Part shown: piece after piece, positions 1 to 64,000 of the stretch
How the letters are laid out: each line of letters begins with the position of its first letter
Position numbering within the stretch: position 1 is the first letter of the stretch
NCBI GenBank assembly: GCA_036936605.1
Contig: JAUPFV010000005.1
Span: forward strand, 7,028,345-7,092,344
DNA: 64,000 bases
Source: Limnanthes douglasii subsp. nivea
Lineage: Eukaryota; Streptophyta; Magnoliopsida; Brassicales; Limnanthaceae
Reading direction: 5' to 3'
Program-made: the position numbers and the translations under genes
The notes under the pieces: model-generated
Databases searched by the model: none
Seen by the model: the letters and a program-made list of their open reading frames with translations, nothing else
What the model was told of the DNA's origin: nothing

Positions 1-3000
1 ATGGCTTATACAATGGTTGGGTTACATATCTATATCCTACCAAAAATAACCACCATAAGCTAAAAACCACCCACTAAGACATTTTCAGTGTGTTAGCAGA
101 ATCTTGTCCATTACATTAGGCTACGCAAAACTACTTAAACACCTTTGAAACTTCTCCACTAAGCTCCTATGAATTTATACTAGACGTGGTAAAAATTTAG
201 CACGATCAAATTTCATGTTTGCCTAGATATCCTGAAATTGGCGCCATTCTGGCCCCATAATCTGGCCAGTTGTAGGCAGTTTATAGGCCAGAACGGTTAC
301 CTACGTGCCAACATTCTCCACTCACCACTTTTCTCAGGCCACTTTCTGGCAGTTAACTCCTCAATGTGTTTTGCACTTCTCCACCAAAATCCACGTCATT
401 TGGATTGGTAGGATCCGCGCTACTCGCTTATGGGTGTGGATCTACTCTATTGGATAGCTCATACATCCCGTATTGAACTGGACTTGGGCTTTGTCCTGGT
501 GGCTCTAGATAATCATAGAAACTGTTAAGCATACTTTTGCTCGCGATAAAAAAAATTAGCTCGATGGTTTTTCATTTTTATTCAATCTAGCCTTGTTTTC
601 TGGAGGAGTGGCCTACTTTGGTCGGCCCTGGCCACTCTGTGGCCGACCATTGGCCCCATTCTGCGTGCCAGCCGCCCCATTTGACTAATAAACCATGCCA
701 ACTCCTCATTTCTTCGTGTCAATTATTTTATTTCACCTCCTATGACTCTACACTTCCCGAAGCACGCAATGTATCCACACTTAGCCCACCGTAGCTCGAT
801 TTAACACTCACTTGACTCCCATTTTCCACCCTTAAGCTCGCCTTCACTTGGCTTGGCCTTGCACTTGGCCTTCGTCGCGCCAACCCTCATTGCGTTGCCA
901 CTTAGCTTCTGGAATTTTTGAAGGTTTCTCTCTTGGATCCACTTTAGTATAAACGGCCAAGCTCGTTTCTTGTCTTTCGCCCATCTCAATGCCAATCCTC
1001 CTTGGACCGTGCCACACCAATTTTCTTCTGTGTCTTTCTCGGTTTCCTCCAAACTTGTGTCTCCATGCCATATATTTTACCCCTACATTGGATCCCCGAC
1101 ATTCTCAAGGTATATCTGAACCCCTCTAACTCTTCCATGCTGTCAATACTACTTAGTCTCCTTCCACCACCCTGGCATCTTCATACAGTATTCCTGTGTT
1201 GGCCATGCATAAACCTAGCCCTTTTCCTATCGATGCATGTCAAAACTCTTCGCTCATATGCAATACCACCCCCTTCATATGCAAACCGCAAGCTTCAACC
1301 CAAACTGCCTAAATAAACTGTCCTCCATAACGTCCGTTTCTAGCAAGTATATTTTCAACCCGGTCTTACTTGTCCAACCATCTCACCAGTCTATCTGAAA
1401 TCCTTTAACCCCCACTAGTATCCTCACCACAACCATCCAAACACTTCAATATTACTCATTCTAATCCTCTCCCCAAACTGTCTCGCATATGCAATAAATT
1501 TTCTTTATGGTTATCCACACTTCCGGATATGCTACCACCAGTACACCCAGATTTAACCCGATCCCCGTCCCTGAAAGCTTTCCCAAGTCTTATCCCGGCC
1601 AAAACAGTAAACGCCATACAATTTCCCATGCTTTCAAGGCTATCCACTCTCTTGGAATCCGATCGAGCGCTTACTTTCAAATGAATTGGGTGCAATGATT
1701 CAAAACGAGTTAGAAAATAATAAAACTTAAGACTAAGGGTTAGAAGGTCTCATTTTAAATTCTCAGAGGCTTCCCCATCTGCTCGTCTCAATTGACACTT
1801 CCAACCGCATCGTTTCCACAATCGTGATGGCTTGGCCATTGAAACCTATCATTGAATAAAATATTAGGCGTATGAATGTCTCGAAAGAGAGTTATTTTAT
1901 AGATGGTGTGAATAGAATGTTTACTATTGGTCCCGTATTCACCAAATATGTCGAGTTTTACCCCTCTAATTTCGGTCGTGATCATTGTATGGAAGGAGAT
2001 CCTTGTCCGCGAAGAATATATCAGAGGTGGATGTGTTGAGGGCATCTGCTTTAATAAGGTTAACTCGTGGTATGTTGATGACAGAAGCCAACCTCAAATG
2101 TAGTGCTTGCGGAAGCTCTGTGTGTAACCCGTCTGACTAGTATCTCCATGAAAAAATTAGATGTAGGTTTTAAGCCTCTCGCTTCTATCTATTCTTCTCT
2201 CAGGACGACTCTCAGGTTAGTCCAGTTTATCTCATGCTTGTTTACATTGGGCTTGGGAGACCTGGGGCGTGTTTTGAGGACTACATGGTCGCTTTTACTA
2301 GTTTCCGTCGAGTTTCTTGACGAACTCCCTTATATGTTGTCTTTTTATCTCAGTTAGTTGTTGGATCTCTAGTTTTAGCACTCAACATTCCTTTGTGTTG
2401 GTTGTGCGAACATTATTCTCGGATGGGCTAGAAGGTCAGTTTTTATGTTATGGTCGTAAAGTTAGGCATCATGCATGATTGATAATAGATATTTGGCATG
2501 CTTGTCTAGATGGGAAAGCTGCCACAAAGTTTAGGGCGTTGGGGCCTTTTTGGAAAATGTCACTCATGTTTGCCTTTCGAGGGACATCTTCTCCTTCGTG
2601 CGCATTCTGCAGCTCGGGCTATTAGGTCTTCCATGGAAAGGGGCTCCTCCTTGGTGCTCTTATCCACACCCTAATCAATCCTCTGAAAAATAAAGATCTA
2701 ACTTATATGGATCTTGCTCCGGAATTTCTCTCGAGTGGTAAGATAAGAAACTTTTGTATTTTTTCATGTCTTTACTTCGAGATGGGTACTATTTTCAAAT
2801 CCAACTGTGGTATCGTCTTTACTTAGTTTAAGTGCATCAAAGTCACTTACTATGTTGGTTACTCCATATATAACTAAGGAGTATGTTGCGTGTGATCAGT
2901 TTTGAAACACTTCATCTTTCAGAGAAATATTCAGATGGTTTTTCCCCTTCTTGGGTTGTACACAATTACTACGGGGTCAAACTTTTCTTTTAGACATATT

Positions 3001-3480
3001 TTCTATGACTTCTCTATTGCACCAAATTTTTATTATTACGCTGACTTCTCCATCGTTAGATGATTTAAGAATTCTTACTCAGGCCAATTTGGTAAAGATT
3101 TGATGCAAACTTAACCTAGTTCTACAATTCTGTTGTTTGATTTTTATAAATTACCCAGAGGTATTCCCTTTACACCCCTCATTTATCTCCCACCACGTAT
3201 TTCATGCGTGGATGGTAAGTCGATGATGCTGCAATAAAGTGAACCAACTATGTTAGCCCAAGATAATATTGTGAAGGGGGTGTTGAACCAAGTACTATGA
3301 ACTCTTTTATCCCGTCTCACGGTGCAGTATTATGGGAGAATATAAAGTGGTATGATTGAACGAATCTTAACGAGGCGTTGACCACGATGGTGGATTCAGT
3401 CCTAACGTTTCGATAGCTAACGAGGATATATGGTTGAGCTTCAACATAGCTATATTCGGTTGTATACTGTCGTCTCATGA
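1..3480. other. Gene-poor repeat-like intergenic DNA
   Basis: No supported gene. Reading frames here are short (at most about 100 codons), overlap on both strands and resemble no family I recognise. From 230 to 700 the sequence is rich in TGGCC/GGCCA words, like the block at 4265-5335, which suggests old repeat DNA. From 700 to 1650 the plus strand is pyrimidine-rich. No LTR, terminal repeat or target duplication was found. Confidence 0.5.
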
Positions 3481-3485
3481 CTACC

Positions 3486-4013
3486 ACACTATAAACTTAG
3501 CTCGTCGCTCGAGATTGTCATTATACTCGTCGTTAGGTGTCCCTCCTTCCTAGGTTCCTTATGTGGTGGTCGGCTTCTCATTGATAAAAAATGGTCGGGC
3601 CTAGTGCTGGGTAATCCACCATTGTGGGTGGCTTTATTGTTCCTCCCGTTCGATATCATTTGGGTAAAACCCTGGCGAGTCTCTTCTGAATAGATATGCA
3701 TGTGACACGATTGTGTGATATCTTCTTTGGCCACCATGATGCTCTTAACGAATTGCACAATCTTTCTCACTTGCTGAGTTAGGTTATTGATTATCTAGTT
3801 AGTGAGAATGACGGGATCCTCATTTCGCTCACAATTGTCAAAAGAAATGAAAATGATATTATGTTTGGGAGCGATAAATGGGGAAATGAGGTGTTCTTTG
3901 TATGGAAGACTTTCTCTATTGGTAGAGTGTATTAGCTCACCGCCAATGCTTACCTCTCGGGGCGAGGTGAGCTGCAGCGCCATACTCTTTGTCCAATTTT
4001 GTATATTTTTCAT
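3486..4013 (-). pseudogene. Possible gag-like remnant
   Basis: On the minus strand two open stretches (4013-3795 and 3770-3489) lie in one frame, separated by one stop. The joined stretch is about 170 residues, charged and low in hydrophobics. It contains an NNLTQQVRKIVQFV helix-like segment and a basic RPDHF...RSRPPHKEPRKEG segment, which resembles the charged N-terminal region of Gag in some plant Ty3/gypsy elements. No conserved gag core, zinc knuckle or LTR was found beside it. This is a weak call; it could be chance coding-like sequence. Confidence 0.25.
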
Positions 4014-4264
4014 GATCTTAGATACATGATGTCGAAAGTAGAAGTTTGAGATTTTATGTAGATTTGGATATTGGCTGATTTCGTTCCCGGTAACAGAACT
4101 AAAATGGTGAGGTTAAAGTCGCTTAAACTTATGATGTTAGAGAAATTTTGACAAGTAAAGATTAACAACAACATATTTGATGAACTTGAAAAAAAAATGT
4201 GGGAACAACGGCGGCTAAGTATTTGTTAATGAACGTGGAGGCGTCAAGCTCATGCTCGTTGCGA

Positions 4265-5335
4265 GCTTATTGTGCAGTTTTACGAGTCCCTCCTTTCAGA
4301 CTGCACTATGGGACCAGATGAGTCTTGGCTAACTCGCGTAGGCTTTGGAGGAGGATACCTCCATGTTGGGATAATTTTGGTCAACATGACAATTTTGGCC
4401 ATGTCCCGAAGTAAACTTAGCCAAGCTGGCCAACTTGGCCTTAAGCTACTAGATGGTTACTAAGGGTGGCTGGCGAGCCTTGGCCAAACTAGCCTTAAGC
4501 AACAAGATGGTCGTCTACGTCTGGCTGGGCGGACTAGGCCAACAAGGCCTTAAATGACCAAATGGTCACCAAAGGTTGGTTGAGCAGATATGGACAACCT
4601 GGTCTTAAGTAACCAATTGGTCCCCTAAGGCTGGCTGGCCAGACTAGGCAAAGCTGGGCGTGCTGACCACTTTAGCTTTGGCCAAGTAGCAACCGAGGCT
4701 GAGATTTTGGGACTTGGGTTTGGCCTTCCGGCCAAGATTCTTCTAGTTGTCCAAAGTAGCATGTTTACATAACTTGGTATTTTGTTTAGTTAGTATACTT
4801 AGATTTTTTAATAGGGAAAACTTGACCAGACTTGAGACAACCTTAGTATGGTCTTCACGCCATATTGGTCATATCTTATTGCACGGGTTTGCAAGCCGCT
4901 CGTTTCAGATTACACCAAGAGACCAGATAAGGCTTGGCTAAACCCGATAGAATTCTCGAGGAGAATTCTGAAGAAAGATTCCTCCGTTTCAAGATAATTT
5001 AAGCTGTCGGGACAATTTTGGTCATATCCTGAGGCAAACTTGGCCAAGTTGGCCAAGATGGTCGCCTAAGCCTAGTTTTCCAAACTTGGCCAAGTTGGCG
5101 TTAAGCGACGAGATGGTCGTCTAAAGCTGGCTGGCCGGACTTGGCCAACCTGGCCTAAAGCCATCAACTAGTCGCCTAAGGCTGGCTGGCTACTTTGGCC
5201 TTGGCCAAGTGGCTAATGAGCCTGAGCTTTTGGGATCCAGGTTTGGCCTTCCGACCAAGATTCTTCTAATTGTCCGACGTAGCATGGTTAGGTAACTTGA
5301 TCTTTTTTGGGGCTAGTTTATTAAAAAAACATCAT
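4265..5335. repeat. Two tandem copies of a ~0.5-0.6 kb TGGCC-rich unit
   Basis: Two diverged direct copies follow one another, about 4265-4810 and 4870-5335. Shared landmarks in the same order are TTTCAGA..GACCAGAT, AATTTTGGTCA, many short CTGGCTGGCC / CTTGGCCAA words separated by GATGGTCG(C/T)CTA, then GGTTTGGCCTTCC..CCAAGATTCTTCTA and TAGCATG. Inside each copy the TTGGCCAA-type words form an irregular 30-50 bp subrepeat. No coding capacity is supported. It may be the tandem-repeat part of an LTR element or a decayed satellite. Confidence 0.7.
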
Positions 5336-5656
5336 GGGACAAGCTTGGTCAGAGCTCGAGCAAGCTTGGCCAGGTCTCGAGGTAAGTAGATCATTAGGTT
5401 TTGATTGTTCCTCACTTAAATGATATTTATATCGTGTCATCTTCTAATCCATTATGGCTATGGCGTTATTCATGATTTTAAATATGAACATAATCGTTTG
5501 TATCTAACATGATTGTTGATGGAAACTAGTGTTGATCTAACAATAACAGGTATAGAAGTGGTAGGAATCAAGCTTTCTTATAGGAGCTCATCAATCTCAT
5601 ATAAGTCTTCTCTCCGCTAGATATTAATATATTTTATCGGATTTTCAGTAGTGGTT

Positions 5657-6166
5657 TGTTAGGTCAAATAATATAACTAAGCTTGTGTGTAGTTTATTTC
5701 ATCTAAACATGTTACCTTCCTCGAGTTAGATGAAAAGATAGTGAAGCTGGCAATGATGATAGGACAGTGAAGATGATGCAAGTGTTAGACTCATTAAAGA
5801 GAGCTTGAGTGAATTTGAAAAGACAATTTAATTTAGTGAATCATATATTACACATTAAGGACTGTAAACTTTTTTTCTTCTTTGTGTTATAGTCTCTACA
5901 AAAAAAACCAAAAAACTAGGTTTTTGTTTATGCATCGAAAACGGCACAAGCACTGTATCTTTCTAATAAAATTGATCTGCAGCAGGTCCGGAGACGTAAG
6001 CATAATTTGTTGAACTCCATTAACAATTGTGTGTTTGATTTCACTTTTTTGTGTTTTTCTTTCTTTTGATCAGATTGCAGGAAAAATGTGTATTTTCCCA
6101 ACACCCGTTTTTACCTCAAGCCAATTTAGAAGTAATTTTCCCGGAAATTAGTGTATTTCCCTTACA
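5657..6166 (+). repeat. 5' LTR of the copia element
   Basis: 510 bp, begins TGTTAGGTCAAATA and ends GTATTTCCCTTACA. It aligns with 13510-13904 over the start (CTAAG...TAGTTTATTT), the middle (GATGATAGGACAGTGAAG) and the end (AAATTAGTGTATTTCCC). It contains about 115 bp absent from the 3' copy, so one LTR has a sizeable indel. Confidence 0.9.
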
Positions 6167-6168
6167 AC

Positions 6169-6180
6169 TCGTATAGGAGC
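6169..6180 (+). other. Primer binding site (initiator-Met type, mutated)
   Basis: TCGTATAGGAGC lies two bases after the LTR end and differs from the standard plant copia site TGGTATCAGAGC at three positions. It is followed by GAGGTTGGTAGC, as usual for such leaders. Confidence 0.65.
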
Positions 6181-6224
6181 GAGGTTGGTAGCGATCCAAA
6201 GAAGGTCAGATTTGAGTCGGAGCA

Positions 6225-7020
6225 ATGGCTACAGACGAAGGAAAGGTGAGGCTCTAAAATTCGATGGTGTAGATTTTGGGTTCATGAAGATGCAGATTTA
6301 AGATTATCTATATCATAAAAAAAACTCTATCAACCCCTCTCAGAGAAGAAACCAGAGATTATGAAAGATGAAAAACGAACCTTTCTTGAAAAATAAGATC
6401 TTTGAGTCATCTGATTGACGCTATCCCGCAATGTTTCTTTTAACATCGTAAAGGAAACAACCATGGAGGGTCTTATGAAGGCTCTCTCCAGTATATATGA
6501 GAAGTCATCAGCGTCTAACAAAGTTCACTTCATGATGCGTTTATTCAATTTGCGAATGACGGAAGGCGCGTCGGTAGCTCAACACCTTAATGAACTCAAT
6601 TCAATCACAACCCAGTTGAGTTCAGTTGAAATTGATTTTGATGAATAAACACGAGCATTGATACTCTTGTCTTCACTGCCAGATAGTTGGAATGCTACTG
6701 TCACGATGGTGAAGAGCTCATCCGGAAGTAATAAGTTGAAATTTGATGATGTTCGCGACCTAGTTCTTAGTGAAGAGATTCGAAGGAGAGAATCAGGTGA
6801 GTCATCAATATCTTCAGTCTTACATAAAGAATCGAGAGGAATAAATTCAACCAAAGGATAATGATGCGGTAAATCAAACTATCGAGGGAAATTAAGAGAC
6901 TGAAGGTCCAAGTCTAGGAATCTTAAAAATTTCCAGGGGTTGAGAAACATCGAGTTTGGAATTGTAGGAAGACTGGGAACTCTGAAATTCAGTGCAAGAG
7001 AGAACCAAAGGACTAGGAGA
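6225..7020 (+). pseudogene. Copia Gag, decayed
   Basis: The gag frame probably starts at the ATG at 6225, soon after the primer site. Open pieces at 6415-6645 and 6658-6861 carry the copia Gag core (UBN2/gag-polypeptide type): a segment with LSSIYEK followed by MTEGASVAQHLNELNSITTQL, then SSLPDSWNATVTMV. These are strongly copia-like and are interrupted by stops and frameshifts. A zinc knuckle lies at about 6950-6995 but is damaged (WNCRKTGNSEIQCKR: one Cys and the His are replaced). In intact copia elements Gag forms the virus-like particle in the cytoplasm; this copy cannot make a full protein. Confidence 0.8.
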
Positions 7021-7065
7021 AGAAGACAGAGGAAAATATCATTTTAGAAGGAGATGATGCGTTAT

Positions 7066-7216
7066 TATGTTCCTTAGAAAGTAGGCAAGAGTCTTGGGTG
7101 TTAGACTCTGAAGCATCGTTTCACGTTACTTCGAAGAAATAATTCTTCGAGAGGTATGTCGCTGGTAACCTTGGAAAAGTATATCTCGGTGATGATCAAC
7201 CTTGTGATATTATTGG
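7066..7216 (+). pseudogene. Copia protease fragment, interrupted by an insertion
   Basis: The frame reads SWVLDSEASFHVTS, the copia retropepsin active-site region. The usual DSGAS is changed to DSEAS, so the catalytic loop is altered. A stop follows at the segment that is normally KEFF. The frame runs to DIIGN and then meets the nested gypsy element at 7222; it resumes after 10171 with GTVKIKL, so the insertion split the protease exactly at the duplicated TAATG. Confidence 0.82.
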
Positions 7217-7221
7217 TAATG

Positions 7222-7612
7222 TGATATAGAGTGAAACGCAGAGAAGCCTAAAGGGATAAAAACCCTAATTTTTTATTAATAAAAAACAACTCCCTTAAAA
7301 ATAGGGTTTGAGGCACTTTAAATAAGAATCGCTCAAATCCCTAATACAAAATATGGAAACAAAAATAAACGCAATAAAATAATATCACTTTAAATCTGAA
7401 TGTAATCAGATTTAATTTGATATCTTAAGTAGATCCTTAAAATATAAAAAATAAAATAAAACTAAAACTAAAACATTTAAATATTATAAAATATTTAAAT
7501 ATTATTTTGCAGAGGCCTTCCGCCTACATCATCCTTCCCCAACTGTCAATTCACAGCATTCTTCAGGTGATCGCCAGTCTTCATAAATTCAAGCGCTAAA
7601 CTATCTGCATCA
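7222..7612 (-). repeat. 3' LTR of the nested gypsy element
   Basis: 391 bp; on the minus strand begins TGATGCAGATAG and ends CTCTATATCA. Same length as the partner at 9776-10166, with about 8 substitutions. It holds the 3' end of the reading frame's downstream region and AT-rich sequence. Confidence 0.95.
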
Positions 7613-9744
7613 TTCCCGCCGGGGTCGAGAAGATTCGTCCTCGAATCATAACCCATCTCCTCATCAGAAGAGTCACCTGCATAAGGAATCAAATGCTTAA
7701 CATTAAAGACATCAGACGTACGAAGATGGCTAGGCAAACGCAGTCGATAAGCATTCGGGTTGATCGGCTCCACAATCTCCACCGGGCCAATCTTCCGGGC
7801 GGCCAGTTTGTTGTACTCACTAGCAGGGTACCGATTTTTGGTTAAAACTGCCCACACATAATCACCAACTTTGAACTGAACAGGACGACGATAAGAATCC
7901 GCCTCAGACTTATACTTGACGGTGCTCAAGACAAGCTGATTGTAAGTCGTCTGGTGGGTTTGGCGAATCTGCGATACAAGCTCCTCAGCAATTGTGTGAA
8001 CACGAATTTTACTGGGCAGGGCGACCAAGTCGACAGGACCCCGGGGCACAACACCATACATCACCTGGAAAGGACAAAGACCCGTCGAGCGGTGAAGGGC
8101 ATGATTGTGGGCAAACTCTGCCTGCGGTAGGCATTGATCCCATGCCTTCGGGTGATCTCCCACCAGGCTGGTGTCACGGTCAGAAACTGGAAACACATCT
8201 GTAAACACATCACTCCCAACAGGGCTGGCAATAGGAAACACATCGGCAAACACATTAGTCACAACAGAGCTAGCAATGGGAAACACATCTACAAACACAT
8301 CAGTCCCAACAGGGCTAGCAACGGGAAACACATCTGCAAACACATCAGTCCCAACATGGCCAGCAATAGGAAACACTTCTGCAAACACAGCAGTCCCAAC
8401 ATGGCCAGCAATAGGAAACACTTCTGTAAACACATCAGTCCCAACAGGGCTAGCAATAGGAAACACATCTGCAAACACATTAGTCACAACAGGGCTAGCA
8501 ACGGGAAACACATCTGCAAACACATCAGTCCCAACAGGGCTAGCAACGGGAAACACATCAAACACATCAGTCCCAACATGGCTAGCAATAGGAAACACCT
8601 CTGCAAACACATCAGTCCTAACATGGCTAGCAATAGGAAACACATCTGCAAACACATTAGTCACAACAAGACTAGCAACGGGAAACACATCTACAAACAC
8701 ATCAACTGTCTCAACCTCCGCCGTAACCTCCGCCATATCATCATCATATGTATCAAACTTTGGAGGACCATCAAGCACAATGGGATTCGGTTCAAACGCC
8801 TCCTGAGAGAAAAGACCCCTAGCACCCGCAGCATTTGGACACTCTACCTGACAATGCCCTAACTCGCCACAACCATAGCAGCGTAAATTGCTTGAAGAAC
8901 GGCTTGGCGCACCGCGCCCAGGAGGGATCGGATCAGGGGTTGGACGGGGAACTGGTTTGGACGCAAAAATCACTGAAGAAGCACCGGTCCGTATGCTGGT
9001 CTGGGTCCGGCGAGCCCACTGCTTTTCTGCCTGGAGGGCACGCCGATAGGCTCCGGAAACAGAGGACGGGTCGAACATATTAAGCAAATCTTGAAGCTGA
9101 CGCCGCAACCCACCAATATAGCGTGATACCCGCTGATGCGGCGACTCGGTCACATATGTGCGAGCCAGCAGCTGATAGAATTCTTCGGTATATTCATCCA
9201 CAGATCTGGTTCCCTTACGAAGATTCTGAAGTCGCTGGTAGAATTCCTGCTCGAAGTTTTAAGGAAGGAAAGCCTTGCGGATTTTTCTTTTGAACTTCTC
9301 CCAGCTGCGGACTTTATCTTTGCCTTAACGCGCGCGGTTCTTCTTCACCTGCTGCCACCAAGCCTGTGACCTACCGCGTAGGTGAATGGTGACTAAAGCG
9401 ACCCTTCTCTCCTCGGGAACTTCCTTGAAGTCCAGGACTTCTTCAATCTGGGATAACCAATCGATAAGTGCCTCTGCCTTAAGGTTGCCATCAATGTCCG
9501 TGATGTCTATCTTGAATCCAAGCTCCCAGCGGCGGGTGTGAGAAGTATTCTGGTCGATCCCCTCCCCAAAAGGGTTATCCATACCCTCACCCTCTGTTCC
9601 TTGTTGCCTGGCGTTCAGATCAGCCATCTGACGGGTTAGATCGGCTACTTGACGGTGTAGGTCAGCAACTTCACGATCATCTAAATCACTTGTATCTCTA
9701 GTCACTGCAGCGCCACCGCGACGGCTGGTTCTTCCTCGCACCAT
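7546..9744 (-). pseudogene. Gag / integrase C-terminal fusion ORF with in-frame minisatellite
   Basis: One frame runs from ATG at 9744 to the stop at 7546 and is broken only by two TAA codons (9327-9325 and 9261-9259). Downstream of these it is open for over 550 codons. Order: coiled-coil N-terminus with REVADLHRQVADL; retrotransposon Gag core (ALIDWLSQIEEVLDF ... RSQAWWQQVKK ... DEYTEEFYQLL); CX2CX4HX4C zinc knuckle CYGCGELGHCQVEC; acidic linker; 12 repeats of about 15 residues around DVFADVFPVASPVGT; then directly the Ty3/gypsy integrase C-terminal part (HPKAWDQCLPQAEFAHN ... FKVGDYVWAVL ... LPSHLRTSDVFNVKHL). The catalytic part of pol is deleted. The stops may be recent, since the rest of the frame is kept. 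The frame reaches about 65 bp into the 3' LTR. Confidence 0.9.
8165..8715 (-). repeat. 45-bp minisatellite, about 12 units, inside the ORF
   Basis: On the plus strand the unit reads ACATCAGTCCCAACAGGGCT then AGCAACGGGAAACACATCTGC with small changes; one unit lacks 3 bp and the last units are degraded. All length changes are multiples of 3, so the frame of the minus-strand ORF is kept. Each unit encodes about 15 residues. Two unit subtypes alternate (CAGGGCTAGCAACGGG and CATGGCCAGCAATAGG), which suggests expansion by unequal exchange of multi-unit blocks. Confidence 0.95.
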
Positions 9745-9759
9745 CTCGCAGGATTTCCT

Positions 9760-9772
9760 GGCTCTGATACCA
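9760..9772 (-). other. Primer binding site, perfect initiator-Met type
   Basis: Minus strand TGGTATCAGAGCC, three bases inside the 5' LTR edge at 9776. It fixes the element's orientation. Confidence 0.92.
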
Positions 9773-9775
9773 CTA

Positions 9776-10166
9776 TGATATAGAGTGAAACGCAGAGAAG
9801 CCTAAAGGGATAAAAACCCTAATTTTTTATTAATAAAAAATAACTCCTTTAAAAATAGGGTTTGAGGCACTTTAAATAAGAATCGCTCAAATCCCTAATA
9901 CAAAATATGGAAACAAAAATAAACGCAATAAAATAATATCACTTTAAATCTGAATGTAATCAGATTTAATTTGATATCTTAAATAGATCCTTAAAATATA
10001 AAAAATAAAATAAAACTAAAACTAAAACATTTAAATATTATAAAATATTTAAATATTATTTTGTAGAGGCCTTCCGCCTACATCATCCTTCCCCAACTGT
10101 CAATTCACCGTATTCTTCGGGTGATCGCTAGTCTTCATAAATTCAAGCGCTAAACTATCTGCATCA
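9776..10166 (-). repeat. 5' LTR of the nested gypsy element
   Basis: 391 bp, TG...CA ends, adjacent to the primer site at 9772-9760 and to the TAATG target duplication at 10167-10171. Confidence 0.95.
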
Positions 10167-10171
10167 TAATG

Positions 10172-11187
10172 GTACTGTGAAGATTAAGTTGAGTAGGTCT
10201 GTATGGGAACTAAAATATGTCAGACATATCCCTGATCTGAGAAAGAACTTAATCTCAGTAAGGCAGTTGGCTAGGGAAGACTACAATACGATCTTCTATG
10301 GTGAAAATTGGAAGATTTCAAAGTAAACAATGACAGTTGCTCGCGAAAAGAAGACTGGTACTCTTTACAAGATAGCAGAGACAAGATTTCAAAGTAAGAA
10401 ATGACAGTTGCTTGCGAAAATCCAAACGTATGGCACCAGAGGCTTAGCCACATGAGTGAGAAGGGTATGAAATTATGTACTCGAAGGGGGAGCTTCCAGG
10501 TCTTAAGTCAGTCGATATAGACATGTGCAAAGATTGCATACTTGGAAAACATAAAAGGGTCAGATTTCAGACGAGTGGCAGAACCCCAAAGAAAGAAATG
10601 CTGGAGCTTGTTCACTCTGACATTTGATGGCCAACAAATGTTTCATCTATAGGATAAAAATACTATTTTGTGACCTTTATCGATGATCATTCTCGAAAGG
10701 TATGGGTTTATTTTCTAAACCATAAATCTGAAGTGTTTGATATTTTTAGGAGATGGAAATCTATGGTTGAGAATGAGACAGATCTGAAGATTAAAAAGCT
10801 GAGAACCAATAATGGTGGTGAATATAAGAACATCAAATTCAAGAAGTTTTGTTATGAGCACGAGATCGGGATTGAGAGAACCGTGACATGTACGCTTCAA
10901 CACAATGGTATTTCCAAAAGTATGAACAAAATGTTGACAGAAAGATCCAGAAGAATTCATATACAGTCTGGTTTACCGAAGCAGTTCTGGGATGAAGCAA
11001 TTAACACATCGGCTTACCTGGTTAATCGAGGCCCATCGGTTCCTTTAGAACATAGAATACCAGAGGAGGTATGGAGTGGTAAGGATATAAAATTATCACA
11101 TCTAAGATTTTTTGGTTGTACATTATATGTTAATATAATTGATCAAGGCAGGAACATGCTTGATGTGAAATCAAAGAAATATTACTT
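10172..11187 (+). pseudogene. Copia pre-integrase and integrase core, decayed
   Basis: This continues the copia frame after the nested insertion. GAG-pre-integrase segments appear first (VRHIPDLRKNLISVRQLA; later a WHQRLSHMSEKGM-like stretch out of frame; CKDCILGKHKRV-like zinc-binding remains). The open piece at 10670-11221 holds the rve integrase core: FIDDHSRKVWVYFL (first catalytic Asp kept), then RTNNGGEY where the second catalytic Asp is Asn, and NGISKSMNKML where the usual catalytic Glu is Lys. SAYLVNRGPSVPL-like and LRFFGCTLYV blocks follow. The integrase is inactive by two of its three catalytic positions. The frame is cut at 11187 by the solo LTR and resumes at 11548 with DYGENDFGYR. 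Confidence 0.88.
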
Positions 11188-11192
11188 GATCG

Positions 11193-11542
11193 TGAAGAAT
11201 TCAGAAATCGCTCTAGGGTAATTTTGTGTTACGATAATCTTTTAGTGTTTAAAACAGTATTAGTTCTATGTTGAGGAGCCTTTTTAGAGAGAGAAAGAGA
11301 GAGCAAGATTAAGTACAGAGAGAAAGTAGTATTATATTCATCATGGAACCTATAAAGCGTGTGTGATCCTTTTATAGTACAATTATGGGCCCCACACGCT
11401 TTAATTCCCACTTATTACATCCTTGGTCCCTATATTTTTCCACTTTTTCATAATAACTATTTCTATTGTATTCTTCATAATTCTCCCCTAATAAAACTAC
11501 TTCTTTACAATTTTGCCATACGTCTTTTATTCTCCTTCATCA
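11193..11542 (-). mobile_element. Solo LTR of a Ty3/gypsy-type element
   Basis: 350 bp, TGAAGAATTC...CTTCATCA with TG...CA ends and a perfect 5 bp target duplication GATCG (11188-11192 and 11543-11547). Removing it and one duplication restores a continuous copia integrase frame, which proves the insertion. On the minus strand a TATA box CTATAAAAGG (about 11381-11372) precedes a CT-rich leader, so the LTR reads minus. The same promoter words appear in the LTR at 63517-63857, so the two are related families. Confidence 0.93.
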
Positions 11543-11547
11543 GATCG

Positions 11548-12660
11548 ACTATGGCGAAAATGACTTCGGTTATCGTGTTTGTGAGGAGGAAAACAGGAAG
11601 ATGATACGAAGCAGAGATGTGATCTTCAATAAAATAGTGATGTACAACAACATACATAAAACCGAAGCAAATGACTCAAAGCCCTATGAATCAGTATTTG
11701 AAGATATGAAGGGAGTCCCAGATAGTCAAGAAATAGAGTCGATCAGATTAGCCCCTCAGCAAGGAGAGTCAGTTGGACAGACTGATCGAAAATAGTCTGA
11801 CACCCTACAACAGACCGAGGAAGCTCTTGTTTTGAGAAGATCTTTCTGACACATGTTCCCAAGAGGAGATACTTGAACTATCTGTTACTTACCAATGGAT
11901 GGGAACCTGAATGCTATGATGAAGCTTGTCAGACCAGTGATGCGAACGAGTGGGAGTTTTCCATGAAAAAGGAGATGAAGTCTTTAATCTCAAATGGTAC
12001 ATGGGAACTAGCTGAGTTACCAATGGGTAAGAAGGCACTTCATAACAAATGGGTGTATCAGGTGAAAAATCAGGATGGTGGCTCTAAGAGATACAAAGCC
12101 CGACTAGTTGGCATAGGGTTCCAGCAAAAGGAAAGAAATGATTACACCGATATTTTTGCTCCAATTGTGAAGCTTAATGCTATTAGATCAGTGTTGAGTA
12201 TTTTTGCCATTGAAGACCTTTATCTTGAACAGTTAGACGTGAAGATTGCAACTCTTCACATGTACTTGTATGAGGAGATATACATGTATCAACGAGAATG
12301 TTTCTTAAAAGAAGGAATAGAAAACATGGTATACAGACTCAAGAAAAGTTTGTTTTGTCTAAAACAAGCTCCAAGACAGTGGTACAAGAAATTTGACGGT
12401 TTTATGCACAAAGTGTAATGCGGACCACAGTTGCTATTTTAAAAGATGTAAGTCCAGGTATAGCATTTTGCTACTCTATGTTGATGATATGTTAGTAGCA
12501 GGCTCATATATGGATGATATTAGAAGATTAAAAATAACAATTGTCAAAAGAATTTGACATTAAGAACTTGGGTCCGGCGAAGAAGGTTCTTGGAATGCAA
12601 ATCACAAGAGATAAACATAAAAAAAAATTGTAGTTATCTTAGTCAAAGTACATCGATCGC
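11548..12660 (+). pseudogene. Copia integrase tail and reverse transcriptase, decayed
   Basis: The frame resumes after the solo LTR with ENRKMIRSRDVIFNK, the end of integrase. The RT piece at 11873-12418 is copia type: NEWEFSMKKEMKSLISNGTWEL, then KWVYQVK, ARLVGIGFQQKERNDYTDIF (usual AKGY changed), LEQLDVKIATLHMYL and SLFCLKQAPRQWYKKFD. After a frameshift LLYVDDMLVAG is still present, so the catalytic YVDD motif is intact in sequence, but it is not joined in frame to the first half. Known role: copies the RNA into DNA in the particle. Confidence 0.9.
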
Positions 12661-13440
12661 GTTTTGAAGAGATTTAACATGGGTGATGCCAAGCCAGTTA
12701 GTACACCATTGGCAGGTCACTTTCATTGTTCGAAGGATCAATCCCCTAAGACGGAGGAAAAAAATACTTCATGGCTAAGGTTCCTTATGCCTCCGCTATT
12801 GGAAGTTTCATGTATGCAATGGTCTGTACGAGACCAGACATTAGTCATGCAGTGGAAGTTGTGAGTAGATTTATGTCAATCCCAGGGAAAATTCATTGGG
12901 AAGCTGTCAAATGGATTTTGAGGTACTCACTAGGTACCACATAAAAGTGTTTGTACTTTGGTAAGGGTGAGTTAAAGGTACAAGGATACATAGATGCAGA
13001 TTTTGGAGGTGAAGTTGATTACCGGAAAGCACCACCGGTTATATATTTATTGTTAGAACTCCAACTGTTAGTTGGGTGTCAAAGTTACAGAAAATTTCCA
13101 CTTTATCAACTACGAAGGCTGAGTATGTAGCATTGACCGAAGCCATTAAAGAGATGATATGGCTTCAAAGTTTGTCAATTGAGTCGGGATTCATGCAGAA
13201 GAAGAGTGTTCTGCATGGTGATAGTCTGAGTGCAATTCAGTTGGTGTAGAATTCAACATTTGATTCGAGAACCAAGCATATCAGTCTTCGTTATCATTTC
13301 ATCAGATCTTTATTGAAAGATGAGGTGTTAATATTGGAAAATATTCAAGGAAGCAAGAATCCAGCTGATATGTTGACAAAGACAGTAGCCATTGAAAAAC
13401 TGAAGTTGTGTTCAGCTTTAGTTGGTATACAAGAGTAACA
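12661..13440 (+). pseudogene. Copia RNase H and connection domain, decayed
   Basis: Pieces in shifting frames match the RT-RNase H linker (LKRFNMGDAKPVSTPL) and the copia RNase H. The C-terminal part reads SWVSKLQKISTLSTTKAEYV, then ALTEAIKEMIWLQ, and ends ENIQGSKNPADMLTKTV and KLKLCSALVGIQE before the stop at 13436-13438. The polypurine tract follows, as expected at the 3' end of copia pol. Confidence 0.9.
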
Positions 13441-13497
13441 AGACCAGAAAGATCTGTTGCATAGATCGAGGTGTGAGGACAGGTTGAAACCAGTCTT

Positions 13498-13509
13498 CAA
13501 GTGGGATAT
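13498..13509 (+). other. Polypurine tract of the copia element
   Basis: CAAGTGGGATAT directly before the 3' LTR start at 13510; the AAGTGGGA core is usual for plant copia elements. Confidence 0.75.
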
Positions 13510-13904
13510 TGTTATGTCAAATAAGATAACTAAGGCCGTGTGTAGTTTATTTTATCTTAACATGTTACCTTCCTCATGTTAGATGAAAAGACTGTGAAGC
13601 TGGTGATGATGATAGGACAGTGAAGATGATGCAAGTGTTAGACTCATTAAAGAGATATGCAGCAGGTTTGTTTATGCAACGAAAACGGTAGAGTCGCTAT
13701 GTCTTTCTAATAAAATCGATATGCAGCAGGTTCAGAGACGTAGGCATAATTTGTTGAACTCCGTTAACAATTATGTGCTGTTTTTTGTGTTCTTTTAATT
13801 CTTTTGATCTGATTGCAAGAAAATTGTGTATTTTCCAAAAACCCTTTTTTACTTTAAACCAATTAAAAAATGATTTGCCTAGAAATTAGTGTATTTCCCA
13901 AACA
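13510..13904 (+). repeat. 3' LTR of the copia element
   Basis: 395 bp, TGTTATGTCAAATAAG...GTATTTCCCAAACA. It pairs with 5657-6166 but lacks about 115 bp of it (after ACTCATTAAAGAGA). Confidence 0.9.
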
Positions 13905-14410
13905 TTGTATATTTACTATTAAGGGCACCTACCACTCAATTCAACGATCGGAGTTCATGTGTCGATTGAGCTGTTTTGGTTGTGGCATAAGTATTATATC
14001 TTCCATCACGCTTTTATCTTTTAGCATGATAATCTTATGGTTTAAACTCTCCTGTGATTATGTTATCTGTTGTGTTACATTAGAACTTATAAATTACATC
14101 TTTCTTGAGGGTGAAACTGTATGTCCTCTGTCGTTTGTGGGTAGTGGCCGTTTGTGATGCACTTATTTTAGCGCCGTCCGTCGTTTATCATGTATAAAAA
14201 AAACGTAACGTGAGAAATATCGGATCTTTTTGGTCTTTGGCCTCAACGATTATACAACTTGTGCTAACTAACCCATTAAATACATCTCAAACATCTTAAC
14301 GTGGTGTGCATTAGCTAAGAATCAAGTTCAACAAGACACATGACAATAGAATAAACCAACGTTCGGTATATCAAACAAGGATGTTCATTTCAGCATACAA
14401 CCCAAGAATA
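13905..14410. other. Non-coding stretch between copia element and ARF ORF
   Basis: No supported gene. The 13870-14157 plus frame is mostly the LTR end plus AT-rich sequence. The right half would be the 3' untranslated region of the minus-strand ARF ORF; no clear poly(A) signal stands out. Confidence 0.5.
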
Positions 14411-15091
14411 CTACAACTTTCTACCTTCTATCTTCTCCGGGTTATTTCGAGACCTTTGCTGTTCGATGATAATCTGTGCGCCAAAGAGAGTAAACTGACG
14501 TGTTTTGGTTTTTTCATCATCAGAATTTATCTCCAGATTTTGGCTAGAATTCTCAATTGATGATAAGCAAGAAACGTTTTCGTCAGGTCTTGCTGCCTCT
14601 GAAGTATCTTTTGAATCTTTCAACTGCACCAAATCAGATGCTCCATATTCATCATGCCCGGCTCCCTGTATGCCCATTGTCGGCGTAACGGGTTGATGGT
14701 TGTTTTCGGACAAAGACAGAGTTTCAACAAAAGAAGAGCCAGAATTCTCCGAATTTGTAGTAGAGTGGCATTCGGATCCTAAAACGCCACAGCTATCGGA
14801 CCTGACACCGTGGTTGTTGATTAGTACAGGGTTTAACCTGATTACGGCGTAGACTTCGTCGGTTTCAGGTTCGGGCAGAAATCTCAACGATTCAATGCGA
14901 CAGATGACTTCGGGCGGAACACAGAGATCGGACAAATCAATGTTGGCGGTCGTTTGCGCATGTTCAAGGTGACCTTGTGGGAAGTAGATAGAGGTGGAGT
15001 CAACTCTCAGAATCTGGACCATTGGTCCTTCGCATGTATGCCACAGTTGCCAATTTAAACACTTTTCTTCTTCCTCTTCCATTTTCTCCAT
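14411..15091 (-). CDS. Truncated class C auxin response factor lacking the B3 domain
   Basis: 226 codons, uninterrupted. The start is taken at ATG 15091 (context TTCCATGG); the open frame runs further upstream but only from a TTG. Residues 11-18 CLNWQLWH, 36-46 YFPQGHLEHAQ, 58-65 VPPEVICR and 74-87 PETDEVYAVIRLNP are the N-terminal part of ARF10/16/17. SSFVETLSLSEN (119-130) is where B3 would begin, but the protein jumps to TMGIQGAGHDEYG (138-150), the miR160-site region. It ends with RQFTLFGAQIIIEQQ (198-212), the LFG block near the C-terminus of ARF10/16. B3, the rest of the dimerisation domain and the middle region are missing. Full ARFs are nuclear DNA-binding regulators of auxin genes; this form cannot bind AuxRE by itself. 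It may be a pseudogene that happens to stay open, or a small regulator. Expression is unknown. Confidence 0.85.
   Translation of the reverse strand: MEKMEEEEEKCLNWQLWHTCEGPMVQILRVDSTSIYFPQGHLEHAQTTANIDLSDLCVPPEVICRIESLRFLPEPETDEVYAVIRLNPVLINNHGVRSDSCGVLGSECHSTTNSENSGSSFVETLSLSENNHQPVTPTMGIQGAGHDEYGASDLVQLKDSKDTSEAARPDENVSCLSSIENSSQNLEINSDDEKTKTRQFTLFGAQIIIEQQRSRNNPEKIEGRKL
14655..14675 (-). promoter_or_regulatory. miR160 target site in the ARF ORF
   Basis: The 21 bases match the complement of plant miR160 except the base at one end and one G:U wobble (the GCCAGGCA part reads GCCGGGCA). The GCATACAGGGAGCC core is perfect, including the cleavage position. It encodes residues 139-146 (GIQGAGH). 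ARF10, ARF16 and ARF17 are established miR160 targets. Confidence 0.85.
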
Positions 15092-15119
15092 GGAATAGAA
15101 GAAACAAGATAAAAAAATT

Positions 15120-15400
15120 TTGTATTGAAACAAAGAAAGCAAGAGTTAGTTTTTTTCTTTATGAAGCTCTGTAAAATTGAAGTGAAAAATGAAAACAAAT
15201 TTACAACAAATTTGTAAGTTTTGTTTTGAAAGAAGAAAGAAGATCAAGAGTTAGTTGTTCTTTATAAAGTTCCTGTAAATTAAAGTGAAAAATGAGAACA
15301 ATCAAGTTAACGATTTCTATTTTGGAAGAAGAAAGAATATCAAGAATCAGGTGTTCTTTATAAACTTCCGTAAATTGAAGTGAACACTGAAAGTGAGAAA
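15120..15400. repeat. Three tandem ~100-bp units upstream of the ARF ORF
   Basis: Three diverged direct units share GAAGAAAGAA, CAAGAGTTAG, TTCTTTATAAA, CTGTAAATT and AAGTGAAAAATGA in the same order, with a period near 97-100 bp. They lie in the promoter or leader of the minus-strand ARF ORF, 30-310 bp from its start. Each holds a TTTATAAAG-like word. Confidence 0.75.
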
Positions 15401-15479
15401 AGAGAAGAACGAACACAAACAAATATATATATATATCGACGTCTTTATTGTGTTTTTTTACTAAGGACATTTTATAATA

Positions 15480-16070
15480 ATCTAGGAATATACTCTCTTT
15501 TTTCTAAGCAAGAAATCAAATTAAAGGATCAATCATTTTAGATTTTGAGATAGCATATATATATATATATATATATATTTTTAAGATAGGATATATAATT
15601 CTTTTTAAGATAGCATAAAACTAAAATGAACTTTGGGATACCTAATCGTTCTAATTTCATTTGGTATTTTTGGTTTTATGAAATCTTCAACTGCACCTTT
15701 CTAGCTCCCGTAGTTTTTGACGGATTTGTTTTGGTTTATATTTACTATATTTGTCTGTTGTTTTTTTTTTTTCGTTTGCTAGATGATTTCCGTATTTTGA
15801 GAAGTAAGATCGGCTGGTTTCTTCATTTTTTAATTTCTTTAATTTAGTATTGTTTTTTTTATTTGTTTTCTTTTATATGTTGTTGTTTTTCATTGGGTCT
15901 TTTTGTGTTTGCATCCATTTACGTTACTTTGTGATTTTTGATTCATTGTGATCTTCGAATCATTGCTTTCGTTAGTTTATTTTGATATAATGTAGTTTAC
16001 GGTGTTTGTCGATTTCATACAAAGGTGTTTGACGATTTTAAGTTTAATGTAAGTTTCATTCGAAACACAT
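15480..16070. other. AT-rich intergenic DNA with (AT)n microsatellite
   Basis: No gene supported. A run of AT repeats lies at about 15555-15579, and T-rich sequence follows to 16070. Confidence 0.6.
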
Positions 16071-16123
16071 ATCACATATCCAATGTCAAAATTTGGCCTG
16101 ATTTCTCAAAAATAATGCATTTG

Positions 16124-16377
16124 TCGCAGGCCCAAAATGAGACGCTTTTTGGGCCTGGTCTCATTTTGGGCCTGCGACTGTAGGCCAAAAATTTGGCCCA
16201 TTTTTTCGGACAGAAAGCTTCTGTCGCAGGGCCAAAATGAGATGCCTTTTGGGCCTGGTCGCATTTTGGGCCTGCGACGGTAGGCCAAAAATTTGGCCCA
16301 TTATTTCGGACAGAAAGCTTCTGTCGCAGGCCCAAAATGAGACGCCTTTTTTGCCTGGTCTCATTTTGGGCCTGCGA
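16124..16377. repeat. Array of three palindromes at exact 100-bp spacing
   Basis: Each unit has a 19-bp inverted repeat: TCGCAGGCCCAAAATGAGA, about 16 bases, then TCTCATTTTGGGCCTGCGA. The left arms start at 16124, 16224 and 16324; the right arms at 16159, 16259 and 16359. One arm of unit 2 has single changes. Between units lies TAGGCCAAAAATTTGGCC (itself palindromic) and TTTTTTCGGACAGAAAGCTTCTG. The same 19-mer recurs at 18361-18449 on the far side of the PMD gene. Confidence 0.93.
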
Positions 16378-16673
16378 CGGTAGGCCAAATTTTTGGCCTA
16401 TTTTTTCAGACAGAAACTAGGCCTCGTTTATCAGACAGACTGCTTTTTTCACAGCCTTGGACATTTGTTATAATAAAATACCAGTATAAGGGAGAAAACA
16501 ACAAGTACATTTTGAAGAAGTTCAGGAAAACAACAAGTACATTATGAAGAAATAGAAGAAAACAACTAGTACACTTGAAGTGGTTACAAGAAGAGGAAAT
16601 CATTAAGTTATGACTTTTAACTTAAAGAAACATAAGAAAATAATTAAACACCGAAATGCCAACAACCAAATGC

Positions 16674-18277
16674 TCAATCATCGAAGTCATATCCCAAGTT
16701 GTCGTCAGAATGAACCCCCTCCTCCCTTTCCGCAATCCTATCCTGAAGATACGCAACCATATCCCTACTGATGTAGTCTACCACTGTCATGTTGAAGACG
16801 GCGGTCGCTTCTTGCTTAATTTTATACGGCTGAAACAACAAACGCTGGAGCGGTTGGCAAAAAATATACCTCTGCTTGATTTGCTCACGGTTGCGCACGA
16901 GGAGCCCTTTTGTTTGTAAACGGCCGTAGCCGTAGTACATCTTACAAAGCACCCGATCAAAAAAAGCATCACTTGTATCTTCCCCCATCTCTCGGCGGGC
17001 AATCCTCGCCGCCAGAAGCAAATGGTAGTCTTCATGGGGAGTAAACTCCATTTGTTCAACTTTCTAAGTTTGAGAAGATTATATGAATGTAGAGAGATCC
17101 CTGACTAAGGGCGTGATACAGCTGCGCTAAAACCAACTGACCCCAATTGTACATATGCAAACTTTGGTACTCGTTCACGAACTGGAGGTAATCTAATGGA
17201 ATGATGTTGCCGGTTTTGTTCGCACATATAGTGGTACCTAACAAATATAGTATGTAGGCACGGGTGGCATGATCTACACCCTCATCACTGATCCTCCTAT
17301 CACTATACTGAGAACTACTAAAAGTACTCCGCAGCCACCCTAGGTTCACACTACCAGCATTCCTAAGGTTTTTACTCAGCTCCGATTGTCGCACACCTAG
17401 CATGGCAGCATAAGTAGCAAGCCTCTCAACGTCAGAGTCAAAGGGTATAGCTGTGAAGGACCTACCTACAACCGGTAGTCCACTGATGACGTGGACATCG
17501 TACAAGGTGACTGTCATCTCCCCGAACGAGAAATGGAAAGAAGAAGTCTCCTCGTGCCACCGCTCTAAGAATGCCTCCACCAAATGGAGGTTCGTATGCC
17601 AGCGGGTGAGTGCATCGACGAGTGGACCGAATATAGTATCCATCACCCTTGCCCGTACCCTGTTCTGCTTTGTAATGTCCCATCTCCGGAGACTGTCATA
17701 CATAGCGAAGCATCGCAGGGTGACCATATCCTGCAATATGTATAAAATATGTAAATTCGTAAAAAAATAATAATTATAAACATGTGTATCGAACACGTAA
17801 GAAAATGATAAAACAGTATAAAGGTGTAGCACTTACGTCTCCGTGATAGACGCTGTAAGCCTCGTGCACGGTGTAATCCGAGAAAAGTCCCGGAACATGC
17901 GACAGCACGGAATAAAAATCAAGATCCTCACCCTCAGGTGAGTGGGATGCTGCCTCTGGCGCGTGAGGTGCAGCGGCCTCTGTATGGTCCGGTACATGAG
18001 ATGCATCAGCCTCCATATACTACGGTGCATATACATCGTCATCGTACTCATCGTCAAGGGGATGCGACGTAGAAGCTGCCCCTGTGCTAGCATCAACAGG
18101 AGTAGGAATATACTCGTTGTGACGACGGAGACGTCGTCTACTACGTGTACCGGGAACGTGTCCCTCGCTGGTACCAGCCTCCTCCGCCTCCGACCGCGCT
18201 CTAGCCGCCACTTCTGCCTCCTCCTCCGCCCTAAGTTTCTTGAACGTATTTTTTGCTTTAATCTTGTATCGTACCAT
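16674..18277 (-). pseudogene. Plant mobile domain (PMD) protein gene, transposon-type
   Basis: Minus-strand gene. Exon 2 starts at ATG 18277 (MVRYKIKAKN, then an Arg/Glu-rich and acidic N-terminus) and ends at 17837 before a GTAAGT donor; the intron 17836-17731 ends TTGCAG and is phase 0. Exon 3 (17730-17056) carries the PMD: FLERWHEETSSFHFSFGEM, TVTLYDVHVISGLPVVG, and VDHATRAYILYLLGTTIC, then NWGQLVLAQLYHALSQG. The domain then stops early where family members continue. A C-terminal open piece (17051-16674, MEFTPHEDYHLLLAAR...) follows in another frame. One TAG interrupts exon 2 after DVYAP. PMD genes occur in host loci and inside DNA transposons and retroelements. The flanking palindrome arrays favour a transposon gene here. 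Molecular function of PMD is not settled. Confidence 0.82.
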
Positions 18278-18278
18278 C

Positions 18279-18767
18279 CTGTAAACACAATGCAAAAAAA
18301 TATGTATTAGTTGCAAAACAAGAAATAAAAAATAAAAAAAAAAACCAACTTTGGGCCTCGTCGCAGGCCCAAAATGAGACAACATTTGGGCCTCAACGCA
18401 GGCCCAAAATGAGACTGCATTTGGGCCTCGTCTCATTTTGGGCCTGCGACGAGGCCCCGTCTTCATCGCAAATCAGGGCTGCGATGAAGACGATTTTGGT
18501 AGCACGCTGTTCGTGCTACCAGCAGCGAACACGACCCCAAAACGAAACTCCACCAAATAACCCTCATTTCTAACAAAATCAAGCACCAAAACATAGATCC
18601 TACCAATACTAACAACAATACAACACTAATCTAACAAAACAACACCTAAAATCATACAAAAATCGAACTTTTGAAATCGAAACCAAAAAAACTAAAAAAC
18701 CTAGATTCGACAGTTTAGACCAAATGAAATCAAAAACAAATTACACCATGATGTTTGTATCGTTTAC
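18279..18767 (-). other. Predicted 5'-UTR intron of the PMD gene
   Basis: Minus strand: exon 1 ends TTTAAAG before GTAAAC (donor at 18767); the acceptor is TTGTGTTTACAG, one base before the ATG at 18277. The palindromes of 18354-18520 lie inside this intron. This is a splice prediction by eye only. Confidence 0.55.
18354..18520. repeat. Three stacked perfect inverted repeats
   Basis: First: 26-bp arms 18354-18379 and 18431-18456 (GGCCTCGTCGCAGGCCCAAA ATGAGA and its complement), with one more copy of the 19-mer core in the spacer. Second: 13-bp arms CGTCTTCATCGCA (18458-18470) and 18480-18492. Third: 9-bp arms GGTAGCACG (18498-18506) and CGTGCTACC (18512-18520) with a 5-base loop. All are perfect. 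Confidence 0.93.
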
Positions 18768-18894
18768 CTTTAAATTTTCTTCACTTCAGATTCTTCAAAA
18801 ATCGAGTTTTTGAAATGGATGCTCCGGGTGCTTGAGAGGTTTCTAGAGAGAGAGAGAAAGAGAGGAAAAAAGTGGTGAAAGATCTATCAAAACA

Positions 18895-18902
18895 CTTTTA
18901 TA
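18895..18902 (-). promoter_or_regulatory. TATA box of the PMD gene
   Basis: Minus strand CTATAAAAG, about 30 bases before a CT-rich probable transcript start near 18865-18850 (TTTCTCTCTCTC). About 100 bases of leader then reach the predicted donor at 18767. Confidence 0.5.
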
Positions 18903-18909
18903 GCTAGGT

Positions 18910-21411
18910 TTTCTAAAAAGGGTAAAATGGTCAAAATTTAGGTGCGAGATCTATCAATTAGGTATAAGATCTAGCGGTTTAAGATCTATAAAAATGTGTA
19001 TTATTTCTAGCCTGGCCCTTTTAAAAACTCTATTTTGGTTCTTTATATTTTTTTCAACTCTTTGTTTTTATGCTATCCCTCCGGGTTTGCTCTAGGTACA
19101 TGTACGGATATTTTTTATTTTCGTTAATGCATTTATTTAAACCAAAACAAAAGATGTAAAAGTTTGAAAAAGTATTTACCAAAGAAAATTAAAGGTAACC
19201 TCCAACAACTGGATATAATGTTCAATAAAGAGAGATCGAACCATGAGACATTAGAATCTGTAACGATTAATAAGTAAAGGTTAGTTGAGTCCTGGATTTT
19301 TCAGTTTTGAAATCTGTAGCGAACATAAAAAAGAATATGGTGTAATATTACCGAAGTGAGATAATGAATGTTTATGAAACTTGTAGCGTTTTTCTCCAAT
19401 CTAAAATGGTAACCTATGTAACATAATCCAAAACTCTAGGGGTGGTCTGGACTAAATGAGATAAGAGTCTAAGGACTAACCTCTTGCAACCAGGTGGGAA
19501 AATCCGAGACAGAGAGAAGAGCAAAGTTTTGCACTAGTGGTCTTCTATATAAGACGAGTAAAATGAGCACTACGCTAAGAGTTGAGTTATAACCCTTAAT
19601 AGATGAGTTTGTCTCTAGTAGTTAGCTTATTTCGTATCTCCAACGAGGGAATAAAGAATTCTCTAGAGATGTTGGGTTTCTTTCATATTAGATTGGCCCA
19701 GAGAACATGAGTGGCCGAAATGTGTAATGCATGATAAGTATTGCTAATTGTAAAGGTCTTACTTATTTAGTTGGCCCATCAGATTTTAACACCTCCGGTT
19801 CGAGCGAGCCAGAATGAGATTAATACACTTAATGATTTCTTAGAGATGTAAGTGGTGGTTTTTTCTACCATGACGAAATTACGTGGGCCAATTCTAAGAT
19901 TCGTATGAAATGATATCTGCAAGTTTGTTATTGTTATGTATACAAGAATGACGAATAATAAAATAACTGTACTTGTCCACAATAGAGTTAGAAAAGAGTT
20001 AGAGATCATACCAGAGGGAGGTGGAGCTATTGTTTCCGATTTCCAATTTTGAGATTATAGTGGTAGTAGATTTTAAGTTGAGGACTTTTCTTCATCCCTA
20101 CTATGGGAGGAACCACCTAGTAAGTTCCAAAAGTTTATTTGCTTAAGTTTCTAAAAAAAATCTAGTTACACTAAATTGAAGTGGACTTTCCACTCAAGAT
20201 AGACCAAAAGTGTTTGAGGGTGTTTTCCTGATTGCAGACCTTAAGGTCTATAATCCCAACACCACCCTCATATGCGGGAAAAATAAACTCTAATTCACGT
20301 TATCTTAGTACCAAATATTTTTATGTTTGGGGCATACCATATGAATCATCACAGTAGCTGAAAAAAATCATTGAGGACTTTAACATGGAGAATAAACATA
20401 GAGAACTAATACACATGGCCATCAAATAAGACAGATTTTATAAGTTTGAGCCTCTAATATAAGAGAAAAACTTGGAGGTCTAGGAGTAAACGTGGGGTGT
20501 GACTTTATCAAAAAAATGGTCTACAATCATTGTTTAAGAGATGAGTTGTGATTAAGAGAACACCAAGGTAACTATTGGGTAGGTACCAACCTCGAAGCCT
20601 ATGAGAGAGGTTATGTTATGGAGAACGAGTTTACATTATCTCGAGAGAAAAAAAGTTTCCTCTTCCTCGATTTAATGTTAAGGCCTGATGGGGAGGCGAT
20701 TTATGAAAGTCATTCTTTTATCAAGTTTATGGATTTGATGTCAACACGACTGCAAATTATAAGGTCGTTTATGAAGAAGAAGTTTATGATTTAGAGTTTG
20801 TTACACTTCCAATAAAATTATCTAAGTGAATTATTGTTAATATTTAAAGAGTAAGAGAGGTGGATAGATATTGGATGATCCAGGATATCGTCATCAAGGG
20901 GAGAAGATGAGAATTCCATGGTGAAAAACACATCAAGAAGAAGGTGTCAACAGACGTTATGAAAAGATCTCATGAGATTGAATTTAAGACCCTTTCATGT
21001 TTGGTTTTTAGACACTTAGAAGTTACTAGGACAAAATAATATTATCGAAGATATTTTTACCAATGATAAACATAGATTGAGAGAAGATAATAAAGAAGAA
21101 TAGAGAGTCATTCATCTTATATGGTAGGATTTTAGTGATAATGTTTTAAATAACATTGCAGCACACTATTGGTCTAAACGTATAGAGAGATTTTTATTCC
21201 AACTCGAACCCATATGGTTATTAGCAAAGAAATGATCGATGAATTTATATAGGTTGTCGCCTATAATAAACTATGAAAAAACTAGATTTGTAACCATTTG
21301 GCTCGGGGGATTTGTTACTATAAATAATGAAATTAGTCTTTTTATCTCTTCGACTGAGATGGGGTGGATCATATTGGACTTTTCGGAGGGGATAAGTTTG
21401 GTGGTCATGAG
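18910..21411. other. 2.5 kb without recognisable gene
   Basis: AT-rich, with stops in all frames every few dozen codons (longest open pieces under 80 codons). No LTR ends, terminal inverted repeats or known protein words were found. It reads like old, heavily mutated repeat DNA, but I cannot assign a family. Confidence 0.5.
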
Positions 21412-21823
21412 TGATGAGTTCAGAGATCTTTAGTGAGACTCAGGACCGAAAAATTTCGTGTGAAGGGGTCGGACTAGGGAATATTCGTATGATGTGACTG
21501 TGAACAATGAATTACTAGAAATGAAAGAGACAAAAGGAATAAATATTACAATTATTGATTAATCTTTTGCCCATTTTCTCAAAAGGGAATGTCTTTTATA
21601 TATTAAATGAGGTAGAGGGTAAAATTACATGTTTACCACCATAAGAGTAAATTTCTTACCCCGCTATTTGACTATTTATAAACAAGTTCTTGGGGACTAT
21701 CATTTAAGTCCCTCATTTCTTATGTGTGATTTACCTTAGTCCTTAGTCACTAAATACATGGACCTTGACCTTATTTGTGGGCTAAATTACATGTTACACA
21801 CCCATATTTTCCTTCTCTTATCA
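21412..21823 (-). repeat. 3' LTR of Ty3/gypsy element 1
   Basis: 412 bp, TG...CA ends, next to the polypurine tract at 21824-21838. About 30 differences from 31746-32159, including two 1-bp indels. Confidence 0.95.
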
Positions 21824-21838
21824 GTAGCCCCCCAGTCC
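21824..21838 (-). other. Polypurine tract of element 1
   Basis: Minus strand GGACTGGGGGGCTAC ending exactly at the 3' LTR start TGATAAG. The same GACTGGGGGGCTAC word precedes the LTR at 63857, so both elements belong to one clade. Confidence 0.88.
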
Positions 21839-22071
21839 ATGTGCAGTTCTCTGGACTTGGACTTGAATTGCAATTTAACGCCATTCGGATCGGATCATGC
21901 CCTACCCTGCTCGGGTACTTTGCTCTTTGAGCGAACTTTATCGGGATCGGATTTCATCGTGGTCGGATCTCGTATTCCATGGTGAGCCTTTGACTCGGAT
22001 CAGATTCTAACTTGCTAACCTCGCCCTTTGGTCAGGTTGATGTCACCTAAATAATCATTTAATGTCAGGTA

Positions 22072-22193
22072 CACGTGTTTGGTTTCGTTGTTATCGAGTC
22101 AAACGTTTTTTAGGCGGCGCAGCAATGACGAAAACGTGTCATGGTACCGTTACTTTTCACCTGTTCACCTTCTGCTCCCTTTGCCTATAAATA
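22072..22193 (+). promoter_or_regulatory. Promoter of the antisense gene in element 1
   Basis: TATAAATA at 22186-22193 in the context TTTGCCTATAAATACTC. Upstream lie a G-box CACGTG (22072-22077), an ACGTGTC word (about 22133) and ACCGTTAC (about 22147). About 100 bases of leader with TTTCTCTCTAGAGAGAG-like sequence reach the ATG at 22295. This is a normal plant promoter arrangement pointing into the element, opposite to gag-pol. Confidence 0.7.
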
Positions 22194-22294
22194 CTCAAAA
22201 TCTTTCCCTGAACAAAAGTTTCTGATTTTCTTTGAACAAAATTCTCTCTAGAGAGAGAAATTGTGCCTAAACAAAATTTCTACTTTGCCTTTTC

Positions 22295-25200
22295 ATGCCT
22301 GACAAGTTTATCAATCTAGGAAAGTATAAGCTTTGGAGGTGGTTCAACATCTCTAATCAGATCGGTGCTCGTAGCTCAACCAGTGTAAGAGAACATCCTT
22401 CCCCTGCAGAGATTTGGGAGTCTAACTTTCGAGACAATTAGGCTCTGATCCGCAAACGCTCTATCCGTCTTCCTGCATCTTCCCCCGGTCAAGCACACCC
22501 TTCAAGTGGTGGGATTGATCTTTCTGCTTCTCTAACTCCCTCGACTTTTCTTTCCCGGCCTTCCCCCTTTATCATAATGGGTGATGAGAGAGAAACACTA
22601 CCAATTAAAGAACATCGAGACCGTTCTAAACGGAAGAGATCACCTGATCCAGCCACCAAATCGGTCCGGATGAGGATCCCTTCCTCAGTACCAACTCCCC
22701 CGACAACCCACCAAGGCTCTCCTAAAAATACGCCAGACGTCAGCCCACGAAACAATTTACCAAAAGGGATTCGTCTGGAGTCGTCCCTCACTTCCATTTC
22801 AGAGGTTCAAGAGAAAGTTTCATCCGATGACCCTGAAGACGATAAGGGAGAACCTGACGTTGCGGTGATTGAGGCAGAGCCTCTTTGAGTTGTTCTTATC
22901 GATGCTCCCTTCTAGGATGGTGGCACTCTGGCTCCTCCCTCGGAACCTACAGCTGATCTTCCTCTTCACCCAGGTGAGACTTCCCTGGTAAAAAGCAAGA
23001 AGAAGAAGAAGAAGAAGAAGAGATGTCCGAGTGGAAGATATCCTGAGCGAGCATATTCGCGATCTCGAAGGCAAACATCTCTTAGCTCTGTACAAAGTGA
23101 AGTATTAGTATTTTCACTCGACGGAGGAGATCAAGTTAAGGTACCGATGGGGTATTCCTACTAATATCACCATCTGATTCCCTACTATTGGAGAGACGCC
23201 TCTGTCAGTTCGGACCAACGAGTTGGTGCTTTATACAGAGTTGATGAACGGGGGTCTTCGACTGCCCCTCGATCCTCTTCTAGCCGACTACTTCCACTTG
23301 TTCAAACTTTGTCCTTCTCAGGCCGGGGCTAACATGTGGTATACCCTTATGGCCTGTATTATGGCATCGAGGCTCTCCGGGAACGCTTATACCATAGAGC
23401 AACTTATTGTTTTTTCTGGAGTGGCTAAGAATTCTCACTATTCTTTCTACTCATTTGGTTTTTCTAGGAACCTTAAAGTGATATAGGATTTTCTAGAGGC
23501 CGACAAGAAATAGAAGCAACAATTCCTATTTATTTCCGGGTTATGGGAGACCGGATTCGAAGATTCTGAGGACCTTCCTCATCGGCTGACATTAAAATGG
23601 ACCGAACAAGGTAAGTACTCTCACCTAAAATGGACTTTTCTCATCCGAGTCTCCGTGTTTGGTAAATTCTGATTGTGTGCCTTTTTCAGCTATGAAGGGA
23701 ATTGCTAAGTCTTTTAAGCGTCATGCTAAGTCTGGTAAAGCTATCTTTGAGAAGCTGAGCATTTGGGCTGGTGAGCACTAGGACCATAAGTTCCACCAAA
23801 GTTTATGCCGATGAATTTTGCTAAGAGTAATCTGTGGCGATACGATCTTAGTGAAAAGAAGAGCGCTCGGAACTTATGGTGCCTCCTCTGAGTGATGATG
23901 TCCTTGAACTTTTGGAGCGCTTGGATAATGCAGTCTACCTCCCTACTCGAGCCCGAGCTCTGAGTCATCAAGATGCAGAAAAACCCGAGGAAGGTGAGGA
24001 AAAAAACATTGAAAAAAATGTTGGGTTTGATGACGATACTCCCGAGGCCCAAGGTGATTCCCAAGAAAAGGTACAAGTCAGTCCTCCCACAGGGGCTTCA
24101 GGTAATCATGATGATACCCAAGTAAGCTTTCCTCCGGACGTGAGGCCATTGGATCATCAACAGACAGCCCCCCTATATCCTCAGGTATTCTCTCCAGCCT
24201 CTCATCCTAAAAACATGTCAAGTGATGCTGATCACCAGGTTGAGATTAGGCCTCAAGGTCGTGTTGGTGCCACAAGGCCGCAAAAGTTCACTGCTGAGGA
24301 GAAAATGAAAAGGGTTGTTGAGAGCGGGGGGGAGGGGGGAGAGTGACAACACTAACCGTCTGAGTCTTCCACTATCCCAAAAAAAATTTATTGTTGATTC
24401 GGACTCTGGTGGAGAATTTGTCTCCACTTTAGGGGAAGGTCAAGAAGGTGGCTTTGATGAGGAAAAGAATATTTCCCTGTACTCTCCTTATTTTGACATC
24501 TATGGAAACAATTACATGGTAAACAAGTTAAACAAATTACTGCATGTTGTTTCTCTACTCAAGCGCAAAGTGAATCGTAAGGATCGCTATAAAGAAGAAG
24601 TTACCGAGAGGAGGGGAGAGGTGAAGGCTCTAACATCAGAAATCTTTGAGTTGAAGGACAAGGTGAGAGGCTTGACCGATCAGGTAGCTGAGAAAACTGA
24701 GATATCCTCTAAAGTGGAAGGCTTAGTCGTTGAGTCCGATAATCTGAAAAATGAGGTGAATGAGCTAAAGGATGAGTTAGCCAGGACATCGGAGGTGACC
24801 GCCAAGGTACAAACTCTGTCTTCTAAGTATGAATAACTAAAAAAGAGGGTCAAAGAGCTGACTGATGAATTGGCTAAGGAGAGAAAGACCTCCGATGAGC
24901 GTTTGACTACCATCACTTCCCTTAAGGCTGAATTGTCCGAGGAAAAGACCAAATTTGACGATGAAAGGGAGAAGTTCATTGCCAAATTTGACACAACGGT
25001 TGATGGTCTTCTGGAAGGCTATTGTAAAATAAAGGTATATTTTGGAACTTTTGTTCACGACATTGAGAAGCTATCAACAGAACGTGAAAGCTTGAAGAGA
25101 CACTTTGAACCTAAGAGGAAAGAAAGTCTTGATGAGTATACCGTTAAGATCGTTGTTCATCTTGAGGAGAGGGATGCTAAATTGAGGTCAGTAATGGTAA

Positions 25201-25379
25201 TGGAGATGCATGAGAGATTCCTAGACTTGCACCTTGGTAGTCTTTGGACTCGGGTCATTGAGCAGCATCGCTCCCCTAGAGTATCCGTGGAGGATCCTGA
25301 ATCCAGTGAAGACTCAAAGAGCTCTTTGTCGGACTCTGATTCTCCTACTGGTAGTAAAGGAAATTCTGCATCCGACTAG
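22295..25379 (+). pseudogene. Antisense accessory gene of element 1 (PLDP-domain, coiled coil)
   Basis: Runs against gag-pol between integrase and 3' LTR. N-terminal part 22295-22888 (MPDKFINLGKYKLW..., one stop) is rich in Ser, Pro and charges, followed by an (AAG)n lysine run near 23000. The globular part at 23223-23486 has LRLPLDPLLADYFHLFKLCP and NMWYTLMACIMASRL. An intron is predicted at 23611-23689 (GTAAGT...TTTTTCAG, phase 1), then KAIFEKLSIWAGEH. 23876-25379 gives an acidic region and a long heptad coiled coil (KDKVRGLTDQVAEKTEI, ELKDELARTSE), ending in an acidic Ser tail SSEDSKSSLSDSDSPTGSK. Frame changes occur near 23100, 23800 and a G-run at 24325; one stop at 24834. The fold resembles the plant-transposon/gag-like N-domain seen in other Tat extra ORFs; function unknown. 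Confidence 0.82.
23611..23689 (+). other. Predicted intron in the antisense gene of element 1
   Basis: 79 bp; donor ACAAG/GTAAGT, acceptor GCCTTTTTCAG/C. Removal joins LKWTEQ to AMKGIAKSFKR in one frame (phase 1). The homologous gene in element 2 has a donor at the same protein position and phase. Confidence 0.72.
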
Positions 25380-25570
25380 CCTGTATTGGGTAGTTCTTAT
25401 CTTGTTAACCTTTTTTTTATGATCCCTGCAACAAAAAACTTTTAGTGTAATATTTATCTTGTTATTAGGATTTTTAGTGATACATTATTAGTGTGATGTT
25501 TTGCTCAATTTTTTTCCACTTCATATGTTTCTTACTGTGATTAAATGTTGAGTTAAAACAAATTTGGTTC

Positions 25571-25700
25571 ATATTTTTAGTTCAAAAAGATGAACTTTCT
25601 GGTCCAAACTTCTTTGAAATGTGTTTTGAGTTCAAAAAGATGAACTTTCTAGTCCAAACTTCTTTGGAGTATGTTTTGAGTTCAAAAAGATGGACTTAGT
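25571..25700. repeat. 50-bp tandem repeat, 2.4 units
   Basis: GAGTTCAAAAAGATGAACTT recurs at exactly 50-bp spacing (TTCAAAAAGA at 25581, 25631 and 25681). AGTTCAAAAAGATGAACTT is itself palindromic (AGTTCA...TGAACT). It lies between the converging 3' ends of the antisense gene and of pol. Confidence 0.9.
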
Positions 25701-25854
25701 CTAGTTTTTAAAGAAGGCAATAATATTTGATATATAAGCCGGCTATTTAGGCACCTCATTAAAACCTTCCTACGCCACCAGGGTAGGATAGAGAATGCTA
25801 CCGGAACTTATATAGACTGTTAAAGAAAATATTTACATATCACTCAATCAAACT

Positions 25855-26990
25855 AGATAAGCTTTTAGGTGCTCAATTCCATGAATAGGGAAGATCTCTT
25901 CCTTCTTTATCTTTCAATCTGTATGTCCCCGGTTTCAACTTCCTTGTGATTTTGTATGGACCTTCCCAGTTTGGGGCGAGTTTTCCAAGTCTCTTGTCTA
26001 TTGTGTGCATGAACACTTTTCTTAGGACCCTGTCCCCCACCTCAAATTCTCTTCTTCTAACCTTTGACGAATAACGGCTTCTCATTAAGGTTTGATAGTG
26101 TAAGGAATTCAGTTGTGCCCTTCTTCTATTTTCTTCTATCAGGTCAAGCTCTGTGCGTTTTCCTTTGTCATTCCCCTCCTCAGAATGCTCACTCAATCAG
26201 AAAGATGGGACCATTGTTTCTGATGGCACCACTGCATCCATTCTGTATACAAGCGCGAAAGATGACTCGTGTGTTGTTGTCCGAAGAGTAGTCTTGTAAG
26301 CCCATAACACTTCTTGTAGGTAGTCCGGCCCCTTCCCTACTTTACCCTCCAAATTATTTCTTAGACCGTGCAAGACTATTCGATTGGTTACTTCAACCTG
26401 ACCGTTTGCTTGGGGGTGGAACGGTGTCGAGAAATATTTTTGTATCCCTTTGGAAGCGTAGAAAGTTCTCATTTAACTATTGTCAAACTATGAGCCGTTA
26501 TCCATCGTAATCTTCCTGGGTACACCAAAGCAGCAACAGATGTTAGAGATAATTAATTTGATCACATCTTGCACCCTCGTTCCTGCTAATGGTTCTGCCT
26601 CCACCCACTTGAAAAAATAGTCCACGGCAACGATGATTGTTTGACACCCCCCTGAAGCCATAAGAACCGGTCCGAACAGATCTATTCCCCATCAATCGAA
26701 AGGGAGAGATTCTGATATTGACTCTAGCGGTACCCCAAGTAAGTGAATCGAATTAGCAAACCGCTGACAAGTGTCACATTTTTGCACTAACTATTTGGCG
26801 TCCGCCGAGATGGTCAGCCAATAGTATCCTTCCAGAAGAACTATTCATATCAGTGTTTTGTATCCGCAGTGCGTAGATCCTTCGCCATCGTGCAGTTCGG
26901 AGTGTATTAGTTGTGATTCATCCTTCCCTAGACAGCGAAGTAAGGGACGATTAAAATATCGTTTATACTGCACATCTCTGAGGACTACGT
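25855..26990 (-). pseudogene. Integrase of element 1, decayed
   Basis: Minus strand, largely one frame with stops. N-terminal zinc-binding remains lie at about 26880-26770. Catalytic core: GIDLFGPVLMASGG with VAVDYFFKWVEAEPL (first Asp), ITMDNGS (second Asp), and HPQANGQVEVTNR (Glu); all three catalytic residues are kept, but stops follow DNGS and FDNS. The C-terminal part at 26196-25873 has EFEVGDRVLRKVF and APNWEGPYKITRKL, ending near SWN with a small frameshift before EHLKAY. Known role: inserts element DNA into the nuclear genome. The N-terminal end of the integrase is less clear. Confidence 0.88.
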
Positions 26991-27255
26991 ATCTGTAGGC
27001 CTTGAAGCATATTCTCTTGGCTCTAACTTTGTCAATGGGCAGTGTGTCATGGACTAAAAAATCTTGTATTTCGCTTCTCTAGTCTTTTGTTAAGGCTGTG
27101 GATATCTGGAACACTTCGATTGTACCTTCCTTTGCTTCGGATCCCTTGGTTATAGACGGATTTTCTTGAGTCACTATCCATGGGTATTCCTCTGAGTAAG
27201 ATGTCTTGGCCAAGGAATCAGCCACTGGGTTTCCTGCCCTGTGAACGTGTTCAAA

Positions 27256-28900
27256 TCAGACATCTTCGAACTCCAAGGCTAAAGCTTTCAAAATTCCCAG
27301 ATACTTCACCAGATGATCTTTTCTTGCTTCTGAAAGTCTGAGGGCATGGTTGACCAGAAGTTGAGAATCGCTGATGAACTTGACCCATTTAGCCCCAAAA
27401 ATCTTTACAAGTCGTAATCCGGCCAGGGCTGCCTCGTACTCTGCCTCGTTATTTGATGCTTGAAACCCGAGTCGAATTTCTTGATACATTGCAATGCCAT
27501 CCCAGGAAGTTAATTGCACACCTGCTCCGCATCCGGATGAGCTGGAACCCCCATCGGTTCGGACTTGCCACTCAGAGTCAGATTTTTCTTCTTCCATGTC
27601 CACAACATCCCTGTCAGAATGAAATTCCACTAAGGAATCAGCTAGCGTATGTGCTTTATTCGCAGTTCGTGGTTCGAACTCGATATCGAGATCCCCGATT
27701 TTACCGACCACTTAGTCATCCTTCCGGACACATCGGGTCTTTGTAACATATCTTTCAAAGGAAAAGATATCCGTACCACCACCATATGAGCTTGGAAGTA
27801 GGGCCTCATCTTTCGAGCTGATGTTACTAGAGCAAGTGCTAGCTTTTCTAACTTAATGTATCTCCTTACTACATCTAAAAGGCTTTTGCTTACGTAATAA
27901 AATGGTCTTGGGAAGCTTGATTCTTCTCGGACTAAAACGAAGCTGACTGCGAAGTTGGACACTGCTAAGTATAGGAACAACTTCTCCTCCGGATTCGGCT
28001 TTTTCAGTATTTCCAGTGATGAAAGATGTTGTTTGATTTGATTGAAAGCATCGGAACATTCTTGAGGCCAGTCGAATCGGTTTTCTTTCCTTAGCACCTA
28101 GAAGAAAAGGGCACACTTATCCGACGACCTGGATATAAATCTGTTTAAAGCAGCCAACCTCCCAGTTAAAATTTGCACCTCTTTGATAGTTCTAGGAGGA
28201 TCCATAGTACATAAGGCATTTAACTGCACCGGATCTGCTTCGATGCCCTGCTCACTGACTATGTAACCTAAGAACTTTCCAGATTTTACTCCAAACGTGC
28301 ATTTTTCCGGGTTCAACTTGAGATTTATTTTAGCCAGATTGGCAAAAGTTTCTTCTAGGTGAGCCAAATGATCTTCATCTCTTAGGCTTTTAACTAGCAT
28401 GTCATCAATATAAACTTTCACATTTCTCCCAATCTGACTTTCGAACGCCTTGTTCACTAACCGTTGGTATGTTGCCCCCGCGTTCTTTTGTCCGAATGGC
28501 ATGACTTGGTAGCAATGTAGACCTCTTCCAATGATGAAAGTCGTGCTCTCTTGATCCCTCGGGTCCGTCCATAAAGGAAAGTAAACGATTTCTGAATGTC
28601 GAATCCACCAGTTAATCTATTCTTGGGACCGGGAAAGGATCTTTAGGGCCTATTCAAATCAGTATAGTCTACACACATCCGTCATTTGTCGTTCTTCATC
28701 TTTACTAAGACTGGGTTGGCTGTCCATAACGGATATTACGATTCGCGGATGTGGCCCACTTTCATTAAGCGGTCTACTTCTGCCATTATCGCTTCAGTTT
28801 TCTCTTGGGAAAAAGATCTTCGCTTCTGAATGCTCGGTCGAACACTATTCCGAATAGCCAATCTGTGACAGATGACTTCTTCTGGTACTCCTGTAACGTC
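27256..28900 (-). pseudogene. Reverse transcriptase and RNase H of element 1, decayed
   Basis: RT from about 28760: MPFGQKNAGATYQRLVNKAF, then VYIDDMLVKS (catalytic YIDD intact) and LKLNPEKCTFGVKSGKFLGY at 28502-28098; thumb and connection with SGRMTKWSV at 28097-27642. RNase H at 27711-27256: VRTDGGSSSSGCGAGV, NNEAEYEAALAGLRL and FISDSQLLVN carry the first Asp, Glu and second Asp of the active site. The pieces sit in three frames, so two or three frameshifts separate them. In intact elements these make the DNA copy and remove the RNA template. Confidence 0.92.
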
Positions 28901-29107
28901 TTATGTACACCACGCAAACATATGTAATTTGGTTGAAAGAAATCTGATTAAGCTTTCTTTTACCTCATGCGATAATTTTGTTCCTATCTTAAGAATTTTT
29001 CCAGGGCCAAATGCATGATCCTCGAAGCCTTCATCAGGGGTCATGAACCCAGGGGACTCCCTCGGATCATCAACAGGATCGGAATCTGAAGGAGGCCCCT
29101 CTGACAA

Positions 29108-29596
29108 CTATTCTTTTTTGGATCCGACCCCTTTCAACTGCGTGGGGGCCAGCGCCGCTTTGTAGCATTCTCTAGCCATTTTCTGACTTGATCTTACAGT
29201 TGCGATGTTACTTCCCACTACGTACTTCAAACATTGGTGGACCATGGACGGCACGGCATACATTTTAGACAACCATGACCTTCCGAAGATGGCATTGTAC
29301 GATGTGGGTGCATCTACCACGATGCACAGTACCGTCACTATTTTCTTGAATGGTCCCCTGCCCAGCTCTACCCTTCCCTCGAACTCTCCGAAGACGTCTA
29401 TGGTCGCACCGGTAAATCCCACTATAGTCCTATCGAATTGTATGATAGTTGGAGGATTGGTTATCTTGTTGTAGGTTGTCATGAACATAATGTTGGTGGA
29501 ACTCCCCGTGTCAATCAAAAAATTTCTTATCTCGTTTCCAGCAATCTCTGCTCCGATTACCACTGCATCTTCATGCAGACCAGCAACTTCCCTCAT
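29108..29596 (-). pseudogene. Aspartic protease of element 1
   Basis: Retropepsin domain: AGNEIRNFLIDTGSSTNIMF holds the catalytic DTG (DTGSS). It is followed by IVGFTGATIDVFGE, VVDAPTSYNAIFGRSWLSKM (flap and helix typical of plant Ty3/gypsy) and MVHQCLKYVVG. 162 residues are open without interruption. In frame with the gag pieces upstream. It would cut the Gag-Pol polyprotein. Confidence 0.9.
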
Positions 29597-29665
29597 GTCG
29601 TCATCCTCAAAGCAAATGATTGGTGATGGATTCCGGTAAAGTTGCTATGAGGAACCCGCTTCTAA

Positions 29666-31669
29666 CTACGTTGCCAAACTAACGATATATCTCTTCCTTG
29701 AGTAGTTTGATATTCCTGCAACTGTATCTCCCCCAAAAATGGTTAACGACTCAAAAAATGAACATAACTCACTAAACTTTCCTCTCGGGATTGACTCTTC
29801 AACCATGTTTACACTATTCTTGCCCGGCTTCGGATCAAGATACACCGTTGCCACATCAAAGGCATCTAGAAATTCTTCTTCAATCACATGATAAATCATC
29901 ACGGTATCGTCTTTCCTTGGAGCGACTTCTTGTTTCGGTACCACCGCGGTATTCTTTTTAACAAAGTCAACCAACTTTCCATTTTATATCAAGTATTGGA
30001 CTTCTTTCTTCAAAGCCACACAATCCTTAGTATGATGCCCGATGTCATCATGGAACTGGCAGTATTTGTTCTTTCTGTGCTCCCTCGGACTCTAAAGAGG
30101 AAAAGATTTATGGAAGTGCGCATTTGCACATGCCTTTTCAAAGATAGTGGAGACACACTCAGTTAATTCAGCGTAATGAGCTGGGCGGACCCACTTATTT
30201 GAAGCTGGTCTGACATATAGTTGAACTGCCTGACCTGTCTGGTGATATTGTTGGTTCTGAGCCACCGTTGAGGGGTCTGGTTCTTTGCTTGAACTGTCTG
30301 TGCCCGTGGCCGGACAGTCGTGGTAGGTTGGGAAGCCTGAGGTCGGACATTCACTGTTGTCGTACTCACTCTGGCTAAGTTTGGATCGTGATAAAATTGA
30401 GACATGGATTCTATCTCTGAGGCCCTCGTTTCCTCAACTAAGATTCTTTTTTCTATCTGATCCAACAAAGCTCCAAACGCCATTGCTTGTGTTTCTGCAA
30501 CATTATCCTTCATTACCCCCCGGAAGAAGACCCATGCGGAAGGCAGCCAATGCAACTTTGTCCTCACAATACTTCATGTCCGTCTTGACTTGGATGAATC
30601 GCTTGGTATATTCTTTCAAACTCTCTCCGATCTTTTGTTGACAATAGATGATGGTGTCTCTGTTGGCACGAAATTTCTTGCTTTTGACGAAGTGTTTTTC
30701 GAACATACTCCAGAACATATCAAAATTATTTATACACCATTGAGGCATTCGGTTGTACCACTTAGAAGCGGCGTTCTTGAACGTCTAAGAGAAAGCTCTA
30801 CACAGAAACTTGTCGTCATCATCGTAGTTAATCATGAAATTCTTGAATAGTTCAATATGGTTGTCAGGATCCTGTGTCCCATCAAACTTCTCTAGCTTGG
30901 AAATATCAAACCACTTAGAAAGATGCCCAGAAATGATTTATGGGGGGAGAGGTGACGACCTCCAATTATGTCCGACCTTGTACGTACTTCCCCCCGGACC
31001 ATCATTAGCGGCAGGGTACAATCTTTCCTCGGTTGGAGAAGTAAAATGGTTACTGACTTTGTAATCTTGGTGATAGCTGTCGGACTGAGTTTGCTTCCGA
31101 GTAGTAACATGGTCCTCGGAGTGCATTTTTCTTTTGCCAGCATCATCTTTCTTTCTCGAATCATTCCTCCTCCAGCTAGTCCGATGAGTGTGTTTATGCT
31201 TCCTCGGATCTTTGTGTCTTTGATCCACCTTATACCTTGAGTCAGTCTCCGAAGAGGAAGAATTATCAGAGCTCAATGAGGTATATTCTCTAGACTCGGA
31301 CAACTCATACTGTTGCTCGGATCTAGCACGTCTTTTAGAATGCCGATGGATTTTCCTGAGTCGGTTCTCTTTGGGTATAACAGTATATTGGATGTGGTCA
31401 GCCTCGACTTTTTCTTGTCAGACCTCGGATCTGACCCTTTTAGTGCTCGCCACCATAGCATCCCTTTCAGCATTTAACCTTTCGATGTCTTCTAACAACT
31501 CTTTTCGTCTGGCGACCAAAACGGACTCCTCTAAAAGTTCTTCCACATACCGATTCGGGGCATTGCCTTCGTTTGTGACCTGTTCTTCCATCAGATGGTC
31601 TCCAGATTCGATACCAACTAAATCTGTAATCGGATTAGTCTCGATCTCTCCATGAGTTTGTGTATCCAT
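29666..31669 (-). pseudogene. Gag of element 1, decayed
   Basis: Start at ATG 31669 (MDTQTHGEIETN); an in-frame TTG lies 24 bases upstream. The N-terminal 500 residues are charged and Ser/Arg-rich (SLSSDNSSSSETDSRY). The retrotransposon Gag core lies at 30748-30503: FEKHFVKSKKFRANRDTIIY, LKEYTKRFIQVKT and VALAAFRMGLLPG. A zinc-finger variant CQFHDDIGHHTKDC (CX2HX4HX4C) at about 30050-30010 precedes VALKKEVQYLI. Most pieces share one frame, with a shift around 30500-30570 and several stops. Intact Gag would form the particle in the cytoplasm. Confidence 0.88.
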
Positions 31670-31727
31670 AATGTTTTTGCTTTTAGTTTTCAAAGTTTTA
31701 GAAAATTAATTCTCGGTACTAAACGGT

Positions 31728-31744
31728 TCCCATAGACGGCGCCA
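31728..31744 (-). other. Primer binding site of element 1
   Basis: Minus strand TGGCGCCGTCTATGGGA, one base inside the 5' LTR edge. TGGCGCCGT sites are common in plant Tat/Athila-type Ty3/gypsy elements. I do not assign the tRNA. Confidence 0.8.
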
Positions 31745-31745
31745 C

Positions 31746-32159
31746 TGATGAGCTCAGAGAATCTTTAGTGAGACTCGGGATCGAAGAATTTCGTGTGAAG
31801 GGGTTGGACTAGGGAATATTCGTATGATGTGACTGTGAACAGTGAATTACTAGAAATGAAAGTGACAAAAGGAATAAATGTTGCAAGTATTGATTAATCA
31901 TTGGCCCATTTTTCCAAAAGGGAATGTCCTTTATATAGTAAATGAGGTAGAGGGTTAAATTACATGTTTACCACCATAAGAGTGGATTTCTTAACCCCAC
32001 TATTTGGCTATTTACAAACAAGTTCTTGGGGACTATCATTTAAGTCTCTCATTTCTTATGTGTGCTTTACATTAGTCCTTGGTCACTAAATACATGGACC
32101 TTGACCTCATTTGTGGGCTAAATTACATGTTAAACACCCATATTTTCCTTCCCTTATCA
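31746..32159 (-). repeat. 5' LTR of Ty3/gypsy element 1
   Basis: 414 bp, TGATGAGCTC...CCCTTATCA, followed by target duplication ATGAG at 32160-32164. Confidence 0.95.
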
Positions 32160-32175
32160 ATGAGGTTGTTAATAT

Positions 32176-32552
32176 TGATAGTTCCAAATATTTCTTAGTA
32201 TGGTTATGTGTCTAAGATTTTTTTGGATAAGAATTTTTAAACAGAGAAACACCGGAAAGCTACAGAGAGAAGTTGACAAAAGTAGTAATAAAATAATAAA
32301 TGTTCATAATTTCCCAAAAAGGGGAGGTTGCTTTATATAGTATAAGTGGTGAGCCCAAAAAACCATATGACTAACCCATTTAAGGTCATTCCATCATATT
32401 ATTTTACTAATATCAACCATAATTATTATTTATCACACAAAACACCATAGATGTTACATATTTGTTGGGCTTCTTTTACAAAACTTTATAAAACCAAATT
32501 ACCCCCTATTTAGCTGATCTCACTATTAATCCAAAAATTATTTCCCTTATCA
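32176..32552 (-). mobile_element. Solo LTR with target duplication
   Basis: 377 bp, TGATAGTTCC...CCCTTATCA with TG...CA ends and a perfect duplication AATAT (32171-32175 and 32553-32557). Ends resemble those of element 1, but the body is a different family. A CTTTATATAG word lies mid-LTR. Orientation is inferred from the TTATCA end shared with the minus-strand elements. Confidence 0.88.
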
Positions 32553-32557
32553 AATAT

Positions 32558-33480
32558 GACCTAGTTCTAGGTAATTAGAAATGATTTTCTATCTTAGAAG
32601 GTTAGTGAAGTGATTAACGAAGATGTAGGTGATCATATTAGGTGAAGTGTATTGATTCCTAATGTGATCATTAATGGATATGATTTCATTGCAGATAGTA
32701 CAAATTTAATACTATTACAAAATAATTTTTACTTGTGTATTTCTAGCTTGAGTTAGGTCTCACGAGATTTTTGTTTGAGGAAAATTTCCTCAACACGATT
32801 GATGAAGTTTTTCACGGCATTAGTTTATGCCATTTACAAGGGAAGGGTTTTTAGGGTCATTATCCATGTCATTTGGGCTTGAAAAAGAAATCTTTTGGAG
32901 GTAGGGACCCTTTCGCTTATATTACTAAACTCTCTTTTTTTTAGAGATGATAGGTTGATTTTGAGGGTGATAAGGGTGTGTTTAGGTAGAGGGTGATAAG
33001 GGTGTGTTTAGAAGTCCTATGGTAGCTTAGTAGGAAAATGAGATGGGGAAGTAGTTATCGCAGAGGTTACTGACTAGGTATCTATCAATTTTAGGGTATA
33101 TTAGGTTTATATCTTACTTATTAGATTATGAGAATTGGAATATAATAGCTATATTATCTATATGCTCGCTAGAGTAACAAAAAATATTAAAATCATTCAT
33201 TGATGAACTATATGGGTTTGAGTTTCTTATTTGATCTTTTGTCTTATAAATGGTGTTGAAATCACCTAGTACGACCTAGGGGGTAGAAAGCCGAGTGTTT
33301 GAGATGATACACAAGCTCATTCCCGATTGTAATATACTTCATAGCCTTATTATAGTCGTAGATCATAAAAAAGGAAAACTTAATTCTTATGACAATATAT
33401 GTGACAGTACAGTTTAATGCTTGAGAGGATGAGTTTACCATATTTATTTTAAATGCATTTGAGGTTATATATTAAGTAGA
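32558..33480. other. Gene-less stretch with a 22-bp direct duplication
   Basis: No gene supported. GAGGGTGATAAGGGTGTGTT TA occurs at 32963-32984 and again at 32989-33010, four bases apart. The rest is AT-rich sequence without recognisable domains. Confidence 0.55.
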
Positions 33481-33484
33481 TTTT

Positions 33485-33900
33485 ACACCTCGGACTGCTC
33501 CCAGCTGAAGGTTGCAGGCTTTCAACCTGCATCTGTCTCCTAACAACATCCAATGGGTATGTGAAGGTCTGACCAAGTAACCCAGCAAGAGCTCCACAAG
33601 AAAGACGCATCATAATGGACTTTTGATGTTCTTCAAGAACGTGCCGCTTAAGCTCTTCATATACATAGAACTTCAAACCAGCATATGGAAGGATACCAAT
33701 TAGCGTTGGCCCTATACCCCGATAAAGGGCACGCGCTCCCCTCCTCTATAGGTACTTGAAAGAACATCTTTTACACTCCCGTATGTAGGTTTTGGATACA
33801 AACCATTGGTACCATACCTAAAACTTCCTCTTTTTTCATCAAGCTGGTAAGCAAGTTTAGTCCGAGCCAAATCCAAGGGGTACGTGCACATCATGGTTGG
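33485..33900 (-). pseudogene. Mitochondrial carrier family fragment (CoA-carrier type)
   Basis: Minus strand. MMCTYPLDLARTKLAYQ carries the carrier signature PxD.x(K/R). GSVKDVL follows, then after a 2-base frameshift at YRGGE the other frame reads [20 protein letters not shown], then [13 protein letters not shown]. The fragment ends with [20 protein letters not shown] and [11 protein letters not shown], the third carrier repeat. This matches the plant CoA/adenine-nucleotide carrier group of the inner mitochondrial membrane. Only about 140 of about 330 residues remain, with neither start nor end. No intron-like break is seen, so it may be a retrocopy or a single captured exon. Confidence 0.88.
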
Positions 33901-35520
33901 TTTTGAAGCATTAGAACGACAACATGGTCCTCATAATACTATATATTTTGGATTCACTAACTCTGGTCTCTTGAAGATAAATAAGTGTAACATGATTACT
34001 AAAGAAAAATTCAGCAACGTCGTCCTGACCAATGGGTAAATTAGACCACGAACATTCCAATATGGTATAATCAACCGAGAAATAAAAAGAATAACTACAG
34101 GTGATTATCGATCAAATACCATATTTTCTTCAAAAAAATGTGTAACATACTTAGGGACAAGAGTTCTATGAAGCAAGAAATAAGAGAGGTAACCTCAACT
34201 GTAGTAGGGCCTGAGGCTAGAGAAATGGTAATATTCCATCCATGCAAATACTTGAGTCTTTTGAGGTGAAAGTTACCCTCTTCATTGAACGATTTCATGT
34301 TAGAAATATAGGTGGGGTCTCTTTCCCTATACATGGTATCTTTGATAATGAATGTAACAAGAATAACACAAATTGGATAGTTAGAGATGGGATTTTCCTA
34401 GGGAAATGGTTATGAGATGGGGTTGAAAAGCAGTGTGAAGAGCTAGGAATGATAGTGTAATTGGAGGAGATATGGCCAAAAGATTCTCACTTCTTACAAA
34501 TGATCGGAGGATCTTGGTATTTAACTAGGATGAAGGTTAACCTATCCAAGATTTATATATAACTCTTATTAGAAGGGATCAACCGTCTTCATGATAATAA
34601 CAATTGTAACAAAACTCAATTTGACTTTGTTAGCATTTTGAGTATCAGCATGGATTGGAGTGTCCAAACTGTTTCCAACGTATCTGAATATTCTCGTTTG
34701 AAGGCTCATGCGGTGGAACATGTAACTTGACTCATAATATAAGGTTGACGGGGTATTTATTGTTGAGCCCATGAGCTTCCAATACTTGAGAAAATTTGGG
34801 TGTTCTTAAAAAAACCAAGGGGTGTTCTCCAACACGTAGGTAGTATTCATAGAGGAATAAAAACAAAAGTACAAGTAACCTAATGGGGTTATCTTGCACT
34901 CTTGCATTCCACATATGTTTGACCATGATGGCTTAAACATTATACGAGGTAGGTTTTTACCTATGAAGTTATCCGAGAGACATTTTGCCTAGTTGTGCTT
35001 GCGATCATTGAGAACATCAAGCAGACCAATAATTTCACCATCTTTGTATTCAATATGCTTGATTTTTTCAACCGACATTACAGAGTAGTCATCTTGGGGA
35101 GAGATAAACCATTGGCCCATATTTGGGTTGCGTTCGGGGGATCATCATCTAGAAGCTCTAAGGGAAAGGTGTTAGAGGGATATAATTATGTGTGAAATTG
35201 ACTAAGGCGAATTGATTACTAAAACGTGTTGTGATCAAAGTGGTACTTTTTTGCATGGTGGATTAGATGAAAGATTTAATAGACGATGTATTGATATTGT
35301 AGTTAACAGTATGTGGTTGAGAGGAAAAGACTTGGGTAGTAGTTTATCCCGAATGGTTACGATAAGATCCCTAGATCCTCAAGGGTGAGCGGAGATAGCA
35401 CGACCTTTAGTGTTTTGGCCAGAGATTATGAATGGAAAATTATCTAAAGGTTTTGCATTATATTGTTATATGTAAAATTGTTTTGATAAGAAATCAACAA
35501 AAATATATGTTTTAGAGACT
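33901..35520. other. 1.6 kb without recognisable gene
   Basis: Scattered short open frames on both strands, none longer than about 80 codons and none recognised. Composition resembles 18910-21411. No terminal repeats were found. Confidence 0.45.
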
Positions 35521-35929
35521 AAAATAAATTTCTCAAATGTTTGTACTTCAATTTAAACTCAATATCTTCATCAAACCATGTCATATGCCATATAAAATCC
35601 ATTTTGATTTATTTTTTGAACCCTTCGTTATTTAGATTACAACAATTCATCAATTATCATCCAATATTAAACTTATTTATCAATAACCATCTAATGCTTT
35701 ATAAAGTATGGATGGCCACTAGATGATAAATGAATATTTATAGATAGTCACATGGTGATAAATGATTAATCTGAAATACCTTTTTAGAAAATTTATCTCT
35801 TGTTTTTTCTAATGCAATATTTTTCAAACTATAGCTTAAAAGAATCTGAAAATACCATTAGTTTTGTTTTTTAAATACGAACTAAACTAGATCCCTTAAA
35901 GATTTTTTTAAAAAAATAGTTTTATAGTT

Positions 35930-36540
35930 ACATATAACTAGGTTGTCAAATAAGTTTAGAAAAAACACGTGTATTCTAGTTATGTAATTATGTGTGATTT
36001 TGTTACAAAAATTAGTTTTGTTCAAGTTGCGTAATTACGTGTAATTTGGTTGAAAAAAAACTAATTGTGTTCCAGTTACATAATTAAGTGAAAATGTATT
36101 ACGTAAATAAAAAGAAAATAGTTATGAAAATAGGATTTTCGTTGCTAAATAAGTGTGATTGTGTGAAAAATTAAAATTACAAACTTGTTTTGTGAAAATA
36201 AGTGTTAAATTGGTGTGAAACAATTAACTGACTAGTCTATATTATGTTTATAATATCTCAATAATATAGTGTATTTATTATTTAATTATACGTGATATTA
36301 TTACACCTTTAGTATTTAAAATATGTAACAAACATATATAAATAAAGAGAGAGCAAAAGGTATATGTAATAGATAAAGATAAATAAAGAGACATTGAAAG
36401 GTCATGGAAAACTCGTATAAATAGGAATTAAACTCTTAATGTAGGGGATGAGATTTTATACAAAAATATTATTTTACTATTTATCCATAGTATCTCTTTT
36501 TCATCTCTAAATGATTTTGGTGTTTGATTATGGCTTATAT
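35930..36540. repeat. Dispersed AT-rich repeat, partner of 46490-47040
   Basis: Left part (35930-36240) has repeated GTAATTACGTGTAATTTGGT / GTGTTCCAGTTACATAATTA words. Right part (36240-36540) has ATTATTACACCTTTAGTATT, GAAAGGTATATGTAATAGAT, GGGGATGAGATTTTATACA and GATTTTGGTGTTTGATTATGG. Both parts recur in the same orientation at 46490-47040 but in the opposite order. Confidence 0.75.
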
Positions 36541-37290
36541 CCTTCACAGTGTCATCATCTGTGGAAACGAATGTTTCCTCATTTCTCTGAAAATGCCAAA
36601 ATTGCTTTGATGGACGAGGAAAGTATTGAACAAAATTTGTTTTCGTTTATTTTCTGCATGCTCAGGAGAATAAAAATTCACTAACATAGAGGAATTCTAA
36701 TTGAATATTTGATTGTAATTTTAAGAACCAATCTGGTTAGGATTTTCATCATCGCCTAATAAAAAATTAGAGGTCATGAAGCATTCAAGTCGAATCAGAA
36801 AATAGGTAATCAATATTTATTTAGAGCAATCCTAATTTCAGTTTCTTCTTTTGGATGATTACAATTCAAGTTTTGGTTATTGATTAAGAAAAGAAACATT
36901 GAATCCTAAATTCGATTAAGTTTGTTTGGCAACAAAATATCTCTGTTTGGTTTTGGTTATTGTTATTGTTATGCAAATTCATTGAACAATTAATGTATAA
37001 ATAGATCGAGTATTTTCTTTTTTATCTCTTTTTTCGATCCAAAATTAATAAACAATGCATTCTATATATTCGAAAAAAATGAACCAGTTATTGTGTATAA
37101 AAAATATTATATTATTTCTACGCTATTTTATTTCATGAAATTCTTTTTATATACCCCTATACGTGTGTATTATATGGTATCTATGTGTATAATGTCATTG
37201 TCCTGTATAATTTGTCGTTGTGCATTCTTATCGATATATTTGTGTAGTCACACTTGTGTTGTGTGCTTCCATGTCATCGTTTATGTTAAG
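36541..37290. other. AT-rich intergenic DNA
   Basis: No gene, LTR or repeat unit recognised; very AT-rich with runs of T. The 37093-37308 plus frame is hydrophobic low-complexity translation and is not supported. Confidence 0.5.
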
Positions 37291-37783
37291 TGTGGGAATA
37301 TTGTTTAGAGATTTCCGGATAAACTCTGAAGTCTTGTTTTAACAATTTCAGATTGAAATTATTTTGGTGGCTCTCCAAAATTTTCAACCAGATAAAATCA
37401 GAGTTTTTCTTTCGAACAACCAGAATGAATTTTTATTGTTATCTTCTTTCTGTTACAGAACCATACTTATTTATTCAACCAAAATACTCCAACTGTAAAA
37501 CAGTTTTATGTCCCAAAACGGTTAAAATTTCAAATGATAAACAGACTAAAAATTCAAATTCAAATTCAAATTCAAATTATTTTGTTCAAATTCAAATTTC
37601 CATGAATTTTCATAATAGCCTTATCATTCAAAATAAATATAACCCGAACAAGATCCGTCCATTGGACCCACTAATCATAATATATTCTAACAAGCGTGTA
37701 CTCCACACTCTCCGACTTGCTCGATAATATATTATGACTATATTGGTCGACTAGTTAATCCAATTACACTAAAATATCCAACA
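37291..37783 (-). repeat. 3' LTR of the TPS-carrying copia element
   Basis: 493 bp. A CAAATT microsatellite run at about 37555-37577 is shorter than its counterpart in the other LTR. Confidence 0.9.
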
Positions 37784-38559
37784 ATCTTCACCCATTTTAG
37801 TGCAATTCATGATTAACTAAAACAAATTCATAACAAATAACAAATTTATGCATAAATGAAATATCGTAACGATTGAATTTCATATTAGTATATTACACAT
37901 TTCAAATATTCGAATATCAAGGTATCACTAAGGATTGAACATTTACTATCCATAATGAATACTCGAAGATAATATACACATAAATTTACATTCTTAAATG
38001 TTCTTACTTGACACTATTTTTTACTAGCCTTGTGTCTTTATCCTTCTTAAGCATATCAAAGCCAAGTCCTAGCTTCTTAAAGCGGCTAAACTTCATGCTT
38101 AAATAGGTAGATCTTTTACTCTTGCACATGCATATGTAATTTTTCAAAAGAGCTATTAAGAAGATAAACTTCAACCTCCACAACTTGCATGTCTGAACAC
38201 ATACTTTGGGATAATACTACTAATGTGTTCCAATCTCTAGATGTTAAGCTTTCCACATTGAATTCAGCACCTAATGTCATATTAGATGGGAATTGGGTAT
38301 CTTAACATGAGAGATTTCTAATGGACTTTTAATCCCATCCCAATAGCCAATTTGTGCACAAAATCTCTACTTAACCCTTTGGTTAAATTATCGGCTAATT
38401 ATATCGAGTTCTCACAAACTCTACTGCAATAACATCATTCATGATCCGCTCACGAATCATAATCTGCGTGACACCTAAGTGTCTAGCCCTACCTTTGTAA
38501 ACTTGTCTATATACATTGGCCAAGGCAGCTTCACTATCACGTCCGATAGAATTAGGTGG

Positions 38560-39115
38560 TATCTTTTGGATCATAACAAAATTTCATACATTAAATTTCT
38601 TAGCCACTCACCTTCTTTACTAGCTGTTGATGCCACAAAATTTAATTCCATTGTTGAATCAAGTAATACAATTTTGTTTCTTAGATGCCCAAGAGATAAC
38701 AAGTCCTCCAAGTAGAAATACACATCCACTTGTGAAAGAGTGGACTTCCATATTCGAAATATAACTCGCATCTGAATATACTAATAAGTTTTCCAACAAC
38801 AAATCCAATATCCGGCGTAGTGTTATTCATAACATACATATACGAAGAAGCTTCTTGACTTCCTCCAAATATTTCATCTCAAAACTAGATGATAAGTATG
38901 TCTTGGTTTCATCAACCTGATTTTGGTCAGTACCAAAAATCAACACATAGACAAACTATAACTCCTTTACCATAATTATCAAATATACTATATACACATT
39001 TGTCCGCTTGATTAAAAATAAAACCATCCGATAATTTCACATTATCAAATTTGTTATGCCAATCTTTCGGTACTTGCTTCATATAATATTTTTTTAAATA
39101 AACTAAATATAACAT
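38560..39115 (-). pseudogene. Copia RT and RNase H remnants
   Basis: Minus strand. 39115-38927 reads VPKDWHNKFDNVKLSDGFIF, then NQADKCVYSIFDNYGKGVIV and CLCVD, the RT region leading to YVDD. 38771-38571 reads KIVLLDSTMELNFVASTASK and EGEWLRNL, the copia RNase H. The sequence below 38560 continues with degraded RNase H words (SIGRDSEAAL, VYKGRARHLGVTQI) to about 38440. Between them most of RT is out of frame. This fixes the element's strand as minus. Confidence 0.85.
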
Positions 39116-39129
39116 TCAATGCTACATAC

Positions 39130-39360
39130 ATTGCATTGTTATTATATTTAAACTGCATAAAAAACTAATGCATATTTTTCACTATTTTAATATAATAAAC
39201 TGCACTGCTATTACATTTAAACTCGTAAAAAACTAATGCCGATTTTCTAATATATAATATTTAATTTTCAGTGCTATATACTTTTATTATATTTGAAGTG
39301 CACATAAAACCAATGCAGATTTTCTAATGCATTTGCATTATTTTATACAAGTGTAGAAGT
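39130..39360. repeat. Short tandem units of about 65 bp
   Basis: About three diverged units share ATTATATTTAAACTGCATAA, AAAACTAATGC and ATTTTCTAATATA words. They separate the copia RT remnant from the GC-richer segment. Confidence 0.55.
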
Positions 39361-39559
39361 ACTTGTTAACAATAATTAAATCTTATCCTTTAAATTTACA
39401 TGCAGCTAAAACATAAAATCAGTAGAATGCATGCGCAGCAGGCATATGCAAATGCAAAAGTAGTCCCATTTTCAAATAAATAAACATGTAAATAGGCATA
39501 CGTTTCTTAGTCTATATTTGTCATGTAGTTCTATTGCATTAGTTTGTGCAACACATGTA

Positions 39560-40095
39560 ATTTCCTTCAAATTAAGACCAATCAGTATCTGCCCGGAACC
39601 CGCACTGCTAAGTCCGATATTGCAGTCATACCAGTTTTACCGATTTCAAGTCCATAGTCAATGGCTTTGCCTTATAGAAACTCCATAATAGGGTAGAACC
39701 AATGGACTTCTTTCATGTAAACGTCTAAAGGGTGACCCGGGCACCTCAAATATTAATCTTGTCCACATTATTTGGGTCATCGATAACTTCACCATTGTTT
39801 CGTCAACCCAGGAGCTTATAAAAGATTTCGGGACTCTTAAGTCGTGGAAAATCAACTAAGAGGGGGACTGCACCCATATTATGTACACCGCGTCACCAAT
39901 AGGACGGCTGGGTAACTGGCACTTATAATCCCGAAGGTCAGACATTATCGCATCATATGACAGAGAACTTTGATGCATGCGAAAGAAACAGTTGTCAACA
40001 CAGTTTTTTCCGAAGATGTGTTCGGCAGCACATCGCGCTAATGGATCTTCCCGTGGTGGGGATAGGTTGCGACACTATTGCATTCCAAATGCTAG
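39560..40095 (-). other. GC-richer segment, possible captured exon(s), not identified
   Basis: This stretch is clearly less AT-rich than its surroundings. On the minus strand one frame reads SPPREDPLARCAAEHIFGKN followed by CVDNCFFRMHQSSLSYDAIM, and 39855-39658 is open (DLRVPKSFISSWVDETMVK...). Conserved-looking Cys spacing is visible, but I do not recognise a family. Stops interrupt it. It sits beside the TPS fragment in the same element, so capture of a second host gene is possible. Confidence 0.4.
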
Positions 40096-40227
40096 TTGCT
40101 TACCTCTTCTCTATTTAGTTTTAATTTAAGTTATTATATATAATATAATAAATAACCTGCACGTTTGGATAAACCGTATTTTCCTGTGCAGCCGTTAAAA
40201 AAAATTAACTGCATTTAAACCTGTAAT

Positions 40228-40972
40228 ATAGGACGATGATACGAATGGGCTGTGAAGGAAAATTCTTATTCTTATTCTATTCAAACATTTTCTCAAAAAA
40301 GTTGACAGCACCATCAGATGGTAATCGTGTATCATATATAATCATCATCTGGATTTATAACTTCTACAACTCTTTGGAAGAACAATTTATTTGCTGCCAC
40401 ATAAGCTTCCCATAGAGAAAGGTCAAACCTTGCTCCTTGCTCTACGGAGTAGGTCAACATGTAATGAAAAAGTGACCACAGTTGAGTAGGGAAACATGTA
40501 ATGAAAAAATAGCCACAGTTGAGTCTTGCAGAAACCATCATAGAATTTGGCTTGCAACTCTGGAGGCAAAAAGGTAGGTACACAGTTGAATTTATCCAAT
40601 AATATCTGAGCTACGTCATCCTGCTCAATTGGGTCAACATCAACATTCAGCGAACCGACATATAAAACCTTCATATCGTCTGGGAAACCATCTTTAAACA
40701 GGGAATCCTCGTTCCAACTATAAATCCAGCCTTTATTATCTGTTCGTTTCTCCGCTCTCAAAGGAAGAAAATTAGCCACAACGATCACTCGATCGGACGT
40801 AACAGAGGATGGGTTATCAGAAGATAACGCTAAATTCCTTTTCGTCATCAAGCTCAAACACCTTACCTGGTACTGTCATTACCCTTGGAAGGCGCTTCTG
40901 CGGTTCCCTACCCGATACAGGAAAATTTCCAGATGCCAAGTCTAATAGATTGATATAAGATCTTGATATCAT
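40228..40972 (-). pseudogene. Class II trehalose-6-phosphate synthase fragment (5' exon)
   Basis: Minus strand, starting at ATG 40972: SRSYINLLDLASGNFPVSG, KRLPRVMTVPG, then after a 1-base shift SSDNPSSVTSDRVIVVANFLP, EDDVAQILLDKFN-like text QDDVAQILLDKFNCVPTFLP, HYM, FDLSLWEAYVAANKLFFQRV and VINPDDDY. After another shift it ends IHDYHLMVLSTFLRKCLNRI and IFLHSPF. This is the N-terminal extension and the start of the glycosyltransferase-20 domain of TPS5-11 type proteins. About 240 of about 850 residues are present. A 37-bp internal tandem duplication (CAACTGTGG...CCCTACT) lies at about 40457-40530. Class II TPS proteins are regulatory in trehalose-6-phosphate signalling. At least three frameshifts make this a pseudogene. 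Confidence 0.92.
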
Positions 40973-41756
40973 TATTGCCTCTCTTTTTGTAAAACCTCAT
41001 AATTTTATGATATACACAATACTGCAGATGCAGAGAACCCCAATGCACATATAATGTTCTTTGCCTTTACGGTATTAAAGTTTCATGAAATAACTATTAT
41101 TTCATTTATTTATTATTCATGCACATACTTATTTATATGTCTATTCACATCTCAATTTTGCATGCACATTCTTTGTAACTGCTTCAGCAGTTAATTTTGC
41201 ATCCAAAATTCTGTGAAACTGCTTCAGCAGTAAATTTAAATAATGTGTGTGCATGGAGTTCTATACCTTTAAAAACAAAATGTATTATGTATGTTATAAT
41301 AACAAATTTATTCGGAAAAATGCTATTAGGTAGAATGACGCAAAATGCATCTAGACTTTAATTTTATACTCACCACTCACTAGCCATAAAATGGCATAAA
41401 TAAAACTAAAACCTTCGTATTTTTTATTCGAAAGTTTATAGCAGTTACTGTATTTTCATATAGCCAATCCCTATATACACACTTTTAACAACCAAAATAA
41501 TAATTAATCGACTATGTGTATCATTTACAGAATTTAAAACAACTCAGGCATTATCACTATTTTCATCGATGAGTAAAAGTCAAGGGAGAAAAACTTACAA
41601 GATGATGATACCATAGTTCAAATGCGATACTTGATCATGGATTCTCTTAAAGATATTAAAAAAATTCTTCATTTCAATCTTCGTACAATTTTTTGCATAA
41701 AACAACAAGATCTTCATACAAATCTCTTTATAAAACAACATATAATTTCAATCTTT
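40973..41756. other. Non-coding part of the copia element next to its 5' LTR
   Basis: AT-rich, no protein words. It may contain sequence captured from upstream of the TPS start codon. AACTGCTTCAGCAGT occurs twice (about 41177 and 41218). Confidence 0.45.
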
Positions 41757-42265
41757 TGTGGGAATATTGTTTAGAGATTTCCGGATAAACTCTGAAGTCT
41801 TGTTTTAACAATTTCAGATTGAAATTATTTTGGTGGCTCTTCAAAATTTTCAACCGGATAAAATCAGAGTTTTTCTTTCTAACAACCAGAATAAATTTTT
41901 GTTGTTATCTTCTTTCTGTTACAGAACCATACTTATTTATTCAACCAAAATACTCGAACTGTTTTATGTCGGTTAAAATTTCAAATGATAAACTGACTAA
42001 AAATTCAAATTCAAATTTAAATTTAAATTCAAATTCAAATTTAAATTTAAATTCAAATTATTTTGTTCAAATTCAAATTTCCATGAATTTTCATAATAGT
42101 CTTATCATTCAAAATAAATCTAACCCGAACAACGATCCGTCCATTGGACCCACTAATCATAATATATTCTAATAAGCGTGTACTCCACACTCTCCGACTT
42201 GCTCGATAATATATTATGACTATATTGGTCGACTAGTTAATCCAATTACACTGAAATATCAAACA
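41757..42265 (-). repeat. 5' LTR of the TPS-carrying copia element
   Basis: 509 bp, partner of 37291-37783. The CAAATT/TAAATT microsatellite is longer here (about 42006-42058), which accounts for most of the length difference. Confidence 0.9.
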
Positions 42266-42760
42266 TTAAATGCTTCTTTGTATTGTATGTACTTTACATG
42301 AAACGTAGACTGTAGCTTGTATGAAATGCTGTATTGTAATACGCACAAGTTCTTTTTGAATTTTGTATGAATGAAACAAATGAAGTCTCTTAACTATAAA
42401 TGTTTTTAGCAATTTCAGTCATGTAGTGCTGATGCTTACCAATTTCAATCATGTTTAGTGGTGGTGCTTTATACAGATTGAATCTCTTCTTTAAATTTAC
42501 ATTCTATTAAAATAATTAAACCAGTTACTTTGAATATCCTCAAGATACTTTCTGGTACCTAATGCCTTTTGTCATCCAGTTTAAGAAATATGAGAAAAAG
42601 AACAATGACGAAGATTTTTTCTTATCTTTCTGGCGATTTACTCCTTCTACACGTGATACTTGAGAAAACATGTTTGTATTTGTTGGAGTATGAATACCAT
42701 TGCTTGATGCGTCACAGGCACTCCGAACTAGAATTCCTAGAACAAATCACCTTGAGGACG
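42266..42760. other. Intergenic stretch with a short duplication
   Basis: No gene. AATTTCA(G/A)TCATGT(A/T)(G/T)... occurs twice about 35 bp apart near 42410-42465, a small diverged tandem duplication. Confidence 0.5.
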
Positions 42761-42769
42761 ACATCTGGC

Positions 42770-43060
42770 TATGTTCGACTTCCGAGAATTTCACCACCAT
42801 GGCGTTCTGTCTGGGTCTGGAGCTCTGATACAATTTTTAGGAATATGGGTACCACATAATCCATCTCCGTATACAAGTAAGAATAACCGATCTCCACACT
42901 AATATGAAATTGTCTGCTTTGGCACCCGAAGGCCCGCAGAGGTTTGCTTTTGGTCCTGTTCGGAGACAAGGTTTTCCTTTTCAAAGGTATGCTAGTCTTC
43001 ATAAAAAAATACCCATCAAAGTAAAAGATTGTTATACATCAACGGTGTTAGAATCCAGAA
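42770..43060 (-). mobile_element. Partial small LTR element (TRIM-like)
   Basis: Minus strand TTGTATCAGAGCTCC at 42832-42818 is an initiator-Met-type primer site with one change. It is followed on its far side (42834 onward) by a sequence with GGGTACCACATAATCC, CCACACTAATATGAAATTGT and CTGCTTTGGCACCCGAAGGCC, wording typical of abundant short non-coding plant LTRs. Left part (42770-42820) would be internal sequence. The outer LTR edge and second LTR were not found. Confidence 0.5.
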
Positions 43061-44710
43061 TATCTTCACAAGTAGAAGTTGCGGCAATGAGTTCTTAACC
43101 AAAATTTTTAACAAAGAAAACATAACCCACGACCAATAATGTTGGCTCATACCTTATCTTAACCTCTCAACTGCGATTATCTCATCAAACTATGGTACAA
43201 ACACAATCCTTTGTACATTCTCTTATGAACCTCTATATCATTCATCAATCTTTAACATAGTCAGCAACAGTCACCATAATCCATGCTTAATCGATCGACA
43301 CAACAAAAAAGTGGCACCCCAACAACAAATTTTACGTCAAGTAATACCTCAACCTGAGGTCTGTATTAGCATAATATTGTTACTTTACCAATTAAAACTA
43401 GACAATTTACAGACACCAAGGTGTTTCGATTGTTGATATTATAAGCGGTTCTTATTACAAATACTTTGCAAAACTGCTGGGACAGATCTTCTCAAGTAAT
43501 GTTTCTTGTGTAACCAGTGCTCTGGGACCTTTGAATCATGATATCAGGGGAAATACATCAGCAAAGCATGCACGTCACAGTTGTTGGACTTGGAGTAACA
43601 ATGTTGCTTTTGGATCCCTTGTTTAGCTTACTCATTCTCTATGTAGAGATGTCCGACAGTATGCAGCTGGTGCACTCTGGAGTTCATAATTTAATAACAT
43701 GAACTAAGACGCATTTATAGCGGCTCAATTTTTGTTCTAGCAACATTAGGTTGTTATGAATCATTAAACTAAACCTCTCAGATCAAGTTATTTAAAGTTC
43801 CAACGAGACTGACAACATGCTAACTATTGGCGCTACTTATGAAACACCAGCATCTACCTTATAGATTTCTCCATTCTTCTGAGAAGAAAGACATGAAGAG
43901 TATTTGGAAAATCAAGACATGCACCAAATCAACAACACAACAAAAAATCTTCATCTCGATGAAGAATACCCTTTGTGACAGCTAGGATATCTCATTACTT
44001 AGCCAGCTTTGGTGGTACTATTCTGAAATCTGGATGTTTCAACTAGTAAAGGAAGTGTCTCCACCTCCGGTCCTGAGAATGGGCTCGGACGATCAGACTC
44101 CACAGGCATATCTGGCACAATTCTCCTATTAAATGCCCTTTTTCAAAACTTGATTCTGATAAGCCACAAGATAAGCTTCTACCAACGATGTCTAGGAATT
44201 TTTTTCCCTTAGGCGTGGACTCAACCCATTATAATACGTATGTAATATATAGTCGCTTCAATAATCAAACTTGAGATCTAGAGTACAGAAAAATCTTCAA
44301 ACAAGCAGCGACTTCAAAACGAGAGACCTCTATAGCAATTTTTTGCTATAAAAGTGAATATCTAATACGACTTTATCCATGGATATTCCAAAATGAATTT
44401 TTTTCATTATCCATGGTTTTACTCTATAACTTGAACTTCACCAATTAAACCTACATAAGAGAGAGAGGTACATTTCATAACTCACTTAATCATCACAAGA
44501 CACAATTTGGCATGTTAATGATTATGCATACATACGAGAAGAACCCATAGTTCTAGATATGATTAGGAGCTTTAAAATTAATTCGACCTACATAAAACAT
44601 AAATTATGTGCATTTATTATGCGAGGATATAAACTATTATTCGCGAGTATTAAAATTTACGTCGTGTAATAAGCCTTTAATTAAAACAGTTAAGGAAGTC
44701 ACCCCGTGAA
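43061..44710. other. 1.65 kb without recognisable gene
   Basis: AT-rich, no open frame above about 60 codons recognised, no LTR ends or tandem units noticed. Confidence 0.5.
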
Positions 44711-44712
44711 CT

Positions 44713-45645
44713 CTTTGATATACATCAAATCATCTACATATGAAAACGTCCGTTAGTATTGACACGTCGTAGGAGTGTATGAAGATCTGCACGTAGAGGT
44801 AGATGCTAGCTTGTCCACTGGGAAAGTCGGGCCATGACACTCTACCACACCCAATTCGTGAGCGTCCTCGCCACGAACACCCTTCGGGATCTGGAGAGGC
44901 ATGACGAGAGTCTTGTTGCTTCGCTCATACTCTGCAACAAGACTCCTTAAGTTGCTAGTCCCCCCTAATGATTGAGAAGCTCCTACTTTGGTGCACTTCT
45001 CCTCCATCCAACATTTGCTTGCACCACGTTTCTTTGTCCGGATCATCCGCTCATGGCCTTGCGCCTTGCCCCACTTGCCTAACTCGACTCACTTTTGAGC
45101 ACTTACGGTCAACTCCACATGCCTCTCTTGGGCCTTACAGGGTAGCATCCTTTATCGCGCGCTTTTTTCAGGTCGCACGATGTTGAGTCGTCCTCGAACT
45201 TTCCGGTCTTCCCCTTGTTCTGCCTCTCTTGGGTCTTACAAATGAGCCGGTCGTTTTGTGCTGGGCTCAGTCATCGGGTCAATACTTTTGGGCTCCAGCC
45301 TGGCACTCTCTCAGAGACGGATACTGGCTCAGTCATCGGGTCAATACTTTTGGGCTCCAGCCTGGCACTCTCTCAGAGACGGATACTGGCTCTGATACCA
45401 CTCTATCACAGGCTCATCCATTCCGTCCGTGCGGCGCCTATGCCGAGCGCACCTTACGGAACAGGCCAGCCTTTCCCATGTGGCGTACAAGCAGGTATGA
45501 TGGTTGGATGAGAGGGATCGAGTATAAGTACCTGCATATGAAGACGTCTATTAGTATTGGCAGGTCGTAGGAGCGTATGAAGATCTGGACGTAGAGGTAG
45601 ATGCTAGCTTATCCACTGGGAAAGTCGGGCCGTGAAACTAGACTT
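44713..45645 (-). mobile_element. Non-coding TRIM/LARD-like LTR element, left end truncated
   Basis: Direct repeats of about 130 bp at 44713-44842 and 45515-45645 (CATATGAAGACGTC(T/C)..TTAGTATTG, TCGTAGGAG(C/T)GTATGAAGATC, TAGAGGTAGATGCTAGCTT, CCACTGGGAAAGTCGGGCC) flank a 560 bp GC-richer internal part. A perfect primer site TGGTATCAGAGCC lies on minus at 45400-45388, so the right LTR spans about 45404-45645 and the left one has lost its outer half. The internal part has no gag or pol words. The LTR ending (GAGGTAGATGCTAG...CCACTGGGAAAGTC) faintly recalls the 3' half of 5S rRNA, as in Cassandra elements; this is uncertain. Confidence 0.75.
45266..45389. repeat. Perfect 62-bp tandem duplication
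   Basis: 45266-45327 and 45328-45389 are identical (CTCAGTCATCGGGTCAATAC ... GACGGATACTGG). The second copy abuts the primer site. Identity suggests a recent event or an assembly artefact. Confidence 0.95.
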
Positions 45646-45647
45646 AA

Positions 45648-45797
45648 AATGTCAAATTAGAAAATTGGTTCATAAACCAAGCTCAGCTAAAACATGTACA
45701 AGGTTATGTAAGAGCCCATACTAAGTTTTGACTTAAAATGTTAAGTTAGTGAATTGGTTAATAAACACCTACAAGGCTACACAAAAGACCATATTGT
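45648..45797. repeat. Two diverged ~80-bp direct units
   Basis: GACTTAAAATGT(C/T)AA(A/G)TTAG, AATTGGTT(C/A)ATAAAC, TACAAGG(T/C)TA and (C/A)CCATA follow in the same order twice. Confidence 0.7.
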
Positions 45798-46480
45798 GCC
45801 TTGAATCACGAGTCATATATCTACCTATCCATACAACAAGAAATACAAACAATGCTTTGTTACCATCATACTTACGATCTACACACAATCACTTATAATA
45901 GTTGTGTAAATTCTCCAAAACAAGGGTTGCGAAAACTACAGCGTAACATAATTAACACAAAAAGAGTACAACTAAATATATCTCATATTTCATCCTTCAG
46001 CAAAGACTATGAGGGTAATAATTCATATCAAAGGATCAAAGTATACCGAAGAAACATGTAACACCCTAACAACCTACCACTTGTTAGTCATACTCTTTCC
46101 CTTTGGTAAAATAGAGTTTTTTATCCCCAAGGGATATTTTGGCCGGCAAAGGGTTTTAACGAAGCAACAACAGTTAAGTATGAAGCAATTTGGAGATGTC
46201 TGTGTCAGTAGTTCGGCTAGGAAATTCGAAATAACCAAACTTTCAAATTTTAGGAGTCTAGCCGACATGGCTGGCATAGTAACTTTGGCATGATCGGTGA
46301 CGCCTCAACAAAAACGATAAATAAAGAAAAAACTATGACAACTGACAAAATTAAAAAAGCAAGCTTCAATAAAAGACAAAGAAGAATAATAAGATTATAC
46401 TATCTGGATATTTTATTCGACCATTGTATAGTCATTAAGTTTCACTACACTACAACTCAACGACTATAGGGGACCCCTAA
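45798..46480. other. Intergenic DNA, possible decayed LTR
   Basis: No gene supported. TGTAACACCCTAACAAC at about 46056 followed by moderately GC-rich sequence to about 46310 looks like the start of a Ty3/gypsy-type LTR (TGTAACACCC), but no partner or duplication was found. Confidence 0.35.
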
Positions 46481-46489
46481 TAAGGCTAT

Positions 46490-47040
46490 ATACATAATAT
46501 CTGGATAATAATAAAGTATATTTAAGATTTAATTGTATGCAATATTATACACCTTTATTGTTTAAAATATATAACGGACATGGATAAATAAAAAGAGAAC
46601 GAAAGGTGTATGTAACAGATATAGATAAATAAAAAAGAGCGAAAGGTCTTGTATAACTAGTATAACTATGAGTTGAACTCTCGATGTAAGGGGAATGAGA
46701 TTTTATACATAAATATTGTTTAACTATTTTTCTTGTTTATCTCTTTTTTTCCTCTCTAGATGATTTGGGTGTTTGATTATGGTTTTTACCCTTATCACTA
46801 ACTTTTTGCAGTTACAAAAATATGTGTATTTTGTGTTGAAAAAACATATTTTTTAAATAAAAAATGGATTATATTTGAGTTAGATATATACGTGAATTTG
46901 GCTGCGAAATAAGTCTGATAAAATAAATGCGTCCACTTGCAGAATTACATGTAATTTGGTTAAAAAAGAAATTGTGTTCCAATTGCATACTTACGTGTAA
47001 TTTTGTTACGAAATAAGAAAAAACAATATCTAAAAATATC
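46490..47040. repeat. Dispersed AT-rich repeat, partner of 35930-36540
   Basis: 46490-46790 matches 36240-36540 (TTATACACCTTTATTGTTTA, GAAAGGTGTATGTAACAGAT, GATTTGGGTGTTTGATTATGG). 46860-47040 matches the left part of the other copy (GAATTACATGTAATTTGGTT, GTGTTCCAATTGCAT, ACGTGTAATTTTGTTAC). The two parts are in reversed order between the copies. Confidence 0.75.
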
Positions 47041-47488
47041 ACTTGTGGGTTTCGTTTTGTTCATCTTTAAAAAATAGAATTTTTTAAGGATTTTTTTTAG
47101 TTAAAGTTTGAAAAATATCGAACTTTGATGGTTAAAAATAATTAATTCTTGAATCGGTATATGTTTGTGGATTCATGGTATTGTTGGAATAGTTTATGGT
47201 ACAAAATTGAGGTGATTATCAATAATTTAATTTTTACTTGGATGGTTATCGGTAACTCTAGCTTTAGATAATGAAAAAAATACTCTAGTAAGTAAATTCG
47301 TCCATTAAATCTTATATAAAAAAATTAGTAATATTAAAGAAATAGCGTATTTGTTTACTAATTTTATTGATAATATTTTAATTTTAAAACCTATTTATAT
47401 ACGAGTAAGATCGATTTTGAATACAAAATAATATTTACTTATATTTTTTTAATATAGATAATAAAATATTTATTACCCAGGTCGGTAT

Positions 47489-47848
47489 TGATATGAAAAT
47501 GAGTTTTTAGGAATTACTTTGTAAACAATGTAAATTTAGGCATTTGATTGTAATTAGTGTAAGTTTTGTCTTTAATTTATGAATGATGTAAGTTTTAGGA
47601 AGTTATTATGACTTTACATAATTTGTAAGGACTAAATAGCAATTAATCCGTTTTTGTAACAGATTCAGTTATTCAACTTAGTCTTGGCTCCTCTATATAA
47701 AGGACCAGACAGATCTAATAAAGGGGTTGAACACTTTTCACTTGAAACTCACTTTGTACTTGTGTTTCTCTTTCTAAAAACTCTTAAGCACTTTCTCTCT
47801 CTAGAATTTCTCTCTAGCAATTTACCTAAGCAAATCAAAACCTTATCA
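47489..47848 (+). repeat. 5' LTR of Ty3/gypsy element 2
   Basis: 360 bp. TATA box CTATATAAAGG at about 47693-47703 precedes a CT-rich leader (CTTTCTCTCTCTAGAATTTC). Directly after it lies TTGCTGACTCCACTGGGGAC, the primer-site position; the match begins imperfectly and the tRNA is not assigned. Confidence 0.93.
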
Positions 47849-47929
47849 AATTGCTGACTCCACTGGGGACAGAGCAGAAAAATCAGTAGTTTGTTCATTC
47901 GGTAATATTCTTTAACTAAAATTCATAAG

Positions 47930-49453
47930 ATGAATCCTGAAAATAATAATCATGCGCGTCAATCAGCGTTAGAAACAGTGAGAGATGATTTGCAAAAGAA
48001 TGGGACTGATTGGAATAGAACTGATGGATCATCTCTGTTCCATGTACGATCTAATGTTGAGACCAGAATGAATCAACTTCTTGATAAAATCAATGCGTTG
48101 AATGAAAAATATGAGCGAAGGAAGCAAAAAATACTCTCTGCTAGAATCAGATTTGAGGTTAGGCAGGAGTTGGAAAAGACCGATGTTGAAGGTCAGCCAG
48201 ATTGATCTTTCGATGATAGACATGCTAAGTCTGAGCATAAAAAAACACATTTTGTGTCTCCTAAAGAGAGATATTCATCTCGAAAGGATAAGAAAGATAA
48301 GTAAAAATTGATAACTTCCAGTGATGAGGAGGTAGAAAGCTCAGCTTTAGGATTTAAAAGGCATAGAGGTTCTTCGAAGGGAGGATTGGAAAGAGATTAT
48401 TTTATGAGGTATAAAAAGGAGAGCAAATCTAAGAATGATCCTCGATCAACTTGGCATGAAGGAAATCATTCGAATCAATATGCTGAGACAGACATAAATT
48501 TGTATGTTACAATGGGGACCGATGATCAATTTGTCCAAGGTGTTGATTAGAGGAAATCTCCATTAACAGATGAAATTTGATCTATGACGCTTCCGAAGCA
48601 TTTTGATATTTTGAAGGTTGAAAAGTTCGATGGGATGCAAGATCCCGGTGATCACATCAAAAAGTTCAAAAATTATATAATGAATTTCGAAGACGACGAC
48701 CGGCTTGTGTGTCGTGCTTTCTCTCAAATTTTTAAAGGAACAACTCTCAAGTGGTACAACAGGATATCGAGGGGGTCCATTTCAAATTTCAGGGATTTTT
48801 ATACTGCTTTCCGAAGGCAGTTGGTTGGAATCAAGGAAATGAGAGCTAATGGTGATACAATTATCCAGTGCAAGCAAGCACCAGAAGAAAAATTGAAATA
48901 TTATACTAAGAGGTTTGTGTTAACCAAAGCAAGTTCAGATAATTGTGAAGAAAATGTGGCAATGGCCGCTTTTCGTCAGGGTTTGTTGCCAGGGGATCTG
49001 GCTAATGAGACGACAAAGAGAAGGGCTTTGACTTTTGGAGCTTTGATGGCTCAAGTCAAGGATCAAATTAAGGTTAAATAATCTAGCATATTCTAAGGTG
49101 CACCAATTGATAGACAGGCAGCCAATAATCAGGGGCAGCCCTCGAATGGAAATAATAATTCTTATGGGAATAATCAGCAGTCGAGGTAGAAGAACATTAA
49201 CTTGCCCCCTCGGAGTGGTAGATATTCGAACCACACTTCATCCAACAATTACAACAGGCCTAGGCCAAATACTTGGGTTAGGCCAGACTACTATGCTGAT
49301 TTAACAGAGAGTGTTTCTGTTATTTGGGATAAAACTAAGAATTTTGTGAACTTTAGAAAACCAGCTCCTATCAGCAGACCGAAGGAATAAAGGAATAATA
49401 AATTTTGTAGGTATCATGATGACATTGGGCATAATACAAATGATTGTATTGCT
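47930..49453 (+). pseudogene. Gag of element 2, decayed
   Basis: ATG 47930 (MNPENNNHARQS), one frame throughout with about six stops and no frameshift seen. N-terminal coiled coil LLDKINALNEKYERRKQKIL; basic Ser-rich middle; Gag core 48584-49081 with LPKHFDILKVEKFDGMQDPG, DHIKKFKNYIMNFEDDDRL, WYNRISRGSISNFRDFYTAF and MAAFRQGLLPG. Zinc-finger variant CRYHDDIGHNTNDC at about 49410-49450 leads into ALKKEIQYLIENGK. The same finger type is in element 1. Confidence 0.9.
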
Positions 49454-50380
49454 TTGAAAAAAGAAATCCAATATTTGATTGAAAATGGGAAGCTCTTGAC
49501 TTATGTGAAGTCAAATGGAAGTACATCAAAGAATAACAGTGCATCAAGTTTGAAGGTTGCGCAGCCAGCTGAGAATTTGATGATTATGAATTCACAGGTT
49601 AAGTCATTCGATGCTTCTAATGAATATGTTGAGAAGGATCCGAACAGGTTGCTTCTGATGGCAGTCGATGAGCCTGTTGAGGTTGTTTCTATAGAAAAGG
49701 GACATGTTCGGGAATTGTGCAAGTTTTTCGAATTGTTAGCAATTTTTTGGGGAAATTCAATGACTGGAAATTCAGACAGCTCAAGGAAAAGGCATGTTGT
49801 CAACTTGAAAACTCAAATTGAAGGGAGGATGTCAACGCATTTGTATGGGAAGAAAGATATTCCCTTCATGTTGTTTGATGAAGATGATTTGAGAGGGACT
49901 GCAGGACCATATGAGGATGTTGTGGTAATTGGAGCTAAGGTGGCTGGCATCGAAATTCGACGTGTGTTGATTGACACTGGCAGTTCTGCCAATGTTCTTT
50001 TTAAGTCCACATATGATAGGATGACAAAACCCTTTTCGGATTACTCAATCAGATCGTACAATTATCGGATTTACGAGTGTAATAGCTCATTTGTTGGGGA
50101 AATCGAGGGATAAGTTAGTTTTGGGAAATGATCATTTAAGAATAAGGTTCAAGTGCTTTTTATGGTGGTGGACTGTCCCACAAGTTATAATGCTATTCTT
50201 GGAAGGTCATGGCTTTCAAGAATGTATGGGGTGGTTTCAACAGTCCATCAATGTTTTAATTACGTGGTTGGAGACAGAGTTGGAGTGGTTCAGGGCGATC
50301 AAAAGGTTGCCAGAGAATGCTATGCCACTGCGCTTCGGGTCCGAGGATCCAGCAGTGGAGATTTGATGCGAGAATAGCAG
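49454..50380 (+). pseudogene. Aspartic protease region of element 2, frameshifted
   Basis: 49454-50113 is open: a linker with RELCKFFELLAIFWGNSMTG (also in element 1), then VLIDTGSSANVLFKSTYDRM with the catalytic DTGSS. A frameshift just after MTKPFSD moves the rest to other frames: TIIGFT-like text, then VVDCPTSYNAILGRSWLSRM and VHQCFNYVVG at 50153-50377. The enzyme would be truncated soon after its active site. Confidence 0.88.
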
Positions 50381-50401
50381 TTCGAAGGGGTTCTCTCGGA
50401 G

Positions 50402-52394
50402 TTGGAAGAAAGGGTTGACGATCCGAGGGAAACTCCGGGGTCTTTAACAGTGAGTGAAGAAATAGAGGAGTTTACTTTTTCAGAAGGAAAAGTGCTTCGG
50501 ATTGGAACTTTATTGACCCCTAATCTACGTCAACAACTGCTAAATTTTTTGTCTCAGAATTTAGACATCTTCGCTTGGGAGACAGAAGATGTAACAGGAG
50601 TACCTATTGAAGTAATCCGTCATAGCTTGGCCATATATCTGAAGGTTAAGCTAGTGATTCAAAAAAGAAGAGCATTTTCATCGGAAAAAGCGGAAGCGAT
50701 TGTCTAAAGTCGGACACATAAAGGAATCTCAATATCCTTTGTGAACTATGAATTTGGTAGTGCTTAAAAAGAAGAATGGGAAATGGAGGATGTGTGTGGA
50801 TTTTAAAGATTTAAATAGAGATTGCCCCAAAGATCCATTTCCAGTTCCTCGAATTGACCAGTTGATTGATTCCACTTCAGGCAATAAATATTTGACTTTT
50901 ATGGATGCTTTTGCAGGGTATAATCAAATCCAGATGGATCTGAAGGATCAAGAATGCACGAGTTTTATAACTGATAGAGGCCTCCATTGTTATAGGGTGA
51001 TGCCCTTTGGATTGAAGAATGTTGTGGCTACTTATCAAAGATTAATGAACAAAGCTTTTACTACACAGATCAGAAGAAATATGAAGGTATATATAGACGA
51101 GATGGTAGTGAAAAGTTCAAGGGATGAAGTGCATCTTGATGATGTAGAAGAAGCTTTTTTGAATCTAAGAGCAATCACGTTGAAGCTAAATCCGAAGAAA
51201 TGTACCTTTGGAGTTCGATCACGGAATTTTTTGGGTTTTATTATTAGAGAAAAAGGAATAGAAGCCGACCCAGAACAACTAAAGGCTTTGATAACAATGA
51301 ATTCACCTCGATCAGTTAAAGAAGTGCAAGTATTGACATGAAGGTTAGCAGCACTTAATCGATTTATTTCAAGATTTTTTGACAAATGCTTTCCATTCTT
51401 TCAAGTGTTAGGAGGACCCAACAGGTTCGAATGGATGTCGGAATGCGAAGAAGCGTTCACAAACATTAAAAACATGTTGTCATCACCTAAAATTTTAACA
51501 AAGCCTCAAAATGGGGAGAAGTTATTTCTGTACATCGCGGTATCGGATTTTGCACTCAGCGTAGTGCTAATTAGTGAAGATTCAGGTATTTTGAAGCCCG
51601 TGTATTGCGTCAGTAAGAGTTTGGTGGTAGCAGAAAAGAGGTATATGAAGTTAGAGAAGCTGGCTTTAGCATTGGTGATTGCTGCTAGAAAGATGCTTCC
51701 ATATTTTGAAGCTCATACTATAGAAGTCTGAACTTCATTCCCTTTAAAAAATGTATTGCAACGACCAGATATTTCAGAGAGGATGACTAATTGGTCAGTG
51801 GAGTTGGGAGACTATGATATTTTATTTATACCTCGAATAGCAATCAAGGCACACACATTGGTTGACTTTTTTGTTGAATTCCACTCAAGTAGGTCGGATG
51901 AGGAAGAAAGCATAAAAGTTTTTCCTACTGATTCGAGGTGGGTAGTTCGAACAGATGGAGGGTCCAGTATTTTAGGGTGCAGTGCTGGAGTTTAATTGAT
52001 AACTCCAACGGGGGAAACAATGGTCCAATCAATTTAATTCGGTTTTCATGCTTCAAACAATGAAGCTGAGTACGAAGAAGCTTTAGCAGGTTAGAGATTG
52101 ACAAAGATTTGTGGGGAAACTTCAGTACGTCTGGAAACATATTCTCAGTTATTGGCAAATCAGGTATCTGGATTTTCCAAAGCAAGGAAGGATCGTTTGA
52201 TTTTATATCTTCAGGAGCTTTGGAATTTAATGCTTCTGTTTGACAATGTGGTTGTGGAATATATCGGGCGAGGAAGTAACATGGTGGCTAATTCTTTAGC
52301 AAATGTTATTTACAATGAAGAATATCCTTGGATTTTGTTACAAGAGAATCTTTCAATTGTTCCTCAACCTGGCCAATGTGAAATTATAGAGTAA
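50402..52394 (+). pseudogene. Reverse transcriptase and RNase H of element 2, decayed
   Basis: 50402-50707 is the pre-RT linker (EERVDDPRETPGSLTVSEE). RT 50748-51341: VVLKKKNGKWRMCVDFKDLN, DCPKDPFPVPRIDQLID, FMDAFAGYNQIQMDLKDQE, VMPFGLKNVVATYQRLMNKA; the catalytic box is YIDEM, so the second Asp of YxDD is Glu. 51405-51731 is the thumb/connection (KRYMKLEKLALALVIAARKM). RNase H follows with VVRTDGGSSILGCSAGV and NNEAEYEEALAG, but the SDSQL box reads TYSQL, so one catalytic Asp is lost. Stops separate these parts; RT would be inactive even if joined. Confidence 0.92.
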
Positions 52395-52448
52395 TTTTTT
52401 GCCACTGATGAAAGCCGACGCGATTGGCGATCAGATATTCTTAATTTT

Positions 52449-53649
52449 GTGACCCAAGGATTACTGCCAGATGATTCTCAACTGACTAAAACATTAAGGG
52501 GTAAATCCTTTGGATATATAGTTTTGGATGGAATTTTATATAAAAAGGCATTAAGAAGACCATTGTTACGATGGTTAGGCAAGCAAGAAGTATTATCAGA
52601 GTTGCATAATGGAGAAGGGTCAGTTCATTGTGGGTTTAAAGCTTTATCTCGTAGATTTTTACTTGCAGGGTTTTACTAGCCTACAATCATGAACGATGAT
52701 AAAAATTTAGTCCGATGTTGTGATACTTGTCAAAGATTTACTAATAATATTCACAGACCAGCAGTGCTTATGTCTATATCTGAGGAGATACCGTTTGATA
52801 GATGGGGAATTGATCTGGTGGGACCTTTGCCGATGGCCTCTGGGGGGAGGCAAATGATAATTGTGGCGGTGGATTATTTTACGAAGTGGGCAGAAGTAGA
52901 ACCGCTATCAGGTACAAAAGCAAAGGATGTTATCAAATTCATTGTGAATAATATATGTTGTCGTTTTGGGGTTCTTCGGAGAATTACAACAGATAATGGC
53001 CCTCAATTTAACAATAGGGAAATGGATACATTTTGTACTTCTAAAGGGATTCAGCAATGTTTTTCGACGCCCTTTCATCCTCAAGCTAATGGACAAGTGG
53101 AAGTGACAAATAGAACAATCTTAGATGGCTTGAAGAAGAATCTATCGGGGGTAATCGGAAAATGGACAAATTATTTGCAAGAGGTGCTTTGGGCTTATCG
53201 AACAACTCCAAGAGAGGCTACAAAAGAAAGTCCTTTTGCTTTGGCATATGGTATGGATGCGGTTAGCCCTATTGAATCTATGATGTCATCTTTTAGAATA
53301 TCTCAATATTTTGAAAGATTTACTGATGAAATTCGAAGGTCAAATGTGGATTTGATTGAGGAAAACATTATTCGAGCGTATTTGAATACCATACATTATC
53401 AAACTCTCACGAGAAGTAGATATGATCCCAAGCTAAAAAAAAAGAGAATTTAAAGAAGGCGATAAAGTTTTGCGAAAAGTTTTTCTACACACAAAGAACA
53501 AGAGCTTCGGCAAAATGGCTCCGAACTGGGAAGGGCCTTATACAGTGGTTGAAAGAGTTAAGCCAGGGTCTTATCGTCTTTGTGATTTCGAGGGGAGGAT
53601 GCTACAGCACCCATAGAATATTCAACATTTGAAGCTTTATTGGGAATAG
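52449..53649 (+). pseudogene. Integrase of element 2, catalytic triad intact
   Basis: N-terminal zinc site: LHNGEGSVHCGF and CCDTCQRF keep two His and two Cys. Core 52689-53453: FDRWGIDLVGPLP and VAVDYFTKWAEVEPL (Asp), ITTDNGPQF (Asp), HPQANGQVEVTNRTI (Glu). Then WAYRTTPREATKESPFALAY. After a 1-base shift in an A-run at about 53437, EFKEGDKVLRKVFLHTKN and APNWEGPYTVVERVKPGSYR form the C-terminal part, with a stop before NIQHLKLYWE and a final stop at 53647-53649. 255 residues of core are open, the best-preserved enzyme in the window. Confidence 0.92.
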
Positions 53650-54188
53650 ATATGTGTTTATACTTTGGAATGTTTGTTTTAATGGCGCACTCTTTCCTAC
53701 CCTGTTGGCGCAGGAAGGTTTTAATGAGGCGTCATGTACTTTTACATATTCAATTTTATCAATAAAGTTCGTTTTTTGCCAATGATTATTTTACATTTAT
53801 TTGGATACTATCTTAACAAATCATCAAAGATTGATCACCTTTGAGATTAGTTAAATGAAGTATATTCTGAAGTGTTTACAACACTTTTCGAAAAAATAAC
53901 CATGTTTTACAACAATTTTACATTTGGAATTTCGAAGTAAATGTTTTAAAACTCACTAAGAATTCTGATGAGTTAATCAAGCTTAACATTCAGATATTTT
54001 CGAAGAAGAGAATACTTGTTATTTTTTATTAAGATTTTACATTTATTTGGTATTTAACATCGAATAATGTAGGGAACAACGATATAAAAAAGAAGAACAC
54101 TTTGTCATTTAGATTGAGTTGTTACAATACAAAAAGAGGTATTCTGATTAAACAAGCACAAAAAAGACTAAATTAAAAGAGTAGTTAG
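53650..54188. other. Spacer between converging pol and antisense gene of element 2
   Basis: No gene. AT-rich; AATGATTATTTTACATTTATT and TTATTAAGATTTTACATTTATT are related words about 220 bp apart. Both genes' 3' ends would lie here, so their transcripts may overlap. Confidence 0.6.
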
Positions 54189-56954
54189 TCACGAGTATTC
54201 TTCTTCTTCGGATGATTCGTCCTCTAAAGATGATGAGCTAAGAACAGGGTTGAATACTTCACTTGGACGTTTTTCTTCGGGAATGTCGCTCCAAAAATTT
54301 GTGAGGTTAATTTTTCGATAGGCAGCATGGAGTTCTTGAAGTAGAGGAATAGTTGCATCATCTTTTCCGACCTGAATAGCTGTCTACATATTTTTTGAAA
54401 GTTCAGCTTCGGTAGTGGTTACAGCAGCAGCTTTTTCTGCTTCGAAATTCTTCTTTAATTTCTCTATCTCATCAGACAACTCTTTATTTTTTTCTTCAGA
54501 AAGAGTTAGAGAATTTTGAAGTGTGGTAGAGTTGGACTTTTCAATGTTCAATTCAGCGACGTGCTCGGTTTTGAGTTTCTTTATTTTCTCTTCATGAGAC
54601 TTTGTCAGCAGCTCTGTGTCGACCATATGCTGGATCCAAAGATGATCTTTTATACAAAGAGCGCCTTTTATCAGCTTGGATATAGCTATCTCATAGGCAT
54701 AAAACTTCTCGGATACTTTGTTATGCAAGGTCTCTCTGAATTTCATTTCAGACTCATAAGATTCCTTATAGTAAACCATATCCTTGGCCAGCTGTTTGAG
54801 ATGGTCTTGAGATGCTTCAATTTGAGAGGCAAGAGCTTTTACAGCAGCATTAAGACCAGAAAATGGTTGAAGAGCGGTAGTTATTACAGGGTTTGGAGGA
54901 GGGCTGCGATATTCCGAGGTACTAGGCTTATCGATCATATTCAGAGATGTAATAGGTTCGAAGGTACGAGTTGATCTTGGAATATCTTTTTCTGGAGTAG
55001 GCCTCGCAAAATCAAGCATGTGATTCTGAATGACTTGAAGGGTAGGATTCTCTTCGCCAGCAAGTGCTTCCGTGTTTCCAAAATCAATGAACATATCTGG
55101 GTCGAAGCTTGTGGGACGATGGTAAACAGTAGGAGAAAAGTCATCGATGAAAATTACAGGATGTTCTTGCGAGGAATAATCTTCAGTTGGTGGATATAGG
55201 GGGTGTTGTTGTTGTTGGTTTTCAGCAGCATCGTCTTCATGCTCATCGATCAATTTGTATGAAGTGATTTGTTTTTGTTTCTTCTTCTTGCCGAAGGAAT
55301 TGGAAGATTTTATCTTCTTTTTTGATGAGTTCTCTTGATTTTCTCCCTCTTCGATGGGTGAAATAGGATGTTCAGCAACTTTGCGTTTTTGGCGCTTTTA
55401 GCACCAGATGTGCTAACTGTCTTATTGCCTTTATTCTCTTTGGTGATTTTTTCCTTTTTCTTTTTAGGAAGATGGATGTCTGATCTGTTCCGGATTGGGA
55501 GGAATACTTTACAATCAGCTTGTGGAATTCGTAGGACGAGGAGCTTCGGATCTGGGTCAGAAGATAAATATTTGGGAGGCAGCCCACCTTTTGTGATCGG
55601 AAACATGTGGCATTGAAGGAAGATAATGGGCTGGAAGGCGGTATGGAAGGCGTTATTCCACTCTTTTTCAGCCCAGGCAACCAATTTTTGGAATATCACT
55701 TTAGCTGCTTCTCGGCGAGTGGAGTAGCCCTTCGAAATTTATGGTATAAACAAACAAAATAAAATATTAAGTAAAGAAAAGGAAATATGTATTAAAAATT
55801 AAGGTAGAAAGAAAAGGAACTTACGATTGCTTCTACAGACCATAGTTAACTTCAAAGGAGTGTCTTCGAAAATCAGCTTGCCATTCTCCCAAGCTCCAGA
55901 GATGAAAACAAATCTTTGTTTCCAGAACTTATCATCTTACAAAAGATTGTCGATGATTTTAAGATCATCTATCAATGTAGGATAATAGAATGGGAGCTTC
56001 GGACCTTTTGAGAGTTGAGTAAGTGAAATGAAGTCCTTGATGCTGATCGGTATTTTGGAGAGGCGAGATGTCATGATCACTAACATTAAGGTGAACCATT
56101 GGTTTGGAGTTACTTGGGTAGGGCACAAGCTGAGAGTTTTGAAGTACTCCACGATCATCGGATCTAGTGGAAATCGAAGACCCTAGTTGATGATTTCTGG
56201 GTAAACCACCAATTCATTATCCTTGCAATCAAGGGGAGTTTCTCCTTCCTTTGGTAGTTAAAGGGTGATGTTCTCTCCCATTCTCCATTGCTTTTTAAAG
56301 AAAGAGGCTTGGCTTTCTTAGTAATATATGTATCGAACCTCTTTCAAGGAGACAATATATTTGCTTTCGAGGTTTCTCAGATTCCTCCCAATCTTTGTTT
56401 TTTCCTCCTCAGAAACAGAACAGATATCAGCTTCCTCTTGAGATTCAGCTTCAGCATCGGATTTGGTAGCCTCTGAATCAGCTTTATTAGCTTTCGAGGT
56501 ACCTTCTTGAGGATCTTGAGAAGTGGGAATGTTTGCTTCTGGTAGAGGAATTGCAGTTCGATTTGCTTCTTCTGTCATTTCTCTTTGAGGAGGATCATTG
56601 GTGGTGATTTTTGAAGGAGATGGAGTTTGAACTATTGTTAATTCATCTCCCATTGCGATGAAGGTCTTTTTAGGTTTGGACAAAGAAGGTTTCTGTGAGG
56701 AAAGGTTATTGTTTTCAGTTTCAGAGGAGAAACTTTACTCTGAGTTGAAGATCGAAGTTACCGTAGTGAAATGTCTCAGTTGTAGTTCCGATTGGGCCAC
56801 CAAAAATTAACCCTGCTCTTCGATACTCTTCGGCTCTTTGTGTTATGCAAAAATAGTCGTAAGAACCGAACACCAGGTTGCTATCAGTACCAGAAGATTC
56901 TGTTGTTTTGTGTAAAATGGCCTTCGACTTTTTGGTTATCGGTTTCTTTCTCAT
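54189..56954 (-). pseudogene. Antisense accessory gene of element 2 (PLDP-domain, coiled coil)
   Basis: Minus strand, against gag-pol. N-terminus 56954-56721 (MRKKPITKKSKAILHKTTES), acidic Ser/Thr/Glu-rich part 56683-56318, globular part LRFPLDPMIVEYFKTLSLCP, NQWFTLMLVIMTSRLS (about 56200-55937), then FISGAWENGKLIFEDTPLKL. Predicted intron 55824-55730, then KVIFQKLVAWAEKEWNN, basic KKKKEKITKENKGNK; 55253-54384 is open for 289 codons with a long coiled coil (KKLKTEHVAELNIEKSNS, SLTLSEEKNKELSDEIEKLK). After one stop it ends VFNPVLSSSSLEDESSEEEY. Order, intron place and tail match the antisense gene of element 1. Several frameshifts and stops. Function unknown. Confidence 0.85.
55730..55824 (-). 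other. Predicted intron in the antisense gene of element 2
   Basis: 95 bp on minus: donor GCAATC/GTAAGTTCC, T-rich interior, acceptor ATTTCGAAG/GGC. The donor is phase 1 and follows EDTPLKLT, as in element 1 (EDLPHRLT). The downstream frame needs a 1-base shift, which an old indel could explain. Confidence 0.62.
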
Positions 56955-57120
56955 AAACCAGGAATGGATTGATCAAAGAAGATGAAGATTGATTGGAAGA
57001 TTTGAGTTTTGCAGTAAGAATTCTGGGAATATGGGAGGAACGATTAAATGTAGCCAAAGAAGCTCTTACTTCTCTCTAAAATGGTTGTGTGTAAAGAGAG
57101 TTGAAATGAGAAATGGATGG

Positions 57121-57275
57121 TATTTATACTAAAGTAGGTGAAGACGTGTGAAGATGGACAGACCCATTTGGTGATAGGTTGGAATATGAATCGCTGGGTG
57201 GATTAGATGTTTGACACTTGTCAGATTTACATCACCGATTGAATGTAACCGTTACGCATGTAACCGTTACATTCG
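57121..57275 (-). promoter_or_regulatory. Promoter of the antisense gene in element 2
   Basis: Minus strand TATAAATA at 57128-57121 with a leader of about 165 bases (CTCTCTTTACACACAACC, TTTTAGAGAGAAG) to the ATG at 56954. Upstream, two copies of GTAACGGTTAC lie at about 57245-57275; element 1 has a related GTAACGGTA word upstream of its antisense TATA box. Confidence 0.65.
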
Positions 57276-57621
57276 AAGAAGGAACACCTAAGAAACATGT
57301 TAAAGGTATTTTTTTTGTTTGGAAATTATTCGAAGTGATTACATAGAATCTTTTGGTTATTATTCAAAGGTAATTTGGCTATGGCCTCGAATATATCATT
57401 AAGATTAGTTTGGTTTTAAGAGTTTATAATGTTAATATTATATATACGCTTCGAATAATAGTTTAAGATAACGGTTTCGAATAGTTATTTTTATGATGAT
57501 AGATCTGTTATTCAAAGATAATGGCTTCGAATAGTTTGCTTGTTTTGATTTATAGCAGGTTGAAGATTCGAAGATAAACGGTTTTGAAGATTTTTTTAGT
57601 TCTCATTCATTTACTGACATG

Positions 57622-57637
57622 AGAACTAGGGGGTTTC
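57622..57637 (+). other. Polypurine tract of element 2
   Basis: AGAACTAGGGGGTTTC directly before the 3' LTR start TGATATGG. Confidence 0.85.
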
Positions 57638-57985
57638 TGATATGGAAATTATTTTTTATGAATTAATTTGTAAACAATGTAAATTCAGATACTTGATTGT
57701 AATTAGTGCAAGTTTTGTCTTTAATTTATGAATGATGTAAGTTTTAGGAAGCTATTATGACTTTACATAATTTGTAACGACTAAATAGAAATTAATCTGT
57801 TTTTGTAACAAATTCAGTTATTCAACTAAGTCTTGGCTCCTCTATATAAAGGACGAGACAGATCTAATAAAGGGGTTGAACACTTTTTCCTTGAAACTCA
57901 CTTTGTACTTGTGTTTTCTCTTTCTAAAAACTCTTAAGCATTTTCTCTCTCTAGCAATTTACCAAAGCAAATCAAAACCTTATCA
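57638..57985 (+). repeat. 3' LTR of Ty3/gypsy element 2
   Basis: 348 bp; lacks 13 bp (one TAGAATTTCTCTC unit) found in the 5' LTR. Followed by target duplication GGTAT. Confidence 0.95.
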
Positions 57986-58109
57986 GGTATAAATTGAATA
58001 TTAAACTAGTGTTCAGTTATAAGTAAATGACACATGTATTCTTATGTTTGAACAAATTATGTTCAATCAATTCAATTCTCAAACTGAGCGTTCTAAGAAC
58101 TTCGTCACT

Positions 58110-59065
58110 AAATACATAATGATTCTGCTGAAAATATAACGAAGCAATAACAAAGTAAGAGAAAGTAGAACACAAAGATTTATAGTGCTTAACAATTTAC
58201 ATACTCCACTATGAGCCATAATAATTGTTATTCATTTAATTCTTTAACAATACAAACAGTGTACAAGAATAAGACGACGAAGAAAAAAATGGTTACAGAA
58301 ACTAAAAATTCCAGACTTCACATCATACTCTTCCAAGGTAATATTTTTTTCCCACGAAGAAATATACTAAGTATTTTTCTATCTTAATCTATGTTGCATG
58401 CTTCACCAAAGCCCCATCCACTTTCTTCAAATTTTATTGAGCATTATTTATAATGCTTGGTATTATTCTATCTCCAAAACAGAATGTAAAAAACTCATAA
58501 CATAAATAACTATTTTTGTTGTACAATGAGTAAGTGATTATGTTTCTAACAGAAGTGTGACACTTTATACAAGCTCTATTTGATATGCTTAAGTCTCTAA
58601 CATAGAATTCAAAGAACTACATCATGAAGCACTTAGAAATTCTACTCAAAATAACAAAGTAATAACAAAGTAAGAGGAAGTTTGAACACAAAGATTTATA
58701 CTAGTCAAGAACTTTCCTATGTCTACTCTGAGCCACAACACATGTCATTCATTTGGTAGATCAACCGTAATAACAGTTTACAAGATAAAAATAACGGAGA
58801 AAAACACAGTGCCTATAAAAAATCCAAATTCATAGCTCATACTCCATATTCTTCCAAGTTATCTCTCTGGTCTAGTAAGTATCTTATCTTTTTATATATG
58901 TTGCACACTCCACCAAAATCTTGTCTACTTCTTTTAAGTCCAAACAGAATTATATATAATGCATGGTAACAATATCTATTTTTAGCATAATATAACAAAC
59001 TTCTCAAGATAAATAACCATTTCTGTTGTAACAAGGGCTAATTGATTATGGTGTAATAGTAGATC
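58110..59065 (-). repeat. Two direct ~0.45-kb repeats, likely copia LTR material
   Basis: 58110-58560 and 58640-59065 share ATAACAAAGTAAGAG(A/G)AAGT, GAACACAAAGATTTATA, TCATTCATTT, ACAAGA(A)TAA, CTCATACT, TATGTTGCA(T/C)(G/A)C..CACCAAA and GATTATG in the same order. They lie just beyond the 3' end of minus-strand copia pol remnants, where 3' LTR sequence is expected. Confidence 0.65.
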
Positions 59066-59415
59066 GATCTAACAATTGTAAGAAATACCTTATACCACCT
59101 ATCATTAAGAGCTCAAGTCCAGGCTATCACCTACTTGGCTAGTGTAGACTTTACTTCATCCATAATATTTTAGAATCAAAGAAAACCGTCGCCTCGTCCA
59201 AAATAACCCTACGCTCTCTGAACTCATTCGGTTTTACCAATTGTCTTCCCAACCAAAGCACCAAATTATTTTGCCTAAGCTTCCGGGAATTCGAACCTGT
59301 TTAGTTTGTCTAATGGTTTCCTACCTGAAAAGGTTAAATTTTTGGATGATATTACTATCGTATAAGAAGTTTCTTCAGCTTAAACAAAAGATATAAGGCT
59401 AAAACAACTAATACC

Positions 59416-60980
59416 TTAACCAAAGAAACCAATGCTTTGACAATTTTAGGCTTATATAGTCATTTCCTCGACAATGCCTAAGCATACACAGTCCAAACAC
59501 TCAGTCAATTATGATTTGCTTTCCCAATTCAGAACCATACTTTCACAATTCTCCACCTTTGTTTTTAATTATCAAAAGAAAATAAAGTATTAGCTCTACA
59601 TACCCTTACAAGGTTCATATATGCTTTGAATATAAACCAAGTTAAATCAGCGCTTAAACTTGCTCGTTGTCATCGGTTTAGTAAACACATATATTAGGTT
59701 GTCATGCATATGAAACCTTTTAGTAAACTCACACTCTGATTATCACAGTACACCATTAGAATTCCCCCATGCACCCTTAGTTCCCTCAATACTTCTTTTA
59801 ACCACATATTTTCCTTTATTTATTCGGTAAAGATAATATGTTTCACTTAAATGGATAACAATACTACTATAGGTTGAGGATTAGTTTTCCAAATCTCAAC
59901 ATTAACGAACAACACAAATACATAATTAATTAAAAAATTCTTAGTGTCTAGACAACCACCATAGTCGGAATCAACAAAAACCTCAGCATTTTCTAGCCCC
60001 AAACAAGCCTTTCCATAAATCAGCCCTAGACTAGTTGATCCCTTAACGTAACTCAAAACCCACTTAACAGTCTGTCAATGTTCCCATGAGGGCTTTAACA
60101 TGAATCCGCTCACGAAGCTTGAAACACAAGCCACATCAGGCCTATTACAGACCATGTCATACACTTATAATTACCACAAGATTAGAATAAATAATGTCTT
60201 CTATTTTATACATCCCCACATATCCAGCCTCAATCTTTAAAAATATTAATTTAAATATTAAGCAATGATACAGGTGACTGGTTTTGCCTCTGTCATACCA
60301 AACATGTCAAAAACTTCCTCATATAACCTTTATGTGATATGAATAATGTCCCCTTATATCTAGCCGTAGTTATCTTCATTTCAATAACATTTTTAGATAC
60401 ACCCCGGTCCTTCATCTCAAACATGATTCTCAATATTAATTTAAAGAACTTCATTGTTGCCTTATTTTGTTAGTAATCAAATATCGTATACTTACTATAT
60501 TAGATATATATTGGAAGAACCAATCTTCTTCACATAAGCACAACTGTCATAAATCATTCTTCCATAGCAACTTTTGACCATGAAATCATCAAAACACTTA
60601 TATCAACGTCTAGAAAATTGCTTCATACCGTACAATACTATGTTCAATAGACATTAATGCTCGCTCCCTTCCTTGTTTACAAATCCTCCGACTGCGTCAT
60701 GTAGATGGTTTCTTTAATAATATCGTGCAGGAAAGTTGTTTTGACGTCCATTTAGTAAAATTCCATGTCAAACTTAGCAGTCATTGCAAAAAGGATCCTA
60801 ACTGAACTATGTTTTACTATGAGAGACAAAATATCGTTGTAATCTACAGCCTCTCATTGAGTGAATCCTTTAGAAATTAGTCTAGCTTTGTACAAAGCCA
60901 TTTCAACCTCGTGAATTTCTTGATTTCTCTCTAAAATCCACTTGTAACCAACAAGTCCATGACCTTCAAGTTTTTCCAAC
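59416..60980 (-). pseudogene. Copia RT/RNase H remnant, copy 1
   Basis: Minus strand, many stops. RT words from right to left: GLVGYKWILERNQEIHEVEM, ARLISKGFTQ, VKHSSVRILFAMTAKFDMEF, MDVKTTFLHDIIKETIYM. RNase H: MSYVKGSTSLGLIYGKACLG, VFVDSDYGGCLDTKNFL at 60056-59847. A polypurine-like AAAGGTGGAGAATTGTGAAA lies at about 59555-59536, the usual copia 3' end. No LTR boundary was defined. Confidence 0.85.
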
Positions 60981-61176
60981 CATATCTAATGTGTTATTAT
61001 TCTGAAGCAAAGTAATTTCCTTTTCATCGCAACAATTCTCACTTTCCATTGTCGGCCTAAAGCAATCAGGTTCATAATGAATCACTTCATATGCAGGAGC
61101 CAATGTAAAAGTTGTTAGTTTGGCATACCCTTACTTTTGAGAAGCTCAGATGAATATTCTTGTCCTACCCCTTGCT

Positions 61177-62440
61177 AACCAAAGAAACTGATGCCTCGAC
61201 AATGCATATGCATATACAGTCGATATCCCGAGGACGCCTAATGTGGTATAATTGATACATTCCACCAGTTATGCCTATATTTTCAAAATTCTATATATTC
61301 CTTTTAACTTCAAAATATATATATTAATGTAGCTCTTTCCACCCCTTGCAAGGCCCTCATATGCTTTATATGTGAACTAAGTCCAAACAATGGTTAAAAT
61401 TGTTCGTTCTCAACGGTTTAGTAAACATATCTGCTAGGTTGTCCTTTTTATGAACATTTTCTAGCACAATCTACCAATTTTTACTCGAACTTCCTTTATC
61501 TAACTTATTTTATTCGGCTTTGGGAGACGACATTACTACTAAAGGTTGAAGATTAATTTTCTAACTCTCAGCACTATCGAATAACAAAAAAAAATAACCA
61601 ATCAAACATTTCATAGTGTCCAGACAAACAACATAATTGGAATGAACAAAACCCTCTCTTGATGTCTTTACATTAACCGTAGATTAGTAGATATCTTGAT
61701 GTACCTCAAAACCCACATAGCATCTTGCTAATGTTCCCACAAATAATTTGACTTGAATCTGCTCATCAAGTTCAAAACATAAGCCAAATCAGGCATACTA
61801 TAGACCATGTCATATATTATACTTTCCACACCTTCAACATCAACATTTAATGATATCAATTTAAAATGTTAAGCAATTGAATAAGTGATTGTTTTCACCT
61901 TTGTCATACAAAACCTCTCAAGCACCTTCCTGATATAACCTTCCTTTGATAGGAACAAGGCCTAATTCTGTTTATCCCTAGTTATCTCTATTCTAAGAAA
62001 TTTTTTGGATGAACCAAGGTTCTTCATCTCAAACCTGCTCCTCAATATTACTTTCAAGGACTTAATTTCTGCATTGTTTTGCTATCAATCAACATATCAT
62101 CTACATATAACAACATATATAATGGTAGAACCAGACTTCTTCACATACACACAATTGACATAATTAATTATTCCATAATCATTATTGACCATGAAATAAT
62201 CAAAATACTAATACCATCGTCTATGAGATTGCTCTATACCGTACAATGTTCAATTCAAGAGACATTTGATCACTCATATTTTTATTTGCAAATCCTTCAA
62301 AGTGCTTTATATAGATAGTTTCATCAATGATCCCATGTAGGAAAGTTTTATTGACGTCGATCTGATCCAACTCGATTTTAAACTTGGCACTTACGAAAAG
62401 TATGATTCTAATTGAACTACAAGTATGTTTCACTTAGTAC
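61177..62440 (-). pseudogene. Copia RT/RNase H remnant, copy 2
   Basis: Same family and orientation as 59416-60980, both beginning (plus strand) TAACCAAAGAAAC and sharing AAACCCAC(A/T)(T/A)A..TGTTCCCA, GCCA(A/C)ATCAGGC and ACAGACCATGTCATA-type words. RT words SIRIILFVSAKFKIELDQID and TFLHGIIDETIYIKHFEGFA at 62433-62221. Shorter and diverged, with many stops. Confidence 0.82.
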
Positions 62441-62980
62441 CATTAGTTTTGGTTTTTAAGAGAAACAAAACAAGATTTGTAAGCGGTATTTTTTAATTTC
62501 TTTTAGAATTCAGTTAACTATAGTATTAGATCTAACTTTTTGGTCTCGCATCTATCGTATAAATATTATATTTTAAAGTGGTCCTATATTGTTTTATTTC
62601 TCGTCTCTCGTCTTTCGTATTTGTGTCTCTAATCCTGCAACTCTTATTTCTCGTCTTTGCATCTCTTGTCTCTCGTCCCAACACTTATCGTCTCTTATAA
62701 AAAATTTCTCATTAAAATATCATTTATGGATTTAGTTTCCGTTGTATTAAAAAACATAACTAATAATTATTTTTTGAATTACAATTTAAAAAAATCCAAA
62801 TTTTAAAAAACTAAAAACATAAAAAATTAAAATAGAGGGAAATGAGAGCGTAAATACCTATTCACCAAACATATTATCATTTAGTATCTAAAATTGGACT
62901 TATACTCACTTAATACCCATCTCATTAAAATAAGTCCTATTCAATACTAAATTAACTTTTAATACCCTATTTACCATCCA
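62441..62980. other. AT-rich stretch with TCTCGTC-type simple repeat
   Basis: No gene. 62560-62700 holds irregular (T)CTCGTCT(C/T)/TCGT words. The rest is A/T-rich and could be upstream promoter DNA of the leader at 63015. Confidence 0.45.
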
Positions 62981-62985
62981 CCTAC

Positions 62986-63510
62986 TATATAAGGGTTTCC
63001 CAAACAAAATTTTCAAATTTTGAATTAGAAACCGTCGTCTCTCCCATACCCTGAGCAAAGATCTGTTTTAGAAAGAAAACCTCAAATCTCTAGCTAAAAA
63101 TTTTCAAGCCATCGTTCCTGTTAGTTTTTGTTTTCCGATCTCCATCGATACAAGATTTAAATCGTTTCAGATCACCGGAGATAGCTTTTATCAGGATTAA
63201 TCGGTACGTGCCATTTAACTTCACTGATCTCGACTGGAATTTTAACTGCCATGATCTACTTTCACCTGTATTTATTATTGAGAGATAGATTTCGACCTGA
63301 TATTGAAGCTCAGTTACAGTTTTACAGCAACGACTCTGTATCTTCGTTCTTTGTTTTTTTCTTGAATTGAAATCGGTTTATTAGTTTTAACTAGGGTTAA
63401 AGTGATGCTATACTTGAGTTTTTTTTATGAAATTGTTGGTTTCGTTGGCTCTGAAGAGTTAAAAGATGGTCAGAGGGTAATTTTGTTATGCGAAGATTTG
63501 TTGATAGAGG
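62986..63510 (+). promoter_or_regulatory. Promoter, leader and intron start of an unseen host gene
   Basis: TATATAAG at 62986-62993, then a leader of about 185 bases typical of plant 5' UTRs (CT-rich, CCGTCGTCTCTCCC, CGATCTCCATCGATACAAG, no ATG-led ORF). A donor-like ATCG/GTACGT lies at 63203/63204, followed by T-rich intron-like sequence to 63510. The gypsy LTR from about 63517 interrupts it. The coding region is not in this window. The call rests on composition and signals only. Confidence 0.4.
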
Positions 63511-63516
63511 ATCAGG

Positions 63517-63857
63517 TGATAGAGGAATATTTGGGTATCAGATCTAGAGAGAGAAAATGCTAAACAGTATAGAGAGAGAAAGTCTCGTACTATTCATCTC
63601 GGGATTCGTGAAGCATGTGTGGTCCTTTTATAGCACAATTGCGGATCCCACATGCTTTAATGCGGTTTAATTACATCTTTTGGTCCCCACTTTTTGGTTC
63701 CTTCCTATTTCGGCTACATCTTTACAATTTATACATTTCAACCCTTATACATTTATTCTTATGCATTTTGGCCCTTATACATTTATTCTTATGCATTTTG
63801 GCCCTTATACATTTATTTCTACGCATTTTGGCCCTTGTCTTTTATTCTTCCTTATCA
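63517..63857 (-). mobile_element. 3' LTR of a Ty3/gypsy element running off the right edge
   Basis: Right end CTTATCA at 63857 abuts GTAGCCCCCCAGTC, the same polypurine tract (minus GACTGGGGGGCTAC) as element 1, so the element's body lies to the right and reads minus. On minus, GCTATAAAAGG is a TATA box at about 63644-63634. A 30-bp unit (CATTTTGGCCCTTATACATT) repeats three times at 63745-63835. The outer edge near 63517 (TGATAGAGG) is uncertain because TGATAGAGG also occurs at 63502. Confidence 0.75.
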
Positions 63858-64000
63858 GTAGCCCCCCAGTCTTAGTAAAAATCGTTTTGCTAAGACTGAA
63901 TAATTTTCCTGGCAGGCCAAAATCACTTCTTCTTCGAGCTTCATAGGTCCTTCGAAAAATTACTCCACAAGTTTCTTCGTATCGTCGAGGCCATGAATTA
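63858..64000 (-). other. Polypurine tract and start of internal region, partial
   Basis: Minus polypurine tract at 63871-63858. AGTCTTAG (63869-63876) and CTAAGACT (63890-63897) form an 8-bp stem around a 13-base loop just inside it. No coding sequence is seen in the remaining 100 bases. Confidence 0.65.

Follow-up and report, generated by a model that had tools for sequence, protein, structure and literature searches.

A probable class C ARF duplicate in Limnanthes douglasii with an internal deletion and a retained miR160 site

As described in the available excerpts of the respective reports, functional ARFs that lack the DNA-binding domain are found in bryophytes and lycophytes, where these proteins, known as ncARF or clade D, derive from class A (PMC5873896, PMC10299833). 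Reduced ARFs of other kinds are also described in the excerpts at hand: these include 96 truncated ARF syntelogs that lack the B3 and/or the Auxin-response domain (PMC7226935), Arabidopsis ARF23, which has been called a truncated pseudogene (PMC11208147), and individual family members without B3, namely potato StARF18c (PMC6370904), cherry PavARF3 (PMC8584427) and safflower CtARF18 (PMC12028013). At the level of RNA, lncRNAs of rice are presented, in the part of the report available, as natural miR160 decoys (PMC4253996). Our search of the open-access literature turned up neither a class C frame that lacks B3 and carries its miR160 site nor a paper on the exon structure of class C ARFs. A class C ARF converted into a protein free of DNA binding while still under miR160 would, to our knowledge, be the first of its kind, provided that it is expressed and selected.

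Here we analyze an open reading frame of this type in a 64-kb stretch of DNA from Limnanthes douglasii subsp. nivea (hereinafter, the window). The frame occupies positions 14411-15091 of the minus strand, with the ATG at 15091, 226 codons and the stop codon at 14411-14413; the original prediction of a 226-codon open frame in this interval is thus borne out, with the strand, which it had omitted, now specified. Read on the plus strand, the same interval is interrupted by stops. An in-frame TTG is located upstream of the ATG, at 15142, and it is there that the list of open reading frames starts the frame. The start codon is preserved together with its EKCL context, and the 226 codons contain no frameshift, stop or lost start, the disabling lesions by which a pseudogene would be recognized. 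The immediate surroundings are indeed full of stops, as had been claimed, with 17-25 in each of the three minus-strand frames within 1 kb on either side. Given that ATG frames of at least 226 codons appeared in 3 of 60 random 64-kb sequences that preserve the dinucleotide make-up of the frame, length alone is weak evidence, and it is homology that establishes the frame as a real ARF derivative. Directly upstream of the start codon, on the leader or promoter side of the frame, there is a tandem repeat with a 96-bp unit (15132-15392; 2.6 copies, 77% match).

In a protein search with a query padded to let full-length proteins qualify, 192 of the 1859 candidate proteins matched the frame at E<=1e-3, with the best E-value of 1.6e-30. 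Among these, the 120 matches listed all carry ARF annotations or ARF domains and are 36-53% identical to the frame over 37-58% of its length. The DNA-binding-domain chain of Arabidopsis ARF1, taken from the crystal sequence, matches residues 13-99 (E 7.4e-13), and no Pfam family matched the frame even at E 1. Together with the alignment of the DD1 and middle-region blocks, the best match upholds the proposed origin from a class C ARF of the ARF10/16/18 type.

The product of the frame can be divided into several blocks, all encoded on the minus strand. The DD1 block, CLNWQLWH...ETDEVYAVIRLNPV, is delineated by the ARF1 match and by alignment to relatives, and spans residues 11-89 (14825-15061). 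Alignment to relatives also identifies a stub of the beginning of B3 at residues 119-132 (14696-14737), which is degenerate, reading SSFVETLSLSENNH in the frame versus SSFAKTLTQSDANN in the relatives. Directly after this stub, the ARF core, which comprises roughly 300 residues in full-length relatives, is absent, and the frame proceeds to the block of the miR160 target site (14655-14675), which reads MGIQGAGH, and then to a block of the middle region with the pattern NVSCL...LFG...EQQ (DENVSC...TLFGAQIIIEQQRS; residues 170-214, 14450-14584; profile E 3e-15), hereinafter the C block. The frame ends with a short tail, RNNPEKIEGRKL, followed by the stop (14411-14449), in the place where full-length class C ARFs have PB1.

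The contention that the B3 domain had been removed holds for nearly all of this domain; the removal is not complete to the last residue, given that about 14 residues at its start are still present. The loss also extends beyond B3: DD2 and PB1, on which the original prediction was silent, are absent as well because tblastn with 123 ARF proteins detected no other ARF pieces in the 64-kb window at E<0.01 (best value elsewhere, 0.035). In the same search, the missing B3 or PB1 was not found elsewhere in the window at this threshold. Of the domains of a class C ARF that works as a transcription factor, B3 (PF02362) is thus reduced to the 14-residue stub, and neither Auxin_resp/DD2 (PF06507) nor PB1 is present. 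The predicted product cannot bind DNA in the way an ARF does.

The anticipated miR160 site was confirmed at 14655-14675, where 19 of the 21 bases match what we take to be the mature miR160 sequence; no second miR160-like site was found at up to three mismatches, and none of 100 shuffles yielded one. The two departures are a G:U pair at miRNA position 5 and, at position 21, a mismatch, so that pairing runs uninterrupted through positions 1-20, including 10/11, with no bulge, and the computed duplex energy is -44.5 kcal/mol compared to -45.4 kcal/mol for a perfect target. The encoded peptide is GIQGAGH; the arginine codon of GIQGAR is now one for glycine, a replacement that costs the duplex a single wobble. 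In a local fold, the site is somewhat less accessible than the bases around it (mean probability of being unpaired, 0.32 versus 0.44), and the RNA fold in this region is ordinary (z 1.26). An endogenous target mimic is defined by a central bulge that prevents slicing, and the continuous pairing at positions 1-20 leaves no such bulge here. Because the central bulge is missing and positions 10/11 pair, slicing rather than sponging is to be expected, and the transcript, if made, should be a miR160 slicing target like others. The idea that the transcript absorbs miR160 accordingly fits poorly with a site so unlike the classical non-cleavable mimic.

Modeling with AlphaFold2 from an alignment of the frame and 34 relatives gave a mean pLDDT of 52 and a pTM of 0.29, with a hairpin at approximately residues 61-90 as the only confident element and low confidence for most of DD1. 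For an intact relative (P0126) modeled with the same 35 rows, the pTM is 0.73 and DD1 scores 85-95, a contrast to which the larger divergence of the frame from these rows may contribute. Because DD2 and PB1 are absent, we see no basis for dimerization of the ARF type. The motif in the retained C block is TLFG, which differs from RLFGI, the TPL-binding motif of ARF2, and ARF16 is reported, in the available part of the source, to be without any known repressive motif (PMC5871684). Interference of the protein with ARF partners, as originally envisaged, thus finds little to build on, with DD2 and PB1 gone, DD1 mostly modeled at low confidence and TLFG in place of RLFGI.

The frame is strongly diverged. 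In a tree of the frame and 55 of the 120 fetched full-length relatives, it forms the longest of the 56 branches (1.05, compared to 0.56 for the next longest and a median of 0.15) and stands alone on that branch, so that the tree provides no placement among plant families. Across the 120 relatives, 72 sites are conserved at 90% or more, and the frame departs from the consensus at 22 of these. DD1 keeps 27 of its 39 conserved sites, the miR160 block 7 of 9, the C block 10 of 11 and the B3 stub 6 of 13. Losses are thus heaviest in the stub, at 7 of 13 conserved residues; this would fit with a B3 that was by then without a role, but the difference from the other blocks is not significant at 0.05 (Fisher p 0.09). 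The low identity to the listed relatives, the longest branch and the losses in the stub all argue against youth, which had been offered as one reason for the intact frame.

The other reason that had been offered, selection, was addressed with a profile model that allows for extra neutral drift. Under three pseudocounts, the best fit lies at 0.075 (interval 0.03-0.125), 0.03 (0-0.075) or 0 (0-0.04) substitutions per site, and because the estimate changes with this setting, it decides nothing on selection. At a drift of 0.075, the probability that no stop arises is 0.12, or 0.004 if indels are assumed to contribute 10%; at 0.03, the respective values are 0.43 and 0.11. Depending on the pseudocount, then, the open frame is strongly surprising, mildly surprising or unsurprising, and the intact frame that had been taken as a hint of selection yields no verdict. 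The linker between DD1 and B3 was omitted from the three-pseudocount fit because its alignment is unreliable; with the linker included, the frame would look more drifted, and an earlier profile fit that did include it gave a drift of 0.40 (interval 0.25-0.6) for the linker together with the B3 stub. Relaxed constraint, as suggested by the first protein-profile fit, was abandoned when the later fit revealed the dependence on pseudocounts. The drift estimate for the C block is 0-0.02, and this block looks constrained. None of the 120 relatives needs drift in DD1, but these proteins have close kin in the set; a stricter leave-one-out control retains only 4 of the 120 relatives, all of them at drift 0, which makes this control weak.

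The neighborhood of the frame consists of transposable-element genes. An integrase and a reverse transcriptase of the Copia type are encoded at 10670-12418, and a MULE-like element at 16088-18487 includes, on the minus strand, an open reading frame (17056-17832) whose product matches the plant mobile domain (E 9e-32 to PF10536); Gypsy-type genes occur further on from this element. The open reading frame of the MULE-like element is bracketed by tandem repeats with a 100-bp unit at 16122-16416 on one side and, at 18346-18487 on the other, by inverted copies of the core of these repeats. A 551-codon frame at 7546-9201 encodes an SH3_Tf2-1 domain, of the Gypsy type, together with an extended in-frame repeat that follows the pattern DVFPVASPVGTDVFADVFPIAS. 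A second fragment of a host gene in the window is a 144-codon frame at 40423-40857 that matches glycosyltransferase family 20, of the trehalose-phosphate synthase type, over profile residues 2-108 only. Capture of the ARF-like sequence by a Pack-MULE was considered and rejected: the MULE-like element lies outside the frame, and no convincing terminal repeats enclose the latter. Among the longest 25 of 46 inverted pairs in 13000-21000, the only one that encloses the frame is an AT-rich 37-nt pair at 73%. An LTR element around the frame was likewise rejected, given that 9000-14400 contains no repeat pair of LTR length. As regards a processed retrocopy, no run of A is apparent by eye beyond the stop on the minus strand, and we could place no intron position within the retained pieces. 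Scans of the window for Rfam families and tRNAs returned nothing.

A search with the frame alone for short proteins yielded three matches, each with a B3 domain. A profile built from the frame and nine composites matched 865 of 3277 candidates, of which 120 were listed. Among 122 fetched short proteins, the N-terminal block is present in all 122 and the C block in one, a 189-residue hypothetical protein without B3 or DD2 from Anisodus acutangulus of the Solanaceae (K7X08_031981, here P0124); when BLAST was used to require both blocks, the count was 0 of 122, and this protein, missed in that way, was recovered by the profile criterion. As in the Limnanthes frame, a class C N-terminal block is joined in this protein to the C block without B3 or DD2, and the protein ends at LFG. 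It differs in its junction, ...GGFSVPR/HAQFG..., which leaves neither GIQGA nor the larger part of the miR160 site, and in its start, which falls within DD1; identity to the frame is 34%. Because the junction differs and the miR160 site is mostly missing, the Anisodus protein is either an independent case or the product of an annotated intron rather than an orthologue. An annotated intron may account for the join, with AGG-TAC and GCC-AGG providing an AG/GT donor and an AG acceptor, both deduced from the usual codons of the protein, not from DNA. The 122 fetched short proteins thus include no orthologous short copy of the kind that the original prediction had proposed to look for in related species.

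Taken together, these observations suggest, with a probability of roughly 0.6, that the frame is an internally deleted, probably non-functional and decaying duplicate of a class C ARF. In the history that we infer, a class C ARF gene would have been duplicated, with the copy now lying in a repeat-rich region of an angiosperm nuclear genome. A deletion that preserved the frame would have removed the DNA between B3 and the miR160 site, starting a short way into B3 and stopping close to the site; before or after this event, PB1 would have been lost with the 3' end. The copy, with no function of its own, would be decaying, its frame open by chance or since the deletion is not very old. The case for such a relic comes from the loss of functional domains and not from a stop or frameshift. 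It is favored by the homology of both ends, combined with the absence of other ARF pieces from the window; by the 36-53% identity to the 120 listed relatives, the longest branch and the 22 of 72 conserved sites changed; by a model with a single confident hairpin set against the pTM of 0.73 of the intact relative; and by the transposable-element surroundings. Precedents exist among truncated ARFs, in the excerpts available (PMC7226935, PMC11208147). Against it stand the intact frame, with the chance of 0.12, or 0.004 with 10% indels, if all divergence were neutral at 0.075, the nearly complete conservation of the C block, the start in its EKCL context, the competent miR160 site, the lack of any disabling lesion and a Fisher p of 0.09 that is not significant. 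If the relic reading is correct, the locus adds one more to the truncated ARF copies already described, with a tidy junction that by chance spares the miR160 site.

Several of these same features would be expected of a short ARF-like protein kept by selection, one that is unstructured and nuclear, carries the class C middle-region block, is restrained by miR160 and competes for the binders of that block. The frame is intact despite strong divergence, 10 of the 11 conserved sites of the C block are kept, the native start and the miR160 site are retained, and under the stricter profile settings, with a drift of 0.075, intactness by chance is unlikely; ncARF and clade D also provide, in the excerpts seen, a precedent for ARFs that lack the DNA-binding domain (PMC5873896, PMC10299833). 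Nevertheless, we consider such a protein unlikely: the argument from drift falls away once looser pseudocounts are used, which call for none; ncARF acts, as far as the excerpts go, with PB1, which the frame lacks; the retained block has no known partner, and the available text on ARF16 gives it no known repressive motif (PMC5871684); and the searches produced no orthologous short copy, only three matches that bear B3 and, among the 122 fetched proteins, one that is differently joined. A bolder version, which we rate as quite doubtful, is that the frame represents a seed-plant class C counterpart of ncARF, without B3 and PB1, controlled by miR160 and selected for the middle-region block, with the Anisodus protein as an independent case. 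Were this so, it would constitute a new arm of the miR160/ARF module that is free of DNA binding; if the frame is expressed and selected, the class C middle region could be tested apart from DNA binding.

A transcript that buffers miR160, titrating it so that full-length ARF10/16 targets reach higher levels, would fit with the well-paired site (-44.5 versus -45.4 kcal/mol) and with the natural lncRNA decoys known, from the part of the report available, in rice (PMC4253996). This buffering role appears improbable given that pairing runs through 10/11, so that the transcript would be sliced and the miRNA released, that the site is less open than its surroundings, and that a single site would demand high transcript levels. 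The combination of an intact frame with strong divergence is accounted for at once if the copy is young, the deletion is recent and the affected class C paralogue had been evolving fast and diverging while it still carried B3, and diverged ARF duplicates such as ARF13 of the Arabidopsis cluster are known from the available excerpt (PMC11208147). We are inclined to doubt this scenario strongly because long-branch relatives among the 120 listed (sunflower, Rutidosis, Cucumis) still keep TLTQSDANN, and the loss of 7 of 13 such residues in the stub would be unusual if the B3 of the parent was functional. Finally, it is hard to credit at all that the assembly is at fault and has omitted the B3 segment of an ordinary ARF gene, given that a degenerate B3 stub, a missing PB1 and divergence throughout do not fit one collapsed segment.

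The preferred reading, that of a decaying duplicate, can be set against the systems described to date. With ncARF and clade D, the frame shares derivation from an ARF and the absence of the DNA-binding domain; in the excerpts available, these proteins belong to class A, keep PB1 and are absent from seed plants, whereas the frame has its best matches in class C and the window contains no PB1. The truncated syntelogs and ARF23 resemble it in the loss of B3 and/or the Auxin-response domain, and neither this join nor a retained miR160 site is described in the available portions of the reports on them. StARF18c, PavARF3 and CtARF18 are likewise ARFs annotated without B3 and apparently are not short frames of the miR160 class; in the excerpts, StARF18c belongs to the ARF1/2/3/4/18 clade (PMC6370904) and CtARF18 keeps the Auxin_resp and AUX_IAA domains (PMC12028013). 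The rice decoys have a stretch that pairs with miR160 (PMC4253996) and, as presented in the available text, are non-coding target mimics, unlike the site in the frame, which is coding, continuously paired and cleavable. Class C ARFs of the ARF10/16/18 type, themselves targets of miR160, differ from the frame in that the full-length proteins possess the B3 core, DD2/Auxin_resp and PB1, none of which it has; the DD1 block, the GIQGA-coding miR160 site and the NVSCL...LFG...EQQ block are common to both and follow in the same order.
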